Source of the DNA: Deferribacteraceae bacterium V6Fe1 | Lineage (GTDB): Bacteria; Chrysiogenota; Deferribacteres; Deferribacterales; Deferrivibrionaceae | Direction of reading: 5' to 3' | NCBI GenBank assembly: GCA_022813675.1 | Contig: CP063375.1 | Location: 372,001-436,000 of the forward strand | DNA length: 64,000 nucleotides | Part shown: piece after piece, positions 1-64,000 of the stretch | Numbering within the stretch: the stretch's first letter is position 1 | Layout of the letters: every line of letters starts with the position of its first letter | Made by a program: the position numbers and the translations under genes | Notes under the pieces: model-generated | Database searches by the model: none | Seen by the model: the letters and a program-made list of their open reading frames with translations, nothing else | Told to the model about the DNA's origin: nothing

Positions 1-522
1 ACACCCTGATGAGTGATGAGCCCTGTAACCTTCCATTCTATCTTCACCTACATGACAAAGTGAGCAAAATTTCCGATATAGCTCAGCAGACATATTATCG
101 TTTGCAGCAGCACTTTCAATCTTTACGGGCTTACCACTTTTATCATAGCTCTTTTGCTCAGAAGTGCCATAAAGTTTTTCAAATTTTTCACCCCAGGCAA
201 GTGCAGTATTTTTTAAGATACCTGTATTAGTATACATTATCGTAGTATTGACCCTTTTAAACTGATACTCGTGACATTTTCCACAGGTCTTATCCCACAC
301 ATCCACACTTCCCGGATTTCTTCCGCCAAACATACCTTTATGGGCTATATCTTTATCCTTTGATTTATTGTCTCCGCTATGACAATCAACACAAGTCAAG
401 TCGTGCGACGGGGAGGTTTTTTCTATATTTTTGTGACAATTAGCACATTCGGAAGCAAAAACCAAATTATGCAATATTGTCCATAATAAAAAAACGCAAA
501 AAATCACTGATTTTATTTTCAT
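1..522 (-). CDS. Multihaem c-type cytochrome, C-terminus beyond window
   Basis: The reading frame is open from an ATG at 520-522 to the window edge, giving 174 residues with no stop. The first 24 residues form a Sec signal peptide. Four complete CxxCH haem sites follow: CANCH 26-30, CVDCH 44-48, CGKCH 80-84 and CSLCH 153-157. A further Cys is the last codon in the window, so at least one more haem site is possible. It should be a periplasmic electron carrier. It lies about 70 bases downstream of the tetrahaem cytochrome in the same direction, so it is probably the last visible gene of the cytochrome bc operon. The family cannot be named without the missing C-terminus; NapC/NrfH-like or octahaem-type proteins are possible. 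Confidence 0.85.
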   Translation of the reverse strand, partial: MKIKSVIFCVFLLWTILHNLVFASECANCHKNIEKTSPSHDLTCVDCHSGDNKSKDKDIAHKGMFGGRNPGSVDVWDKTCGKCHEYQFKRVNTTIMYTNTGILKNTALAWGEKFEKLYGTSEQKSYDKSGKPVKIESAAANDNMSAELYRKFCSLCHVGEDRMEGYRAHHSSGC

Positions 523-592
523 GAATACTTTAATATAGAAAAAAGGTAAAAAATCAACTTATTTTTTATAGAAATGAAAATTTGTAATACAA

Positions 593-1348
593 CTATTTAA
601 GATTTTCAACCAAATCGTCAATCTCTTTACTATCCAACGCAATTATAGGCATAACCGTTTTTTCTGATATCTCCCTTGGATTCTTGAGCCATTTTCTGAA
701 TATATCCTCAGTGATTTTTTTATTTTTTGTTAATATTTTTGACTTATAATACTCACTAAACAAGCCTGACAAATTAGGGCCGATATCCCCTTTGCCGGCT
801 GGACCGATATTTTTTAATACTGCTCTATGACAATTCCCGCATTTTTTGCCAAATACATTCTCCACATCACTATCAAGAAATACGGGATATGACGCATTTT
901 CTTTCTTAACGACTTTAACACCATCAAATAGTATCAGCTTCACAAGCTTATTTATAGTAGAGTTGTCAAAGTGAAAATCTGGCATGTATTCGTTTGGCTC
1001 TTTTATCATTTTAAAGATATATTCCCCGGTATTTTTACCGCCGGTGCCATGCAAATCACGAGCAAGAATATTCCCTCTGCCTTCTAAAACATGACATCTT
1101 CTGCAACCGGAATCGTTGACTATCTCTCTGGCTTTTTCCAACACCTTTTCATTAATTAAAAAATCGGCATATTTAGCTGTAATAAGATTAAAATGGGCAA
1201 TATCTTTTCTTGAAGTGATATCAATCCCTCTGTGACAAATAGTGCAATTGGCTTCTCTTGTGTAGTGAGGCTCGTGGCACTTCATACAATTTGACGCAAA
1301 TGTGCTAACAGAAAATAATAGCAAAATGATTAAAAAACGAGCGACCAA
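593..1348 (-). CDS. Tetrahaem cytochrome c of the bc complex
   Basis: This 251-residue protein has a signal peptide (about 1-19) and four CxxCH sites: CMKCH 21-25, CTICH 35-39, CRRCH 82-86 and CGNCH 170-174. The first two are closely spaced, as in small multihaem domains; the last two sit in separate monohaem-like domains. Its start overlaps the end of the cytochrome b gene by 19 bases, so translation is probably coupled. In this position it likely replaces cytochrome c1 as the periplasmic electron acceptor of a menaquinol-oxidising bc-type complex. The role is inferred from the operon; haem binding is read directly from the motifs. Confidence 0.87.
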   Translation of the reverse strand: MVARFLIILLLFSVSTFASNCMKCHEPHYTREANCTICHRGIDITSRKDIAHFNLITAKYADFLINEKVLEKAREIVNDSGCRRCHVLEGRGNILARDLHGTGGKNTGEYIFKMIKEPNEYMPDFHFDNSTINKLVKLILFDGVKVVKKENASYPVFLDSDVENVFGKKCGNCHRAVLKNIGPAGKGDIGPNLSGLFSEYYKSKILTKNKKITEDIFRKWLKNPREISEKTVMPIIALDSKEIDDLVENLK

Positions 1349-2337
1349 TTTGGCCCCCTAAAATAATAAGCAATTATCGTAAGGATAATAATCAACATTG
1401 TAAAAAATAATGTAAATATCCAAACAGGTTTGTCATCTTTGGAAAACCAACCGTAACCCTCACCCCTTTTTGAAATCTCAGGTAAAAAGAGATACAGGAT
1501 AAAAATTATAGCCAAAATATTAAACAAATACCCTCTAATACTGACAATTTCCTGTATCCACAGCAAAAACCACGCACTTTTTGCAGGATTTGGCGGAGTA
1601 GTAAAATCTGCCGGCACGCCTAAAGGGGATTTAATTACGACTGACAGCACAAGAATTACTAATGTTATTATTAATGCAGGTTTAAGAATACCTTTCTTAA
1701 ATTCGTTTAGGTTAATCTTTTTCTCATCTTGAAGCAAAAGCTTATCTTTTCTGAGTATATACATATGCATACTTACCAAAAAAGTCAGTAAAATAGGCAA
1801 TATTACCACGTGTAAAACGTAAAACCTCAAAAGTGTGTATTTATCCTCTACGGCAAAAGGGACAAGCATGCCTACAAGCTTATCCCCTAAGGGGAGTTGT
1901 CTTATAAGCTCCATACCTGTTGTGGTAGCCCAAAAACTCAGTTGATCAAATGGTAGCAAATACCCTGTATAGGCATAGAAAATTATAAGTAAAAACATCA
2001 TATATCCATACCTATAGTTTAACGCTCTCTGCTTATATACCCCGGAAAATATAATCCTTAAAATGTGCAGTGCCGAAAATACAAGAAAAAAATGAGTTAA
2101 CATTCTATGGAAACTTCTTAGATATTTTCCCAAGAATACGTTTTCTTCTATAAAGAGTACCGATTTATAAGCCATATCAGGCACCGGCAAATAGTAAAAT
2201 ACCAAAAGAATCCCTGACATAAAGAGGAGTAAAAATATAGTGATTAGAAAGATACCCAAATGGAATGTATAAAAGAAATTTGCGGCATTTTCGTTAATCT
2301 TATTTGCAAAAAAATGGTCAATAAATCTTTTTATCAT
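1330..2337 (-). CDS. Cytochrome b of a menaquinol bc-type complex
   Basis: This 335-residue membrane protein fuses the cytochrome b6-like N-terminal half and the subunit-IV-like C-terminal half. Paired haem-ligating histidines are visible in two helices ([16 protein letters not shown] and the later [17 protein letters not shown]). The usual PEWY motif at the quinol site is absent; the matching segment reads [16 protein letters not shown], a form I associate with bc complexes of menaquinone-using anaerobes. It would oxidise menaquinol and pass electrons to the Rieske protein and the cytochrome c encoded beside it. Its ATG overlaps the Rieske stop by four bases. Confidence 0.93.
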
Positions 2338-2726
2338 GTATAAATTATTATTTCATCCTGAGTAGTTTTAAATTTCTTTTTACCAAGAGGCCTTGTAGCA
2401 GGCCCTTTTAGCACATTGCCGGAAATATCAAACTTACTGCCGTGACAAGGGCAAGCAAACCCTTCCTTATTAAAAGCCACATTGCACCCTAAATGGGTGC
2501 AAACGGTAGAAAACACTTCATATTTACCATGAATCCTCATAACAGCAATCTTTTTATCGGGGATAATCAATGCCCCTTCACCAGGCACATCTTCTATTTT
2601 AACTTTAACAACATTAGAGTTAGTATCTCGAGCAGGGAGTAAAAATTTATAAAACAATACTACACCTGCAAGTATTGAAAAAAATTTCAGCAAGCTTTTT
2701 GCCGAATTACGTTTATCTTTGTCCAT
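2334..2726 (-). CDS. Rieske iron-sulfur protein
   Basis: This 130-residue protein has one N-terminal membrane anchor (about 13-30) and a periplasmic Rieske fold. The two cluster-binding boxes are CTHLGC (76-81) and CPCHGS (92-97), giving the two Cys and two His ligands of a [2Fe-2S] centre and the disulfide pair. GPATRPL near the C-terminus is the usual proline loop. The anchor lacks a twin-arginine pair. It is the first of the three core bc subunits and overlaps cytochrome b by four bases (ATGA). Confidence 0.95.
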
Positions 2727-2805
2727 ACGTTAAATGTTCCCGTTTTTTCTGGCTACCATTTCAGTGAAAACATTATCACAATATTTGTCATTACCGCAAC
2801 AATTT

Positions 2806-3168
2806 TTATAAAGTCAAATCTTTTGCGGCCATCCCTTTTAATCTGTCAGTCAATGCGAGCAGTCCGCCCACCAATACTTTGGCATGAAACCCATGCAAAT
2901 TCAAAAATTGGCATGCGATATTTGACCTGAAATCTTGGGGACATGCACAAATAATGACCTTATCTTTTGGTAGCTCTTCCACCCTATCAGGTAACTCATT
3001 CAGAGGGATTTCGATGCTAAATTTCATCCCCCATTTTTCCGTCTCAAAAGGGTATCTGATGTCCAAAAGTATTGCCTCATCTTTATTTAATAACTCAATC
3101 GCCTTATCTGGACTAAACCTGATTTTTAAAACATCTTCCATGTTTAAATTTCTAAGTAAATTTTCCAT
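2806..3168 (-). CDS. Single-domain rhodanese
   Basis: This protein of about 120 residues has one rhodanese domain. The active-site loop CPQDFRS gives the catalytic Cys followed by the C-x4-R-S pattern, and another Cys lies two residues earlier. The LLDIRYPFE segment is the usual CH2A-type motif. I chose the ATG at 3168 because GGAGG at 3176-3180 lies seven bases upstream; an upstream GTG at 3174 sits almost on top of that site. It probably handles sulfane sulfur in the cytoplasm. The operon with ccdA and Rieske genes suggests a link to cytochrome or Fe-S maturation, which is inference. Confidence 0.88.
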   Translation of the reverse strand: MENLLRNLNMEDVLKIRFSPDKAIELLNKDEAILLDIRYPFETEKWGMKFSIEIPLNELPDRVEELPKDKVIICACPQDFRSNIACQFLNLHGFHAKVLVGGLLALTDRLKGMAAKDLTL

Positions 3169-3179
3169 AATCACGCCTC

Positions 3180-3866
3180 CTATAAAAGATAAAATATACC
3201 AATTATTACCAAACCTACGCCGACAATTTTTTGAAGCACATTTAAAAAATTAGATTTTTCATTAAATTTGAGAAACTTTGCGACCAAATTTCCGCTTACA
3301 CCTGCAACGGCAATAGTTATTGTATGGCCGACAGCAAAAAATAACAATAATAGCGCTGGTCTTAAAATTTCAGCACCGGATATTTTAAACGTAAACCCGA
3401 TAATAGGAGCAATATATGCAAATGTGCATGGGCCAAGCCCTATGCCAAAAATAAAACCCATAATAAAAACAGACAATACATTTACCTTGACGGATTTATA
3501 TTGAAAACCCTTCCAGTTAAGATTCACTAAACCTAACAAATATGCTCCAAATACTATAAAAAGTGCACCGACTAACAAATCTCCTAAAATCCCCACATCA
3601 CCGAATATCCTACCCAACAATATGGTTACAACACCGATTACGGCAATACTAATTAAAACTCCAAAGGAAAAAACAGATGAGAGCCAAAAAGCACTTTTTA
3701 TATTTTCAGACCGCTTCATAAGGTAACCACATATCAAAGGGATACCGCTCAAATGACAAGGGCTAATCATAACGCTTACTACCCCCCACACAAAAGCAGC
3801 AAGCAAAGCTATGACAATTTGTTGATTTACAAGATAATTAATATTATTGAAAATTGTCTCAATCAT
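3180..3866 (-). CDS. ccdA: CcdA-like transmembrane thiol-disulfide carrier
   Basis: This 228-residue protein has about six membrane helices. The paired Cys motifs of the CcdA/DsbD-beta family are clear: SPCHLSGIP near the N-terminus and GPCTFAYIAP in the middle. It carries reducing power from cytoplasmic thioredoxin to the periplasm, where apocytochrome CxxCH cysteines must be kept reduced. It overlaps the upstream thioredoxin-like lipoprotein by four bases, and that protein is its probable partner. The multihaem cytochromes of the same operon are plausible clients. Confidence 0.9.
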   Translation of the reverse strand: MIETIFNNINYLVNQQIVIALLAAFVWGVVSVMISPCHLSGIPLICGYLMKRSENIKSAFWLSSVFSFGVLISIAVIGVVTILLGRIFGDVGILGDLLVGALFIVFGAYLLGLVNLNWKGFQYKSVKVNVLSVFIMGFIFGIGLGPCTFAYIAPIIGFTFKISGAEILRPALLLLFFAVGHTITIAVAGVSGNLVAKFLKFNEKSNFLNVLQKIVGVGLVIIGIFYLL

Positions 3867-4273
3867 TTTGTGCCGATTTCTTTAAGACCCTGAGACTTTA
3901 GAAAATTTGCAAGCTCCTCTTCCGGATAAAAACCTACATGGCGGGCAATCTCTTTACCATTTTTATCCAAAAAGACTTGAGTCGGAATACCGTTTATATT
4001 ATAAATCTTTGCGTATTTTGCATCTTCCTTAGTCCATACATCATAAAAAATGACTTTAACTTGCGCACCAAACCTCTTTTCAATATTTTTCATGACAGGC
4101 TGCATCATCTTACAAGGGACACAGTTTACTGACCCAAGCTCAATAAAGGTAATAGCAGATTTTTTAGAAGAATAAATTGCGCTTAATGCGTCCTCTGACT
4201 TATCATCACGCTGTGAGCATCCAAAAAACAGAAGTAATACAAAAGAAAACAATAATAGATAACTTTTTTTCAT
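3863..4273 (-). CDS. Thioredoxin-like lipoprotein
   Basis: This 136-residue protein starts with a lipoprotein signal peptide ending in LFFGC, so it should be anchored in a membrane facing the periplasm. A thioredoxin fold follows, with the redox motif CVPC in the stretch NCVPCKMMQP and the cis-proline loop GIPTQVFLD. It likely receives electrons from the CcdA encoded directly downstream and reduces apocytochromes or other periplasmic thiols. It is the first gene of the bc operon. A TATAAT box lies at 4310-4315, and the left end of the IS4 element is only about 68 bases upstream of the start codon, so the insertion may alter its promoter. Confidence 0.88.
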   Translation of the reverse strand: MKKSYLLLFSFVLLLFFGCSQRDDKSEDALSAIYSSKKSAITFIELGSVNCVPCKMMQPVMKNIEKRFGAQVKVIFYDVWTKEDAKYAKIYNINGIPTQVFLDKNGKEIARHVGFYPEEELANFLKSQGLKEIGTK

Positions 4274-4331
4274 AGCGGAACTCCAAGTCAGTATTTCTAC
4301 GTTTATAAAATTATACTATATATGTCAATAT

Positions 4332-4340
4332 AAGTTTCTA
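4332..4340. repeat. Target-site duplication, left copy (IS4 element)
   Basis: AAGTTTCTA here is repeated exactly at 5809-5817, directly flanking the IS4 element. The match extends by CT if the element's own first two bases are counted. Nine bases is typical of IS10/IS50-type IS4 elements. Confidence 0.85.
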
Positions 4341-5808
4341 CTGCCATCACCCCATTTTTTGCACCTTTAAGCTACAAGTAAACTTTTCTTTCTTTTCATT
4401 TTTCCTAACTCATTAATCCGATGTCTTTTTTCCTTAATCTTAAAATAATAATCCAATTTAAAATAACACACTTTATCTGATTCATAAATCTTTTCCCTAA
4501 ACCTAAAAAGTCGTTCTTTAGATGATAATAACAAGTTCATTAACCCATCTGAAATTCGATAATAAATAAATTTACATACAACCTTACCCTTACTATTAAA
4601 TTTCTCCCTTTTTGCCATATTCTCTAAAAGTTTTGAAACAATTGTATCTTTCTCTATTTGGCTTAATACATTCCAACAAAAGGATACTAACGATAATATA
4701 GTCTTTAAAGATTCAAACTTCCTCACAAGACACTTTTCCAGCCCAAATTGCTGTTTCATAAATCTATAGCTTTCTTCTATTTTCCATCTCTTAAAATAAG
4801 ATTTAATCCTAAAGTAAGCCTCCTTACTGCTACTTATGTGGCCTTCACATAAAAAATAAAGTTTATTCTTATTACCATGAAAGCTCACACTAATAACTGT
4901 AACTGCTCGATTGTTGTAGTAACATTTTGCATAACCATAAGAAATACCACCCTTCTTGTAACGCCTGTTTATTATACCATTGCAAATTTTATATACTGAC
5001 ATCTTCTCGCCCTTATATTCTAAATGCCTCTTACCTGTGCTCCTAATAACAAAATTTAAATCTTCTCGAAGAAGATATCTTAAAATTACTCCCCTGTCAT
5101 AACCCCTATCAAATACAAATAAACCCTTATTTCGAAACTTATCTTTTAATTTATCCAGCATATTTAAGGTCTCTGTATTCTCACTTTTAAAGTCTTGAGA
5201 TTTAGAACTATAAGCATCTAAATATAATGAAAATAAACGTTTGCTACTGGGGCTATAACACACTGCATGATTTAAATGGAAGCCATTAGCAATACGACCA
5301 CTACTACCATCGTGGACTTTACCAATAAGCTCAAAGTTTCTACCATAATTGTGAACCAAATCTCCACCATCAATTGATATTATTAACCTGGAATCTGATT
5401 CTGTTTCTTTAAGTGCGTAATCAATATTATATGCATTTGAAATAGCAAGTAGATGTGAATAATTAAATGTATTTCTTTGCAACCGCTTTAATGTGTGTTT
5501 AATTCCACACTTCTCATTTAAATAACCAGATATGGCAGTAAGATTTAAACTGCGAGTAGCAAAACAACCTGAAATAATCTCAAGAATATACTTTTGTTGC
5601 GGCTTTGTGAGATAATCATGAAGGTTTCTTGTAGTGTTTAACATTTTTCCCTTCACATTTTTAGTAATTTCACCTATCATAAACTGCCTCCATTTTGTTG
5701 TTATTGTTGCTTTTTTCGTTAAAATCATAATACAACATCTTGGAGGCATTATCAATTATAAATACCTGTCAAATAACATTTCTTATGTAAAAATGGGGTG
5801 ATGCCAGA
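4341..5808. mobile_element. Complete IS4-family insertion sequence, 1468 bp
   Basis: The element is bounded by 19-bp imperfect inverted ends (18 of 19 matching). The left end reads CTGCCATCACCCCATTTTT at 4341-4359; the right end, on the other strand from 5808, reads CTGGCATCACCCCATTTTT. Ends beginning with CTG recall IS10 and IS50. A 9-bp duplication, AAGTTTCTA, flanks it. The single gene inside is an intact transposase, so the element looks recent and possibly active. It sits in the space between the bc operon and the FmdE gene and interrupts no gene. Confidence 0.92.
4367..5680 (-). CDS. IS4-family DDE transposase
   Basis: This 437-residue protein has the IS4 catalytic residues: first Asp near residue 104 (IISIDGGD), second Asp near 191 (VFDRGYD) and Glu near 302. 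The Glu lies in YFKRWKIEESYRFMK, which fits the Y-x2-R-x3-E-x6-K signature exactly. The ATG at 5680 has GGAGG seven bases upstream; the open frame extends further upstream but without a ribosome site. It catalyses cut-and-paste transposition of the surrounding element. No frameshift or internal stop is visible. Confidence 0.93.
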   Translation of the reverse strand: MIGEITKNVKGKMLNTTRNLHDYLTKPQQKYILEIISGCFATRSLNLTAISGYLNEKCGIKHTLKRLQRNTFNYSHLLAISNAYNIDYALKETESDSRLIISIDGGDLVHNYGRNFELIGKVHDGSSGRIANGFHLNHAVCYSPSSKRLFSLYLDAYSSKSQDFKSENTETLNMLDKLKDKFRNKGLFVFDRGYDRGVILRYLLREDLNFVIRSTGKRHLEYKGEKMSVYKICNGIINRRYKKGGISYGYAKCYYNNRAVTVISVSFHGNKNKLYFLCEGHISSSKEAYFRIKSYFKRWKIEESYRFMKQQFGLEKCLVRKFESLKTILSLVSFCWNVLSQIEKDTIVSKLLENMAKREKFNSKGKVVCKFIYYRISDGLMNLLLSSKERLFRFREKIYESDKVCYFKLDYYFKIKEKRHRINELGKMKRKKSLLVA

Positions 5809-5817
5809 AGTTTCTAC
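5809..5817. repeat. Target-site duplication, right copy (IS4 element)
   Basis: Second copy of AAGTTTCTA, immediately outside the right end of the IS4 element. Confidence 0.85.
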
Positions 5818-5840
5818 TTAAAAATAGCCAACTATAAATG

Positions 5841-5862
5841 AAAAAGGCCTGACTGCCAGGCC
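5841..5862 (-). terminator. Rho-independent terminator after the FmdE gene
   Basis: A GGCCTG/CAGGCC stem with a five-base loop is followed, on the minus strand, by TTTTT. It starts about 12 bases after the stop codon of the FmdE-like gene. Confidence 0.85.
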
Positions 5863-5874
5863 CCATTCACTTGT

Positions 5875-6522
5875 CTAATACTCAAAGCAGTCAAGACAAA
5901 TTTTCTTGCCGTCGGTTACTCTTAAATAGTTTTCAGCCACAGCATCTCCACAAGATTCGCAAACTTCAAGGTTAAAACAAGATTTACCTTTGGGCACTTT
6001 AAATTCAAACGGCCCTTCAACATCAACTATTTCTTCAAGCTTCAGCGTAAAAGGTCTTTTAAATCCGGGCTCTGCCACCTCTGCAGGCACATCAGTTGGC
6101 TTGACACCTTTTTTTCTATACTCTGTGATAAAAGGTGCTGCAAATGCTTTTTTAAGAAGTTCGGGCTTTATTTTTACTTTAACGGCCTTACCATTTACCT
6201 TGTCAACAAGCGTAAATGTCCACTTCCCTTTTGCTTCCTTTTTCATTATCCCTTTCCCAAATGTACAGCCTGTTGCAAACTGCACACCATCAGCAAAACA
6301 TCCCGCAGCATGTTTGTCCCCCACATTGATAATTACCATCTTGTCCATGTTACTTTCCCTTTCAGCATTAAGCGCTTTGAGTGCGGCAAGTCCTGCAACA
6401 TATCCCATCGGCATACCACCGCAAATATGTCCGTGCATATTCAGTGCAGAATACAAAAATTCTTTTTCCTGTGCTGACAATCCTTCAATACTGTTTACAA
6501 CTTCTCTGTTTTTTTCAAACAT
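5875..6522 (-). CDS. FmdE-family protein with C-terminal zinc ribbon
   Basis: This 215-residue protein matches the FmdE family (named after formylmethanofuran dehydrogenase operon protein E). The N-terminal motif LNMHGHICGGMPMGY carries the conserved His and Cys of that family. The C-terminus has two CxxC pairs (CESC and CLDC) that form a zinc-ribbon-like site. The rest of methanofuran metabolism is not present, so the bacterial role is unknown; metal or cofactor handling has been proposed for such proteins. It follows the TSUP transporter by nine bases and shares its probable promoter, and it ends at a clear terminator. Confidence 0.85.
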   Translation of the reverse strand: MFEKNREVVNSIEGLSAQEKEFLYSALNMHGHICGGMPMGYVAGLAALKALNAERESNMDKMVIINVGDKHAAGCFADGVQFATGCTFGKGIMKKEAKGKWTFTLVDKVNGKAVKVKIKPELLKKAFAAPFITEYRKKGVKPTDVPAEVAEPGFKRPFTLKLEEIVDVEGPFEFKVPKGKSCFNLEVCESCGDAVAENYLRVTDGKKICLDCFEY

Positions 6523-6531
6523 TTTTGCCTC

Positions 6532-7275
6532 CTATTTAAGCAAATTTATGACTAATTTGATTGCTACCAAAAATACTATAAATCCTAAAAATCTCTTAAC
6601 AGTCTTAGGTTTCATTTTAAGGTGCATAAAGTGCGTGCCAAAATACCCACCCAAATACGCCGCCAAGCCGGCAAAGATGAGTAATTGAATATTCACATGC
6701 CCCATCTTAAGATAAGCTAAAAAACCTGTAAGCGATGAAAAAGGGACTACCAAAGCTGTAACTGTGGCAACCTTTTTAGGATTAAATCCTGACAATACAA
6801 GTAGAGGTGAGATTAAGCCACCGCCTCCAACTCCAAGTAGCCCTGAAATTATTCCAGCAATACTTCCCGTAAACACTAGTATACCAAGTGGTCTATCCTC
6901 TCTAAACTTATCTTCATACTTTTTTGCATTAAAAAAGAACATCACCATACTTGAGAAGAGTAAAAACAGTATAAATATTATCATTACAAATGTTTTATTA
7001 ATAAACAGCGATATGTAAGCACCGACCGGTGCCAGCAACATTGAGGAGATGATAATCGGCAAACCTAATTTGACATCTACCCTTTTATTTTTAATATTGG
7101 AAAAGCTTGCCGCCACAAGGCTTATAGTATTGATAAACAGCCCTGTCGGTTTTGCTTCGTTAATCGGTATCCCTAGCGAAAACATTATTGGCACAAGCAC
7201 TACAGCAGAGCCTACTCCACCCAGTGCAAAAACAAACGATAAAATAAATGCCAAAATACTAATTGTAATAACCAT
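6532..7275 (-). CDS. TSUP (TauE/SafE) family anion exporter
   Basis: This 247-residue membrane protein has about eight helices in two repeats. It shows the glycine-rich TSUP motifs in both halves (GGVGSAVVLVPIMFSLGIP and GLLGVGGGGLISPLLV). Members export sulfite, sulfonates or related sulfur anions; the substrate here is not evident. The ATG at 7275 is 16 bases downstream of a perfect 24-bp palindrome at 7291-7314. That palindrome recurs upstream of the permease operon, so the two units are probably co-regulated. Confidence 0.88.
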   Translation of the reverse strand: MVITISILAFILSFVFALGGVGSAVVLVPIMFSLGIPINEAKPTGLFINTISLVAASFSNIKNKRVDVKLGLPIIISSMLLAPVGAYISLFINKTFVMIIFILFLLFSSMVMFFFNAKKYEDKFREDRPLGILVFTGSIAGIISGLLGVGGGGLISPLLVLSGFNPKKVATVTALVVPFSSLTGFLAYLKMGHVNIQLLIFAGLAAYLGGYFGTHFMHLKMKPKTVKRFLGFIVFLVAIKLVINLLK

Positions 7276-7290
7276 ACCTACCCTCTATTC

Positions 7291-7314
7291 ATATTTCTAT
7301 ATACATAGAAATAT
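7291..7314. promoter_or_regulatory. 24-bp palindromic operator, copy 1
   Basis: ATATTTCTAT-N4-ATAGAAATAT is a perfect 10-bp inverted repeat. It lies 16 bases before the TSUP start codon and would overlap the -10 region of a promoter reading that gene. A second copy with one mismatch lies at 9867-9890. The size and symmetry fit a dimeric winged-helix repressor of ArsR/SmtB type, but no regulator gene is in the window. Confidence 0.7.
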
Positions 7315-7320
7315 ATCTTC

Positions 7321-7345
7321 AAAAAAAAAGGGGGGGTTAGCCCCT
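7321..7345 (-). terminator. Terminator overlapping the stop of the mini-thioredoxin gene
   Basis: On the minus strand a GGGG-loop-CCCC hairpin is followed by nine T. The TAA stop codon of the mini-thioredoxin gene lies in the loop. It separates the permease operon from the TSUP promoter just beyond it. Confidence 0.72.
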
Positions 7346-7582
7346 TTGCTCGCTTAACATTTCTTTTACCTGTTCAACTGTTGGAAGGGGCTTACCCTCG
7401 TGCACAACGACCTCATCAACTACAAGACCAGGTGTAAACATAATATATTTTGTTATCTCAGGTAGCTCCTTTACATACTCAACGGTTGCATCTTCGATAC
7501 CTAACTGCTCCACAGCAGCCAAAGTTGTCTGATATAAAATCTCACAATTTCTACAACCTGTTCCCAATACTTTTATTCTCAT
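7337..7582 (-). CDS. Mini-thioredoxin (redox-active disulfide protein 2 family)
   Basis: This 81-residue protein has a single thioredoxin-like fold with CRNC near the N-terminus (GTGCRNCEILYQ). It also has the VVDEVVVHEGKPLP segment typical of the small archaeal/bacterial thioredoxin-like family. GAGGTGG precedes the ATG. Such proteins often sit beside permeases of the type encoded two genes upstream, where they may shuttle electrons or a metal thiolate. It closes the permease-CDF transcript at a terminator that overlaps its own stop codon. Confidence 0.87.
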   Translation of the reverse strand: MRIKVLGTGCRNCEILYQTTLAAVEQLGIEDATVEYVKELPEITKYIMFTPGLVVDEVVVHEGKPLPTVEQVKEMLSEQRG

Positions 7583-7656
7583 TTTTCCACCTCATATTTT
7601 TATTTTTATAAAACAATAGCTATATTAGCTTGTTGCAACAAAAAAGCAAGAAAAAA

Positions 7657-8640
7657 TTAGCCGCAAATTATCTCTTTTTCTGCACATTCATCCACTTCAA
7701 GCTGCAATGTTATATGATTTACGCCAAACTCAATAAGCTTATTCTCAACCTTTTGACGTACTTTACCGGCTTCGCTTAGCATCATATCTTCAAGCTCTGC
7801 ATGGGCCTCAAAAAATATATCTTTTTCACCCACTGACCAAATGTGTATATGATGAACATTTTTCAATCCGTCAATCGACTCAACCGCTTCTTTTATTTTC
7901 TCAATGGAAATATCAACAGGCGTACCTTCCATTAAAATATGCACCGATTTTTTCAATATTTTAAAACTCTCATACAACACATAAATACCGATTAAGATAG
8001 TTAGCACAGGGTCAATCCAATAAATCTTGAAGAATATTATCCCGATTGCACCCAAAATAACAGCCACTGAAGATATCGCATCGGATAGCATATGAAGATA
8101 TGCCGATTTAATATTCATATTGTCGTGGGCACCTGAGTCAAGAAAATAGATGCTGAGTAAATTACCGGCAAGGCCAATTATTGCAATTATAAGCATTGTT
8201 GAGCCCATAATCGGCTCAGGATGGTAAAACCTTTTTACTGCTTCATAAAACAGAAAAACTGATATTCCAATCAAGACCGATGAATTTAAAAGTGCAGCCA
8301 ATATTTCAGCACGTTTCAAACCAAAAGTGTGTTTCAATGAGTTTTTTCTCTGACTTAGCTTAAGGGCAATGTAGCTGATTATTACCGCAATTGCATCACT
8401 GAAATTGTGAAGTGCATCGGATATTAGGGATAAACTGCCCGATACTATACCACCGATAATTTCAGCTAACGTTATCCCAAAATTGAGCAAAATAACCCAA
8501 AAAAGCTTTTGAGCAGATACTTCACTTACATCAATATGGTGGTGATTGTGATCATGTTCATGGCTGTGGTGATGCCCTTCACACGAATGCTCATTATCAT
8601 GATCATGCCCATCATGAAATTTTTCATTATCATTCATCAT
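7657..8640 (-). CDS. CDF-family zinc/cation efflux transporter
   Basis: This cation diffusion facilitator has about 327 residues. A histidine-rich cytosolic N-terminus (GHHHSHEHDHNHHH) precedes six membrane helices. The HxxxD metal site occurs in two helices (HNFSD and HMLSD), the usual zinc-type arrangement. The C-terminal cytosolic ferredoxin-like domain ends in LQLEVDECAEKEIICG. I prefer the ATG at 8640, which has AGGG seven bases upstream; the open frame could begin at 8664. It likely exports Zn2+ (possibly Co2+ or Cd2+) in exchange for protons. It follows the permease gene closely and probably shares its promoter and operator. Confidence 0.92.
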   Translation of the reverse strand: MMNDNEKFHDGHDHDNEHSCEGHHHSHEHDHNHHHIDVSEVSAQKLFWVILLNFGITLAEIIGGIVSGSLSLISDALHNFSDAIAVIISYIALKLSQRKNSLKHTFGLKRAEILAALLNSSVLIGISVFLFYEAVKRFYHPEPIMGSTMLIIAIIGLAGNLLSIYFLDSGAHDNMNIKSAYLHMLSDAISSVAVILGAIGIIFFKIYWIDPVLTILIGIYVLYESFKILKKSVHILMEGTPVDISIEKIKEAVESIDGLKNVHHIHIWSVGEKDIFFEAHAELEDMMLSEAGKVRQKVENKLIEFGVNHITLQLEVDECAEKEIICG

Positions 8641-8644
8641 AACA

Positions 8645-9811
8645 CTACCCTGCAAAATTACCATAAATTATTCCGGCAATAGTTGACATAATAACTACCA
8701 AAATAACATACACAATAGTTTTCTTAGTGCCAATGACACTTCTTATTACAAGCATATTAGGAAGGCTCAATGCAGGGCCGGACAATAACAATGCCAATGC
8801 AGGACCTTTCCCCATTCCTGCACCCATAAGGCCTTGCAAGATTGGGATCTCAGTCAATGTGGCAAAATACATAAAAGCACCTACAATTGATGAGAAAAAG
8901 TTTGCAAAAACAGAATTTCCACCTACCAACGCTTCCACATATCGTGCAGGGATTATCCCTTCATGCCCCGGCCTTCCAAGCAAAAATCCAGCAACAAGCA
9001 CACCGATAAAAAGAAGCGGTATAATTTGTTTTGAATAGCTCCATGTTTCCTCAAACCATGAAATTCTTCCATCTTTATCCATAGATGAAAATGCAAATAC
9101 AATAACCAACACCAATGAGATTGCAGTCAAATACCATTTAAGATGATAAATTGTGGCAAATAGTGTCCCTTCTTCTATCGGCTTTGCCCAAGTAGCAAAA
9201 ATTAATACACCAATCATAGAGATAAAAAATACAATTGTTTTGGCAGGCGAGCCACTTTGGCTTTTAATATTGGTTTTTGGGATATTTACCTGCCTGTCTT
9301 TTTCCTCTTTTCTGAAGATTAAAGCCATCAATAGGCCTATTACGATAGAAAAAGATATAGCTCCGATAGCTCTTGCCAAACCCATCTGATAACCTAACAC
9401 TCTTGCAGTTAAGACTATCGCTAAGATATTAATAGCAGGACCGGAATACACAAAAGCTATTGCAGGACCAAGCCCTGCGCCTCTGGAATATATCCCCGTG
9501 AACAAAGGTAAAATAGTGCATGAACATACAGCCAAAATAGCCCCTGATACGGATGCTATCCCGTAGGACACAATCTTTTTTGCACCGGCACCGAAATATT
9601 TAATTACTGACGCTTGAGAAACCTTAACACTCATTGCCCCCGCAATAAACAGAGCAGGGATAAGGCATGTCAGAGTATGCTCCCTAACATACTCCTGGAG
9701 CATATAAAAACCTTCAAGAATTGCACCTGAAACCTTCGGAGTATTAAAATCAACTAAAAATACGTAGAGAAAAATACCAAGCAAAGCAAGAAATTTATTT
9801 CTTTCCTTCAT
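8645..9811 (-). CDS. ArsP/YraQ-type permease (DUF318 family)
   Basis: This 388-residue protein has about ten helices in two related halves. The first half holds the motif AVCSCTILPLFTGIYSRGAG and the second holds LLSGPALSLPNMLVIR, both typical of the permease family that includes the organoarsenical exporter ArsP and the SO_0444-type metal permeases. The ATG at 9811 has AAGGAG six bases upstream and is preferred over a TTG at 9838. It is the first gene of a unit with a CDF exporter and a mini-thioredoxin, which suggests metal or metalloid resistance. The substrate is not determined by sequence. Confidence 0.85.
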   Translation of the reverse strand: MKERNKFLALLGIFLYVFLVDFNTPKVSGAILEGFYMLQEYVREHTLTCLIPALFIAGAMSVKVSQASVIKYFGAGAKKIVSYGIASVSGAILAVCSCTILPLFTGIYSRGAGLGPAIAFVYSGPAINILAIVLTARVLGYQMGLARAIGAISFSIVIGLLMALIFRKEEKDRQVNIPKTNIKSQSGSPAKTIVFFISMIGVLIFATWAKPIEEGTLFATIYHLKWYLTAISLVLVIVFAFSSMDKDGRISWFEETWSYSKQIIPLLFIGVLVAGFLLGRPGHEGIIPARYVEALVGGNSVFANFFSSIVGAFMYFATLTEIPILQGLMGAGMGKGPALALLLSGPALSLPNMLVIRSVIGTKKTIVYVILVVIMSTIAGIIYGNFAG

Positions 9812-9866
9812 ACCAAACTCCTTCTCTTTTTCTGACAAAAATACTCAATATACGGAAAATGTCAAG

Positions 9867-9890
9867 ATATTTTTATATATATAGAAATAT
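9867..9890. promoter_or_regulatory. 24-bp palindromic operator, copy 2
   Basis: ATATTTTTAT-N4-ATAGAAATAT matches the 7291-7314 palindrome except for one arm base and the spacer. It lies directly upstream of a TTGACA box at 9860-9865 (minus strand) that could pair with TATTTT after 16 bases to drive the permease operon. Confidence 0.65.
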
Positions 9891-9931
9891 AACTTAAAAA
9901 GGCCTGATTTTAGAGTAGGAAGTAATTTATT

Positions 9932-11161
9932 CTATTCATGACTGTATATTTCTACCCCTTTTTTAAATACTTTTTCCACCCTATTTACGCCGAAATTGTA
10001 AACAAGATACTTATAGTCAGGTGCATTCAAAATCAGAAAATCCGCTTGTTTGCCAATATGTATCGAGCCTGTTTTGTCCGACAAACCAAGAGAGTACGCA
10101 CCATTTATTGTGACAGCGTTTATCGCCTCTTCCATTGTCATCTTCATCTTCAAACAAGCAATTGCCATCACTAAACATATATTGTGAGTGTAAGAGCTAC
10201 CCGGATTTAAATCGGTAGAGAGTGCAACTATCCCACCTTTTTCCAATATCTTTCTTGCAGGGGCATACTCATCTGACATAAGAAAAAACGTAGTAGCAGG
10301 AAGAAGATTAAATACCACCCCTTTATCAATCAGCCTTAGAATGTTTTCATCGCTTATTTTTACCAGATGTTCTCCGCTGACGGCATCAAATTCAGCACAC
10401 AAAATTGAACCGCCAAGAGGATAAATTTCGTCGGCATGAATTCTTATTTTAAACCCCATCCCCTTTGCCGCAGATAATACTTTTCTTGAATCTTCAATTT
10501 CAAAAACATCTTTTTCACAAAAAATATCCACATATTCCGCCAATTCATTACGTCTGACTTCAGGCAGCATTTCATTGATTACTTTGGCAATATACCCATC
10601 CTTTTCCTTTTTATATTCCAAAGGTATTTCGTGTGCCCCCATAAAAGTCGCTTTTATGTCGACCAAATATTCAGATTTTAGTTTGTTTATAACTTTAAGC
10701 TGCTTTATCTCCGTTTCCAAATCGAGTCCATATCCGCTTTTCATCTCTACTGAGCCGACACCGTGCTTTATCAACAGCTCCAAGTCTTCTTTCGCAGCAT
10801 TGTACAAGTCATCAAAGGTTGCATTTCTTACAGCCGTAACAGTAGAGTTAATCCCCCCGCCATCTTTTGCAATTTCCATGTAAGATTTCCCTTGAATCCT
10901 TTGATTAAATTCCTTTTCTCTCGAGCCAATAAAAGGGATGTGGGTGTGAGGGTCTGCAAATGTAGGCAACACTACCTTGCCACAAGCATCTATCTCATTA
11001 TCCCCTTTTACATATTTTTCGGTAATATCAGTAAAGATGCCATCATCTATAATCAAATTTACGTTTTCATACACCATCAACTTTTTAACTTCATCTTTAA
11101 CGGCAAATTTTGGATTTACCGGAGTGACAAGCTGCCCTATATTTTTAACAACAGTTCTCAT
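9932..11161 (-). CDS. hutI: Imidazolonepropionase
   Basis: This 409-residue amidohydrolase hydrolyses 4-imidazolone-5-propionate to N-formimino-glutamate, the third step of histidine degradation. The metal-binding motif FADPHTHIPF is visible near residue 75. FKIRIHADEIYPLGGS and ALSTDLNPGSS are conserved HutI segments. The ATG at 11161 overlaps the hutG stop as ATGA; a TTG at 11173 is possible but less likely. It is the last gene of the hut operon. Confidence 0.96.
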   Translation of the reverse strand: MRTVVKNIGQLVTPVNPKFAVKDEVKKLMVYENVNLIIDDGIFTDITEKYVKGDNEIDACGKVVLPTFADPHTHIPFIGSREKEFNQRIQGKSYMEIAKDGGGINSTVTAVRNATFDDLYNAAKEDLELLIKHGVGSVEMKSGYGLDLETEIKQLKVINKLKSEYLVDIKATFMGAHEIPLEYKKEKDGYIAKVINEMLPEVRRNELAEYVDIFCEKDVFEIEDSRKVLSAAKGMGFKIRIHADEIYPLGGSILCAEFDAVSGEHLVKISDENILRLIDKGVVFNLLPATTFFLMSDEYAPARKILEKGGIVALSTDLNPGSSYTHNICLVMAIACLKMKMTMEEAINAVTINGAYSLGLSDKTGSIHIGKQADFLILNAPDYKYLVYNFGVNRVEKVFKKGVEIYSHE

Positions 11162-12099
11162 TTGTAACCCCAATTATTTATAAATTCCGCTACTTTAAAA
11201 ACTATGCCCGCAGCAAGCCTTGACGTTTGATTGTCAAAATCAAATGCAGGATTTACTTCTGCTATGTCAAACGCTGTAACTTTACCTGACCAGAAAATTT
11301 CTTTTGCATAAAATTCAAAATCATCAGGACAAATGCCAAAAGGATTGGGTGCGCTCACTCCGCAGGCATAAGCTTGAGAAAAAACATCCATACATACTGT
11401 CACATAAAGTCTGTCCGATTTATCTACGAAAGACTGAAAAGTTGAATCCATTATCCTCATCTTCACATGACTTGCCTCTAAAAATTTGCCGCCAAATTCC
11501 ATATTTCTTTTAAATAGCTCCTTTGTATTGGAATAATTTTGAACACCTAAGCAAAAATATCTATAATCACTGCCGGTTTCAGCTGCAATTTGAGCAAACA
11601 TTGTACCTGAGGAAACAGTGTCTTCAAATGGGCGATTGTCAAAATGTGCATCAAAATTAATTATTGCAGGGGAGTGCTCTTTAATCCCCTTGTAAGTGCC
11701 ATAAGCAACCTCATGTCCACCCCCCAAAACAACAGGGAATCCGCCAAAATCTTTAATTTTTTTTACAAGACTACCAAGTAATTCTTCCCCTTCCTCTAAA
11801 TCTCCATCTACAATAATATCACCGGCATCACAAATCTTTAATTTATCAAAATGCCACGGCAGAGACGAAAGCATATTTCTTATTGTTTTCGGAGCATCTT
11901 TTGCACCTATTCTCCCTTTATTCCTTTTAACACCTTCATCACAACAAAATCCGATTATAACTACCGTATTTTTCAAATCAAAATCAGCTACCATTAAGTC
12001 AATGTTACTAATCACCTGATGCCATCTAAAAGCAAGCCTATTGTCGGCAGAGTCCACTCTACCTTTCCATTCAAATAAGTTATTGATATACTTAGCCAC
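11158..12099 (-). CDS. hutG: Formimidoylglutamase (ureohydrolase family)
   Basis: This 313-residue protein has the manganese ligands of arginase-like enzymes: GGGHE, NFDAHFDNR and CMDVF followed by SAPNPFG. In the hut operon it should hydrolyse N-formimino-glutamate to glutamate and formamide, the last step of the short pathway. Agmatinase is less likely given the neighbours. Its stop codon overlaps the hutI start by four bases. Confidence 0.92.
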   Translation of the reverse strand: MAKYINNLFEWKGRVDSADNRLAFRWHQVISNIDLMVADFDLKNTVVIIGFCCDEGVKRNKGRIGAKDAPKTIRNMLSSLPWHFDKLKICDAGDIIVDGDLEEGEELLGSLVKKIKDFGGFPVVLGGGHEVAYGTYKGIKEHSPAIINFDAHFDNRPFEDTVSSGTMFAQIAAETGSDYRYFCLGVQNYSNTKELFKRNMEFGGKFLEASHVKMRIMDSTFQSFVDKSDRLYVTVCMDVFSQAYACGVSAPNPFGICPDDFEFYAKEIFWSGKVTAFDIAEVNPAFDFDNQTSRLAAGIVFKVAEFINNWGYK

Positions 12100-12102
12100 A
12101 GC

Positions 12103-13773
12103 TTACCTCAAAATCCCAAATCTGTTACCTACTTCTATCGCTTTTTCATAACCTGCATCTGCATGTCTAAAGATTCCCATAGCAGGGTCATTAAAAAGGA
12201 CGCGTCTAATACATCGCTCAGCTCTCTCTGTACCATCAGCCAAAATAACCATCCCCGCATGCTGAGAATAACCTATACCTACGCCTCCGCCGTGGTGAAA
12301 AGATACCCATGTGGCTCCGCCGGCTGTATTTGACATTAAATTTAAAAGCGGCCAGTCAGAAATGGCATCACTTCCGTCCTTCATCCCTTCAGTTTCTCTA
12401 TTAGGAGAGGCTACAGAGCCACAATCAAGATGGTCTCTACCAATAACAATCGGCGCTTTTACCTTGCCGGTCTTTACAAGCTTATTAAATATTAGCCCGG
12501 CTTTCTCCCTTTCACCTAAGCCAAGCCAGCAAATTCTACTGGGCAGACCTTGAAAAGTAACCTTTTTCTGTGCCTCTTCAAGCCAGTGAATCATGTGTTT
12601 ATTTTCGGGAAAAGCTTCAATTAAAGCCCTGTCTGTCACATAAATATCTTCCGGGTCGCCGGATAATGCAGCCCACCTGAAAGGCCCTTTACCTTCACAG
12701 AAAAGAGGCCTTACAAACTCAGGGACAAAGCCGTTAAATTCAAACGCATTTTGCACTCCTCCCTCTTTAGCAAATTCTCTTATATTATTACCATAATCGA
12801 AAACTATACTCCCTCTCTTTTTCATTTCAAGCATAGCAGTTACATGACGGGCAATAGTCCTAATGGATAATTCCCTATATTTCTTCGGCTCATTTTTTCT
12901 AAGCTCTAATGCTTCTTTTAAACTCATCCCTGAAGGCACATACCCATTCACAGGGTCATGGGCAGATGTCTGATCGGTCACTATTTCAGGAATTATCCCA
13001 TCCTCTATTAGTTTTTCCAACACATCAGCGGCATTTCCCACAAGCCCCACGGAGATAGCCTTTTTCTTCACTTTGGCATCTAACACAAGTTTGACTGCTT
13101 CTTCATAAGATTCGGTCATCACATCAAGATACTTTGTCTCAAGTCTTTTTTTAATCCTTTCAGGATCAACATCTACTCCCAAAAATGTTGCACCTGCCAA
13201 AGTAGCAGCCAAAGGCTGAGCACCACCCATTCCGCCCAAACCTCCTGTAACAAGAAGTTTCCCTCTCAAATCACCATTAAAATATTTGTTCCCACATTCT
13301 ACAAATGTTTCGTAAGTCCCTTGTAAAATTCCTTGAGAGCCTATGTAAATCCAGCTTCCAGCGGTCATCTGACCATACATAATCAGCCCTCTTTCTTTAA
13401 GTTGATTAAAATATTCCCAATCAGCCCACTTCGGGACTAAATTGCTGTTGGCAATAAGTACTCTTGGTGCTTCTTCGTGAGTCCTCACCACACCAACAGG
13501 CTTACCTGACTGGACTAACAAACTATGTTCATTATCAAGCTCTAACAAGATTTTTATGATATTTTTTAGAGCTTGTGGATTTCTTGCCGCCTGTCCTGTC
13601 CCTCCGTAAACAATAAGATTTGCAGGGTCTTCTGCCACTTCTCTATCAAGATTATTTAAGAGCATCCTCAAAGGCGCTTCCGTTTGCCATGATTTTGCAT
13701 TAAGCTTATCACCTGTGGGAGCTTTATACTCCGGATGATTCGCATATCTCTTAATAAATTCCAAATAGCTCAT
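12103..13773 (-). CDS. hutU: Urocanate hydratase
   Basis: This 556-residue enzyme converts urocanate to imidazolonepropionate using tightly bound NAD+ as an electrophile. Family hallmarks include [33 protein letters not shown] and the C-terminal [16 protein letters not shown]. Length matches the family (about 550-560). The ATG at 13773 has GGGGG upstream and lies inside the end of hutH, so translation is probably coupled. Confidence 0.97.
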
Positions 13774-15316
13774 CAAATCCCCCTTTTAAATCTATATTCT
13801 TAGCTTTTGCTATTTCTTCCGTCACATTCACCATTAACCCTTGTCTGATTATATTCGCCGCTTTTTTCAAGTCTTCAGCAAATATCCTGTCCTCATCAGC
13901 ATGGTCAATTATTTTTCTCACAACTTCATGGCACTCTTCCAAAAATATACTTGATTTTAAAGGCCTTCTAAAATCAAAAGCCTGAGCGGCACAAAGAAGC
14001 TCAACTGCCAGAATATTCTCAAGATTATCAAGCACTTTATCAAGCTTTCTTCCGCTGATTGAGCCCATGCTTACATGGTCTTCCTGACCAAGGGATGTTG
14101 GCACACTGTCGGCACTGGCAGGAAAACATAGTGTCTTATTCTCCGTTACAAGAGCTGCAGATGTGTACTGAGGAATCATAAAGCCCGAATTTATCCCGGT
14201 ATCTTTCATTAGAAGTTTCGGCAACCCCACTTTCCCTTCAAGAAGCAGATAAATCCTTCTGTCCGAAATATTCCCAATTTCGCTCATTGCAAAACAGGCA
14301 TAATCCATTGGGAGAGCAATGGGCTGACCATGGAAATTGCCGCCACTAATTATATCGTCATCTCCAAAAATAATAGGATTATCCGTTACAGAATTAATTT
14401 CGGTCAAAACAATATCTTTCATGTGCAGATATGCATTTCGAGAAGCTCCATGTACCTGAGGAATACATCTTAATGAATATGGATCTTGCACTCTATCACA
14501 GTATTCATGGGCTTTTAATATCTCTGATCCTTCAAGCAGCTTTCTAAATCTATGCGCCACATAGAGACAACCTTTATAGGCTCTTAGCTTATGTAACCTT
14601 TCATCAAAAGGTTTGACAGAGCCCATAAGTGCCTCCAAGGTCATCGCACCTATTATGTCTGCATTATCAAGAAGATTGTTCATCCTAAGCAGCGACCTTA
14701 CACCAAAAGCCGCCATAAATTGTGTCCCGTTGATTAGTGCCAGCCCCTCTTTAGGTCCCAACTCAACGGGGGACAAGTTTAATTTGATATACACTTCTGA
14801 AGTATCACAAACTTTACCTTTATATTTAACCTGCCCCTGACCTATCAAAGGTAAAAACATATGAGCAAGCGGAGCTAAATCACCAGAAGCTCCTACCGAG
14901 CCCTGACACGGCACAACGGGGAAAATATCATTTTCAACAAACCACAATATCCTTTTTATAGTATCGATATTCACACCCGAATACCCGAAAGATAAAGAAT
15001 GGGCTTTTAGGATAAGCATAATTTTAACAATATCATCAGGCAAACTCTCACCGACTCCCGCACTATGACTTTTTAAAATATTATATTGTAGCTTGACCGT
15101 CTCAGATGATGAAATCTTAGTAGAACATAGCGGACCAAAACCTGTATTAACGCCATAAACGGGGTTTTCCCTCGCTGCTGCCGTCTGTGTAGCGCGATAT
15201 GATTTTTCAATCTTTTCTGCAACTTCCTCTGATATCTCCAATATAACATCCCCATTTATTATCTTATCAATAATAAAAAGGGTAAGATTGTCTTTACCTA
15301 AATAAAACTTTTTCAT
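13751..15316 (-). CDS. hutH: Histidine ammonia-lyase
   Basis: This 521-residue enzyme removes ammonia from histidine to give urocanate. The Ala-Ser-Gly triad that cyclises to the MIO prosthetic group is present in [14 protein letters not shown] near residue 145. The downstream segment PQDPYSLRC-type is present as [15 protein letters not shown]. The start overlaps the hutC stop by four bases, and the end overlaps hutU by 23 bases. Confidence 0.97.
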
Positions 15317-16059
15317 TTTGCCTCCAAATTGACCGATTTTCTAACAATTGAACCATGCTGATTAAACTTAAATTTAGTCCCTATCTTGTATCTGTCTCCG
15401 GGTGAAACAAACTTTGCATATGTCACTACGGTATCATCAAACCATGTTCGACGTGTCAGACACAGGCAAGGGGTGTTTGAAGATATACCTAAAAGTTGTC
15501 TGACATTTTCATCCGGCAACACTGCCTGCACGATATGTTCCGCTTCACTTAGAGGTATTGTTTTCATAAGGTATTCGTGGGGAGTTTCACTAAAAAAATC
15601 ACATTTTATAAAATCAGGTGCCAATTTTTTGTTAACATATCTTTCTTCTAATTGAAAAGGGACTCCATCAGCCAAATGGACAAATATTCCGTGATATATA
15701 TTTTCCCCAAGTTTTACCCCCATTATTTTACTGATAGTTGAGTCAGCTTTTATATCATCTATACTATAAACTCTAACCGAGTATTTTTTGCCAAGTTGGG
15801 ATATCTCCTCCTTGATATTTTTAATTTCCAAAATTTCTGAGACTCTACTTTCCCCTGCCACATAAGTCCCTTTCCCTTGAATTCTCACTAAGAAACCATC
15901 CGACACAAGCTCATTTATCGCTTTATTTGCAGTCATCCGACTTACTTTAAATTTTTTTGCAAGCTCATTTTCTGAAAATACTCTGTCTCCTGGTTTCAAG
16001 CTGGCAGATTGAATACTATCAACAATAAATTTTTTTATTTTAACATAACTTGGAATCAT
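15313..16059 (-). CDS. hutC: HutC-type GntR-family repressor
   Basis: This regulator of about 248 residues has an N-terminal winged helix (ELAKKFKVSRMTANKAINEL followed by a wing with RIQGKGTYV). The C-terminal UTRA effector domain would bind urocanate. It is the first gene of the hut operon and lies directly beside a TTGTATATACAA-type palindrome, so autoregulation is likely. The ATG at 16059 has AGGAG five bases upstream; a GTG at 16065 is less likely. Confidence 0.93.
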   Translation of the reverse strand: MIPSYVKIKKFIVDSIQSASLKPGDRVFSENELAKKFKVSRMTANKAINELVSDGFLVRIQGKGTYVAGESRVSEILEIKNIKEEISQLGKKYSVRVYSIDDIKADSTISKIMGVKLGENIYHGIFVHLADGVPFQLEERYVNKKLAPDFIKCDFFSETPHEYLMKTIPLSEAEHIVQAVLPDENVRQLLGISSNTPCLCLTRRTWFDDTVVTYAKFVSPGDRYKIGTKFKFNQHGSIVRKSVNLEAK

Positions 16060-16070
16060 AAACACTCCTA

Positions 16071-16096
16071 ACTTGTATATACTTGTATATACAAGT
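16071..16096. promoter_or_regulatory. HutC operator
   Basis: ACTTGTATATACAAGT (16081-16096) is a perfect palindrome matching the known HutC site type TTGTATATACAA. A second ACTTGTATAT lies immediately adjacent at 16071-16080, adding a half-site. The array covers the -10 box of the hut promoter, so bound HutC would block RNA polymerase. Confidence 0.85.
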
Positions 16097-16112
16097 TAAC
16101 AAAGAACGTCAA
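16084..16112 (-). promoter_or_regulatory. hut operon promoter
   Basis: On the minus strand TTGACG (16107-16112), a 17-base spacer and TATACA (16084-16089) form a sigma-70-type promoter that reads hutC-H-U-G-I. The -10 box lies within the operator. Confidence 0.75.
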
Positions 16113-16137
16113 TAAGCTTTTTTAAGTATTGATTGTA

Positions 16138-17169
16138 TTACACAAATTTTCTTTTAAGATAAATTTTGAGGAATGCTGCAACGGGTAAGGAAAAAATCAT
16201 CCCGCCAAGTCCAAGCAGATACCCTCCCACCATCAAAGAAAATATCACGGCAGTCGGATGCAGTCCCAATGATTTTCCTACAAATTTAGGGGTAACAATA
16301 TTACTTTCTATAAATTGAATAACGGTAAAACCTATTAAGATATACATCGGATGAAGAAAATCACCGAATTGCAAATAAGACATTACAATCGAAGATACGA
16401 AACCAACCAAAAAGCCAAAATAAGGGATAAAGCTCAATATGCCAGATATTACCCCTATCAAAAGTCCGCCGTCTATGCCAATAATTACCAACAAAGAAGA
16501 ATAGCTTATCCCAAGAAAAGACACCACAAGAAGCTGCCCTCTGAAATACCTGCTGATAATTTCGTTAAATTCGTAAAATGAATTTTCTATATTCAGATTC
16601 CCAAAATTTTTATTGGCGATTTTAAAAAATTTATCTTTTATCAAATCAAAATCCTTTAAAAAATAAAAAACCAATATCGGTATAATCATAATATTGAAAA
16701 AAGATTGAAAAATACCGTAGACGGAAGATGTAAAATTCTTTGTAAAAGAAAGCAAAAACTTCGAAATCACATCAAATTTTCCCACTATAAAGTCTTTTAG
16801 CATGTTTATATCAAACTGTGGATTTACACTTTTTGCGTAAACTTCAAACTTTGCTGAAAAAATCTGAAAATATTTCGGGAAATTGTTAATTATTGTCATA
16901 AGTTCGGAATAAAAAATCGGAAACAGAAATATAACAACTAAGCCACATATAATTGAAAAAAATGTAAATACAACCAATATGGAGAAAGTGCGCCCCATCC
17001 TCTTCTTTTCCATAAAGTCGATAAGAGGGTCGAAAAGGTAGGCAAGCAAAATTGACACGGCGAATACTGTCAGTATATCCTTTAACCTGTTTATAACAAG
17101 AAAAAGTAAAAACAGAAAAACCAGCAAAAAAAGTTGTCTAATGCTTATCTCAATTTTAACCGTTCTCAT
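16138..17169 (-). CDS. AI-2E (PerM) family membrane transporter
   Basis: This 343-residue protein has about seven or eight membrane helices. It starts with a cluster of helices ending in LLAYLFDPLIDFMEKKRM, a family motif, and continues through a soluble segment to a GLHPTAVIFSLMVGGYLLGLGG signature that is best read as two shorter conserved parts. The family is named for proposed autoinducer-2 export, but members also include Na+/H+ antiporters, so the substrate is open. It is a single-gene unit upstream of the hut promoter. Confidence 0.85.
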   Translation of the reverse strand: MRTVKIEISIRQLFLLVFLFLLFLVINRLKDILTVFAVSILLAYLFDPLIDFMEKKRMGRTFSILVVFTFFSIICGLVVIFLFPIFYSELMTIINNFPKYFQIFSAKFEVYAKSVNPQFDINMLKDFIVGKFDVISKFLLSFTKNFTSSVYGIFQSFFNIMIIPILVFYFLKDFDLIKDKFFKIANKNFGNLNIENSFYEFNEIISRYFRGQLLVVSFLGISYSSLLVIIGIDGGLLIGVISGILSFIPYFGFLVGFVSSIVMSYLQFGDFLHPMYILIGFTVIQFIESNIVTPKFVGKSLGLHPTAVIFSLMVGGYLLGLGGMIFSLPVAAFLKIYLKRKFV

Positions 17170-17269
17170 GACAGACTAATTTTACCATAATTAAAGTAAA
17201 TTGACAGCAAAAATACATTCGACAAAAATTTTCTTACCTACCTCAAAAAATAGTTAATATCTTAAGTTA

Positions 17270-17917
17270 CTATTTGTTCCCTTTTATAGCCTCAATTATA
17301 TCATCAGGCTCCGCCCTTACAGTGTAGTCTGCCTTGCCAAAGCTATATATTATTTTCATATCGCTATTTATCACAAAAGTGGCAGGCACTGGTATTTCAG
17401 CCTTATCATTACCGTTATAAGCACTCAAATTATGCCCTAACTTTAAGTAAAGTTTTACAAGCTCATCGGGGAGTTTAAATACAAGATTATATTTTTTGGC
17501 CACTACATTGTCTATATCAGACAAAACCTGAAATTTTATATCATGTCTGTTAATTGTCTTATCCGCATAGTCCGGCAATTCGGGAGAAACAGCCACCAAT
17601 TCTGCGTTCAAGCCTTTAAAGTCTTGCAGTCTGCTATTAAGATAATTAAGCTGTAAATTACAATATGGACACCACCCGCCTCTGTAAAATGTCAAAATCA
17701 CAAATTTATCCGTTACTGCTTTTGATAACGTAACATCTTCGTTTAAATGGTTTTTCAGTGAAAAATCCACAGCCAAATCACCCACTTTTGGCAATTTTTC
17801 CTCAATCTTTGAGGCTATCAAATCATCGGTCGCTTTTTTCATCATTACCTTTATCTCTTCAGGTATCTCTTTAAGTCTCTCATTTTTAAAATCAGACAAC
17901 ATCTTATTTAAACTCAT
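17270..17917 (-). CDS. Peroxiredoxin-like AhpC/TSA protein
   Basis: This 215-residue protein has an N-terminal helical extension of about 40 residues and then an AhpC/TSA thioredoxin fold. The active-site region FYRGGWCPYCNLQL has CPYC in place of the usual single peroxidatic Cys, as in the peroxiredoxin-like subgroup. It should reduce peroxides in the cytoplasm using thiols. It appears monocistronic. Confidence 0.88.
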   Translation of the reverse strand: MSLNKMLSDFKNERLKEIPEEIKVMMKKATDDLIASKIEEKLPKVGDLAVDFSLKNHLNEDVTLSKAVTDKFVILTFYRGGWCPYCNLQLNYLNSRLQDFKGLNAELVAVSPELPDYADKTINRHDIKFQVLSDIDNVVAKKYNLVFKLPDELVKLYLKLGHNLSAYNGNDKAEIPVPATFVINSDMKIIYSFGKADYTVRAEPDDIIEAIKGNK

Positions 17918-18039
17918 ATTTCACCTCATTTGTTTGTATTTAACTTAGATGACAAAATATAGGAACAAATCAAAAAAAGTAAACATATAAATTTAGTATG
18001 ATTTAATACTCTATTTAAATAACATATCTAAACTTGTAA

Positions 18040-18073
18040 TGTGAGGATGATACAACGACGCATTATCCTCACA
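18040..18073 (-). terminator. Hairpin after the DUF1566 gene
   Basis: TGTGAGGAT and ATCCTCACA form a perfect 9-bp stem around a 16-base loop, starting nine bases after the stop codon at 18082. The trailing sequence has only a weak T-rich run, so termination efficiency is uncertain. Confidence 0.5.
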
Positions 18074-18081
18074 TATTTACC

Positions 18082-18436
18082 TTAATTCACATCCCTTACC
18101 AAACGTATATAATTGTAATATCTTTCACCACCTTCGCCTAAAGGTCCACCTTCCACTTTTGTATCAAATCTTACTGCACCGGCACCGTGAAAATCCAAGC
18201 CTTCATTATTAACCGCTCTTCCGAATGCCACATACCAAGCATAATAAAAAGGTTCACCTGCTGTAAAATGTGCCGATGTGCTACTCCAATAGTAAGGGCA
18301 GTCGCTTTCTCCCGCTTCATTTGTAATCTCACTGCACGTAAACATATTTGGGTCTATCGCACAGCCAATTTTTTCTGTATCTGTCGCCGAAGGTGAATAG
18401 GAATAGTCCACAATGCTTTGCAATTCTTTAACATTA
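18082..18436 (-). pseudogene. DUF1566 lipoprotein, 3' fragment
   Basis: This is the C-terminal part of the gene whose 5' part lies at 19784-20601, separated by the IS256-family element. Reading from the target duplication, the frame resumes as RLPNVKELQSIVDYS, then a second DUF1566-type domain with CPYYWSSTSAHFTAGEP and ends YNYIRLVRDVN. If the element and one 8-bp duplication are removed, the two parts join in one frame of 391 codons including the stop. The fragment has no ribosome site of its own and is probably not translated. Confidence 0.88.
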
Positions 18437-18444
18437 GGAAGTCG
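18437..18444. repeat. Target-site duplication, left copy (IS256 element)
   Basis: GGAAGTCG here is repeated at 19784-19791. Eight bases is the normal duplication for IS256-family elements. Confidence 0.88.
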
Positions 18445-19783
18445 GACCCTGTAACATTATTTGTGTAAATCCTCATTTTGTTATCTACAATATTAACCAT
18501 TCGTAAACCTGTCAATCCTTTCCTGAAAGTAAATATACAATTGCGGATATATTTTTGACCAATCCCTTATCCTGCCATTCCATTTACTTGATATGTCATT
18601 TATCGCTAAATACAGCAATTTAAACAATGATTCCTCTGTAGGAAATACCCCTCGATTTTTAGTGACCTTCTTCAATTTACTATTAAAACTCTCTATAGGA
18701 TTAGTAGTATAAATAAGCTTCCTAACTTCTGGTGGATATTTAAATAACGTTGAAAGTTCCAACCAATTGGTTTCCCATGATTTTATTACGTTTGGATACT
18801 TCTTTCCCCATTTTTCATTTAATCTATCTAATTCAATTCTTCCAGTTTCTTCCGTTGGAGATGTATAAATGGCCTTTAAGCCCCTCGCTAATTCTTTCCT
18901 GTCTTTATAAGATACAAACTTCAGAGAGTTTCTTACCTGATGAACTATACATCGTTGAATTTCAGATTCTGGATATACCGCCCTGATAGCTTCATTTAAA
19001 CCTGGTAAACCGTCTATACTGAATATAAGAACATCTTCAACACCTCTGTTCTTAAGTTCGTTTAGTACTGACAACCAAAATTTCGCTGATTCAGTCTCCA
19101 TTATCCATATACCAAGGCATTCTTTTTTACCTTCAAGAGTAATGCCTATTATTGCGTAAACTGCTACGTTTTTTATAACACCATCAAGTCGCATCTTGTA
19201 AAATAATGCATCAAGGAATACAATTGCATAAATTGGCTCTAAGGGTCTATTTTGCCACTCTTTTGCTCTTTCAAGAACTTTATCTGTAATCCTACTGATT
19301 GCCTCAGCTGAAAACTCAAGGCCGTATAAAGATTCCATGTGGGCCTGGATATCTCTTGTTGTCATACCTTTGGCATACATCGAAATTATATGTTCTTCTA
19401 TACCGGTAATATCTGTTTGACGTTTTTTCACTATTTTTGGATCATATTCTCCATTACGGTCTCTTGGAACCGATAATTCTATCTCTCCATAATTTGATTT
19501 TACTTTCTTATTGCTGTAACCGTTTCGTGAATTGTTTGTTTCTTTGGATGATTTGTCATAACGGGAATAACCTAATAATTCTGTTAATTCTCCCTCATAA
19601 ATTGTCTCTACTACATCCTTAATAATTGAAGATAATATCGATTGCAAATCTTCTTGGGTATTAAGCTTACCTTCTTTAAACAATTTTCTTATTTCATCCT
19701 TGTCGATAAACATATAAATCCTCCTGTTCGTTCTTTAGTTAACATATTTTCAGAAGGATTTACACAGTTTTAGTTACAGAGCC
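18445..19783. mobile_element. Complete IS256-family insertion sequence, 1339 bp
   Basis: Imperfect inverted ends begin GACCCTGTAAC (left) and GGCTCTGTAAC (right, opposite strand), and share TGTGTAAATCCT after six further bases. An 8-bp duplication GGAAGTCG flanks the element. The internal gene is an intact transposase on the minus strand, in the same direction as the interrupted lipoprotein gene. Because the duplication is exact and the host frame is otherwise intact, the insertion looks recent. Confidence 0.92.
18493..19713 (-). CDS. IS256-family (mutator-type) transposase
   Basis: This 406-residue transposase has the usual N-terminal region and DDE core: Asp in IVFLDALFYKMR, Asp in IFSIDGLPGLNEAI, the CIVHQVRNSLKFV motif, and Glu in TTNPIESFNSKLKKVTKNRG. 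Length matches the family (about 390-410). AGGAGG stands six bases before the ATG. It mobilises the surrounding element. Confidence 0.95.
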   Translation of the reverse strand: MFIDKDEIRKLFKEGKLNTQEDLQSILSSIIKDVVETIYEGELTELLGYSRYDKSSKETNNSRNGYSNKKVKSNYGEIELSVPRDRNGEYDPKIVKKRQTDITGIEEHIISMYAKGMTTRDIQAHMESLYGLEFSAEAISRITDKVLERAKEWQNRPLEPIYAIVFLDALFYKMRLDGVIKNVAVYAIIGITLEGKKECLGIWIMETESAKFWLSVLNELKNRGVEDVLIFSIDGLPGLNEAIRAVYPESEIQRCIVHQVRNSLKFVSYKDRKELARGLKAIYTSPTEETGRIELDRLNEKWGKKYPNVIKSWETNWLELSTLFKYPPEVRKLIYTTNPIESFNSKLKKVTKNRGVFPTEESLFKLLYLAINDISSKWNGRIRDWSKIYPQLYIYFQERIDRFTNG

Positions 19784-19791
19784 GGAAGTCG
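19784..19791. repeat. Target-site duplication, right copy (IS256 element)
   Basis: Second copy of GGAAGTCG, directly outside the right end of the IS256-family element. Confidence 0.88.
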
Positions 19792-20601
19792 CCAGTCCGT
19801 ATAGCCCGCATAATTGGAATCGTAAGCAAATTGTAAAGCCTCTTCCCAATCAAACGGGCCAAAGTCTGTTTGCGACCACATTAGAGAAGTCGCATTATCT
19901 GTAATCGTGCCATCTAAATTATCTATAAAATTGTTATTGCCATACGCATTACCTCTGACACACCTTACGTACTTTTCTCCAATAGGACCTGTTGCCTTTG
20001 CCGAATAAGCTTTTATATGCCCTGTAACAAAATTCACTCCAAATGCAGCATCTTCACCACCTTCAACTGTAGTGCCAACATAGTAATTTGACGTCCAATA
20101 CTGCTCGTCTTTTGTTATATTACCACTTGCCAATTCAAAATATTTTGTATCTATATATGGCCAACCTTCAGAAAAATTACTTAGTGAAAACAATTCTTTG
20201 GCACTCGGGACACGCCAGTCGTCATAACCGCCCAAAGTGAGAGAATTGCAGTAATTCACTACATTTTCCCAAGTAAATGTTTGGGATGTGGGACTTTGTT
20301 GCCAAATTAACCCTGTATTTAAATCCTGAACAAGACCATTGCCAAGGTCATTAAAACTAAATTCATTTTTAATAAATTGTGCGTCTTGCCCATACAAGCT
20401 TTCTCCAGCCTGCGGGCAATCAATTACATTGCCATCTGTATCGTAACACTCAGTTTGACCTGTAGCAACTATTCTGTATTCGGCATTACTAACTATGGCT
20501 GTAGTGTTATCAGAGGTTGTTACATTATCACTACTTGTAGAGCCTCCACAACCGACTAATATTAACAAACTCAGTAAAGTCAAAAAATACAATATTCTCA
20601 T
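19784..20601 (-). pseudogene. DUF1566 lipoprotein, 5' fragment
   Basis: The N-terminus is a lipoprotein signal peptide with the lipobox LILVGC. It is followed by a low-complexity Ser/Thr linker and a DUF1566 (Lcl C-terminal type) domain marked by GLIWQQSP, WENVVNYCNSL, GGYDDWRVPSAKEL and CVRG. The frame reaches a second DWRLP motif and then enters the IS256-family element, where it meets a stop after three codons (19774). The undamaged protein would have had two DUF1566 domains and 390 residues. It lies ten bases after the Spy-like gene and shares its ECF-type promoter. Confidence 0.88.
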
Positions 20602-20611
20602 ATTAAAATCC

Positions 20612-20977
20612 TTAATCCCTTCTTTTGGGAGAGTGTGCTCTCATAAAATTTTGAAACTTCTCAAATTTTTCACTGCCAAGTAACTCTTTAACTTTAGTCT
20701 CAAATTTTGATTTTAAAGCTTCCATTTCATCTCTGTTAGGTGCTCCGTTTTCTGTCTTCTCTTTTACCTCATCAAAGTGTTCTTCAAATAATTCGATTAA
20801 CTTTTCACTTTCTTCGGTTGTTAGACTTAGTTCAGCAGATAAATCTGTGACCATTTGTTCAATTTGTTTGGAGTCAGGGATTGGCGGTCTTTGTGGCCTT
20901 TCACGCATATTTTGTGAGAAAACATATCCTGTTGCCAAAAAGACCAATAAAATTGTAAAAACAGCTAATTTCTTCAT
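20612..20977 (-). CDS. Spy/CpxP-like small periplasmic protein
   Basis: This 121-residue protein has a Sec signal peptide (about 1-21), a proline/arginine-rich start (RERPQRPPIPD) and then three predicted helices rich in Glu and Lys. LTTEESEKLIELFEEHFDEV resembles the LTxxQ-type helical repeats of Spy, CpxP and ZraP. Such proteins act as periplasmic chaperones or metal sensors. GAGGTG precedes the ATG, and an ECF-type promoter lies 33 bases upstream. It pairs with the interrupted DUF1566 lipoprotein. Confidence 0.75.
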   Translation of the reverse strand: MKKLAVFTILLVFLATGYVFSQNMRERPQRPPIPDSKQIEQMVTDLSAELSLTTEESEKLIELFEEHFDEVKEKTENGAPNRDEMEALKSKFETKVKELLGSEKFEKFQNFMRAHSPKRRD

Positions 20978-21009
20978 AAATCACCTCATATATTTTTTCT
21001 TACATAATC

Positions 21010-21037
21010 TTAGACGATATTTAGTTTGGAAACTTAC
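21010..21037 (-). promoter_or_regulatory. ECF-type promoter for the Spy-like operon
   Basis: On the minus strand GTAAGTTT is followed, after 11 bases, by ATCGTCTAA (21010-21018). The same two boxes with the same spacing occur upstream of the sigma factor gene and the ferredoxin gene. CGTCTAA is a classical -10 for extracytoplasmic-function sigma factors. Confidence 0.82.
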
Positions 21038-21054
21038 GGTTAAAAATTAAAAAA

Positions 21055-21076
21055 GCCTCTTTTTTACAAAAGAGGC
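21055..21076 (-). terminator. Terminator after the flavoprotein gene
   Basis: GCCTCTTTT and AAAAGAGGC form a 9-bp stem with a TTAC loop. On the minus strand it is followed by TTTTTTAATTTTT. It lies between the flavoprotein stop and the Spy-like promoter. Confidence 0.85.
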
Positions 21077-21135
21077 GATGAAAAAACCTTTATTTAGGTT
21101 TTAGGGGTTTTATTAGCTGAAACAGACATTGTTAA

Positions 21136-22902
21136 TTATACAATCTTTCTCCCGTCCGGCCAAAATCCAAACGGCTGTTTTTCAAGCTTCATCTGTCCAT
21201 CCGCACCTTTATAAATATTAATCCAAACTTGCCAATTTTTATTATCAATCTCCGGATAATCGAGTCTGAAGTGACTGAGGCGACTTTCTTTGCGAAACAT
21301 TGATGCACGTAATTTCATTTCTGCACTAATAATCATATTCTTTGTTTCGTGTGCAAGTCTTAATTCATGGATATCTTTGGCAATAATCATTGGCAGGTAA
21401 TGTTCCTTCAGCTCTTCCACATAAGCCAAAGCCGCTCTAAGAAGACTTTCTTTTTTAATATAAAGAACAAAATTTGGAATTATAATTCCCTGTAACGTCT
21501 GTGTTATCCAAGCCGGGCTATAGCCTGAATCTCTTTTCAGAGGAGCTAAGATTTCATTTTTAATCTCAAGCAGCTTTGATTTGGAAATTTGCTGCAAATT
21601 ATGCTTTTTAGAATAATTTGCCGCTTCCTTTCCGGCTACTGCCCCTTGTACTGCGGAGCCGGCAAGAGATGAACCAACTTGAGTATAAATACCGCCTGAC
21701 ATATGAGAGCCAAGGGCATCTCCAGCTGCATAAAGTCCAGGTATATCGGTTTCACAAAGCTCATTAAGAGGGACTAAACCTTCAGACTTATGAATAGACA
21801 TACCTGCCGATGCCCCGCCTACTGATATTCCATTCATTCCCGGAGGGCCTTTTCTATCCTGAGGGTTGCCTCCAAACTTTTTCCCGTCACGTAATGGAGG
21901 ACGATTATCATTCTCAGGCGGAACTCTTCTTTTAAATTCTTCAGGTACGTATGGACCACCTAAAATTTTAAAATTATCTTCCCCAGGAGGTCCCATAACC
22001 ACAGGAGCACCTTTTATATATACCAAATAATTAATATCTACTCCCAAATCGTGATGAATCTCCACACTGGTAACAGAAGGTTTTTTCTCAAACATCCCAT
22101 GCCATCCGTCATAACAGGCTGCGGGATTATGAGCCCGAGCAATATGTCCGTCATTCCACTCTTTACCCGTGATTCGTGCACCTATATTGTAAGCCATAAT
22201 ACTACCGTCATGGGTAAGGTCGCGAATCGGGAATCCGTTTGGTTTGAATCCTCCGGCACCAGTAGCTAAAATCACGCTTTTTGCATTAAAAAAATATACT
22301 TGCTCATCGTCAAGCCCAAAACCCGCTGCGCCAGCGATTTTACCATTTTCTTTAATCAAATGGGTAATCATAATACGTTCTTTAATTTCAATTTTTCTGT
22401 CAGCAAGTGGCTTTTTAAAAGAATTATAACAAAGTGAAGAGTCAAAAAATCCCCACCCTTTTAATTCCTCAACACACTCTTTGGAATTTAATGCCATTTG
22501 TCTTGTGTATGCCTTGTTGTTTGAATTAAGTGCAGAACGTGACACCATACTTACAAACTGCTCTAAACTAACCTTACTATTTTTTTCATCAAAGGTAAAA
22601 ATACCTTTTGCAAAAGGGGTTTGTCCTGACGAGCCAAGTCTCCCTTTTGAAACCATCAACACTTTTGCCCCGTTATCATGAGCTTTAACAGCAGCAAATA
22701 GTCCAGCCATACCACTGCCAATAACCAAAACATCCGTTGCAAATATTATACTGTTAATATTTTCGGCATTTATTTCCGTTTTATTCTCTGCCAATCCCAT
22801 GGGGATACCCATAGCTGTGAGGGAAGCCAATACCGCACCTGCTCCCGCTAAGGTTAAAAATTGTCTTCTGTTAACTGAGGGTTGTTGATTTGATTTATCC
22901 AT
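21136..22902 (-). CDS. Tat-exported FAD-dependent reductase, FrdA/AprA-like
   Basis: This 588-residue flavoprotein begins with a twin-arginine signal (NRRQFLTLAGAGAVLASL). A Rossmann FAD motif follows (VLVIGSGMAGLFAAVKAHD), then the second FAD contact GLYAAGDALGSHMSGG near residue 390. The C-terminus has the helical domain of the succinate dehydrogenase/fumarate reductase/APS reductase superfamily (FRKESRLSHFRLDYP). Residues about 305-360 form a Pro/Gly-rich insertion. The Arg that binds dicarboxylate in FrdA (in GANRLGSNSL) is not seen in the matching YTQVGSSL, so fumarate is doubtful as substrate. It overlaps the cytochrome b gene by eight bases and likely receives electrons from it in the periplasm. 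Confidence 0.85.
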   Translation of the reverse strand: MDKSNQQPSVNRRQFLTLAGAGAVLASLTAMGIPMGLAENKTEINAENINSIIFATDVLVIGSGMAGLFAAVKAHDNGAKVLMVSKGRLGSSGQTPFAKGIFTFDEKNSKVSLEQFVSMVSRSALNSNNKAYTRQMALNSKECVEELKGWGFFDSSLCYNSFKKPLADRKIEIKERIMITHLIKENGKIAGAAGFGLDDEQVYFFNAKSVILATGAGGFKPNGFPIRDLTHDGSIMAYNIGARITGKEWNDGHIARAHNPAACYDGWHGMFEKKPSVTSVEIHHDLGVDINYLVYIKGAPVVMGPPGEDNFKILGGPYVPEEFKRRVPPENDNRPPLRDGKKFGGNPQDRKGPPGMNGISVGGASAGMSIHKSEGLVPLNELCETDIPGLYAAGDALGSHMSGGIYTQVGSSLAGSAVQGAVAGKEAANYSKKHNLQQISKSKLLEIKNEILAPLKRDSGYSPAWITQTLQGIIIPNFVLYIKKESLLRAALAYVEELKEHYLPMIIAKDIHELRLAHETKNMIISAEMKLRASMFRKESRLSHFRLDYPEIDNKNWQVWINIYKGADGQMKLEKQPFGFWPDGRKIV

Positions 22903-23542
22903 TTTTCAATCCTTCTTTTTTATATTTATCCGAAACATACATTCTCAGTAATACAGCTACGCCACAAAAAATTAGCAAAATGTAAAACATACTCATAAAA
23001 AGATTAAAATGGCGTCCAAGGCTTACTGCGTGGTAGATTGTAAACCCAATAAAAATTAGCGACAAACCTCCGTGAAACCATCGCCAATTGATATAACTTG
23101 AAAAGAATTTTTCCCGTAAAAATGAAGTTATGCCTAAAATTATTAAGATAAACCAAGCAATCATACCTGCTATTAAAGCTTTATTATTTAAAGTTGTAAT
23201 AATCTGTAAAAAGGCATCCTGAGGCTTTATCCCCCCTTCAAAGTATCTTGGCAATACTATTAAAAACGGATGAAAAACTAATAGAACAGAAAAAATATAT
23301 CCTGTTATTTTATGAATAGTTACAACATGACTCATTTTGCCTTTGCACTCAATATCTCTAAATGCACGTGTAAAATAAAATTGTGCTGCCATAAAAGTGA
23401 ATGACAAAACTGTTAGCAGAGAAATTGCTTCTTTCATAATACTTCTGCGAGGAAAATTCTGCAGATAATATAGCATAATTGTTATCCCCATAAAAAATAT
23501 AAGCTTAGTCAGATAATTATACTTATTAACAAATGCTTTCAT
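22895..23542 (-). CDS. Membrane cytochrome b, ferric reductase-like
   Basis: This 215-residue protein has about six membrane helices. Two helices each carry a His pair at 14-residue spacing: HKITGYIFSVLLVFH and HGGLSLIFIGFTIYH. These would bind two b-type haems across the membrane, as in ferric reductase-like, YedZ/MsrQ-type proteins. It lies between a ferredoxin gene and the Tat-exported flavoprotein gene. It probably carries electrons from the cytoplasm or quinone pool to the periplasmic flavoprotein. Confidence 0.82.
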   Translation of the reverse strand: MKAFVNKYNYLTKLIFFMGITIMLYYLQNFPRRSIMKEAISLLTVLSFTFMAAQFYFTRAFRDIECKGKMSHVVTIHKITGYIFSVLLVFHPFLIVLPRYFEGGIKPQDAFLQIITTLNNKALIAGMIAWFILIILGITSFLREKFFSSYINWRWFHGGLSLIFIGFTIYHAVSLGRHFNLFMSMFYILLIFCGVAVLLRMYVSDKYKKEGLKNG

Positions 23543-23545
23543 TCT

Positions 23546-23761
23546 CTAACCCCAAGATACTATAACAGGAATAGATTTTTCAGGTGTGATGGTAATAGCG
23601 TCTACCGGGCAATATAATCTGCATAAATGACATATTTGACAATCTTCCGGATATTTTATTATTGCTTTTCCGCTTTCCTTACTAATGCGTATAACATCAG
23701 TAGGACAAGTTTTAATGCAGGTCTTACAACCTATACATCCGCTGATAAATTTAATTGCCAT
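23546..23761 (-). CDS. 2[4Fe-4S] ferredoxin
   Basis: This 71-residue protein has two complete cluster motifs: CIGCKTCIKTCP and CQICHLCRLYCP. It has no signal peptide, so it is either cytoplasmic or exported together with the Tat-dependent flavoprotein. The fold and the flavoprotein neighbour recall the ferredoxin part of APS reductase subunit B, but the long AprB tail is missing. It is the first gene of the ferredoxin-cytochrome b-flavoprotein operon. Confidence 0.9.
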   Translation of the reverse strand: MAIKFISGCIGCKTCIKTCPTDVIRISKESGKAIIKYPEDCQICHLCRLYCPVDAITITPEKSIPVIVSWG

Positions 23762-23809
23762 TGAATATTCTCCCTTTAATCTTTTACTACTAAATTGACT
23801 GTTAGCAAA

Positions 23810-23837
23810 TTAGACGATAATTTTTGAAAAAACTTGC
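23810..23837 (-). promoter_or_regulatory. ECF-type promoter for the ferredoxin operon
   Basis: On the minus strand GCAAGTTT, 11 bases, then ATCGTCTAA (23810-23818). Same elements and same spacing as at 21010 and 25350. It lies 49 bases before the ferredoxin start codon and just beyond the terminator of the sigma operon. Confidence 0.82.
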
Positions 23838-23850
23838 AAATAAAAAAAGA

Positions 23851-23865
23851 CCTCTTAAAAAGAGG
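23851..23865 (-). terminator. Terminator of the sigma-factor operon
   Basis: CCTCTT and AAGAGG form a 6-bp stem with a three-base loop, with A-rich sequence on one side and a T run on the other. Read on the minus strand it ends the sigma/anti-sigma/sensor transcript 18 bases after the sensor stop. Confidence 0.82.
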
Positions 23866-23882
23866 CCTTTTTTCGGGCGGTA

Positions 23883-24425
23883 TTACTCTCCTCTGGGAGG
23901 GAGTGGCATATCTACACTGTGAGGAGGTAATCTGTCTCTTTCTTTTAATGGAGGCTCTTTTTGTCTAAAAACTTCACTCATCAAAATTTTTAATTTTTCT
24001 TTCTGGTCAGCTCCGCACAAATTTTTCAAATCCAAAAAGTGATAAAAAGTCAACCTTTCAAGTGTAGCTTGTTTTTTTAATATCTCTTGAAGTATTGATT
24101 CCGGGATTTCTTTAGCGCCATTATCTGTAAGTAAAGAGTCAAACATCTCCTTTTTAAGCCTTTTTATTTCACTCTCAATGACTAATGCTTTTTTATGATG
24201 TTCTTTTCTCAGCTTTAAATATTTTTCGACTTGCTCATCATTAAATCCCAAATTTTCTTTCAAAAGTCTTTTAACCTGCTTCTCCTCAGAAACAGGGGGG
24301 CGAAATCTTTGACCATCTTTTTTTGAAAAGCCGCTATACCAAAGCACACTTAGTGTAGATATATTTAACAACACCAATATAAAAACCAATAAACGTAAAA
24401 ATTTGATTTGCTTAAAAATATCCAT
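23883..24425 (-). CDS. Membrane-anchored periplasmic sensor, heavy-metal-resistance type
   Basis: This 180-residue protein has one N-terminal membrane helix (about 10-30) and a periplasmic helical region like the CnrX/Spy/ZraP group (LLKENLGFNDEQVEKYLKLR, then several charged helices). The C-terminus is proline-rich (RLPPHSVDMPLPPRGE). In Cupriavidus, CnrX senses metal and signals through a membrane anti-sigma factor to an ECF sigma factor; the gene order here is compatible with such a chain. The ligand cannot be read from the sequence. It starts nine bases after the anti-sigma-like gene. Confidence 0.68.
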   Translation of the reverse strand: MDIFKQIKFLRLLVFILVLLNISTLSVLWYSGFSKKDGQRFRPPVSEEKQVKRLLKENLGFNDEQVEKYLKLRKEHHKKALVIESEIKRLKKEMFDSLLTDNGAKEIPESILQEILKKQATLERLTFYHFLDLKNLCGADQKEKLKILMSEVFRQKEPPLKERDRLPPHSVDMPLPPRGE

Positions 24426-24434
24426 AACTATCCC

Positions 24435-24752
24435 CTATCTTAAATTTAAAATGTCAGTGTTAAAGTTACCTGCGCCAAAATCACTGCTAAGAATGCTGAC
24501 AATCTCGCTGCGACTTGTCGCATCATCACCTTTTACATACATTGCTATAGTAGTTATGTTGAGTAAAATAAGAGCAATCAATGCCACAGGTTTCATAATA
24601 AGGCTTAAATTCAACCTATTTTTGCCGCCTTTTTCTTTTAGTTTTTCTTCAATCTTTGCATAAAAAAATGGATTTGGTGTCAATCTTTCGGATTCTTCCA
24701 AAAGTTTCAAAGTTTTTTCAATTTCATTTTCAATTATATTTTTTTTATCCAT
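24435..24752 (-). CDS. Probable small anti-sigma factor, single membrane helix
   Basis: This 105-residue protein has an N-terminal cytoplasmic part with charged helices (LTPNPFFYAKIEEKLKEK), one membrane helix near residues 51-71 and a short periplasmic tail. No zinc-binding HxxxCxxC motif is present. The size, topology and position directly after an ECF sigma gene make it a likely anti-sigma factor. That role is inferred, since short anti-sigma factors have little sequence conservation. Confidence 0.65.
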   Translation of the reverse strand: MDKKNIIENEIEKTLKLLEESERLTPNPFFYAKIEEKLKEKGGKNRLNLSLIMKPVALIALILLNITTIAMYVKGDDATSRSEIVSILSSDFGAGNFNTDILNLR

Positions 24753-24761
24753 ATATCCCCC

Positions 24762-25307
24762 TTAAATGTTTAAGACTCTGCCATCATAATATTTATACAG
24801 CATATCATGCAGGTTTTTCTTGGCTCTGTGCATCAAAGAATCCACTGCAGAAACTGAAATTTTCATAATTTCGGCAATCTCTTTGTTTTTAAAACCTTCG
24901 TATTTATTGAGTATTATGACAGTCTTTTGGTTATCAGGCAGCTTATCAATTGCTTCTTGCAAGATTTTTTTTCTTTCTTCATCTTCAATTTTTTTATGTG
25001 GCTCTTTCCCTTTATCTGCAATCATAATTTCCCCTTCCTCTTTAAAGCCAAACAAAGAAACAATTTGTCCAAAACGTTTTTTCCTTACTTTTTTGCGGTT
25101 AAAATCTATGGATTTATTCACTGCTATACGATATATCCATGTAGACAACTCCGCTTCATTTCTAAATTGTTCAAAAGACTCATATACCTGCATAAAAACC
25201 TCTTGAGCCAAATCTTCAGCATCCTGGACATCTTTTACATATCTGAAGCATATATTTCTTACTTTTTCCTGATGCGTTTCAACAACTTCTTTAAAATTCA
25301 ACAACAC
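24762..25307 (-). CDS. ECF sigma factor
   Basis: This 181-residue sigma factor has region 2 (EDLAQEVFMQVYESFEQF and STWIYRIAVNKSIDFNRKK) and region 4 (LPDNQKTVIILNKYEG then NKEIAEIMKISVSAVDSLM). Regions 1 and 3 are lacking, as in the extracytoplasmic-function class. It heads an operon with a putative anti-sigma factor and a periplasmic sensor. The promoter upstream of it shares its two boxes with two nearby operons, so it probably activates its own gene as well as those. Confidence 0.95.
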   Translation of the reverse strand: MLLNFKEVVETHQEKVRNICFRYVKDVQDAEDLAQEVFMQVYESFEQFRNEAELSTWIYRIAVNKSIDFNRKKVRKKRFGQIVSLFGFKEEGEIMIADKGKEPHKKIEDEERKKILQEAIDKLPDNQKTVIILNKYEGFKNKEIAEIMKISVSAVDSLMHRAKKNLHDMLYKYYDGRVLNI

Positions 25308-25349
25308 TCATCCCTTCAAGTTAAGATTTGGTAACTTCCTTTTATAAGA

Positions 25350-25377
25350 TTAGACGATTTTTATACAAAAAACTTTC
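25350..25377 (-). promoter_or_regulatory. ECF-type promoter of the sigma-factor operon (autoregulation)
   Basis: On the minus strand GAAAGTTT, 11 bases, then ATCGTCTAA (25350-25358), 43 bases before the sigma start codon. Same boxes and spacing as the two other promoters in this region. Confidence 0.82.
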
Positions 25378-25441
25378 AAAAAAAATATTTTTTTTAATCC
25401 GACTTTTAAGAGCGGCAAAAAACCAAAAGGTAACGTTTTCT

Positions 25442-25471
25442 TTGACTTACAAATAAACTTTTTGGTATAAT
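25442..25471 (+). promoter_or_regulatory. Sigma-70 promoter for nhaA
   Basis: TTGACT (25442-25447), an 18-base spacer and a consensus TATAAT (25466-25471). The nhaA start codon follows 19 bases later. Confidence 0.8.
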
Positions 25472-25489
25472 GAGATAAAGGGAGAGTTT

Positions 25490-26791
25490 ATGTTTAGAAA
25501 GCATGTTAAAGAAATCATAGTTGACCCTTTTTCTCAATTTTTAAAAAAGGAGTCTTCAAGCAGTATCCTAATGCTTTTATCTATGTGTTTGGCGCTGTTT
25601 TTTGCCAATTCACATTTTTCTGACTGGTATCACAATTTATGGCAGCAAAAGTCAGGATTTACATTTGCTAACTTTAGTTTGTACAAACCCCTTATTTTAT
25701 GGATAAATGATGCACTAATGGCGATATTTTTTCTGGTAATAGGACTTGAAATTAAAAGAGAAATTTTAATAGGCGAGCTTTCAGATATTAAAGGTGCAAT
25801 GTTTCCTATCATTTCTGCAATAGGAGGAGCAGTCTTCCCTGCATTGATATATGTTGCCATAAACTTTAAAAATGGAAACCTATCCGGTTGGGGTGTCCCG
25901 ATGGCTACAGATATTGCCTTTGCGGTGGGAGTAATGGCACTTCTTGGAGACAGAATTCCGATACAATTAAAAATTTTCATTACATCTCTTGCTGTAGTGG
26001 ATGATATGATAGCGGTACTTGTAATTGCAATATTTTATACAAGCAAAGTCTCAGTGACTTATTTAATATGGGCTGCGATTACTTTAATTTTACTCTTAAT
26101 TATAAACAGATTGAGAATAAAGGTAATCATGGTATATCTGTTTCTCGGAATGTTTTTGTGGTACTTTTTTTTGAAATCAGGCATTCATTCTACAATAGCC
26201 GGTGTGCTTTTGGCTTTCTTTATCCCGAGTCAACCGAAAATCCCTCTGGCTACCTTTAAAAAATCTATGCGTGTATTTCTTGAGCAATTAAAAAGTTGCT
26301 CCGATAATCCTGACTCGGAGATTCCTACAAAATGTCAAAAAGAAACATTAAATAAAATCATCTACACATCAATATCGACTTACAATCCAATGAGCAGATT
26401 GGAGTATAATCTTCATACCCTTTCCGCATTTGTGATAATGCCTGTTTTTGCCTTTGCAAATACCGGCGTATCAATAAATTTTGCAGATTTGTCAGCTTTC
26501 TTTTCCCCCATAAGTATTGGTATTATCTTCGGACTTGTTTTGGGCAAACCTCTCGGAATCTTGTTATTTATCTTACTTTTCAGTAAGTTAAATATTATTT
26601 CTATCCCGATTGAACTTAAAAAAACACAGATCTTTGGAGCAGCAATTTTGTCAGGAATCGGGCTTACCATGTCGATATTTATAGCATCGATGGCTTTTGA
26701 CGGGGCAGATATCGAAACAGCCAAACTTTCGATATTAATCGCTTCTTTTATCGCAGGCACAGTCGGATATGTTGTTTTGAGGAAGAGTTAA
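25490..26791 (+). CDS. nhaA: NhaA-type Na+/H+ antiporter
   Basis: This 433-residue protein has about twelve membrane helices. Family motifs include FFLVIGLEIKREILIGELSD, PMATDIAFAVGVMALLG and LAVVDDMIAVLVIA; the last holds the adjacent Asp pair that binds Na+ and protons. It exports Na+ in exchange for protons and supports sodium and alkaline tolerance. GGGAG precedes the ATG. It is transcribed alone, divergently from the sigma operon. Confidence 0.95.
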   Translation: MFRKHVKEIIVDPFSQFLKKESSSSILMLLSMCLALFFANSHFSDWYHNLWQQKSGFTFANFSLYKPLILWINDALMAIFFLVIGLEIKREILIGELSDIKGAMFPIISAIGGAVFPALIYVAINFKNGNLSGWGVPMATDIAFAVGVMALLGDRIPIQLKIFITSLAVVDDMIAVLVIAIFYTSKVSVTYLIWAAITLILLLIINRLRIKVIMVYLFLGMFLWYFFLKSGIHSTIAGVLLAFFIPSQPKIPLATFKKSMRVFLEQLKSCSDNPDSEIPTKCQKETLNKIIYTSISTYNPMSRLEYNLHTLSAFVIMPVFAFANTGVSINFADLSAFFSPISIGIIFGLVLGKPLGILLFILLFSKLNIISIPIELKKTQIFGAAILSGIGLTMSIFIASMAFDGADIETAKLSILIASFIAGTVGYVVLRKS

Positions 26792-26897
26792 ATATTAAAT
26801 TTAAGATAGTAAACCCTACGTCATCTATAAACAAACATACTAAAAGCAGAAGCAGAGTGCATCTTTATGTTAATGTCGCATAGCTTACAATCAGATA

Positions 26898-27176
26898 TTA
26901 TCGATTGCTCTTAAATTTTTCGTTAATCTTGTAGACTTCAGATAATATCAAAGCTACTGCTTTGTAGAGCTCTTCGGGGATTTCGGTGTAAATTTCTACT
27001 TTTGACAATGCCTCCACAAGATTTGGGTCTTCCTTTATCTCTATCCCGTGCTCTTTTGCACGCCTAATAATCTCTTCAGCTATAAAACCCTGCCCTTTCG
27101 CAGCGACGACAGGGGCTTTATTTTTTTCAGGGTCGTACTTTAGCGCCGTAGCCTTTTTCCTTTTATTATCCATCAC
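26898..27176 (-). CDS. FlhB C-terminal-domain-like protein (YlqH/FhlB type)
   Basis: This 92-residue protein resembles the cytoplasmic C-terminal domain of the flagellar export protein FlhB (ALKYDPEKNKAPVVAAKG, then EIKEDPNLVEALSKV and EIPEELYKAVALILSEVY). The autocleavage motif NPTH and the membrane part are missing. Stand-alone copies exist in many flagellated bacteria and are sometimes able to replace the FlhB domain. It starts four bases inside the end of the aminotransferase gene. No other flagellar gene is in the window. Confidence 0.88.
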   Translation of the reverse strand: MMDNKRKKATALKYDPEKNKAPVVAAKGQGFIAEEIIRRAKEHGIEIKEDPNLVEALSKVEIYTEIPEELYKAVALILSEVYKINEKFKSNR

Positions 27177-28462
27177 ACGACTTTTTTAAACTCTTTTAAA
27201 GCCTTTGAGTATATATCGATTACCTTTTTTTCCAACTTGCTTTCAAGATGGGAAAAAGATAATGCTCCGCCACCATGCATAGAATAAAGCCCTTTATTTA
27301 TAAGGATTATTTTAAACAGATTATCAAACTGATGGGACTCATGATTTAAAATATTACTTACGGACAAATCATTAAAATCAAATCTACTCTCAAAAAATGA
27401 TATTGAGAAAAGTGACTTAAACCCTTTAACCAATGCATTTATCTTGAGCTTTTTCATTATGTCAGATATTTCATTTATCAAATTTTCCCCGGCATTATTC
27501 AATTCTGCATAATTTAAATCTTCAAGTTGTTCAAGAGTTGCAATGCCTGCAGCCATTGTAGGTGCAAGCGCTGAAAAAGTGCCACCGCCGGTAATTATCT
27601 TTTTACTTAAAATCAGATCCATTACTTCTCTTTTACCGCCATAACATCCTATCGGAAAGCCCCCGCCAATTATTTTCCCCATTGTTATTATATCCGGTTT
27701 TACTTTGAAAATTTTCGAAACACTCCCAAATCTAAATCTGAAACCGGTAATTGTCTCGTCAAAGATCAATAAGCACCTGTTTTCATCGCAAAATTTTCTT
27801 AAAAATTTAAGGTAAGACTCTTCAGCAGCAATCCCTCCACCTGCTCCAAGCACAGGCTCTATTATGATACAAGCCACACTTTGCCTTACACCATCTAAGA
27901 TTTCCTTAGATTCTTCAATTTTGTTAAAAGGTATCGCAATAGTCTCATCACATCTGTTTTCAAATGGCGGTTTTACTTGATATGCAAGATCAGAGTTGCC
28001 ACCATGCCAGCCACCTTTTATTTTAACGACGATATTTTTCCCCGTGTATCCTCTTGCAAGTCTTGTGGCATACATTGTGGCTTCAGTACCTGATGTGCAA
28101 AATCTTAGTTTTTCAATTTCAGGAATTGCAGACTTAATCAATTCTGCCAATTTGACCTGATATTCATTTATAATCCCCGTGTGCCATCCATTCTTTTCCA
28201 CTTCAACTACTTGTTTCAAAACATATTTATTCCCATGCCCCAAGATATTTGCATAATGCCCCATCCATAAGTCGATGAGTTTATTCCCTTCAATTGAATA
28301 AATATACGGCCCTTTTGATTTTTTCACGACAAAAGGGAAAGGTTCAAAAAATCTAATATCGTGACAGACCCCCGTAGGAAAAGTATTTAGGAATCTGCCA
28401 TCAAAAAGTTCTTTAGATTTTGAAAATTTTTCTGAGTACCTTTTAAAATTCAGTTCTTTCAT
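27173..28462 (-). CDS. Class III aminotransferase, glutamate-1-semialdehyde aminomutase-like
   Basis: This 429-residue PLP enzyme resembles HemL. The pyridoxal lysine is in TMGKIIGGGFPIGCYGG, and the phosphate-binding region GTEATMYATRLARGYTG is present. The segment after it reads GGWHGG where HemL usually has CYHGH. It may therefore be a HemL paralogue with another amino acceptor and not the haem-pathway enzyme. It overlaps the DUF72 gene upstream by 20 bases and the FlhB-like gene downstream by four. Confidence 0.8.
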   Translation of the reverse strand: MKELNFKRYSEKFSKSKELFDGRFLNTFPTGVCHDIRFFEPFPFVVKKSKGPYIYSIEGNKLIDLWMGHYANILGHGNKYVLKQVVEVEKNGWHTGIINEYQVKLAELIKSAIPEIEKLRFCTSGTEATMYATRLARGYTGKNIVVKIKGGWHGGNSDLAYQVKPPFENRCDETIAIPFNKIEESKEILDGVRQSVACIIIEPVLGAGGGIAAEESYLKFLRKFCDENRCLLIFDETITGFRFRFGSVSKIFKVKPDIITMGKIIGGGFPIGCYGGKREVMDLILSKKIITGGGTFSALAPTMAAGIATLEQLEDLNYAELNNAGENLINEISDIMKKLKINALVKGFKSLFSISFFESRFDFNDLSVSNILNHESHQFDNLFKIILINKGLYSMHGGGALSFSHLESKLEKKVIDIYSKALKEFKKVV

Positions 28463-29249
28463 CTCTTCCTACCAAATCGGCAAAATATAGTGCATTTACT
28501 GCAGCCCTGCCATTTTCAAGATTGCAAAAAGAAACAAATACATTATTAGAAACGATACTAAGCCTTCTTATATCTTCATATATTTTTTTAAGCTCTTCAT
28601 CTTTATATGAGTAGTTTAAAATTTTCTCTTCGGGAATCATCCAGAGATTGCTTCTACCGTAAAGCCTAAAGTAAGTGTTACTATTTGTTGTGACAGGATA
28701 ATATGGAGCAAAACCGGTTGTCTTAGGCATATCCACAACCACCAAGCCCAAAGAGTGTGTCCTCATATCCTCTAAATATCTTTCCTTGTACCACGTCCTA
28801 CTTGGTAGTTCAAAAAATATAGGCAACTCGCTAAAATCTTCTTTTAGTTTGAGCATCATCTCAAAATTCGCCTTTGAAGCGGAAAATTTGGTGCTGAAAT
28901 CACACAAATAGGCTATACCTATCCCCTCTTCCAATAATGGTGCAATGGCATCTTTAAATTCTTTCAAATCATCTGTTGTGTATTTACCTTTCATAAATAT
29001 TTTGTTTATTCTGACAGATACTTTGGTATTCCCTTTTAGTCTTTCGGCTATACTCAAAGTAGTTTTTAAAATAGGCATTTTATAAAAAGTATAGGTAAGC
29101 TCTAAAAAATTAAAATATTTGCAATACTCATTTAACATATCATAGTTTGATACGTTATGAGGATAAAATGTTCCTTTCCAATCATCATATTTATAGCCAC
29201 TTGTGCCAACATAAAGCGGTGTTCCTTGAATATATTGTACTTTTCCCAT
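28443..29249 (-). CDS. DUF72 (YecE family) protein
   Basis: This 268-residue protein belongs to the DUF72/YecE TIM-barrel family. The N-terminal LYVGTSGYKYDDWKGTFYP and YCKYFNFLELTYTFYKMP are conserved, as is FVSFCNLENGRAAVNAL near the C-terminus. Biochemical function is unknown for the family. It overlaps the aminotransferase gene downstream, so the two are probably co-transcribed. Confidence 0.88.
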   Translation of the reverse strand: MGKVQYIQGTPLYVGTSGYKYDDWKGTFYPHNVSNYDMLNEYCKYFNFLELTYTFYKMPILKTTLSIAERLKGNTKVSVRINKIFMKGKYTTDDLKEFKDAIAPLLEEGIGIAYLCDFSTKFSASKANFEMMLKLKEDFSELPIFFELPSRTWYKERYLEDMRTHSLGLVVVDMPKTTGFAPYYPVTTNSNTYFRLYGRSNLWMIPEEKILNYSYKDEELKKIYEDIRRLSIVSNNVFVSFCNLENGRAAVNALYFADLVGRDERTEF

Positions 29250-29354
29250 ATTACATCCTTATTTTTTTTGAATCATTTATTACTTTTGGGTGAAATAATC
29301 AACAGAAGTTTTTATACCACTTTACACTATTTTCCAGAATTTGCCACAATAAGT

Positions 29355-30260
29355 TTAATTGGCATTTTGGACTCCATCTAATACTAAAGGCAAATCCACG
29401 TCATATTCTTCAACAGGTTCTCTTAGCAAAAAACTTTTAAGCTGACTTTCACCCTTAAAGCCCCGAAGCTTTTTTGTATATTCATTGAAAATTGTTCTAT
29501 TTTCTATCTCATACTTTCTATTCTTACTGACTTCGAGATAATCTTCTTCAATGTCTATGCCTAAAAATTTTCTATTTAATAAGTTTGCAGCAATTCCAGT
29601 TGTGCTACTGCCGGTAAATGGGTCTAAAATCCAGCTATTTTGCTTTGAGGAAGCAAGAATAATTCTTGTTAACAGAGAGATTGGCTTTTGAGTGGGATGT
29701 TTGCCACAAGTTTTTTCCCACTTTGCAATAGCAGGTAATCTCCATACATCTGTCATTTGCTTTCCGTTATTTAATTCTTTCATTAATTCATAATTGAAAT
29801 AATGCGGCACTTTTGCATTTTTTCTTGCCCAAATTATCTGCTCTGTTGAGTGAGTAAAATAACGACATGAAAAATTTGGAGGCGGATTTGTTTTTTGCCA
29901 AGTAATTACATTTAATATTTTAAAATCAAGCTCAGTTAAAATTTGCCCAATACTAAAAACATTATGAATAGTGCCACTTATCCAGATAGTAGCGTCCTCT
30001 TTCATTTTATCTCGAATAAGCTCTAGCCACCTTCGATTAAAATCATTAACGAATTTAAAACCCTTTGATTTATCCCATTTCCCTTTATTAACACTCGTTA
30101 TTTTCCCGTTTTTTATAGTCAGCCCATCATTAGACAAAAAATAAGGTGGGTCGGCAAAAACCATATCAAATTTAAAGTCAAATTGCGGTAAAAGTTCAAA
30201 CACATCACCGTGTAGTAAAATAAATGCTTTATCTTGTGATTTAAAATATGGTTTAATCAT
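29355..30260 (-). CDS. Beta-class DNA methyltransferase
   Basis: This 301-residue protein has the catalytic motif DPPY (MVFADPPYFLSNDG) before the AdoMet motif DPFTGSSTTG, the order of beta-class amino-methyltransferases. HPTQKP is also present. It could methylate N6-adenine or N4-cytosine. It follows a MutH-like nuclease gene (8-base overlap) and a Dam-like methylase gene, so it may be the second methylase of the system, like DpnA beside DpnM in the DpnII system. Confidence 0.88.
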   Translation of the reverse strand: MIKPYFKSQDKAFILLHGDVFELLPQFDFKFDMVFADPPYFLSNDGLTIKNGKITSVNKGKWDKSKGFKFVNDFNRRWLELIRDKMKEDATIWISGTIHNVFSIGQILTELDFKILNVITWQKTNPPPNFSCRYFTHSTEQIIWARKNAKVPHYFNYELMKELNNGKQMTDVWRLPAIAKWEKTCGKHPTQKPISLLTRIILASSKQNSWILDPFTGSSTTGIAANLLNRKFLGIDIEEDYLEVSKNRKYEIENRTIFNEYTKKLRGFKGESQLKSFLLREPVEEYDVDLPLVLDGVQNAN

Positions 30261-30864
30261 TTAACAATATTACTTTTTTTAAAAAAGGAACCCTAGCATA
30301 AAAAGCTCGTGAAGTTGAACCATGACCGGCACCCTTTGTTCTAGGCTGGACAAATTTTCCCATTTTACCACTCAATGCATTAAACCCTTTATCTATAATC
30401 GTCTTTCTTACCAATTCATAGTCTTCTTTAATTTGTGCATATATTTCATCGTTTTCAATATTGAATGTATGTATTCCATATACCACAGAAGCCGGCTCAT
30501 TAACATCCTCCCATATTCTGGATAGTATCAGTATTTTCTTCATTTTTGTCAGTAAATGACTTTCTTCAAATGGTGTATTCTTAACATTAAACGGATCAAT
30601 CATGGTAATTGCCATAGTTTCTTTGATTTTTAAATTTCCGTTTTTAAGTTTTTTTAAAGATATTGTTTTTAACTCCCATGAGCCAAAGTTAGGAGATTGA
30701 GCCGAATTAATAGGTAAACCTAGGTAATGCTCTATAACATGGCCAGCCCAACCTTTATTTTTCTTCCCATTTTTAAATACGGTTACATCATAACTCTTAG
30801 CTAATTTTCTTAAATCCTTACCTTTAAGTTCCTGAAGTAGTAAATGTGCTTTTTCTCTGTCCAT
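30253..30864 (-). CDS. MutH/Sau3AI-like restriction endonuclease
   Basis: This protein of about 203 residues aligns by eye with MutH. KGWAGHVIEHYLGL corresponds to the MutH helix with the first catalytic Glu, SWELKTISL to the ExK core, and FVQPRTKGAGHGSTSRAFYARVPFLKK to the C-terminal arm, here split as two shorter matches. The Asp that MutH has seven residues before the ExK motif is not obvious; the local sequence is SPNFGSWELK. The ATG at 30864 has GGAG seven bases upstream; an ATG at 30882 has no site. With a Dam-like methylase beside it, GATC is the likely target. It overlaps both neighbouring genes. Confidence 0.82.
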   Translation of the reverse strand: MDREKAHLLLQELKGKDLRKLAKSYDVTVFKNGKKNKGWAGHVIEHYLGLPINSAQSPNFGSWELKTISLKKLKNGNLKIKETMAITMIDPFNVKNTPFEESHLLTKMKKILILSRIWEDVNEPASVVYGIHTFNIENDEIYAQIKEDYELVRKTIIDKGFNALSGKMGKFVQPRTKGAGHGSTSRAFYARVPFLKKVILLND

Positions 30865-31786
30865 CCATAAGCTCCATTTCATTTAAAGAAAAATTTGTTA
30901 TTAACAGTTCTGTCAATTCTCCTCTTTTATCCGGATTTGAGTTTATATTCCTTCTTGCTAAAACTCTTTTTATGCAATATTCGCCATATAGCTTATCAAA
31001 AAAATTATTATTCGGATTTTCCCCTTTAACATCTGAATTGCTTAAAATCCATTGATATCCAAGCATGTCAATTTTTTTGCAAAATTTAGCAAGTCTAACC
31101 TGTTCCTTATCATCAAATTCTGCTTGTGTATATGAGTTAAAACTTGATGTTTGACTTAATGGTTTGTAAGGTGGATCAAAGTAAAATAAAGTATTATTAT
31201 CATTTGCATATTGTAAGGTATCTTCAAAATCGCCATTTAAAATAATTACCTTTTTAAGCACATTACTAACTGCCCTTAAATTTTCCTCATCACAAATCAT
31301 TGGGGTTTTATAGCTGCCTATCGGAACGTTAAATTCATTCTTTCTATTTACTCTATACAACCCGTTAAAACAGGTTCTATTTAAAAATATAAACAAGGCA
31401 GTTTGTGTAACTGTATCCGAGTCACGTTTATTATACACCTTTCGCTTGTGGTAATAATACTTTTTTCTATCTTCGTAATTATTGTCAAGGATATGGTACT
31501 CTTTTTCCCATTTTTTCAGAATAGCTATTAAATCATCCACATTTGTCTTAATCGTATTATATGCAGTTATCAAGTCAGAGTTAATGTCATTAATCACTGC
31601 ATGCTTGATATTTTTATACTTTTGCAAAACCCAAAATAAAACAGCACCTCCGCCCACAAACGGTTCAATATAAGTATATTCATCATTGCCAATAAGCTGT
31701 TCAATAACAATATCAATATCATCTATTAACTGTGTTTTTCCACCTGCCCATTTTACAAATGGTTTAGCTTTTCTTTTAATATCCAT
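30824..31786 (-). CDS. Dam-like N6-adenine DNA methyltransferase (D12 class)
   Basis: This 320-residue enzyme has the alpha-class order: AdoMet motif FVKWAGGKTQL at the N-terminus and the catalytic DPPY in YFDPPYKPLSQTSSF. The pattern NRTCFNGLYRVNRKNEFNVP is a Dam/DpnM segment. It should methylate adenine in GATC and protect host DNA against the nuclease encoded directly downstream. It is the first gene of the three-gene restriction-modification locus. Confidence 0.92.
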   Translation of the reverse strand: MDIKRKAKPFVKWAGGKTQLIDDIDIVIEQLIGNDEYTYIEPFVGGGAVLFWVLQKYKNIKHAVINDINSDLITAYNTIKTNVDDLIAILKKWEKEYHILDNNYEDRKKYYYHKRKVYNKRDSDTVTQTALFIFLNRTCFNGLYRVNRKNEFNVPIGSYKTPMICDEENLRAVSNVLKKVIILNGDFEDTLQYANDNNTLFYFDPPYKPLSQTSSFNSYTQAEFDDKEQVRLAKFCKKIDMLGYQWILSNSDVKGENPNNNFFDKLYGEYCIKRVLARRNINSNPDKRGELTELLITNFSLNEMELMDGQRKSTFTTSGT

Positions 31787-31808
31787 ATAACCTCAGATTA
31801 ACAACAGT

Positions 31809-34445
31809 TTATTTTACCATCTTACTTAAAACATATGGCAAAATACCACCATGTTTATAGTATTCTACCTCTATCTCAGTATCAAGCCTTGATAACACTT
31901 CAAATTCCGTTTTTTTGCCGTTTTCGCTTTCTGCAATTACTTTAAATATTTGTCCCGGCGTAAGATTATCAAGGCCGTAAATTGAATATTTTTCATCCCC
32001 TTTAAGACCAAGACTATCATAGGACTGACCATCTATAAATTGAAGTGGCAGCACTCCCATCCCCACAAGGTTGCTCTTATGAATCCTTTCAAAGCTTTCG
32101 GTTATAACCGCTTTGACACCTAAAAGTGTAGTCCCTTTGGCTGCCCAGTCTCTTGAAGAGCCGCTTCCGTATTCCTTTTTACCTAACACTATAAGATTTC
32201 TACCCTCTTGTATATATTTCATCGCAATATCATATACATACCCTTCCTCTCTTTCAGGAAATTTGACTGTAAATCCCCCCTCTTTCGGTGCCACAAGTTT
32301 ATTCTTGATTCTGACATTTGCGAATGTGCCCCTCATCATCACTTCATGGTTACCCCTTCTTGAACCATATGAATTGAAATCTTCCACATCAACGCCATTT
32401 TCCAATAAATATTTCCCCGCAGGATAATCTTTTGGGATTGAGCCTGCCGGTGAAATATGGTCGGTGGTCACACTGTCGCCCAATACAAGCAGTGCATAAG
32501 CGTCTTTTATATCTTCTTTTTCTGTGGAAATTTTGTCAAAACCTACCACAAAAGGCGGTTTTTTAATATATGTGGATTTTTCATCCCATTTATAAACCTT
32601 GCTCTCTTCAATATTAAGCTCTTGCCAGAATTTGTCTCCGTCAAAAATTACACTGTACTCTTTCTTGTAAAATTCAGGGTCGATACTGTTTTGTACATAT
32701 TCTGCTATCTCATCTTGAGTTGGCCAAATATCTTTTAGAAATACAGGCTCGCCATTTGGATTGTATCCGAGAGGCTCTTTTTCCATATCAATATTCACCC
32801 TCCCCGCAAGGGCAAAAGCCACCACGAGCATCGGAGAAGCCAAAAAGTTTGAACGTACTCTATTGTGCACTCTCGCTTCAAAGTTTCTATTGCCAGACAA
32901 TACGGAAGCCACATTTAATTTGTTATCAACAATTGCTTTTTCAATTACAGGGTTTAAAGGTCCGCTGTTACCGATACATGTAGTGCAACCGTAAGCAGTC
33001 ACATGAAATCCGAGAGCTTCCAAATAAGGTAGTAAATTCGCTTTTCTAAGATAATCGGTCACAACCCTTGAGCCGGGAGCAAGTGATGTTTTCACAAAAG
33101 GCTTAACTTTCAAGCCTTTTTCGACCGCTTTCTTTGCCACAAGCCCCGCACCAAGCATTACGGAAGGATTTGAAGTATTTGTACAAGAGGTTATTGCAGC
33201 GATAACCACATTACCATCTTTCAGTGTAACATTTTCATCATTTATGACAATTTTGGCACTATTATATTTATTTTCAACTATATCATCGAACTTCGCCTTA
33301 ATATCTTTGAGGAAAATTTTGTCTTGTGGTCTTGAAGGACCTGCAAGGCAAGGCTCAACTGTTGCCAAGTCTAACTCTAATATATCTGTATATTTAGGTG
33401 TTTCATCCCCTTTAAAAAACATTCCGCTGAGCTTGTAATATTTTTCGGCAAGACTTGCATATCTTTTTCTGTTAGTCCTTCCGAGGAAATCTACAACTTT
33501 ATCATCTACAGGGAAGAAATTTACGGTAGAGCCACATTCCGGGGTCATGTTGGAGATTGTAGCTCTATCGGTTATAGGCAAATTTAAAACACCTTTACCA
33601 AAAAACTCGACAAATTTACCCACCACCTTATATTTTCTAAGCATCTCCGTAATGGTCAAAATCAAATCTGTAGCGGTAACCCCTTCTTTCAATTCACCTG
33701 TAAGCTTTACTCCGATTACTTCCGGTAGAGGCATAAAATAAGGCTGACCCAAAGCAACCGCTTCAGCCTCAATACCACCAACCCCCCAGCCAAGCACCCC
33801 AATGCCATTTATCATAGGGGTATGAGAGTCAGTCCCAACAACAGTATCAGGAAATACCAAATCTGCGCCGCCTACTTCATCTGTCATAGCTACTCTGCCA
33901 AGATATTCAAGGTTAACCTGATGGCAAATACCTGAATTTGGCGGGACAACTTTAAAGTTTTCAAAACTTTTCTGAGCCCATTTCAATAACTTGTATCTCT
34001 CGCTATTTCGGCTGTATTCGAGTGCAACATTCTTATCAAGAGCATCCGTTGCACCAAAATAATCTATTTGGACGGAGTGATCGCAAACAAGCTCAACAGG
34101 CACTTGCGGATTAATCATTGAAGCATCAAGTCCTTTTTCATGCACCGCATCCCTGAGCATAGCAAGGTCAACGACACAAGGGACACCTGTAAAATCTTGC
34201 ATCAACACCCTTGCAGGATAATAAGGGATTTCAAAAGGCTTATCATATTTCCCTTTATAATTTAAAACTTCTTGAATATGCTCATCCGTGACGATTTTGC
34301 CGTCATAATTTCTCAACATGTTTTCAAGAAGCATCCTTATTGAAAACGGAAGATTTTTGACCTCAGGGGATAGCTCTGTAATGTCAAAATATTTATACTT
34401 TTTATTTTCATATTCAAAATATTTGATAAATTTTTCTTTTTCCAT
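31809..34445 (-). CDS. acnA: Aconitate hydratase A
   Basis: This 878-residue enzyme interconverts citrate and isocitrate in the TCA cycle. It has the AcnA/IRP-type domain order. The [4Fe-4S] ligands are the Cys in AITSCTNTSNPSVM and the pair in GCTTCIGNSGPL. The swivelling domain shows NSYGSRRGNHEVMMRGTFAN. AcnA-type aconitases tend to be more stress-resistant than AcnB. It is monocistronic and divergent from the peptidase gene. Confidence 0.96.
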   Translation of the reverse strand: MEKEKFIKYFEYENKKYKYFDITELSPEVKNLPFSIRMLLENMLRNYDGKIVTDEHIQEVLNYKGKYDKPFEIPYYPARVLMQDFTGVPCVVDLAMLRDAVHEKGLDASMINPQVPVELVCDHSVQIDYFGATDALDKNVALEYSRNSERYKLLKWAQKSFENFKVVPPNSGICHQVNLEYLGRVAMTDEVGGADLVFPDTVVGTDSHTPMINGIGVLGWGVGGIEAEAVALGQPYFMPLPEVIGVKLTGELKEGVTATDLILTITEMLRKYKVVGKFVEFFGKGVLNLPITDRATISNMTPECGSTVNFFPVDDKVVDFLGRTNRKRYASLAEKYYKLSGMFFKGDETPKYTDILELDLATVEPCLAGPSRPQDKIFLKDIKAKFDDIVENKYNSAKIVINDENVTLKDGNVVIAAITSCTNTSNPSVMLGAGLVAKKAVEKGLKVKPFVKTSLAPGSRVVTDYLRKANLLPYLEALGFHVTAYGCTTCIGNSGPLNPVIEKAIVDNKLNVASVLSGNRNFEARVHNRVRSNFLASPMLVVAFALAGRVNIDMEKEPLGYNPNGEPVFLKDIWPTQDEIAEYVQNSIDPEFYKKEYSVIFDGDKFWQELNIEESKVYKWDEKSTYIKKPPFVVGFDKISTEKEDIKDAYALLVLGDSVTTDHISPAGSIPKDYPAGKYLLENGVDVEDFNSYGSRRGNHEVMMRGTFANVRIKNKLVAPKEGGFTVKFPEREEGYVYDIAMKYIQEGRNLIVLGKKEYGSGSSRDWAAKGTTLLGVKAVITESFERIHKSNLVGMGVLPLQFIDGQSYDSLGLKGDEKYSIYGLDNLTPGQIFKVIAESENGKKTEFEVLSRLDTEIEVEYYKHGGILPYVLSKMVK

Positions 34446-34532
34446 AATAATCTCCTCTGCTTAATTAGTTTACACTATTTTAAAATTATTATAACATAAC
34501 CATAGAAAATAACAATTATATTTGGAGGCAGC

Positions 34533-36467
34533 ATGTTTAGAGATATTAGCAAGTTTGAAATAAAAGGCTCAGCAAAAAATTTAAAGGGATTAATAAATGA
34601 GACCGAACAAAAAATTAACAAGCTTAAAAATAGTAGCATTGATGAGTCGTTTTTATTGAAATATCAGGAAATTACCTATCCCATAGGGTTAGAATTTACA
34701 CCCCTTTCTCATTTCAATTCGGTAAAAAACAGTAAACTCACTCAAAAAGAGTATGCAAAGGCAATTAACTACCTTACTGATTTCCACACAAAGCTTTCTC
34801 AGGATGAAGATATTTACCAAAAGCTTAAAACTTATCAGAATCAATTTCAAATTGATACGGAAAAAAAGGAAGTGTTGACCAACTTAATAAGAGAGTATGA
34901 ACTTTCAGGTGTAGGGCTTGAAGATACAAAGAAAAGCAGAATTAAAGAGATAAATTTAAAGCTCAGCGAGCTTACAAATAACTTTTTTCAAAATGTATTA
35001 AACGACACAAACAATTTTAAATTGCAAGTAAATGAGGCTGACATTAAAGATATGCCCGAGTCAGATAAAGCAGCATACAAAAAAGGGGAGCTATTTGAAT
35101 TTACCCTCCATGCCCCAAGCTATATCTCATTTATGACATTCTGCAACAACAGAGAAAAAAGGGAAGTGATGTACAAACATTATTTTACAAGAGCAAAGCA
35201 AAACAGTGAAATTATCTCCGAAATACTCTCATTAAGAGATGAAATGGCCAAAATTCTTGGATTTAAAAATTATGCCGAGCTTTCCCTTGCCACAAAAGAT
35301 GCAAAAACTCCGCAGCAAATTTTAGATTTTCTATACGAAATGATAGAGCCTTGCAAAAAAAAGGCGGAAAATGAATTGGCAGAATTGAAAGAAATTGCAC
35401 ATGAATTTGGGATAAAGAAGATAATGCCTTACGATACCGCATTTTTATCGGAAAAGTTAAAAATGAAAAAATTCGGATACAAGGATGAAGATTTTCGCGT
35501 GTATTTTGAAAAAGATAATGTCGTAAACGGAATGTTTGCCTTCTTGGAAAAATTCTTAGGTATCGTTTTTAAGAAAATAGATATCCCCCTTTGGCACAAA
35601 AAGGCAGAAGCATTCGATTTGAAAAAAAATGGTAAAGTCATCGGTAGACTTTACATGGATTTGGAGGCACGAAAAGGGAAAAGGGACGGGGCATGGATGC
35701 ACGATTATGAAACTCGATTTAAAGATATGCAGGGGAATATTCATCTTCCGTCAGCCTTTGTTGTGGCAAATTTTCCAAAATCCACTTCAAAAATCCGCTC
35801 CCTTTTAAGACCTTCCGATGTAGAAACACTTTTTCACGAGATGGGGCACGCTTTACACCACCTTTTAAGTGATGTGGACAATCTTTTTGTCAGCGGCATA
35901 AATGGTGTAAAGTGGGATGTAGTGGAATTTCCATCACAGTTTCTTGAAAATTTTTACTTCGAAAGCAAAGTATTAGATATGATTGCGACTCATTACAAAA
36001 CCGGTGAAAAAATGCCTGATGACATGAAAAAAACTCTGAAGAAAATGAAAAATTTTAACTCCGGGATAATGTTTTTGAGGCAACTTGAATTTGCCATTTT
36101 TGATATGGAAATTCACCACAAAAATATCACAAACTTTGAAGATGCTCATAACATTCTTAAAAAGATAAGGGGAAAGACTTCCATGTTTGAAGTGCCGGAA
36201 TATGTTTTGTTTGAAAATCAATTTTCACATATTTTTTCAGGTGGTTACGCTGCCGGGTATTACAGCTACAAATGGGCTGAGAGGCTTAGTGCCGATGCAT
36301 TTTATCTTTTTGTAGAAAATAATATATTTGATGCAAAACTTGCAAATAATTTTGTAGAAAAGGTATTGTCAAAAGGTGGCAGTATCAATATTACTGAAGC
36401 TTACGAAAAATTTGCAGGCAGAAAAGTTGATAATAATAATCTTTTAAAACTTTACGATATAATGTGA
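34533..36467 (+). CDS. M3-family oligopeptidase
   Basis: This 644-residue metallopeptidase has the zinc motif HEMGH near residue 435 (LFHEMGHALHHLLSDVD) and the further Glu ligand in EFPSQFLENF. The C-terminal YAAGYYSYKWAERLSADAF is typical of oligopeptidase A/thimet-type enzymes. There is no signal peptide, so it works in the cytoplasm on short peptides. GGAGG precedes the ATG. The TerC gene follows after seven bases. Confidence 0.93.
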   Translation: MFRDISKFEIKGSAKNLKGLINETEQKINKLKNSSIDESFLLKYQEITYPIGLEFTPLSHFNSVKNSKLTQKEYAKAINYLTDFHTKLSQDEDIYQKLKTYQNQFQIDTEKKEVLTNLIREYELSGVGLEDTKKSRIKEINLKLSELTNNFFQNVLNDTNNFKLQVNEADIKDMPESDKAAYKKGELFEFTLHAPSYISFMTFCNNREKREVMYKHYFTRAKQNSEIISEILSLRDEMAKILGFKNYAELSLATKDAKTPQQILDFLYEMIEPCKKKAENELAELKEIAHEFGIKKIMPYDTAFLSEKLKMKKFGYKDEDFRVYFEKDNVVNGMFAFLEKFLGIVFKKIDIPLWHKKAEAFDLKKNGKVIGRLYMDLEARKGKRDGAWMHDYETRFKDMQGNIHLPSAFVVANFPKSTSKIRSLLRPSDVETLFHEMGHALHHLLSDVDNLFVSGINGVKWDVVEFPSQFLENFYFESKVLDMIATHYKTGEKMPDDMKKTLKKMKNFNSGIMFLRQLEFAIFDMEIHHKNITNFEDAHNILKKIRGKTSMFEVPEYVLFENQFSHIFSGGYAAGYYSYKWAERLSADAFYLFVENNIFDAKLANNFVEKVLSKGGSINITEAYEKFAGRKVDNNNLLKLYDIM

Positions 36468-36474
36468 GGTAGCT

Positions 36475-37191
36475 ATGGAATTTTCGTCAGCTTTTTTTAT
36501 TAGTCTTCTTACTTTAAGTATACTGGAAATTGTCTTAGGTGTTGACAATATAGTAGTAATATCAATCCTATCCGGGAAGCTGCCCGAACATCAGCAAAAA
36601 TTAGGACGCAAGTTGGGCATATCTTTGGCACTTATTACAAGAATACTTTTACTTTTAAGTATCACATGGCTGATGATGTTGACAAACCCTTTGTTTACAA
36701 TATTTGACAAAGGTATATCCTTCAAAGACTTAATCCTTTTGGCAGGCGGACTATTTTTAATTTATAAAGGGACACATGAAATTCACAATCTTGTAGATGA
36801 CGATAACAAGCAAGAAAAAAAAGATTTAAAACAGGTCACATTAGCCGCCGTAGTAGTCCAAATTGGGCTTTTTGATATAGTCTTTTCTCTTGATTCGGTC
36901 ATCACTGCAGTGGGGATAGGTCACAATTTGGCTGCAATGATTGGGGCAATAATTATTGCAATGTTTGTAATGCTTTTCGCCGCTGAAAAGATAAGCCACT
37001 TTATTGATCAGCATCTTTCAATAAAAATGCTTGCCCTGAGTTTTTTACTTTTAATAGGTGTTACGCTTGTGGCCGAAGGGGCACATTTTCATATACCAAA
37101 AGGCTATCTCTATTTTGCAATGGGCTTTTCCGGCTTTGTAGAAACCATGACAATAATAGCGAAGAAGAAAACGAACTTAAATAACATTTAA
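36475..37191 (+). CDS. TerC-family membrane protein
   Basis: This 238-residue protein has about seven membrane helices. Acidic residues that probably bind metal lie in ILEIVLGVDNIVVISILSG and in the repeat-like FDIVFSLDSVITAVGIGHN. The family includes tellurium-resistance TerC and manganese exporters such as Alx and MeeF, so metal loading of exported proteins is a likely role. It sits between a peptidase and a secreted orphan in one direction. Confidence 0.9.
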   Translation: MEFSSAFFISLLTLSILEIVLGVDNIVVISILSGKLPEHQQKLGRKLGISLALITRILLLLSITWLMMLTNPLFTIFDKGISFKDLILLAGGLFLIYKGTHEIHNLVDDDNKQEKKDLKQVTLAAVVVQIGLFDIVFSLDSVITAVGIGHNLAAMIGAIIIAMFVMLFAAEKISHFIDQHLSIKMLALSFLLLIGVTLVAEGAHFHIPKGYLYFAMGFSGFVETMTIIAKKKTNLNNI

Positions 37192-37228
37192 ACACAAAAA
37201 AATTGGAGATTGAAAATTTAAAAATTTT

Positions 37229-39241
37229 ATGAAAAAAATATCTATGCTTAAGAAATTACTATTATTGTTACTGCTGCCAATTACGCTTTTTGCGGCCGGC
37301 CCGCTTGATGACTTATACGACTTTTTCCCGAAATCAAGTCAACTGCAAGGGGGGAATAAAAAATGGCTTTACACAAGTATAACGGAAAAAAGGAATGATG
37401 ATTATGTCGTATTGTCAAGCACATACACATACTACAACGAACAAAATGAAAAAATATTGGGTATCAACAGAAACACAAACTTCATAGTTGATATTGCCAT
37501 TTATTTTGCAAAAAATCCGACTGTTGCAAAATCTTTGTATAATAAAAATCTCCAAGAATCCAAGCTCCCTGTCAGGCGAGAAGTTGACTTTGGTGAAGAA
37601 TCTACCGTGTCAATCAAGCCAATTTCACTTAAAGATTTTAAGGCTGAATACAATATTTTAATACTCAATAAGAATTTTTTAATTAGTATCAAGACAGACG
37701 ATGGTTTTGCTCTCATGGAGTTTGCGGATTACTTTGATAAGATTGTTAAAAACTATATGCTTGCCAACATCGACAGGTTTTTTCTTGATAGATTCAAAAT
37801 CAAACTTTCTTATAACGACAACAAGTTGTCCGAAGAAATTGTATCAACTAATACGGATGTAAGTACAATAATCATCAAAGGGAAAGTTATAGATAGCAAA
37901 GGAAAACCTGTTTTTAATGCCAAGCTAAGCCTTTTGGGTTACGGTTATGAAACTACGACTGATGAGAAAGGTGAATACCGCTTTGAAATAAAGACAAATA
38001 CAAAAAATAAAAAATACATAGAATTTACAAAAAATTTTATACTTACCTCTCAGGAAGTCAAGCAAGAAACCCTGCCATTGGTGGCAAAAATCGAGATAAA
38101 ACAAGCTCATAAAACCGAAAATGCAATAGTGAGAATAGACTCTGATAAGCTAACAGGAACTTTAATATCAGGCAACAGAATAAATAAACTTACAAATATA
38201 AAATACTATAACAATACTTTGAGTTTTGTCAGGGACTGCTCACCAAAAGGTTCTACATTTAAATGTAATCAGAAAATAGAATTTATCATAGTAAATAATA
38301 AAATAACAGGGACAGTTATAGGATTTGGCGGCAAAGGGACAATAGACGGTAAAATTTACAGTCAAATCAAAGAAAAAGCTTATTTTGTAAAAGATAAACT
38401 TTTGATTGAAAAAATAGAAACAGATAAATCACTAAATGTAAAACATATAGAAAAAAACAACTTGGTTATAAAAAATACAAATGATATAAAACAGTTTATC
38501 CATTTTACCTTAAAAGATTACACTCCTTCTCCGTTAGATATTTCATACGAACTAAAGCTTACAAAGCTACCTGGGCTTATGAGTCAAAAATCCGCACCAC
38601 TATATCTTTTTGAAGGGGAAATCAAAGATAATAAATTAATCCTTAATAAAAAAAATGAAATTATTATCAAAAACACAGAACAGCCTGTCGGCTACTCATT
38701 CAAAATAGACTCTCCAGAAAAAGAGTATTTTATAGGTTTCCTACCTGAGTACAGCTTTAAAGAGTCGATTTTATTCTCATTTGAAACTGCCATAGACACC
38801 CTTGCACCAAAATTAATAGTAAAGTCTTTTGGAGATGAATCTTCAGAACAAAAAATTGATTTTACAATTCAAAAAAGTGATAAAGATTTTGCCTCTACCA
38901 CAAAAGAGATTAAAGGGGATAAAAAACCTGATACTCTCTTAAAATTAAAGGGGGTAAAAGGGGGAATAACTGATATTGAGATATCTCTCATAGGTAAATT
39001 TAAATATTACTGGTCAACAATGCCAAATAAAATACTCCCCGTACCTGTAGTCTTGCTGAAAGGAAAAGTTGTCAATTCTCAAAATGGGCTTTTTAATGTA
39101 ATAGTATCGGAAAATGATGAACTATTAATATATTTAGGTTATCCTTCATGGGTAAGCTTTGACAACAGTCTTATCAATATTACTCTGACGATAGATGGTA
39201 AAAAGGTTGAATTAAGTAAGAAGATAACTACATTAGAATAA
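37229..39241 (+). CDS. Secreted protein of unknown function with a carboxypeptidase-regulatory-like domain
   Basis: I do not recognise this 670-residue protein as a whole. A Sec signal peptide (about 1-23, ending LFAA) is clear. Residues about 211-250 (GKVIDSKGKPVFNAKLSL and TTDEKGEYRFEI) match the carboxypeptidase-regulatory-like/transthyretin beta-sandwich. The rest is beta-rich and lysine-rich, with only two Cys, which may pair. It is probably periplasmic or bound to the outer membrane. The tiny membrane ORF at 39259 follows after 17 bases and is likely co-transcribed. Confidence 0.72.
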   Translation: MKKISMLKKLLLLLLLPITLFAAGPLDDLYDFFPKSSQLQGGNKKWLYTSITEKRNDDYVVLSSTYTYYNEQNEKILGINRNTNFIVDIAIYFAKNPTVAKSLYNKNLQESKLPVRREVDFGEESTVSIKPISLKDFKAEYNILILNKNFLISIKTDDGFALMEFADYFDKIVKNYMLANIDRFFLDRFKIKLSYNDNKLSEEIVSTNTDVSTIIIKGKVIDSKGKPVFNAKLSLLGYGYETTTDEKGEYRFEIKTNTKNKKYIEFTKNFILTSQEVKQETLPLVAKIEIKQAHKTENAIVRIDSDKLTGTLISGNRINKLTNIKYYNNTLSFVRDCSPKGSTFKCNQKIEFIIVNNKITGTVIGFGGKGTIDGKIYSQIKEKAYFVKDKLLIEKIETDKSLNVKHIEKNNLVIKNTNDIKQFIHFTLKDYTPSPLDISYELKLTKLPGLMSQKSAPLYLFEGEIKDNKLILNKKNEIIIKNTEQPVGYSFKIDSPEKEYFIGFLPEYSFKESILFSFETAIDTLAPKLIVKSFGDESSEQKIDFTIQKSDKDFASTTKEIKGDKKPDTLLKLKGVKGGITDIEISLIGKFKYYWSTMPNKILPVPVVLLKGKVVNSQNGLFNVIVSENDELLIYLGYPSWVSFDNSLINITLTIDGKKVELSKKITTLE

Positions 39242-39258
39242 AATCAAAGGAGGCGATT

Positions 39259-39417
39259 TTGAGCCAATACAGTGAGTATATCGGGCTTATCTTATTTATA
39301 GGCTTGATAATAGTCTTAAGCCTTTTCAAAGGTGGCGGCTGAGCTGCCGATTCATGCAGTATCGAGGATCGATACAAAAAGGAAACAAAAAAGAAAGATA
39401 AAAAAAAGGGGAGATAA
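39259..39417 (+). CDS. Candidate selenoprotein: small single-helix membrane protein with in-frame UGA
   Basis: AAAGGAGG at 39246-39253 precedes a TTG start at 39259. The first 27 codons give one membrane helix (IGLILFIGLIIVLSLF) and then KGGG before a TGA at 39340-39342. The same frame stays open for 24 more codons (AADSCSIEDRYKKE, then a lysine-rich tail) to a TAA at 39415-39417, which lies in the loop of a terminator. A 7-bp hairpin with a GGA loop begins 16 bases after the UGA. If the UGA is read as Sec, the product has 52 residues with U-x4-C. If it is a stop, a 27-residue membrane microprotein remains (39259-39342). The short form is well supported by its ribosome site; read-through is a hypothesis. 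Confidence 0.55.
39359..39375 (+). promoter_or_regulatory. SECIS-like stem-loop downstream of the UGA
   Basis: GTATCGA and TCGATAC form a perfect 7-bp stem with a GGA loop. The first loop base lies 24 bases after the last base of the UGA. Bacterial SECIS elements are hairpins just downstream of the UGA with a small loop that begins with G. No T run follows, so it is not a terminator. Confidence 0.5.
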
Positions 39418-39430
39418 CTCCCCTTTTTTT
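39401..39430. terminator. Bidirectional terminator between converging genes
   Basis: GGGGAG-ATAA-CTCCCC (39408-39423) is flanked by A7 on the left and T7 on the right, so it can terminate both the plus-strand transcript and ahcY from the minus strand. The TAA in its loop is the stop codon of the extended small ORF. Confidence 0.92.
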
Positions 39431-39432
39431 AT

Positions 39433-40833
39433 TTAATATCTGTAATGGTCAGGTTTATATGGCCCTTCAATTGGCACGCCAATATACTCAGCCTGCTCGG
39501 GAGTAAGTTTTGTCAGCTTGACTCCAATCTTCTCCAAGTGAAGCCTTGCAACCTCTTCATCAAGTTTTTTAGGCAATACGTAAACTCCGGGCTTGTAATT
39601 ATCCCTGTTTTTCCATAAATCTATCTGAGCAAGGACCTGATTGGCAAAGCTGTTGGACATTACAAATGACGGATGACCGGTAGCACAACCAAGATTTACA
39701 AGCCTGCCCTCTGCAAGCAAGAAAATTTCATGACCGTCAGGAAAAATATATTTATCCACCTGAGGTTTTATATTCACCTTCTTTATACCTGGGTAATTAT
39801 TTAATTTATCCACCTGAATTTCATTATCAAAGTGTCCGATATTACACACTATTGCCTGGTCTTTCATCTTTTCCATATGCTCTATTCTAATAACATCCTT
39901 ATTCCCGGTAGTAGTCACATATATATCCCCAATGCCAAGAGTATCTTCAACAGTCTTAACCTCATAACCTTCCATAGCTGCCTGAAGGGCACAAATAGGG
40001 TCAATCTCTGTTACAATAACTCTTGCACCTTGCCCTCTTAAAGACTGGGCAGACCCTTTACCTACATCTCCATAGCCGCACACAACGGCAACTTTGCCCG
40101 CAACCATTACATCTGTTGCCCTCTTGATACCGTCAATCAAAGACTCTCTACAACCGTAAAGATTATCAAATTTCGATTTGGTAACAGAATCATTTACATT
40201 TATCGCAGGAATTAAGAGCTCACCTTTTTGCATCATCTGATAAAGTCTATGGACACCTGTCGTAGTTTCCTCTGAAACACCTTTAAGCTCTTTAATCATT
40301 TCAGTCCACTTTGTAGGGTTTTCCTTCAATATAAGTTTTAATCTCTTTAATAGTTCAGCTTCATCTTCACCGTGAGCCTCTTTTTCAAGGATTGACGCAT
40401 CCTTTTCAGCCTTTACACCAAGATGCACCATAAGTGTGGCATCGCCGCCGTCATCCACAATAAGCTGAGGACCTTTTCCGCCCTTGAAAGTCAGAGCTTG
40501 CTCAAGGCACCACCAATACTCTTCCAATGTCTCCCCTTTCCAAGCAAATACAGGAACACCACTTTTGGCAATCGCTGCCGCCGCATGGTCTTGAGTCGAA
40601 AAAATATTACAGCTGCACCACCTAACATCAGCGCCTAAATCTACTAAAGTCTCTATCAAAACGGCAGTCTGTATAGTCATATGCAATGAGCCTGTTATCC
40701 TGACACCTTTTAACGGCTTCTCAGCGCTATATTTTTCCCTGATAGCCATAAGACCTGGCATCTCATGTTCGGCTATCTCTATCTCTTTGCGACCCCAATC
40801 AGCTAAATTTAAATCTTTTACTTTGAAATCCAT
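39433..40833 (-). CDS. ahcY: Adenosylhomocysteinase
   Basis: This 466-residue enzyme hydrolyses S-adenosyl-homocysteine to homocysteine and adenosine, clearing the product of methyl transfer. The NAD-binding motif [20 protein letters not shown] and the C-terminal [15 protein letters not shown] with a final DHYRY are conserved. It also carries the roughly 40-residue insertion ([17 protein letters not shown] region) seen in many bacterial forms. It ends at the bidirectional terminator. Confidence 0.97.
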
Positions 40834-40853
40834 TCATTTCCTCCAAATCTAAT

Positions 40854-41099
40854 CTAAAACTTTTTAATAGGCTCAAAAGCCTTGGTAATAGGTAAATTAA
40901 GGTTACTCCTTGACAATTCAAGCCTGCTTATATTTTTAATCTCAACCACATCTCCATTGTTGTCATATATAGTCAATTTGTACGCCTCAACTGACCTGTC
41001 ATTATAGAAATCAAACACCATAAAAGACAAAACTATAAAAAAGGCCACATACCAATATTTCATGTATTCTCCGCCAAAATACTTGTTAAATCTTTTCAT
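40854..41099 (-). CDS. Small single-helix membrane protein of unknown function
   Basis: This 81-residue protein has one membrane helix near residues 14-30 (YWYVAFFIVLSFMVFDF), followed by a probable periplasmic tail with a beta-strand pattern (YKLTIYDNNGDVVEIKN). The ATG at 41099 shares a base with the stop of the molybdopterin enzyme (TGATG), and GGAG lies six bases upstream. I do not recognise a family. The coupling suggests a link to the molybdopterin enzyme, but ahcY follows only 20 bases later. Confidence 0.62.
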   Translation of the reverse strand: MKRFNKYFGGEYMKYWYVAFFIVLSFMVFDFYNDRSVEAYKLTIYDNNGDVVEIKNISRLELSRSNLNLPITKAFEPIKKF

Positions 41100-42745
41100 C
41101 ACACTCTCCTGATATTTACAAATGTATCATAGTAAGAAACAGCCATATTTGCATCTGTCTGCACCATCTTAGTTAAGATATTGGGTGTTTCCCCGAAATA
41201 GTTTCTGCTCTTATAAATCATTATATACCCTTTTGCAACCTTATCCGATATTTTAGCCTTTATTTTTAGTTGCCCGAGCTCATTAAAAAGTTCAACAGTT
41301 TCACCGTCACTAATCCCATTAGCTTTGGCATCATATTCTGAAATATGCAAATAATCCTCTTTAATAGGGGTATCTGATAATTGTGAGTTTAGATAAAGGG
41401 TATGGGAATTTGTTATCATCCTCAATCCTTTATCTAAGAATGGAAGTAAAAGCTTAATCTCTTTATCATTAAATTTTCTAAGTATTGGTTTTTTATCATA
41501 TTTCATTTCATCAACACTTTTAATCTCCATATCAAGTCCGAGTCTGTTTGACAGCTCTTTAACTACATCCGTATCTGAAATACCATCCAAATATTTTTCC
41601 CTTTTATTTATAATTTCGTCAAAAAAATAGCTCCCCAAAATATCATCTTGAGCAAACATTCCGCCCACTTTTACAAAAATATCGGCTAATTTTACCGTCT
41701 CTGTTATATTCGTATCTACCACTACCAATTTGTTTTCTTCTAAACATCTCCTTAAAAATAAACTTTCCGGATAAGTGACAACTGGATTTGCACCGACAAT
41801 CACAATAAGGTCGAAAAAATTTTCCTCTAACTTTTCATAAAAATCTTTTATCGTAATTTTATTTTTCTTTTCAACATTTATTCCTGAAATATGTGCGCTT
41901 GATGCTTTACCGTAATATAGGTTATCAATGTTGCCTGTATAGTATGCAAGCCTGTTAATCCATTGAACAGCATTTTTCCCGTTTGAATACCTTTGAAGCC
42001 CAAATCCTGTGATAAATCCCGTTTTCCCCACTTGTATTTTGCTCTTTAACAGCTCTATGTCATCTTTGGAAATACCTGTTATTTGGACAGTTTGCTCAAG
42101 ATTAACTTTACTTTCTACGTAACCTAAGCTACCCAAAATATAATTACAAAGCACACCGTCCGAAGCCGGATTGATTCTTATATATTTGCCAGCTAATTTG
42201 GTTGTCTCGCTTTTTACCGGATCAATGTAAATTATCTCTTTCTTAATATTTTTTAAAAATGCATAAAGGTGCTGATTTGTAACTCTGGCATTTCTGCCAA
42301 ATATTATAATTGTATCAACATTTTTTAAATTTTCTACTGAAGGATTTGTGCATACACCAAAATCTTCTTCGTGAGCCACCACACCTGTCTCATCACAAGG
42401 ATTGTCTGATACAATGTAACAGTTTTCAAACTTGCTAAAAAGGCAGTCCCAATATTTCATTTTATAGCCGAGACTGCCGGAACCTCTCAAATACAATATT
42501 TTTTTGGAAGCCCTTAACATCTCAGACATTTTGTCAATTGCAGCATTGTAGTCACATTCAACTTTTGAATTATTTTTCTTGTAAAAACAGGAAGACCTTT
42601 CTGACTCTCTTTTATAAAATTTTCTCAATTTACTGCAAAAAAACGGATACTCATCAAATGAGTTTGCTACCGGACTGAAGCTACCATCTTTCAAAATCTC
42701 AAAACTACACCCGTCAGGGCAATCTTTGGAACAAAAATATTTCAT
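41099..42745 (-). CDS. Molybdopterin oxidoreductase, short form
   Basis: This 548-residue protein belongs to the DMSO reductase/formate dehydrogenase superfamily. The N-terminal cluster Cys are C5, C9, C13 and C37 (CSKDCPDGC then FFCSK). SDNPCDETGVVAHEEDFG covers the usual metal-ligand region, and the C-terminal domain (SEYDAKANGISDGETVELFN) is a molydopterin-dinucleotide-binding fold. It lacks a signal peptide, so it is cytoplasmic. It is shorter than typical formate dehydrogenases (about 700 or more). The substrate is unknown; no partner Fe-S subunit is encoded nearby. Confidence 0.8.
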   Translation of the reverse strand: MKYFCSKDCPDGCSFEILKDGSFSPVANSFDEYPFFCSKLRKFYKRESERSSCFYKKNNSKVECDYNAAIDKMSEMLRASKKILYLRGSGSLGYKMKYWDCLFSKFENCYIVSDNPCDETGVVAHEEDFGVCTNPSVENLKNVDTIIIFGRNARVTNQHLYAFLKNIKKEIIYIDPVKSETTKLAGKYIRINPASDGVLCNYILGSLGYVESKVNLEQTVQITGISKDDIELLKSKIQVGKTGFITGFGLQRYSNGKNAVQWINRLAYYTGNIDNLYYGKASSAHISGINVEKKNKITIKDFYEKLEENFFDLIVIVGANPVVTYPESLFLRRCLEENKLVVVDTNITETVKLADIFVKVGGMFAQDDILGSYFFDEIINKREKYLDGISDTDVVKELSNRLGLDMEIKSVDEMKYDKKPILRKFNDKEIKLLLPFLDKGLRMITNSHTLYLNSQLSDTPIKEDYLHISEYDAKANGISDGETVELFNELGQLKIKAKISDKVAKGYIMIYKSRNYFGETPNILTKMVQTDANMAVSYYDTFVNIRRV

Positions 42746-42779
42746 TTACAATTCCTTAAATTTTATAATATAAAAAGCA

Positions 42780-43694
42780 ATGATTGATATTATTTTTTTA
42801 GTTTTACCAATATTTATTGTTTTGGCAACAGGAAACATTCTTTATAAATTAAAATTTTTCGATCAGCATTTTATGTCTGCAGCAAACAAGCTTATCTTTT
42901 ATTTTCTATTGCCCGTTTTACTTTTTTATAAAATTGCAAATGCAAATATTAAAAGTTATTCCCTATCATATCTACTTACAATAATGGGATTAACCATAAT
43001 TGCAATGTTTGTCATAAGTTTTGTCTTAGGCAAAATCTTTAAATTTAAGAAATCTTCCATCGGCACATTTGCAATGAACAGTTTCAGGGCAAACTACGCA
43101 TATATGGGTCTTCCCGTATGTTACTATGCATTTGGCGAGAAAGGGCTTACAATTGCAAGTATACTTATGGCTTTTATCGTGCCTTTAGTCAATTTGATGT
43201 CGGTAATAAGTTTGACACTTACCTCAAATTCAAAAATGAATTTAAAAACATTTATCAAAAACACGCTCTTTAATCCTTTGGCTGTTGCTTGTATTTTAGG
43301 GATACTGTTTTCTGTTTTATCCATAAAAATTCCAATATTTATAAATAAATCTCTTGAATTAATAAGCAATGTCACACTTCCACTCGCACTTTTCAGTATA
43401 GGGGCAACTCTTGATTTTAAAAAGGTAAAAGGTAATATTGCAATTATATCATTTAATGTTTTTCTAAAACTTATTATACTGCCATTAATTGCACTTGCCC
43501 TGCTGAAGATTTCTTCCAGTTCAATGACATTTGCATCAAAGATATTGGTAGTGATGCTTTCTTCCCCTGCTGCAACGGTCAACTATATTTTAGCTTCCGA
43601 AATGGGTGGTGATAAAGATTTGGCAAGTAGCGTAATAATATTAAGTAGTGCACTTTCTATATTTTCTTTTGTTTTTTGGATTTCAGTTCTTTAA
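42780..43694 (+). CDS. AEC-family transporter
   Basis: This 304-residue protein has about ten membrane helices in two halves and the features of the auxin efflux carrier-like family: PIFIVLATGNILYKL at the start, MNSFRANYAYMGLPVCYYAF in the middle and SPAATVNYILASEMGGD near the end. Bacterial members carry malate, malonate or other organic acids. It is divergent from the molybdopterin enzyme (34-base gap) and appears monocistronic. Confidence 0.88.
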   Translation: MIDIIFLVLPIFIVLATGNILYKLKFFDQHFMSAANKLIFYFLLPVLLFYKIANANIKSYSLSYLLTIMGLTIIAMFVISFVLGKIFKFKKSSIGTFAMNSFRANYAYMGLPVCYYAFGEKGLTIASILMAFIVPLVNLMSVISLTLTSNSKMNLKTFIKNTLFNPLAVACILGILFSVLSIKIPIFINKSLELISNVTLPLALFSIGATLDFKKVKGNIAIISFNVFLKLIILPLIALALLKISSSSMTFASKILVVMLSSPAATVNYILASEMGGDKDLASSVIILSSALSIFSFVFWISVL

Positions 43695-43695
43695 T

Positions 43696-44205
43696 TTAGA
43701 CTTGTTTTGATGATTCGTACAAGTTTATTTCATCTTCTAATTGACGTTTACAGGATTCACAAAGTCCGTGAGTAAAATTAGGGATACCTTCTTCATCAAA
43801 AATTTTGAGATTATTTATAGCATGTTCTATTTCAATAAACTTATCATTAACAAGGATTTTATTGCACCAAGCACACATTTTATACAGTTTTGAAGATTGA
43901 GTAAAATCCTTTAAACTTTTTTCTCTTTTAGTTTGCTTAGTCAAGATGTGCTCTAATTTAATTTGCCCATTATTTAGTGGAATGATATTTAGCTCAAAAT
44001 ATCTGATATAATCATCATTATCACATCTATAAGTCGTAGAAAATATTTTTTTGTTTGCTCTTACTTTGCTAAACATATTTTTTAATATTTTTATAAGGAT
44101 TTCATCATATGAAAAATCAAAATAATTTTTACCTATTACATTATCTTTAACATTCTTAGTTTCAATGATGTAGTTTTGTTCATCAAGAATATAAATTTCA
44201 GTCAT
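43696..44205 (-). CDS. PAS-like sensory protein with C-terminal Cys/His cluster
   Basis: This 169-residue protein has a PAS-like N-terminal domain (YILDEQNYIIETKNVKDNVIG, split here as YILDEQNYIIE and NVKDNVIGKNYFDF) and a C-terminal metal-binding pattern. The latter is CAWCNK near residue 112 and HGLCESCKRQLEDE near 147, the arrangement found after PAS or receiver domains in many Gram-negative signalling proteins. It has no output domain, so it may act as a small sensor or adaptor. It ends two bases after the AEC transporter gene on the other strand. Confidence 0.72.
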   Translation of the reverse strand: MTEIYILDEQNYIIETKNVKDNVIGKNYFDFSYDEILIKILKNMFSKVRANKKIFSTTYRCDNDDYIRYFELNIIPLNNGQIKLEHILTKQTKREKSLKDFTQSSKLYKMCAWCNKILVNDKFIEIEHAINNLKIFDEEGIPNFTHGLCESCKRQLEDEINLYESSKQV

Positions 44206-44250
44206 ATTAAATTTTATATCAACTTTATTTTTGCGTCAATAAAATAAAAA

Positions 44251-44271
44251 GGCCGACTTTGAAAGTCGGCC
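44251..44271 (-). terminator. Terminator of the groSL operon
   Basis: GGCCGACTTT and AAAGTCGGCC form a strong stem around a single G. On the minus strand TTTTTATTTT follows. It lies 13 bases after the groEL stop. Confidence 0.92.
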
Positions 44272-44283
44272 TTATCTATTTTC

Positions 44284-45924
<1,641 letters not shown>

Positions 45925-45946
45925 CTATCCTCCTTAATATTATTAA

Positions 45947-46237
45947 TTATCCAATAATTCCTAAGATATCATCTTCTCTCATAATAAGATATTCAACGCC
46001 GTCAATCTTAACATCAGTACCGGCATATTTGCTGAAAAGAACCTTGTCACCTACTTTTACAGTAAGCTCAACCTTAGTTCCGTTGTCCAACACTTTTCCC
46101 GGACCAACAGCAATAACTTCACCTTCTTGTGGTTTTTCCTTTGCAGTATCAGGGATAATAATTCCTGAAGCTGTTTTCTCTTCAGCTTCAATACGTTTAA
46201 CAAGTACTCTGTCCTGAAGTGGCTTAATGTTTGCCAT
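45947..46237 (-). CDS. groS: Co-chaperonin GroES
   Basis: This 96-residue protein is the lid of the GroEL chamber. [11 protein letters not shown], the mobile loop [12 protein letters not shown] and the final EDDILGII are conserved. The ATG at 46237 has AAGGAGG nearby; the open frame extends upstream into the CIRCE region, but that part is not conserved. It is the first gene of the groSL operon. Confidence 0.98.
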
Positions 46238-46271
46238 TTTGACCTCCTTGATATTATTTATATTAATGTTA

Positions 46272-46298
46272 TTAGCAGTCATCTATACCGAGTGCTAA
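46272..46298. promoter_or_regulatory. CIRCE element (HrcA operator)
   Basis: TTAGCAGTC-N9-GAGTGCTAA matches the CIRCE consensus TTAGCACTC-N9-GAGTGCTAA with one mismatch in the first arm. It lies between the groSL promoter and groES, so heat-shock control by HrcA is expected. Confidence 0.93.
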
Positions 46299-46307
46299 CA
46301 GTGTTTA

Positions 46308-46336
46308 TATATATAAATTACGGTCAAAAAAATCAA
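46308..46336 (-). promoter_or_regulatory. groSL promoter
   Basis: On the minus strand TTGATT (46331-46336), a 17-base spacer and TATATA (46308-46313). The CIRCE element begins ten bases downstream of the -10 box. Confidence 0.7.
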
Positions 46337-46440
46337 GAGTTTTTTTTAAAACCTTTTGGTTAAAAATCCATTTGCACCGTAATTCAGAGTTTGTTTTTGC
46401 ATTTTATAATTTTTTGTTTTAACATTCTATTGTGACTATT

Positions 46441-47619
46441 ATGAAAGATAACAAACAGCTCAGCCCACACAAAATTGTCGCAGGTGGTTTTTTTGCTCTT
46501 TTTCTTGCAATGGCAGTAGGAAGATTTGCATTCACACCTATCTTGCCAATCATGCAGTCAAACTACGGCTTTTCAAATACCATTGCAGGAAATATAGCCT
46601 CAATAAATTACCTTGGTTATCTCTTAGGTGCAATACTTTCAAAGTATGTTAAAAATAATAATACTCAGTATGCAATATATAAAGTCAGCTTGATAATATG
46701 CATATTATCAACTGCGGCAATGACCTTTTCACACACTATATTTTCATGGTATTTTTGGAGATTTATCATAGGCATTGCCAGCGGATTCCTAAATGTACTT
46801 GGGGTAGCTTTTGTTCTTCAGAGTCTTGCTTTGCTTGGAAAATCCCATATTTCAGGTTGGATGTTTTGCGGTGTAGGGACAGGAATTGCACTGACAGGCA
46901 TAGCAGTCCCTGCCCTTAACACAATACTAACTGCTGACCAAATATGGTTAGGGCTTTCTGTATTAAGTATTATACCATTTTACTTTGGTTGGACTGCCGT
47001 TAAAAAGGTTGAACTACAACATAATCTATCAACAACAGCATCAAATAATAAAAACCCTATGATTAAGAAATTATATATCTCATATTTTTTAGAAGGTTTT
47101 GGTTACATAATTACCGCAACATTTATTGTAAGCATACTGACAAAAACACTCAACTCTATTTACGCTGCAAATGTTTCATGGATATTAATCGGAATATCTG
47201 CTGCTGTTACCACACTGATATGGCCTAAAATATCAAATAAATTTGGTGCCCGCAAATCTTTAATTACAGCTTTTTTAATCCAGAGTGTTGCAATAATACT
47301 CCCTCTAATGATACCAAATACTTTTGGCTATATCATCAGTGCTATCGGCTTTGGAGGAACATTTTTAGGAATTGTTGCTATGACGCTAAGTTACGGCAGG
47401 GAGATATCACCTCAAGCTTCAAACAAAGTAATTGGAGATTTGACTATACTTTTTGGGATAGGGCAAATAATTAGCCCTGTTATCGCAGGTTACCTTGCCG
47501 ACATTTATGGAAACTTTAACATATCTATCATAATCGCATTCTTTTCAGTGATTTTGGCAGCTATCATCCTGCTACCAATGGGAAAATTTATGAATGAGCA
47601 AAAACTTCAATCAAAATAA
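46441..47619 (+). CDS. MFS transporter, YbfB/YjiJ type
   Basis: This protein of about 392 residues has twelve membrane helices. GRFAFTPILPIMQSNYGF at the start is the signature of the YbfB/YjiJ group of the major facilitator superfamily. Substrate is unknown for most members. The ATG at 46441 is taken as the start; a GTG at 46432 is possible, and neither has a clear ribosome site. Its last 32 bases overlap the end of the converging cyclotransferase gene. Confidence 0.87.
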   Translation: MKDNKQLSPHKIVAGGFFALFLAMAVGRFAFTPILPIMQSNYGFSNTIAGNIASINYLGYLLGAILSKYVKNNNTQYAIYKVSLIICILSTAAMTFSHTIFSWYFWRFIIGIASGFLNVLGVAFVLQSLALLGKSHISGWMFCGVGTGIALTGIAVPALNTILTADQIWLGLSVLSIIPFYFGWTAVKKVELQHNLSTTASNNKNPMIKKLYISYFLEGFGYIITATFIVSILTKTLNSIYAANVSWILIGISAAVTTLIWPKISNKFGARKSLITAFLIQSVAIILPLMIPNTFGYIISAIGFGGTFLGIVAMTLSYGREISPQASNKVIGDLTILFGIGQIISPVIAGYLADIYGNFNISIIIAFFSVILAAIILLPMGKFMNEQKLQSK

Positions 47620-48082
47620 TAAAGTTAATCAGAATCAGTAATAAGGTTAAAGCCCATTTTCTGTAGTTTTTTGGAGGGCCGGCAATATATTCTTTCCAAT
47701 CGCCATTTTTGACCCTTTTTGCAGTCAATTTAATTAACGGTTTTACAAAAGGGTGAGCGGTAAAAACTCTTGCATACTTTACGCTTCCATCGGCCAACTT
47801 TACAGGTAACAACTCCTCTCTATAGTAAGTAAAAAAGGAATATACCCCTTCATAATTTCTCAATTTTATCATTGTATCCTTATCTACTTCAAAAAGCTCA
47901 CCGTGAATGTCTTTACCATTTTTAGATTTAGTGACAACAGGATATCCAGAATTGGTCTGATACATTTTCCCTTTTATACTTCCATTACCCAAAAATACTG
48001 CATTTTTAAGATACTTCTCATAACCTATAAAACCACGCATGAGAGTACCATATGTAAATACAGTAAATGTACTACTTTCCAT
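47588..48082 (-). CDS. Membrane-anchored gamma-glutamylcyclotransferase-like protein
   Basis: This 164-residue protein has the GGCT/AIG2 fold: FTYGTLMRGFIGYEKYL at the start (substrate loop YGTLMRG) and GELFEVDKDTMIKLRNYEGV, in which the Glu of YEGV is the expected catalytic acid. A C-terminal membrane helix (ALTLLLILINFIILIEVF) is unusual for the family. The enzyme would cleave gamma-glutamyl amides to 5-oxoproline. It begins at the stop of the amidoligase-like gene, so the two are translationally coupled. It is oriented against the MFS gene. Confidence 0.82.
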   Translation of the reverse strand: MESSTFTVFTYGTLMRGFIGYEKYLKNAVFLGNGSIKGKMYQTNSGYPVVTKSKNGKDIHGELFEVDKDTMIKLRNYEGVYSFFTYYREELLPVKLADGSVKYARVFTAHPFVKPLIKLTAKRVKNGDWKEYIAGPPKNYRKWALTLLLILINFIILIEVFAHS

Positions 48083-49354
48083 TCATGCTCCTATTATTGA
48101 ACAGTTGTACTGATAAAGATCCTTTATTTTTAAAATTATAGCCTCTTTGTATTTTATTGGAAGGCTTTTTTCAAAATCAAGCCCCTTTTTTAATATTTCA
48201 AACATCCTATCAGCGTCAATCTTTCTATAATCTGGATTTTCACCCCATTTTTGAATATTGTAAGAAAAAGGGAGTATTTCATCAAACTGAAAAAGATTCT
48301 TAAACGCAATAAAAACAAAAATCGAGGGTTCATACACACCTCTTTTTACAAAATCTCTACAAAGCCTCATATTTGAAAACTCAATCGTATCAACCCATTT
48401 TCCATCATTTTTCCTCTTCCTACTTAGAAAAATATCCTTCATATTCTTTTCCATTATCCTTGCCTCAAAAACCTTGGAGCCAACCCTGATAAATTGACCT
48501 GTACACATAAGGATAAATATAGATTCTTCAAAACCTATCTTTGGCCTTTTTATATTATCTTCTGGAGATTCCAACGTAACATGCAGACTATGCGGTTTGA
48601 CCGGAGTAAACCTTATAGCCTCCTCAATTAGTCTTGCAGCAAACTGAGGACTGTTTGTAAGTGGCAAAGAAGAAGCCAAAGTAGAATCCGGGCGAGTAAA
48701 TGTATATTCCAAAAACCCACCTTTTTTAATGAGCTGTTTAAAAGGGATTTCCGAGTCAATATATGCTCCGAATCTCCACAAAAACTTTTTTAAATGGTAG
48801 TGATGATACTTGGAAAAATTATGCAAAGGGTCACCCTCTTCCGATGCAAAAAATTTTCCAGCCTTCGGGCCGACATTTGTAAATTCAAGCTCAATTCCTA
48901 TAGGCGTATTGCTGTGAATGAAGGAGATATATTTGCTATCCGATTCAACATAAGCAAAAAACTCTTCAACCTTTTCATTTATCTTAAAAATCATGTCACT
49001 TATAAAAATATCCCTACTAATTTTAATATTAAAATATCTCATATGAGAATTATACGCTCTCAGGGCATAGTATGTAGCCGGGGCAAACACCGAATATTTA
49101 TTATTCAAAAAATGGCATTTTTTGCTTAACCACCTTTCATAGTGGCGAGCCAAAAGATTTACCGTAAAAACTGCCGCCAATATCTTCAAATATCTCAAAT
49201 ACCACGATTCGTTCCTGAAATACCTTTTATTAAAAAAGTATTTTATTTCATCATCACAATCATTTTTGATATATTTAAAAGCAGATTTACTATGCCTTAT
49301 TTTATAATATTTATAACCGTTCAATAGGTAGTATAATAATGTTTTATTATTCAT
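48083..49354 (-). CDS. Probable GCS/GS-fold amidoligase
   Basis: This 423-residue protein is not a standard family that I can name with certainty. Motifs from residue about 148 onward fit the glutamate-cysteine ligase/glutamine synthetase-fold amidoligases: PIGIELEFTNVG (E-x-E metal site), GGFLEYTFTRPDS (strand with Glu), PHSLHVTLES (His) and FEARIMEKN with VDTIEFSNMR (Arg/Glu). The N-terminal third is basic and unique. It would join a carboxylate to an amine using ATP. The coupled cyclotransferase gene supports a gamma-glutamyl-type product, which is inferred. The start codon lacks a clear ribosome site. Confidence 0.58.
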   Translation of the reverse strand: MNNKTLLYYLLNGYKYYKIRHSKSAFKYIKNDCDDEIKYFFNKRYFRNESWYLRYLKILAAVFTVNLLARHYERWLSKKCHFLNNKYSVFAPATYYALRAYNSHMRYFNIKISRDIFISDMIFKINEKVEEFFAYVESDSKYISFIHSNTPIGIELEFTNVGPKAGKFFASEEGDPLHNFSKYHHYHLKKFLWRFGAYIDSEIPFKQLIKKGGFLEYTFTRPDSTLASSLPLTNSPQFAARLIEEAIRFTPVKPHSLHVTLESPEDNIKRPKIGFEESIFILMCTGQFIRVGSKVFEARIMEKNMKDIFLSRKRKNDGKWVDTIEFSNMRLCRDFVKRGVYEPSIFVFIAFKNLFQFDEILPFSYNIQKWGENPDYRKIDADRMFEILKKGLDFEKSLPIKYKEAIILKIKDLYQYNCSIIGA

Positions 49355-49496
49355 ATAAAATAATAGGATAGCCTAATTAATTTGTCAATTGACTATAAGA
49401 AATAAATTAATTTACCCTTTTTATTTTTATATTGTATTCCACGCAAAAGTGGTTTAATAACTGCTGAACTTTAATATATTTTTATCAGGAGAAGAT

Positions 49497-50234
49497 ATGA
49501 AAATAATTGCCCACAGAGGAGCTTCTTTTTATGCACCTGAAAATACAATGTCTGCCTTCAAACTAGCTATGGAATATGGAGTAGATGGTATAGAAATGGA
49601 TGTTCATGTCACAAAAGACGGTAAAATAGTTGTTATTCATGATGATACAACCGGCAGAACAGGTACTCAGAATTTGGAAATTAAAACAAATGATCTTGAA
49701 ACTTTAAAAAAAGTTGATGTAGGGAGTTGGTTTGATACAAAATACCAAGGGGAACAAATACCTATTTTGGATAACCTTATAAAAGAAGTACCTTCTAAAT
49801 TTGAACTCTATATTGAAATAAAATCTGAACCAGATACTGTGCCAATATATTACGATTTTTTCTCTGACCACAAAGAACTAAAAAATAGAGCTGTTATTTT
49901 TGGGTTTAACTATAACGTGATGACAAAAATAAAAAAGCTACTTCCTGATTTTACTGTATTATGGATAGTTGAATACGGATACAATGTACCAATCTCAAGC
50001 AAAATGTATGATGATGTGTATGGAAAGATTACAGATGCTAACCTCAACGGTATCTCGACTCATGCAGACCTGACTCATTGTTCAAACATGGAAAAAGCAA
50101 TTAAAAAACATGACTGGATTTGGAACGTGTGGACGGTCGATAACCCACATCTTGCCAAACAATTAATGAATTTAGGGGTGGCAACTCTAACTACAAACAG
50201 GCCGGACTGGATTATGAAGCACCTCTTTGCCTAA
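49497..50234 (+). CDS. Glycerophosphodiester phosphodiesterase
   Basis: This 245-residue enzyme has the GDPD motifs IIAHRGASFYAPENTMSAF and GIEMDVHVTKDGKIVVIHDD, which hold the catalytic His pair and the metal ligands (Glu, Asp). WNVWTVDNP near the end is also typical. It has no signal peptide and probably acts in the cytoplasm, releasing glycerol-3-phosphate from lipid head groups, as UgpQ does. GGAGAAG precedes the ATG. Its last four bases overlap the end of potC. Confidence 0.95.
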   Translation: MKIIAHRGASFYAPENTMSAFKLAMEYGVDGIEMDVHVTKDGKIVVIHDDTTGRTGTQNLEIKTNDLETLKKVDVGSWFDTKYQGEQIPILDNLIKEVPSKFELYIEIKSEPDTVPIYYDFFSDHKELKNRAVIFGFNYNVMTKIKKLLPDFTVLWIVEYGYNVPISSKMYDDVYGKITDANLNGISTHADLTHCSNMEKAIKKHDWIWNVWTVDNPHLAKQLMNLGVATLTTNRPDWIMKHLFA

Positions 50235-51085
50235 TCTTTATTTTTACTAAAATAAAGATTTATCAGTGCAAGAAAAGAAGTAAATACTATCATTAAGAAT
50301 GATATTGCATTTATGACGGGAGTACTCCCATCCCTAACCTGTAAATATAGATTAATCGGCAATGTCGGCTCAGAGCCCACCAAAAATAGTGTAGTATTAA
50401 AGTTTTCAAAACTCATCAAAAATGCGACCGTGCCGGCACCAATTAATGAAGGTTTTAAATATTTTAATGTTATATACCATATGACCTGCAATCTATTTGC
50501 TCCAAGGTTAAGTGCAGCCTCTTCAAGTGTCCTATCAAATTTTTTAAGTCTTGCTGACACAACAAGCACTACAAATGTTGTAATAAATGAGAATTGTCCA
50601 AGCACTACAAGCCAAAAGCCCGGTGCAAAAAGTGGAGCTTCAAAACCTAACCTTTCCTCAATAAAAAGGCCGACAGAGTTACTTGCCAAAAGGATAGAAA
50701 TACCAAGAATAACTCCAGGTATTACAAGTGGCGCAAGAGTTAAAAAATAAAGAGCCTGCTTAAATTTAAATTCCTCTTGTTCAAATAAAAATGCACCGAA
50801 AGTTCCCACTATTAATGACAATATGGATACAATAACTGCTGTCTTTACACTGGTAAATATGCTTCTTAGATTGTTAGCATCATGGAAAATCCCTACTCGA
50901 TGGGCATCATTTGCAAAAAACCAGTCCAATGTAACACCATTCCAAGGAAGGCTTGGAAAATCGGAATTATTAAAGGCCAACACACATGTCACAACAAGGG
51001 GTGCAAACAAAAATGTGTAAAATAGTATTACAAAAAGCACAAATGTAAAATTGTATTTTTTAGACCTCGGTAAACTGCGTATCAT
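50231..51085 (-). CDS. potC: Polyamine ABC transporter permease PotC
   Basis: This 284-residue permease has six helices and the inner-membrane EAA loop (LEEAALNLGANRLQVIWYI) that docks with the ATPase. Its position after a PotA-PotB pair defines it as PotC. The start overlaps potB by four bases. It imports spermidine/putrescine with PotA, PotB and PotD. Confidence 0.92.
   Translation of the reverse strand: MIRSLPRSKKYNFTFVLFVILFYTFLFAPLVVTCVLAFNNSDFPSLPWNGVTLDWFFANDAHRVGIFHDANNLRSIFTSVKTAVIVSILSLIVGTFGAFLFEQEEFKFKQALYFLTLAPLVIPGVILGISILLASNSVGLFIEERLGFEAPLFAPGFWLVVLGQFSFITTFVVLVVSARLKKFDRTLEEAALNLGANRLQVIWYITLKYLKPSLIGAGTVAFLMSFENFNTTLFLVGSEPTLPINLYLQVRDGSTPVINAISFLMIVFTSFLALINLYFSKNKD
50233..50260. 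terminator. AT-rich hairpin at the converging ends of potC and the GDPD gene
   Basis: AATCTTTATTTT and AAAATAAAGATT form a perfect 12-bp stem with a TACT loop. It lies across the last codons of potC and the stop of the phosphodiesterase gene. The stem has little GC, so it may be only a weak bidirectional terminator or an mRNA-end stabiliser. Confidence 0.5.
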
Positions 51086-51936
51086 TGGACTACCTTACTT
51101 AAATTTTGTCTGGTCACCTTCAAGCCTAACCAAATTATTACAGTAGACAACACTAACAGAAGAAAACCGAAAGCAGCTCCCTGATTCCAATTAAAGCTTG
51201 CGATAAACTGAGTGTAAATCTGCTCCGTAAACCACAACGAATTTTTACCGCCAATCAGGTTTGGCGTTAAATAGTTACCCAATGTTAACATAAAAACAAC
51301 TATTGCACCCGATGTAAGTCCCGGTTTTGAGTGAGGAATAATTATTTTAAATACAATATCCTTGGTGGAAGCTCCCAAATCGTATGCAGCTTCTATTAAA
51401 TGGTCATCAAGACTCTCCATTACGGATATTAAAGGGACTACCATAAAAAGCATAGATGTATAAACTAAAACCATAACCATTGACACGTCATTGTATAAAA
51501 GCTCTATAGGTTTATTAATAAGTCCTAACTTCAGTAAAAAATGGTTTACCACACCACTTTCTCTCAACAAAATCATCCATCCGTAAACCCTCACCAATTC
51601 ACTAACCCAAAACGGCATTAAGAGAAGTATAGACAAAAACTGGCTTAACTTTGTATTCACTACCTTTGTTATGTAAAAAGCAATCGGCAAAGATATAATT
51701 GCAGTAATGACGGTAACTATTATGGAATAAATGGCAGTCCTTACAAATGTCAGCCAATATATGGGCTCAACAAAAAAATTTTTATAATTGGCAAAACTAA
51801 ATGTGGGCTTACCATAAATGTTTTCAGATTTAAAAGACATTAATAATAAATCAATATGCGGAATTACTATTAACAAAAACAACCATAAAATAACCGGAAT
51901 CAGAAAAATATAAAAACCTAATTTTGCATGTTTCAT
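51082..51936 (-). CDS. potB: Polyamine ABC transporter permease PotB
   Basis: This 284-residue permease has six helices and the EAA loop (LIEAAYDLGASTKDIVFKII). It is the partner of PotC in the membrane channel. Its ATG overlaps the potA stop (TGATG) and its end overlaps potC by four bases. Confidence 0.92.
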   Translation of the reverse strand: MKHAKLGFYIFLIPVILWLFLLIVIPHIDLLLMSFKSENIYGKPTFSFANYKNFFVEPIYWLTFVRTAIYSIIVTVITAIISLPIAFYITKVVNTKLSQFLSILLLMPFWVSELVRVYGWMILLRESGVVNHFLLKLGLINKPIELLYNDVSMVMVLVYTSMLFMVVPLISVMESLDDHLIEAAYDLGASTKDIVFKIIIPHSKPGLTSGAIVVFMLTLGNYLTPNLIGGKNSLWFTEQIYTQFIASFNWNQGAAFGFLLLVLSTVIIWLGLKVTRQNLSKVVQ

Positions 51937-53033
51937 CAGGCATTTCTCTCAAAAGCTATAGAGTTTTCAGGATACCAACCAATCTCAATTTCGTTACCCG
52001 GTCTAATATAATCAAACTGCTTGTTTTGCGGAAGTGCCACTAATATTTCGTTATTGGCATCTTTAATAGATGTTAAAAGTCTGCTGTTTGCTCCATCAAA
52101 CAAAATCGCTTTAACTTTTACCTTTAAACGATTGAGTTTCTCCAAGTCCTTTGAAGGCTCAATCAAAAATGCCTCTGGCCTAACAAAGAAATCACACTCT
52201 TTTTTGTTAATAGACTTCAGAGTTTTCACTAAAAATTCATGATTATTATTTGTAGTAATTTTTGCGAACCCATCGCTTTGATTAACCACGTAACCTTCCC
52301 ACTTGTTATTATCGCCGACAAATTGTGCCACAAAAGATGTTTGAGGATGATGATAAAGGTTTGCGGGGGTATCAAGCTGTTCAAACTCTCCTCCATTCAT
52401 TACAGCCACATAATCGGACATAACAAGTGCTTCCGACTGGTCATGAGTTATGTAAACAAAGGTCGTGCCGACTTCATTTTGAAGTTTTTTAAGCTCTACC
52501 TTCATCTTTTCTCTAAGCTTTAAATCAAGAGCTCCCAAGGGCTCATCCAACAACAATACTGAAGGCTCTAAAACCAGACACCTTGCAATTGCAACCCTCT
52601 GTTTCTGACCACCGGAGAGCTGTTGTACCGCTTTTTTCTCAAAACCCGGCAACCCGACCCTTTCAAGAATATTTTTGACCTTTTTCTTAATCTCAGTATT
52701 AGGAACTTTTTTTCTTTTTAAGCCAAAAGCAATATTTTCCTCTACATTCATCATAGGGAACAGTGCAAGATTTTGAAACACAAGATTAACAGGTCTTTTG
52801 TTAGGAGGAAGTCCGTTTACTAATTTCTCCCTTATAAATATTTCACCTTCGGTAGGCTCAATAAACCCTGCAATCATCCTTAAAAGAGTTGTCTTACCAC
52901 AACCGGAAGGACCTAAAATAGAGAAAAATTTCCCTTCCTCTACCGTAAAACTAACCTTCTTTACCGCTTCAAATTCACCAAACTTTTTAGTCACATTTCT
53001 AACATCTAAATCATATTTCATAAACTTATCCAT
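51936..53033 (-). CDS. potA: Polyamine ABC transporter ATPase PotA
   Basis: This ATPase of about 365 residues has Walker A GPSGCGKTTLLRM, the signature LSGGQKQRVAIARCL, Walker B VLLLDEPLGALD and a C-terminal TOBE-type regulatory domain. It energises uptake through PotB/PotC. The ATG at 53033 follows a strong intergenic hairpin; an ATG at 53063 lies upstream of and through that hairpin and would add poorly conserved residues, and another ATG is at 53021. The start is therefore uncertain by a few codons. Confidence 0.93.
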   Translation of the reverse strand: MDKFMKYDLDVRNVTKKFGEFEAVKKVSFTVEEGKFFSILGPSGCGKTTLLRMIAGFIEPTEGEIFIREKLVNGLPPNKRPVNLVFQNLALFPMMNVEENIAFGLKRKKVPNTEIKKKVKNILERVGLPGFEKKAVQQLSGGQKQRVAIARCLVLEPSVLLLDEPLGALDLKLREKMKVELKKLQNEVGTTFVYITHDQSEALVMSDYVAVMNGGEFEQLDTPANLYHHPQTSFVAQFVGDNNKWEGYVVNQSDGFAKITTNNNHEFLVKTLKSINKKECDFFVRPEAFLIEPSKDLEKLNRLKVKVKAILFDGANSRLLTSIKDANNEILVALPQNKQFDYIRPGNEIEIGWYPENSIAFERNA

Positions 53034-53036
53034 AAA

Positions 53037-53060
53037 ATAGGCAGACCTTAGTCTGCCTAT
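53037..53060 (-). promoter_or_regulatory. Intergenic hairpin between potD and potA
   Basis: ATAGGCAGAC and GTCTGCCTAT form a perfect 10-bp stem with a four-base loop, ten bases after the potD stop. Only TATTTTAT follows on the minus strand, so termination would be partial. Such hairpins often protect the upstream mRNA and raise the level of the binding protein over the permease. Confidence 0.6.
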
Positions 53061-53070
53061 CATTTCATTA

Positions 53071-54129
53071 TTATCTTGCTGATTTTACTTTATCTAATAT
53101 TTTTGCTTCTATTGATTCTATATTTGACGGAACTGGGGGATACCATTTGATGTTATCTATGGCTTCCTGAGGAAAAGAACGCTTAAGATTGTCTTTTACA
53201 TCAGGATTTAGAAACTCCGCAGCATCCTTTGAAGCTGTAAAATACCCTTCGGTATTTGTAAAGTAAGCAGCATTTTCCGGCCTAAGTATAAAATTAATCC
53301 ACTTATAAGCGGCATCAATATTTTTAGCTTTAGCAGGAATCGCAAATGTGTCAATCCACCCTAAAGCGCCGCTTTTTGGAGCAACAAAATCTATATTCGG
53401 GTTGTCCTGATGAAGTTTCCAACCTCCACCATCCCAGCCCATAGCCACGTAAACTTCTTCAGATCTTAAAAGCTGCAATAATGCATCCCCATTGGTCCAA
53501 TAATTTTTGACGATATTCTTTGCATCAATCATCTTTTGTCCAACCATTTCCATCAGCTCTTCATAAGCTTTTGGGTCATTATAAAGTGCAAAAGGATTTT
53601 TGCCCATCGCAAAAGCAAGGGCTATTAATGTAGGTCTTTTGAGTCTGTAACTGACCCTTCCTTCATACTTTGGATTTAAAAGATCTGTATAATCGCTTGC
53701 CTCAGGTGCATATTTTTTATTCACAATCAAGCCGGATGTCCCCCAACAGAAAGGGACAGCATAAGAGTCTTTTCCAACCTTAGTATTGTCTTTTACAGCT
53801 TTGAGCATTGATGGTATAATTTGTTCGGATTTTATTTTTAAGTAATCGAGAGGTTTGTAAATTTTGTATTTCTCCTGGACTGAAGATATCCTGTCTTGAC
53901 TAGGCTGAGCCAAATCAAAGCCTGCACCCCTTGTTGCCCTTAGTTTTGCAATCATTTCCTCATTGTTAGAGTATGTCACTTCAACCTTAATCCCTGTTTC
54001 TTTTTCAAATTTTTCAATAAGCGCATTAGGAGCATAACCTTTCCATGTTAACAACCTTAAAGTCCCTTCTGCAAAAACTGATGAAACACCAAACACAAAA
54101 ACCAACAACAGCATTAGACATCTTTTCAT
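53071..54129 (-). CDS. potD: Polyamine-binding protein PotD
   Basis: This protein of about 352 residues has a Sec signal peptide (ending SSVFA) and the PotD/PotF-type periplasmic fold. Conserved segments include LRLLTWKGYAPNALIEKFEKETG split over its first strand and helix, and VAMGWDGGGWKLHQDNPNIDFV in the binding cleft region. The ATG at 54129 has GGAGG six bases upstream; an ATG at 54135 is too close to that site. It captures spermidine or putrescine for the PotABC importer and is the first gene of the operon. Confidence 0.93.
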   Translation of the reverse strand: MKRCLMLLLVFVFGVSSVFAEGTLRLLTWKGYAPNALIEKFEKETGIKVEVTYSNNEEMIAKLRATRGAGFDLAQPSQDRISSVQEKYKIYKPLDYLKIKSEQIIPSMLKAVKDNTKVGKDSYAVPFCWGTSGLIVNKKYAPEASDYTDLLNPKYEGRVSYRLKRPTLIALAFAMGKNPFALYNDPKAYEELMEMVGQKMIDAKNIVKNYWTNGDALLQLLRSEEVYVAMGWDGGGWKLHQDNPNIDFVAPKSGALGWIDTFAIPAKAKNIDAAYKWINFILRPENAAYFTNTEGYFTASKDAAEFLNPDVKDNLKRSFPQEAIDNIKWYPPVPSNIESIEAKILDKVKSAR

Positions 54130-54267
54130 AAGCATCCTCCTTTTCAGTTTAAAAACAGAACATCTTTTTACTATTTCTCTTAAGCGTATAAGTCAAGGAT
54201 TATTTAAGCTTATCCCCAAATAAAGTGCATCTCTACTTTTAACTTGTTGATAAAAAAGACCACGAAT

Positions 54268-54873
54268 CTACTTTCTGGATAATATCAATACACCGGCACT
54301 AAACATTGTAATACCTGCAAGTTTATTAAAAGCAGTTGTTGCCGTATCACCTCTAAGAAATTTGCTTACATAAAAAGATAAAAAAGCATAAAACAGCATA
54401 ACGGCTGATAATACTGTCGAAACTATAGTAATTACTAAAATTATATCGACTATCGTCAGCATATTAAAATCTATAAATGTGGGTAAGAAACTCATATAAA
54501 AAAGTATTACCTTAGGATTACCTAACGTTATAAACAGACCGCTGAAAAAACCAGCCCTATTGCAATTTTTCCTAACAGCAGAATTTGATTTTTTTGAAAA
54601 GAAAAGTTTTATACCTAAAAAACACAAATAAGCTGCACCAGCATATTTTATGACAAGAAATAAAAACCAAAGTGTTTCCGCAATGATAGTAAGCCCAAAA
54701 AGTGCAAAAGTAAGAAAAAGTATATCCCCTGCCACAATACCCAAAACAGTTGGAATCGTATTTTTAAAACCATGAGCAATGGATTTTGAAACTACAGCAT
54801 ACACCCCTGGACCAGGGACAACTGCAAGAATAAATGTTGCTAACGCAAGGCCAAATGCAGTCAGTAAAGACAT
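54268..54873 (-). CDS. LysE/RhtB-family amino-acid exporter
   Basis: This 201-residue protein has about six membrane helices. AVVPGPGVYAVVSKSIAHG at the start is the family motif, and LGNPKVILFYMSFLPTFID in the middle is also typical. It exports an amino acid or homoserine-lactone-like compound; the substrate is unknown. It begins nine bases after the pilin C-domain gene in the same direction, which may be accidental. Confidence 0.9.
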   Translation of the reverse strand: MSLLTAFGLALATFILAVVPGPGVYAVVSKSIAHGFKNTIPTVLGIVAGDILFLTFALFGLTIIAETLWFLFLVIKYAGAAYLCFLGIKLFFSKKSNSAVRKNCNRAGFFSGLFITLGNPKVILFYMSFLPTFIDFNMLTIVDIILVITIVSTVLSAVMLFYAFLSFYVSKFLRGDTATTAFNKLAGITMFSAGVLILSRK

Positions 54874-54882
54874 AAACTTCCC

Positions 54883-55215
54883 CTATAAATCAGACCAGCC
54901 AGAAATATTGTCAGCACCAGCATCACGTTGACTAATATTAAGATCTCCAGCCACATGCCCTATCCCTAATTCTCTTTTAACAATTTTAGGCATATGGGAA
55001 GTCGTAGCATAGCCTATTGTCCCTTTCTGATTGATACCGCCAAGCACGTAATTATTACAATTATTGATAGAAAAAAATGAACAGCTGGCAGAATTGTAAT
55101 ATATTAGGCTCACTCCACTTGAAGTAGCAATATCTATTATATCTCCACTACCCAAAGTCTGGGAAAAGACCAATGCAGGTAAAAAAGTAAACCATAAAAA
55201 TACAATAAATTTCAT
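54883..55215 (-). CDS. Small secreted protein, probable pilin C-terminal-domain partner (PilA-C-like)
   Basis: This 110-residue protein has a Sec signal peptide (IVFLWFTFLPALVFSQ) and a mature part rich in beta strands. ATSSGVSLIYYNSASC and GINQKGTIGYATTSHMPKIV resemble the C-terminal beta domain of type IV pilins. Its ATG overlaps the stop of the restored pilin frame (ATGA), the same arrangement as pilA-N/pilA-C in Geobacter sulfurreducens. I therefore suggest it pairs with the short pilin. The similarity is by eye only. A start at 55233 would remove the signal peptide logic and is unlikely. Confidence 0.62.
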   Translation of the reverse strand: MKFIVFLWFTFLPALVFSQTLGSGDIIDIATSSGVSLIYYNSASCSFFSINNCNNYVLGGINQKGTIGYATTSHMPKIVKRELGIGHVAGDLNISQRDAGADNISGWSDL

Positions 55216-55420
55216 ATGTCTATCTTTCCCCAATATGGATAATAATTTTTCTCTGAATAAAATGCATCCAGGTCAGTCTTTGCATTTTTATATCCGTAAG
55301 CGTAGCAGTATTAGCCGCCTTTATCCTTGTCTTAGAGTATTGGGGAATCGCGATGGCAACAAGTATTGCAAGTATTGCAACTACTGTCAAAAGTTCAATT
55401 AAAGAAAATCCTCTATACAA
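55212..55420 (-). pseudogene. Short type IV pilin, frameshifted
   Basis: The N-terminus MYRG/FSLIELLTVVAIL is a class III prepilin leader and hydrophobic helix with the conserved Glu at position 5. As sequenced, the frame ends at a TAG near 55220 after 66 codons. In an A5 run (55285-55289) one extra A would restore the frame to NAKTDLDAFYSEKNYYPYW and a TGA at 55212-55214. The restored mature pilin has 65 residues with eight aromatic residues. The start codon is TTG with AGGGG upstream. A sequencing error, a true mutation or ribosomal slippage are all possible. Confidence 0.72.
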
Positions 55421-55515
55421 AACATCGCCCCTAAGTCTTTATTAAATTATACCACTAAGGAAAGAATTTACAAGGCAAAGAGGGATAAAAACTTTAGTTG
55501 ATTAAAAAAAGAAAA

Positions 55516-55588
55516 CTCCCCGGGACGGACTCGAACCGCCAACCTAGTGGTTAACAGCCACCCGCTCTGCCGATTGAGCTACCGGGGA
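55516..55588 (-). tRNA. tRNA-Asn (GTT)
   Basis: The 73-base cloverleaf has acceptor arms TCCCCGG and CCGGGGA, a D-loop with TAGCTCAATCGGCAGAG, anticodon loop CTGTTAA with GTT, and the T-loop GGTTCGAGTCC. CCA is not encoded. Confidence 0.97.
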
Positions 55589-55604
55589 ACTTAAGCAGGA
55601 GAGA

Positions 55605-55633
55605 TATATAGCAACATTGACTAAAAGTGTCAA
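55605..55633 (-). promoter_or_regulatory. Promoter of tRNA-Asn
   Basis: On the minus strand TTGACA (55628-55633), a 17-base spacer and TATATA (55605-55610). The tRNA begins 17 bases after the -10 box. Confidence 0.82.
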
Positions 55634-55661
55634 CATTTTTTTTCGTTTTTTTTAAAGGTAT

Positions 55662-56510
55662 TTAAACATCAAAATTGACAAGCTTGACTTCCTCTTCCAA
55701 CATTATCCCTGTTTCTTTATAAACCTTATCCTTTACATATTGGATAATATTGTAGATGTCGGTGCTTGTGGCTCCACCCAAATTAACAATAAAATTTGCA
55801 TGTTTTTCGGAAACTTTTGCATTACCTATCCTGTAGCCTTTCAGACCGCAACTTTCAATCAAAGTGCCAGCGAAATTACCTTTCGGTCTTTTAAAGACAG
55901 AGCCACAGCTCGGATAATCAAGAGGCTGCTTTGACTCTCTTTTAGAAAGGATTTCCTCTCTTTTGTATAAGTTAGCACCTTTACTCAGAAAAAAACCTGC
56001 CTCAACAACTATTTTCTTATCTAACCCTGAGCTTCTGTACTTAAAATTTATTTCATTCTTTTTTAGTAGTATAGTTTTACCCGACATATCAACTATTTTT
56101 ACATAATTGACAACATCTTTTATCTCCCCATCAAATGCACCGGCATTCATAAAAACCGCTCCCCCTACACTGCCGGGAATACCTGACAGCTCTTCGATAC
56201 CACCCAAATCATTTAAAATGGAGAATTTTACTATATCATCAAGCAAACAACCTGCACCACTGACAAGCATATTGCCATCTATAAAAACATATCTGTTAAG
56301 ATTTTTTAGGCTAAGCACTACCCCGTCAAAGAAATTATCAGAAAATAGCACATTACTCCCTTTGCCAAGGATAAAAAACTTCTCATTTTTTATATATTGT
56401 ATGGCTTCTATCAAATCTTGTGTAGTATAAGGCTCTAAAAAAAGTTTTGCATCTCCACCAGTCATATAGCTTGTATGGTTTGACAACGGCTCATTTTTAA
56501 TTATTCTCAT
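55662..56510 (-). CDS. murB: UDP-N-acetylenolpyruvoylglucosamine reductase
   Basis: This 282-residue FAD enzyme reduces the enolpyruvyl group to give UDP-MurNAc in peptidoglycan synthesis. Conserved parts are NHTSYMTGG, GKGSNVLFSD, SGIPGSVGGAVFMNAGAF and the late KVSEKHANFIVN. The length and CGSVFKRP pattern fit type IIb MurB. It overlaps the mtnP gene by four bases and ends the long housekeeping operon. Confidence 0.97.
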   Translation of the reverse strand: MRIIKNEPLSNHTSYMTGGDAKLFLEPYTTQDLIEAIQYIKNEKFFILGKGSNVLFSDNFFDGVVLSLKNLNRYVFIDGNMLVSGAGCLLDDIVKFSILNDLGGIEELSGIPGSVGGAVFMNAGAFDGEIKDVVNYVKIVDMSGKTILLKKNEINFKYRSSGLDKKIVVEAGFFLSKGANLYKREEILSKRESKQPLDYPSCGSVFKRPKGNFAGTLIESCGLKGYRIGNAKVSEKHANFIVNLGGATSTDIYNIIQYVKDKVYKETGIMLEEEVKLVNFDV

Positions 56511-57298
56511 TTTTTGGTAATCCCCGCATCTTCAAGAGCTTTTGTGCATTTGCATTCATCCGTATTCGGGATATTTTTACTATACAACTCTAAAATTTCT
56601 TTTAATTTTTCTTCACTCTTCTTTATTGTTTCTATTACTTCTGAGGTTGTCAGTTTATTTTTCGAAATACCAGCAGCAAAATTAGTCACAATACTCACAT
56701 TTGCATAACAAATCTCAGCTTCCCTTGCCAGCGTTACCTCAGGGAAAAGGGTCATACCAACTATATCGGCACCAAGAGTCTTATACATTTTAATTTCGGC
56801 AGCCGTTTCAAGTCTTGGCCCGTTAGTACATACATAAACACCCTTATTTTTGATGCCAAAAGAAAAATCTCTTGACAGAGTGATTAGCTTATCTCTGATC
56901 GTTTCGCAGAAAGGGTATGTTAAATCTATATGAACTATATTATTTTCTTCGTAAAACGTATTTGCTCTGCCACTTGTCATATCGATAGCATTATCAGGAA
57001 TAACAATATCCGAAGGCTTTAAATCACTTGCAATCCCACCGACAGCATTAAAAGAAAGTATTTGGCTGACCCCAATTTGTTTGAATCCGTCAATATTTGC
57101 TCTGTAATTTACTTTGTGTGGGGCAAGGGTGTGATTTGCTCCGTGCCTTGATAAAAAATAAAATTCAACTCCCCCTTTTCTAAAAAGTTTGTAAGGTGAT
57201 GAAGGTTTGCCAAAAGCAGAGCTGACTTCAATATCTTCTATAAACTCAAAACCGTTGATAGAATAAAGTCCGCTTCCCCCTATTATCCCAATCTTCAT
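56507..57298 (-). CDS. mtnP: S-methyl-5'-thioadenosine phosphorylase
   Basis: This 263-residue protein belongs to the purine nucleoside phosphorylase family. IGIIGGSGLYSI, FLSRHGANHTLAPHKVNYRAN and VCTNGPRLETAAEIKMYKTLG fit MTAP, which splits methylthioadenosine into adenine and methylthioribose-1-phosphate. This salvages sulfur from polyamine and AdoMet metabolism. A purine-specific PNP role is less likely but cannot be excluded by eye. Confidence 0.92.
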   Translation of the reverse strand: MKIGIIGGSGLYSINGFEFIEDIEVSSAFGKPSSPYKLFRKGGVEFYFLSRHGANHTLAPHKVNYRANIDGFKQIGVSQILSFNAVGGIASDLKPSDIVIPDNAIDMTSGRANTFYEENNIVHIDLTYPFCETIRDKLITLSRDFSFGIKNKGVYVCTNGPRLETAAEIKMYKTLGADIVGMTLFPEVTLAREAEICYANVSIVTNFAAGISKNKLTTSEVIETIKKSEEKLKEILELYSKNIPNTDECKCTKALEDAGITKK

Positions 57299-57300
57299 TT

Positions 57301-57915
57301 TTACCCCTTTTGTTTTGAAGGCTTTGGAAGATGCCAGTTTTTATAAATTGCGATAAGCCTTATAGTTATTACTATTGCGATGCAAATAACTACATTAAGA
57401 GTCTTATTTAAATTTAGCCTATCAAAAAAAGCAAATATAAGACCGCCTGCAATACAGGCTGACGCGTAAATCTCTTTCTGTAAGACCAAAGGGACCTCCC
57501 CTTGCAAAATATCCCTTACCATTCCACCCACAGTGCCTGTCATAACCCCCATAATTATCGCACCAAAATATCCTATATGATAACTAATACCCACTGAAAT
57601 CCCTATCACGGTAAATACCCCAAGCCCTATTGCATCCATTATAAGAAGCGTCTTAAACTTTTTTTCCACAAAAGAGCTAAAATAAAATGTGATTACTGAG
57701 GCCAAAATAGATATAAAAAGATACGTAGTGTTTTGGAAGATAAAAGGAGGGATTCTGCCCACAAGCACATCTCTTATTGTGCCTCCGCCAACAGCCGTGA
57801 CTACACCTAAAACGGTTACACCGTAAAGGTCAAGGTCTTTCCTGACACCGGCTATGGCACCGCTCATAGCAAAAGCAAATGTCCCTAAAAGGTCAAGTAC
57901 ATATAAAACATTCAT
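57301..57915 (-). CDS. TRIC/UPF0126-family membrane protein (YicG-like)
   Basis: This 204-residue protein has seven membrane helices formed by two repeats of a three-helix unit. Glycine-rich kinked motifs are visible (GTFAFAMSGAIAGVRK and GLGVFTVIGISVGI), as is the GGGTIRDVL / GGMVRDIL pair. The family resembles trimeric intracellular cation channels. Its substrate in bacteria is unclear (glycine has been suggested for some). The ATG overlaps the lolD stop. Confidence 0.9.
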   Translation of the reverse strand: MNVLYVLDLLGTFAFAMSGAIAGVRKDLDLYGVTVLGVVTAVGGGTIRDVLVGRIPPFIFQNTTYLFISILASVITFYFSSFVEKKFKTLLIMDAIGLGVFTVIGISVGISYHIGYFGAIIMGVMTGTVGGMVRDILQGEVPLVLQKEIYASACIAGGLIFAFFDRLNLNKTLNVVICIAIVITIRLIAIYKNWHLPKPSKQKG

Positions 57916-58574
57916 CAGTCTTTTGATAAGTTAAATTTGTTTTTCGTCATACCTGCCAAATAACTGTCATGTGTCACGACAAGTATGGTAAGCCCGTCAT
58001 CATTTAACTTTTTAAATATTTCAAATATGCTGTCACTGTTTGCCCTGTCAAGATTACCTGTAGGCTCATCAGCCAAAAGTATATGCGGCTCGTTAATAAG
58101 TGCTCTTGCAATAGCCACCCTCTGCTGTTCACCACCTGAAAGCTCAGAAGGGTAATGATTCATCCTGTCTTTAAGCCCCACCTTTTCAAGAAGGTATTCT
58201 GCACTCATTTTAGCTCTATTTTTATTCCCATCCTTTATTAAGGCAGGAAACATAACATTTTCAAGCGCATTAAAATCATTCAAAAGATAATGAAATTGAA
58301 AAATAAATCCTACATTTTCATTTCTAAACTTATCGATAAAGCCATTTGAAGAAAAAATATTTTTACCTTCAAAAAGGACTTCCCCTGAATCAGGCTTGTC
58401 AAGTCCGCCCAAAATATGCAGTAGTGTTGATTTCCCTGAACCGGAAGGACCGACGACAGCGGTAAAATCACCCTTATTTATTTGCAAACTCATATTAACA
58501 AGGACATTTACGACATGAGTAGCTTTTTTAAAACTCTTATATATATTTTTAGCTTCCAGTATAAGATTATTCAT
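57915..58574 (-). CDS. lolD: Lipoprotein-releasing ABC ATPase LolD
   Basis: This 219-residue ATPase has Walker A GPSGSGKSTLLHILGG, signature LSGGEQQRVAIARAL and Walker B ILLADEPTGNLD. It belongs to the LolD/MacB group and overlaps the LolC/E-type permease gene by eight bases. It powers release of lipoproteins from the inner membrane toward LolA. Confidence 0.93.
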   Translation of the reverse strand: MNNLILEAKNIYKSFKKATHVVNVLVNMSLQINKGDFTAVVGPSGSGKSTLLHILGGLDKPDSGEVLFEGKNIFSSNGFIDKFRNENVGFIFQFHYLLNDFNALENVMFPALIKDGNKNRAKMSAEYLLEKVGLKDRMNHYPSELSGGEQQRVAIARALINEPHILLADEPTGNLDRANSDSIFEIFKKLNDDGLTILVVTHDSYLAGMTKNKFNLSKD

Positions 58575-59787
58575 TTCTCAATGCCTCAATCGGGTCTAAC
58601 TTGGAAGCATGAATGCTCGGGATTATAGAAGATATAAAAGTAATCACGATTGCAGAGATACTCACCAGAATAAATACTTCGGGCACAATCTTCACAGGAA
58701 TCCTGTCCATAAAATACACATCTTCAGGGAGAGAAATTATCTTATAATTTTCTAATATATAGCAAATAAGGTAACCTATAATATTTCCAATAGCTATACC
58801 TATCAGACCTATTATCAGACCTTGTCTTATAAAAATATTCCGGATAAATTTGCTGCTTGCTCCCATAGCTTTTAGGATTGCAATATCCCTCTTCTTATCC
58901 TTTACAGTCATAGTAATCAAGCTCATTATATTAAATGAAGCTACTACGGTAATAAGAGTTAGAATTATAAACATCGCTGCCTTTTCAAGTTTTAATGCTG
59001 AAAAAAGATTTTGATTCATACTAAACCAATCCCTTGACCACAATGGAAATCCAAGCTTTTTTCTGATAGCATGAGAAATCTCTCCCGCCTTATTCACATC
59101 AAAAACGCTCACGCTAAAACCTGTCACTATGTCATCAAGCTCGAAAAATTTTTGTGCAGCCTTAAGAGGGATAAGTGTCAAGGTGTTGTTATACTCATAC
59201 ATTCCGGTATCGAATATACCCGTTATCTTAAAACGTTTCATCCTTGGGGTAAAACCAAGAGGTCCTTTTTTGCCGAAGGGGGAAACCATAACTATCTCAT
59301 CCCCAACAGAAAGAGCCAAGCTATTTGCCAAGTCTTTTCCGATTACAATATTAAAATCTTCACCATCAAGTGACTTTAAATCCCCTTCTTTCATATATTT
59401 CTCAATGTTTGTAACTGTCACTTCCGTTTCAGGTACAATCCCCCTGACTATAACACCACTAACGCTTCTCTCACTTGTAAGCAAAACTTGATTTAGCAAG
59501 AACGGCGAAACCCCTTTGACACCTTCCACCGTATTAATTTGTGATTCAACTTCCTGCCAATTTGATATCGGTGAAGAATCAATCCGATTTACAATAATAT
59601 GCGAATTAGCTCCCAATATCTTGTCCCTTAAATTATTTTCAAACCCAATCATTACGTTTATGACCACTATTAAAGTAGCAACCCCCAAGACAATACCAAT
59701 AATTGAGATTGCCGAGATGAAAGACAAGACCCTGGTTTCTTTTCTGCTTTTAATATATCTTAAAGCAATAAAATTATGAAGCTTCAT
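58567..59787 (-). CDS. lolC: Lipoprotein-releasing permease LolC/LolE
   Basis: This 406-residue protein has one N-terminal helix, a large periplasmic domain and three C-terminal helices (FtsX-type fold). FIALRYIKSRKETRVLSF, ISIIGIVLGVATLIVVI and the final HASKLDPIEALRNE are conserved. A single LolC/E gene suggests a homodimeric (LolF-like) system. Its start lies directly at the guaA stop. Confidence 0.93.
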   Translation of the reverse strand: MKLHNFIALRYIKSRKETRVLSFISAISIIGIVLGVATLIVVINVMIGFENNLRDKILGANSHIIVNRIDSSPISNWQEVESQINTVEGVKGVSPFLLNQVLLTSERSVSGVIVRGIVPETEVTVTNIEKYMKEGDLKSLDGEDFNIVIGKDLANSLALSVGDEIVMVSPFGKKGPLGFTPRMKRFKITGIFDTGMYEYNNTLTLIPLKAAQKFFELDDIVTGFSVSVFDVNKAGEISHAIRKKLGFPLWSRDWFSMNQNLFSALKLEKAAMFIILTLITVVASFNIMSLITMTVKDKKRDIAILKAMGASSKFIRNIFIRQGLIIGLIGIAIGNIIGYLICYILENYKIISLPEDVYFMDRIPVKIVPEVFILVSISAIVITFISSIIPSIHASKLDPIEALRNE

Positions 59788-61338
59788 CTATTCCCACTCA
59801 ATTGTTGCAGGTGGTTTGGAGCTTATATCATATGTTACTCTATTTATCCCCTTAACCTCATTTATTATCCTACCCGAAACTTTTGCCAAAACTTCATAAG
59901 GGATATGAGCCCAGTCTGCTGTCATCCCGTCAAGACTTGTAACAGCTCTTAATGCTGCCACATGTTCATAAGTCCTTTCATCCCCCATAACTCCGACTGA
60001 CCTCACCGGCAAAAGTACGGTAAATGCTTGCCATATTTCATTGTAAAGTCCTGCTTTCTTTATCTCTTCTATAAATATTGCATCCGCAAGTCTCAAAACA
60101 TCCAAACGCTCTTTTGTAACCTCACCCAAAACCCTTATGGCTAGACCTGGTCCTGGGAAGGGGTGTCTGCCAATTATCTCAGCAGGCAAGCCAAGCTGCA
60201 GGCCAACCTGTCTTACCTCATCTTTGAAAAGCTCTCTCAACGGCTCTATCAGCTGAAACTTCATATCTTCAGGCAAACCGCCCACATTGTGATGGGTCTT
60301 GATAGTAGCTGAAGGTCCTTTAAATGAAACAGACTCAATCACATCAGGGTATAGTGTACCTTGAGCCAAAAAGTCAAAATCGCCTAACTTTTTTGTTTCC
60401 TCTTCAAATACCTGTACAAACAAATTCCCTATTTTTTTACGCTTGGTCTCAGGATCGCTCACACCCTTTAAAGCCTCAAGGAATTTTTCTTCAGCATCAA
60501 CATAGACAAGATTAATTTTGAAGTGATTTTTAAATGTGTCTATTACCTGCTCAGCCTCATTAAGCCTCAATAATCCGTTATTAACAAAAATACATGTAAG
60601 ATTTTCACCGATTGCCTGGTGCAACAATACCGCAACAACGGATGAATCTACTCCACCGCTAAGAGCACACAAAACCTTTTTATCCCCAACTTTTTCTCTT
60701 ACCCTTTCTATTTCAGAATGAATAAAGTTGCCCGGCGTCCAAACCTGAAGACATCCGCAAACATCAACAATAAAGTTTTTTATAATCTTTGAACCATTTA
60801 CAGTATGAACAACTTCAGGGTGAAACTGTATCGCATAGATTGGCTTATCTTTATGCTTCATAGCCGCAACAGGGGCATTTTCAGTGTAGCCAATTACCTC
60901 AAAACCGTCAGGTTTTTTCTCCAATCTATCCCCGTGACTCATCCACACAGTAAGTTTGTTATCATTTGATACACCTTTAAAAATATCTTTGTTATCCGTG
61001 ATGTTTAAGATACTCCTGCCGTATTCTCTGTGGTCAGCTTTTGCCACTATACCGCCAAAGTGTTTGCATATAAGCTGCATACCGTAGCATATGCCTAATA
61101 TAGGGACATTCAGCTCAAAAACCTTAGGATCAACATCCGGTGAATTTGCGTCATAAACACTTGATGGACCACCTGATAATATAATCCCCTTAGCACCAAA
61201 CCCCTCTATCTTTTCAAAATCTGCATTACATGGAAATATTTCGCAGTAAACCTGATTTTCTCTTACCCTTCTTGCAATAAGCTGTGTGTACTGAGAGCCA
61301 AAATCCAATATTAAAATTTTTTCAGAATGTATATCCAC
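59788..61338 (-). CDS. guaA: GMP synthase (glutamine-hydrolysing)
   Basis: This 516-residue enzyme aminates XMP to GMP. The class I glutaminase triad is in [11 protein letters not shown] (Cys) and QFHPEVVHT (His, Glu). The PP-loop [17 protein letters not shown] lies in the synthetase domain, and the C-terminal dimer domain ends with KPPATIEWE. It follows guaB by 28 bases. Confidence 0.98.
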
Positions 61339-61366
61339 TGCCCACCTCTATAAATATAATTAATTC

Positions 61367-62842
<1,476 letters not shown>

Positions 62843-62849
62843 CTAAACT

Positions 62850-63662
62850 TTAATATCCCCAATCTCTACTATATCTAAAGTCTCTGTCTATTGTCCTTAG
62901 ACTTATTTTTGCTATCATAGGTAATTGTCTTTTAAATTGGTTTTTTCTGATTCTCTCGGAAATATTTGTCACAAAATCTTCCTTAAAACCGTCTTCTATC
63001 AACTCTTTTACGGAATATCTCTCATCTATCATCTTATACAGCAATTGGTCAACTTCCTTGTAACTAAAACCTAACTCCTGCTCATCAGTCTGACCTTCCC
63101 AAAGATCTGCCGTAGGTTTTTTTTCAACTACTTGCTTAGGGATATTTAAATATTCTGAGAGTTTCCAGACCTGTGTCTTGTATAAATCACCGATAGGATT
63201 TATTGCTGAAGCCAAATCACCATACCATGTCCCGTAACCTAAGAGTAGCTCGGTTTTATTACTTGTGCCTAAAACTATTCCTCCAACCTCTGCAGACTTA
63301 TCAAAAAGCACTATCATTCTCATTCTTGCCATTACATTACCTTTTCTAAGCTTACTCATCTCGAGCTGAGATTCAAAGTAAGGCTCCACAAAGTTTGTAA
63401 TTTCTATCTCTTCAAGCTTCACACCCAAAAAATCTGCTACAGCAATAGCATCTTTTTTACTCTGCTCACTACTTGATTTATAGGGAAGATAATATAAGAA
63501 TACTCTCTCTTTACCTAAAGCTCTCACCGCCAGCGTAGCTGACAGTGCGGAATCTATTCCTCCGCTCAAACCAACGACAACATTTTTGACACCTATCTTT
63601 TCTGTTTCTTCTTTAATAAAATTGCACAGTATTTTAGTTACAAGTTCAACATTAATATTCAT
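62850..63662 (-). CDS. nadE: NAD+ synthetase
   Basis: This protein of about 270 residues has the PP-loop VVGLSGGIDSALSATLAV and the NaAD-binding GTSNKTELLLGYGTWYGD. It adenylates and amidates nicotinate adenine dinucleotide. The ATG at 63662 has GGAG six bases upstream; a TTG at 63683 is less likely. It lacks a glutaminase domain, but the gene upstream is a C-N hydrolase and overlaps it by 11 bases, so that protein might supply ammonia. Confidence 0.95.
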   Translation of the reverse strand: MNINVELVTKILCNFIKEETEKIGVKNVVVGLSGGIDSALSATLAVRALGKERVFLYYLPYKSSSEQSKKDAIAVADFLGVKLEEIEITNFVEPYFESQLEMSKLRKGNVMARMRMIVLFDKSAEVGGIVLGTSNKTELLLGYGTWYGDLASAINPIGDLYKTQVWKLSEYLNIPKQVVEKKPTADLWEGQTDEQELGFSYKEVDQLLYKMIDERYSVKELIEDGFKEDFVTNISERIRKNQFKRQLPMIAKISLRTIDRDFRYSRDWGY

Positions 63663-64000
63663 AATTTTCTCCGCAGCTATCAAGAAACCTTTTCAAGATT
63701 TTAAAATCTTCATCTCTAAAAAATGGTGAACTAATTCTTGCCCTTCGAAGCTCTTTTTTATCAATTCGTATATCCTCAATTTTTTGTTCAAATAATTCCG
63801 ATTCAAGCAGACTTTTCCCATTTGGGCTAAACGCTGCCGAGCCACCCCAGAATGTTATCCCCTCTTCTACTCCAACTCTGTTTGCAAAAACAACATTAAC
63901 GGTCAAATTGGTGGCAATATATTTTAGCGTGTTGTACCAAAGCTCTTTTGGATAAAAACTATCCTCAAAAAGTCCTCTTGCCGGGCTGTTGGATACCACA
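63652..64000 (-). CDS. Carbon-nitrogen hydrolase (nitrilase family), N-terminus beyond window
   Basis: Only the last 115 or so residues are inside the window. FANRVGVEEGITFWGGSAAF and the following FSPNGK fit the C-terminal part of nitrilase-superfamily amidases. The catalytic Glu and Lys lie outside; the catalytic Cys region would be just at or beyond the window edge. The overlap with nadE suggests either a glutaminase subunit for NadE or another amidase in the same operon. Confidence 0.85.
   Translation of the reverse strand, partial: VVSNSPARGLFEDSFYPKELWYNTLKYIATNLTVNVVFANRVGVEEGITFWGGSAAFSPNGKSLLESELFEQKIEDIRIDKKELRRARISSPFFRDEDFKILKRFLDSCGENYEY

Follow-up and report, generated by a model that had tools for sequence, protein, structure and literature searches.

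The described genes closest in design to the one reported here are the bSECIS genes of the E. coli FDH type, in which an in-frame UGA is followed just 3', within the coding region, by a hairpin whose small loop starts with G at 16-37 nt, in genomes that carry selABCD (PMC13188914). The criteria given there for a bacterial SECIS element are a stem of 4-16 bp, a loop of 3-9 nt with a G in its first two positions, a distance of 16-37 nt from the UGA and a folding energy of -7.5 kcal/mol or lower. The same work, an inventory dated May 2026, lists 119 prokaryotic selenoprotein families and subfamilies and gives NCBIfam accessions for its families. A second paper (PMC12013277, 2025) states that Cys homologues now seem to exist for every known selenoprotein, and that its deep-Sep method may filter out any selenoprotein that has none.

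Here we describe a gene from a 64,000-nucleotide stretch of the genome of Deferribacteraceae bacterium V6Fe1 (this whole stretch is called the window below) that shares these features of the FDH-type genes. Judging from its sequence and those of its relatives, it very probably encodes a 52-residue selenoprotein with Sec at UGA codon 28 (Table 1). It differs from the known bSECIS genes in that it fits none of the 119 listed families (an isolated GenBank annotation may exist), has no Cys homologue that we could find, and encodes a product of 52 aa with a membrane helix. In layout it recalls the eukaryotic SELENOK and SELENOS, with which it shares one membrane helix, a Gly-rich stretch, and Sec and basic residues that are predicted to be cytosolic. 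However, the Sec stands 24 residues from the C-terminus, the SECIS would lie within the coding region, and no Pfam family matches, those of eukaryotic selenoproteins included. The initial annotation had confined this likeness to layout, and we agree; it is probably convergent. With the UxxC/CxxU redox selenoproteins the product shares a Sec and a nearby Cys, but the spacing is U-x4-C or U-x6-C and there is no thioredoxin fold.

Table 1. Features of the small gene and its surroundings, in window positions.
Feature	Positions	Strand	Basis
c0, 670-aa exported protein, CarboxypepD_reg-like domain	37229..39241	+	directly upstream in 17/21 genomes; Pfam match below cut-off
Ribosome-binding site AGGAGG	39248..39253	+	read directly
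Putative selenoprotein gene (52 aa) with TTG start, in-frame TGA and TAA stop	39259..39417	+	read directly; a single TGA in each of 21 homologues, at the matching position
Predicted transmembrane helix, residues 3-23	39265..39327	+	hydrophobic stretch; AlphaFold2 helix 3-23
Candidate Sec codon UGA (U28)	39340..39342	+	TGA in 21/21 homologues, Cys in none
Cys33, invariant, second redox candidate	39355..39357	+	U-x4-C in f1-f4, U-x6-C in f5; codon TGC or TGT
Predicted SECIS hairpin, 7-bp stem, GGA loop	39359..39375	+	folding; invariant in 20/21; host selD has the same architecture
Lys-rich C-terminal tail	39376..39414	+	codon-position base composition bias
Predicted intrinsic terminator around TAA	39401..39430	+	folding prediction

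The translated gene reads LSQYSEYIGLILFIGLIIVLSLFKGGG-U-AADSCSIEDRYKKETKKKDKKKGR. A gap of 5 nt separates AGGAGG from the TTG at 39259, and AGGAG-type sites are present upstream of many homologues too. The frame runs for 27 codons to the TGA and for 24 more to the TAA (39415-39417), which lies inside the loop of a terminator formed by a 13-bp hairpin and a T-run (-17.9 kcal/mol). This is the layout that the initial annotation had given, from the ribosome site and TTG start, through the Cys five residues past the UGA (Cys33 relative to U28), to the TAA within a terminator loop, and direct reading together with folding of the terminator bears it out.

When 51 genomes of the phylum Deferribacterota were searched in six frames at the protein level, homologues turned up in 21, all within families f1-f5, and a profile search of the same genomes recovered the identical 21 and no other convincing member. 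Position 28 had been singled out as the place where relatives should have Cys or UGA; each of the 21 has UGA there, as its only internal TGA. The protein is conserved on both sides of this codon, with E-values down to 1e-27 for other genomes. The common plan is a short, mostly acidic N-terminus, a membrane helix that has YIG or a similar motif close to its beginning, glycines ahead of U (slightly different in one f2 member) and a Lys-rich tail. The outcome named in advance as fatal to the idea, that homologues all stop at the UGA, did not arise, and all 21 continue in frame with a near-invariant C-S-I-E-D-R-Y and the hairpin. The motif after U is CSIEDRYKK, with CSVEDRYKN in G008 and CSIEDRYGN in G009, and C, S, E, D, R and Y are invariant. 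Lys makes up 58% of the 21 tails, whose base composition depends on the position within the codon, the pattern expected of coding DNA (chi-square P 2e-19, for sequences that are related).

No Cys form was found in the 51 genomes by profile search with checking of weak matches, nor in a scan of genome contigs. Prediction tools usually ask for such Cys homologues, which the definition of a bacterial selenoprotein gene does not require. The weak matches, in G003, G001, G028, G002, G006 and G022, proved on reading to be fragments or other peptides that lack the helix-U/C-CSIEDRY layout. A scan of 84,980 prokaryote species, one genome each, which possibly left out close relatives of the window, gave Deferribacterota-type records only, among them Calditerrivibrio, Denitrovibrio and Deferribacteraceae. 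The viral contigs scanned gave no relatives.

It could be argued that the UGA is a true stop, that the product is a 27-aa membrane microprotein, and that the hairpin works as a 3' RNA element, affecting stability or some gene farther downstream. The hydrophobic peptide encoded ahead of the UGA would by itself make a complete microprotein, and UGA recoding in bacteria is known to compete with termination. However, a frame that conserves amino acids continues past the UGA in 21 genomes, with its six invariant residues and the codon-position bias of its Lys tail. Furthermore, the terminator in the window is followed by a convergent gene, so the hairpin has nothing downstream to regulate, and the gene is strictly tied to selA, as described below. 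We therefore judge a true stop to be very improbable.

The stem of the predicted hairpin (GTATCGA/TCGATAC) is a perfect 7 bp with a GGA loop, starting 16 nt past the UGA and leaving 23 nt between the UGA and the loop, exactly as first described. Its energy is -7.4 kcal/mol when folded alone (z -5.4) and -8.7 kcal/mol when folded with its flanks (z -1.6). The initial annotation had held that a hairpin after the UGA, with a small loop and an early G, fits known bacterial SECIS elements. Against the published values (PMC13188914) this fit stands for stem, loop and distance, and the energy is borderline. The distance to the loop is 23 or 29 nt among the homologues, a difference of exactly two codons, and both values fall within 16-37 nt. 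Comparable hairpins, which we define as those whose stem of at least 7 bp closes a G-containing loop of 3 nt located 16-37 nt from a TGA, accompany 40 of the 2404 TGA triplets in the window, and 18 of those 40 attain -7.4 kcal/mol. In a single genome alone the hairpin is only suggestive of a SECIS, and because it is not very rare by itself, the case is decided by comparison across genomes.

Conservation across the 21 genomes raises the hairpin far above chance. The six codons that span the stem-loop, AGT-ATC-GAG-GAT-CGA-TAC, are identical in 125 of 126 cases; among all Arg codons of the window, CGA accounts for 4%. This synonymous invariance starts and stops at the stem: the Cys codon just 5' varies (15 TGC, 6 TGT), the Lys codons just 3' vary silently, and among the invariant residues upstream Gly uses four codons and Phe two, with the codons of conserved Tyr residues varying too. 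The codon invariance under the stem-loop is a signature of nucleic-acid constraint on top of the protein constraint. Stem covariation is almost nil, the one change among the 21 being an A-U to G-U replacement in G008 that keeps the pairing, and the argument for pairing draws on invariance, prediction and analogy with selD. A compensatory variant, GTACCGAGGATCGGTAC, found in G020 stands in an unrelated context and was discarded.

A near-perfect and almost invariant inverted repeat of 17 bp might also be a DNA operator, or another protein-binding site, that falls by chance within the gene. Yet there is one copy per carrier genome, except for a match with two mismatches in G024, and the few matches outside the gene lie in unrelated coding contexts. 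The repeat is, moreover, always in the same frame at 23 or 29 nt from the TGA, and an operator is barely credible to us.

Decoding as Sec calls for a dedicated machinery, and the initial annotation had named the lack of selABCD as grounds for giving up the proposal. All four genes are in the host genome (2,358,333 bases, one contig): selA (528 bits), selB directly 3' of it (292 bits), selC, the gene for tRNA-Sec (60.7 bits; gathering score 47), and selD (343 bits, with one in-frame TGA). The gene selU is present as well. SelD cannot be made unless its own in-frame TGA is recoded, and UGA must therefore be recoded at least once in this host. In these genomes selD shares with the small gene a UGA followed by a 7-bp stem and a GGA loop, and presumably a single SelB reads both; selD differs in encoding an unrelated protein and in that the loop stands 17 nt past the UGA, as in the host, compared with 23 or 29 nt. 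Given this common hairpin design, one SelB would meet similar elements in the two genes. GGA is likewise the selD loop of the other f1-f4 genomes, and in G015 the closing pair has changed in a compensatory manner from C-G to U-A with the GGA loop in place; in the f5 genomes read the loop is GGC, GGG or somewhat larger. All formate-dehydrogenase-like matches in the host genome are without an internal TGA, so that no Sec form of this enzyme was seen, and Sec decoding in this organism may rest on SelD and few others.

The distribution of the gene follows that of selA, which is present in 19 of the 21 carriers; the two others are assemblies 73% and 87% complete, both with a TGA-containing selD. 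Among the 30 non-carriers selA was found in G050 only. When genomes at least 90% complete are counted, selA is in 18/18 carriers versus 1/21 non-carriers (Fisher P 3e-10, a value uncorrected for relatedness and therefore too small). The loss of the gene in genus g6, within family f5, looks like a separate event. Six genomes have selU and no selA, and in these the gene is absent; it therefore tracks Sec decoding and not selenium use generally. As separate observations, G038 (f7, 97% complete) has a TGA-containing selD and selU and no selA match, through either an assembly gap or a Sec machinery that is being lost, and the outgroup family f10 (G001, G003) has selU, a selD without an internal stop, and no selA.

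Read-through is known to occur where a stem-loop follows a stop codon, and the UGA might accordingly be passed by a near-cognate tRNA or by weak release and not as Sec. Against this, the codon is always TGA and never TAA or TAG in 21 genomes, the presence of the gene follows selA, and host selD has the same hairpin design. We regard such read-through as exceedingly improbable.

In g6 and f7, neither of which has selA, the gene directly after c0 encodes a protein whose sequence reads as KdsA (GPCVIES..., FKASFDKANRTS), with nothing between. The small gene is cleanly gone, with neither the 27-residue peptide nor a Cys codon retained, and its neighbours c0 and kdsA stay. In several f5 carriers the small gene is followed by a 266-residue protein (cluster c2) of about KdsA length, which we infer to be KdsA from its same place in relatives. 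The upstream protein, c0, has two invariant Cys residues (337 and 346, C-x8-C), is strongly matched in most genomes across the phylum, and has no Pfam or NCBIfam match above cut-off. Its AlphaFold2 model (pLDDT 79, pTM 0.39) is multi-domain beta, and a search for function through this structure was abandoned, with PDB matches that are mostly generic beta-sandwich proteins at low TM-scores. An obligate operon partnership was likewise rejected: the link is conserved, yet each gene occurs without the other. Calditerrivibrio carries the small gene without c0, and the pair is therefore not an obligate complex.

AlphaFold2 gives the membrane helix good confidence (block pLDDT 75-90 over residues 1-20) and adds a charged helix at residues 35-50 with low confidence. 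We propose that SelB and tRNA-Sec, together with the 7-bp, GGA-loop hairpin, would decode UGA 28 as Sec, that translation would then run on to the TAA, and that the product would be a microprotein that crosses the inner membrane once. Judged from its charges by the positive-inside rule, the short acidic N-terminus would be outside, and the cytoplasmic side would hold Sec28 and Cys33 together with the Lys-rich tail; the likely topology is thus a single membrane helix whose cytoplasmic face carries Sec and Cys. Some f5 tails have acidic residues that bring their net charge near zero, and the topology argument is therefore weaker there. Sec28 and Cys33 could form a reversible selenenylsulfide, that is, a membrane-anchored thiol/selenol redox site, which might, at the cytoplasmic membrane surface, reduce or sense either peroxide or an oxidised partner. 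This redox function is our best guess, and we offer it tentatively.

The functional part of this explanation, and only that part, is contested by a selenoprotein in which Sec and Cys bind metal or selenium, or which serves as an accessory subunit stabilising a membrane complex; we give these roles a little less than an even chance. Single-helix microproteins are often accessory subunits, and the genomic link to exported c0 holds in 17 of the 21 genomes, but c0 persists without the gene, as the gene does without c0 in Calditerrivibrio, and neither needs the other. The absence of a Cys form argues that selenium chemistry would be needed for whatever the protein does, and this need alone does not separate redox from metal binding.

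Searches of family databases gave no match in Pfam, apart from one chance match to SurA_N_3 (E 0.19), and nothing in NCBIfam 20.0 at E <= 10 for 16 members. The deep-Sep paper (PMC12013277) makes no mention of the genera for which we searched it. The small gene appears to be a Sec-only family and thus an exception to the Cys-homologue rule of that paper. We see an even chance that it is an obligate-Sec family, one that never existed with Cys, arose in Deferribacterota, is dropped each time Sec decoding disappears, and may help, with SelD, to maintain the Sec machinery. If true, such help would apply to genomes like that of the host, where no Sec formate dehydrogenase was found. Tiny Sec-only proteins escape gene callers and selenoprotein finders alike, and this gene was overlooked because of its in-frame stop codon. 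That Sec-free relatives have lost the gene exactly, with the neighbours on either side conserved, amounts to a clean natural experiment, through which one can test why sulfur will not do for some function that requires selenium.
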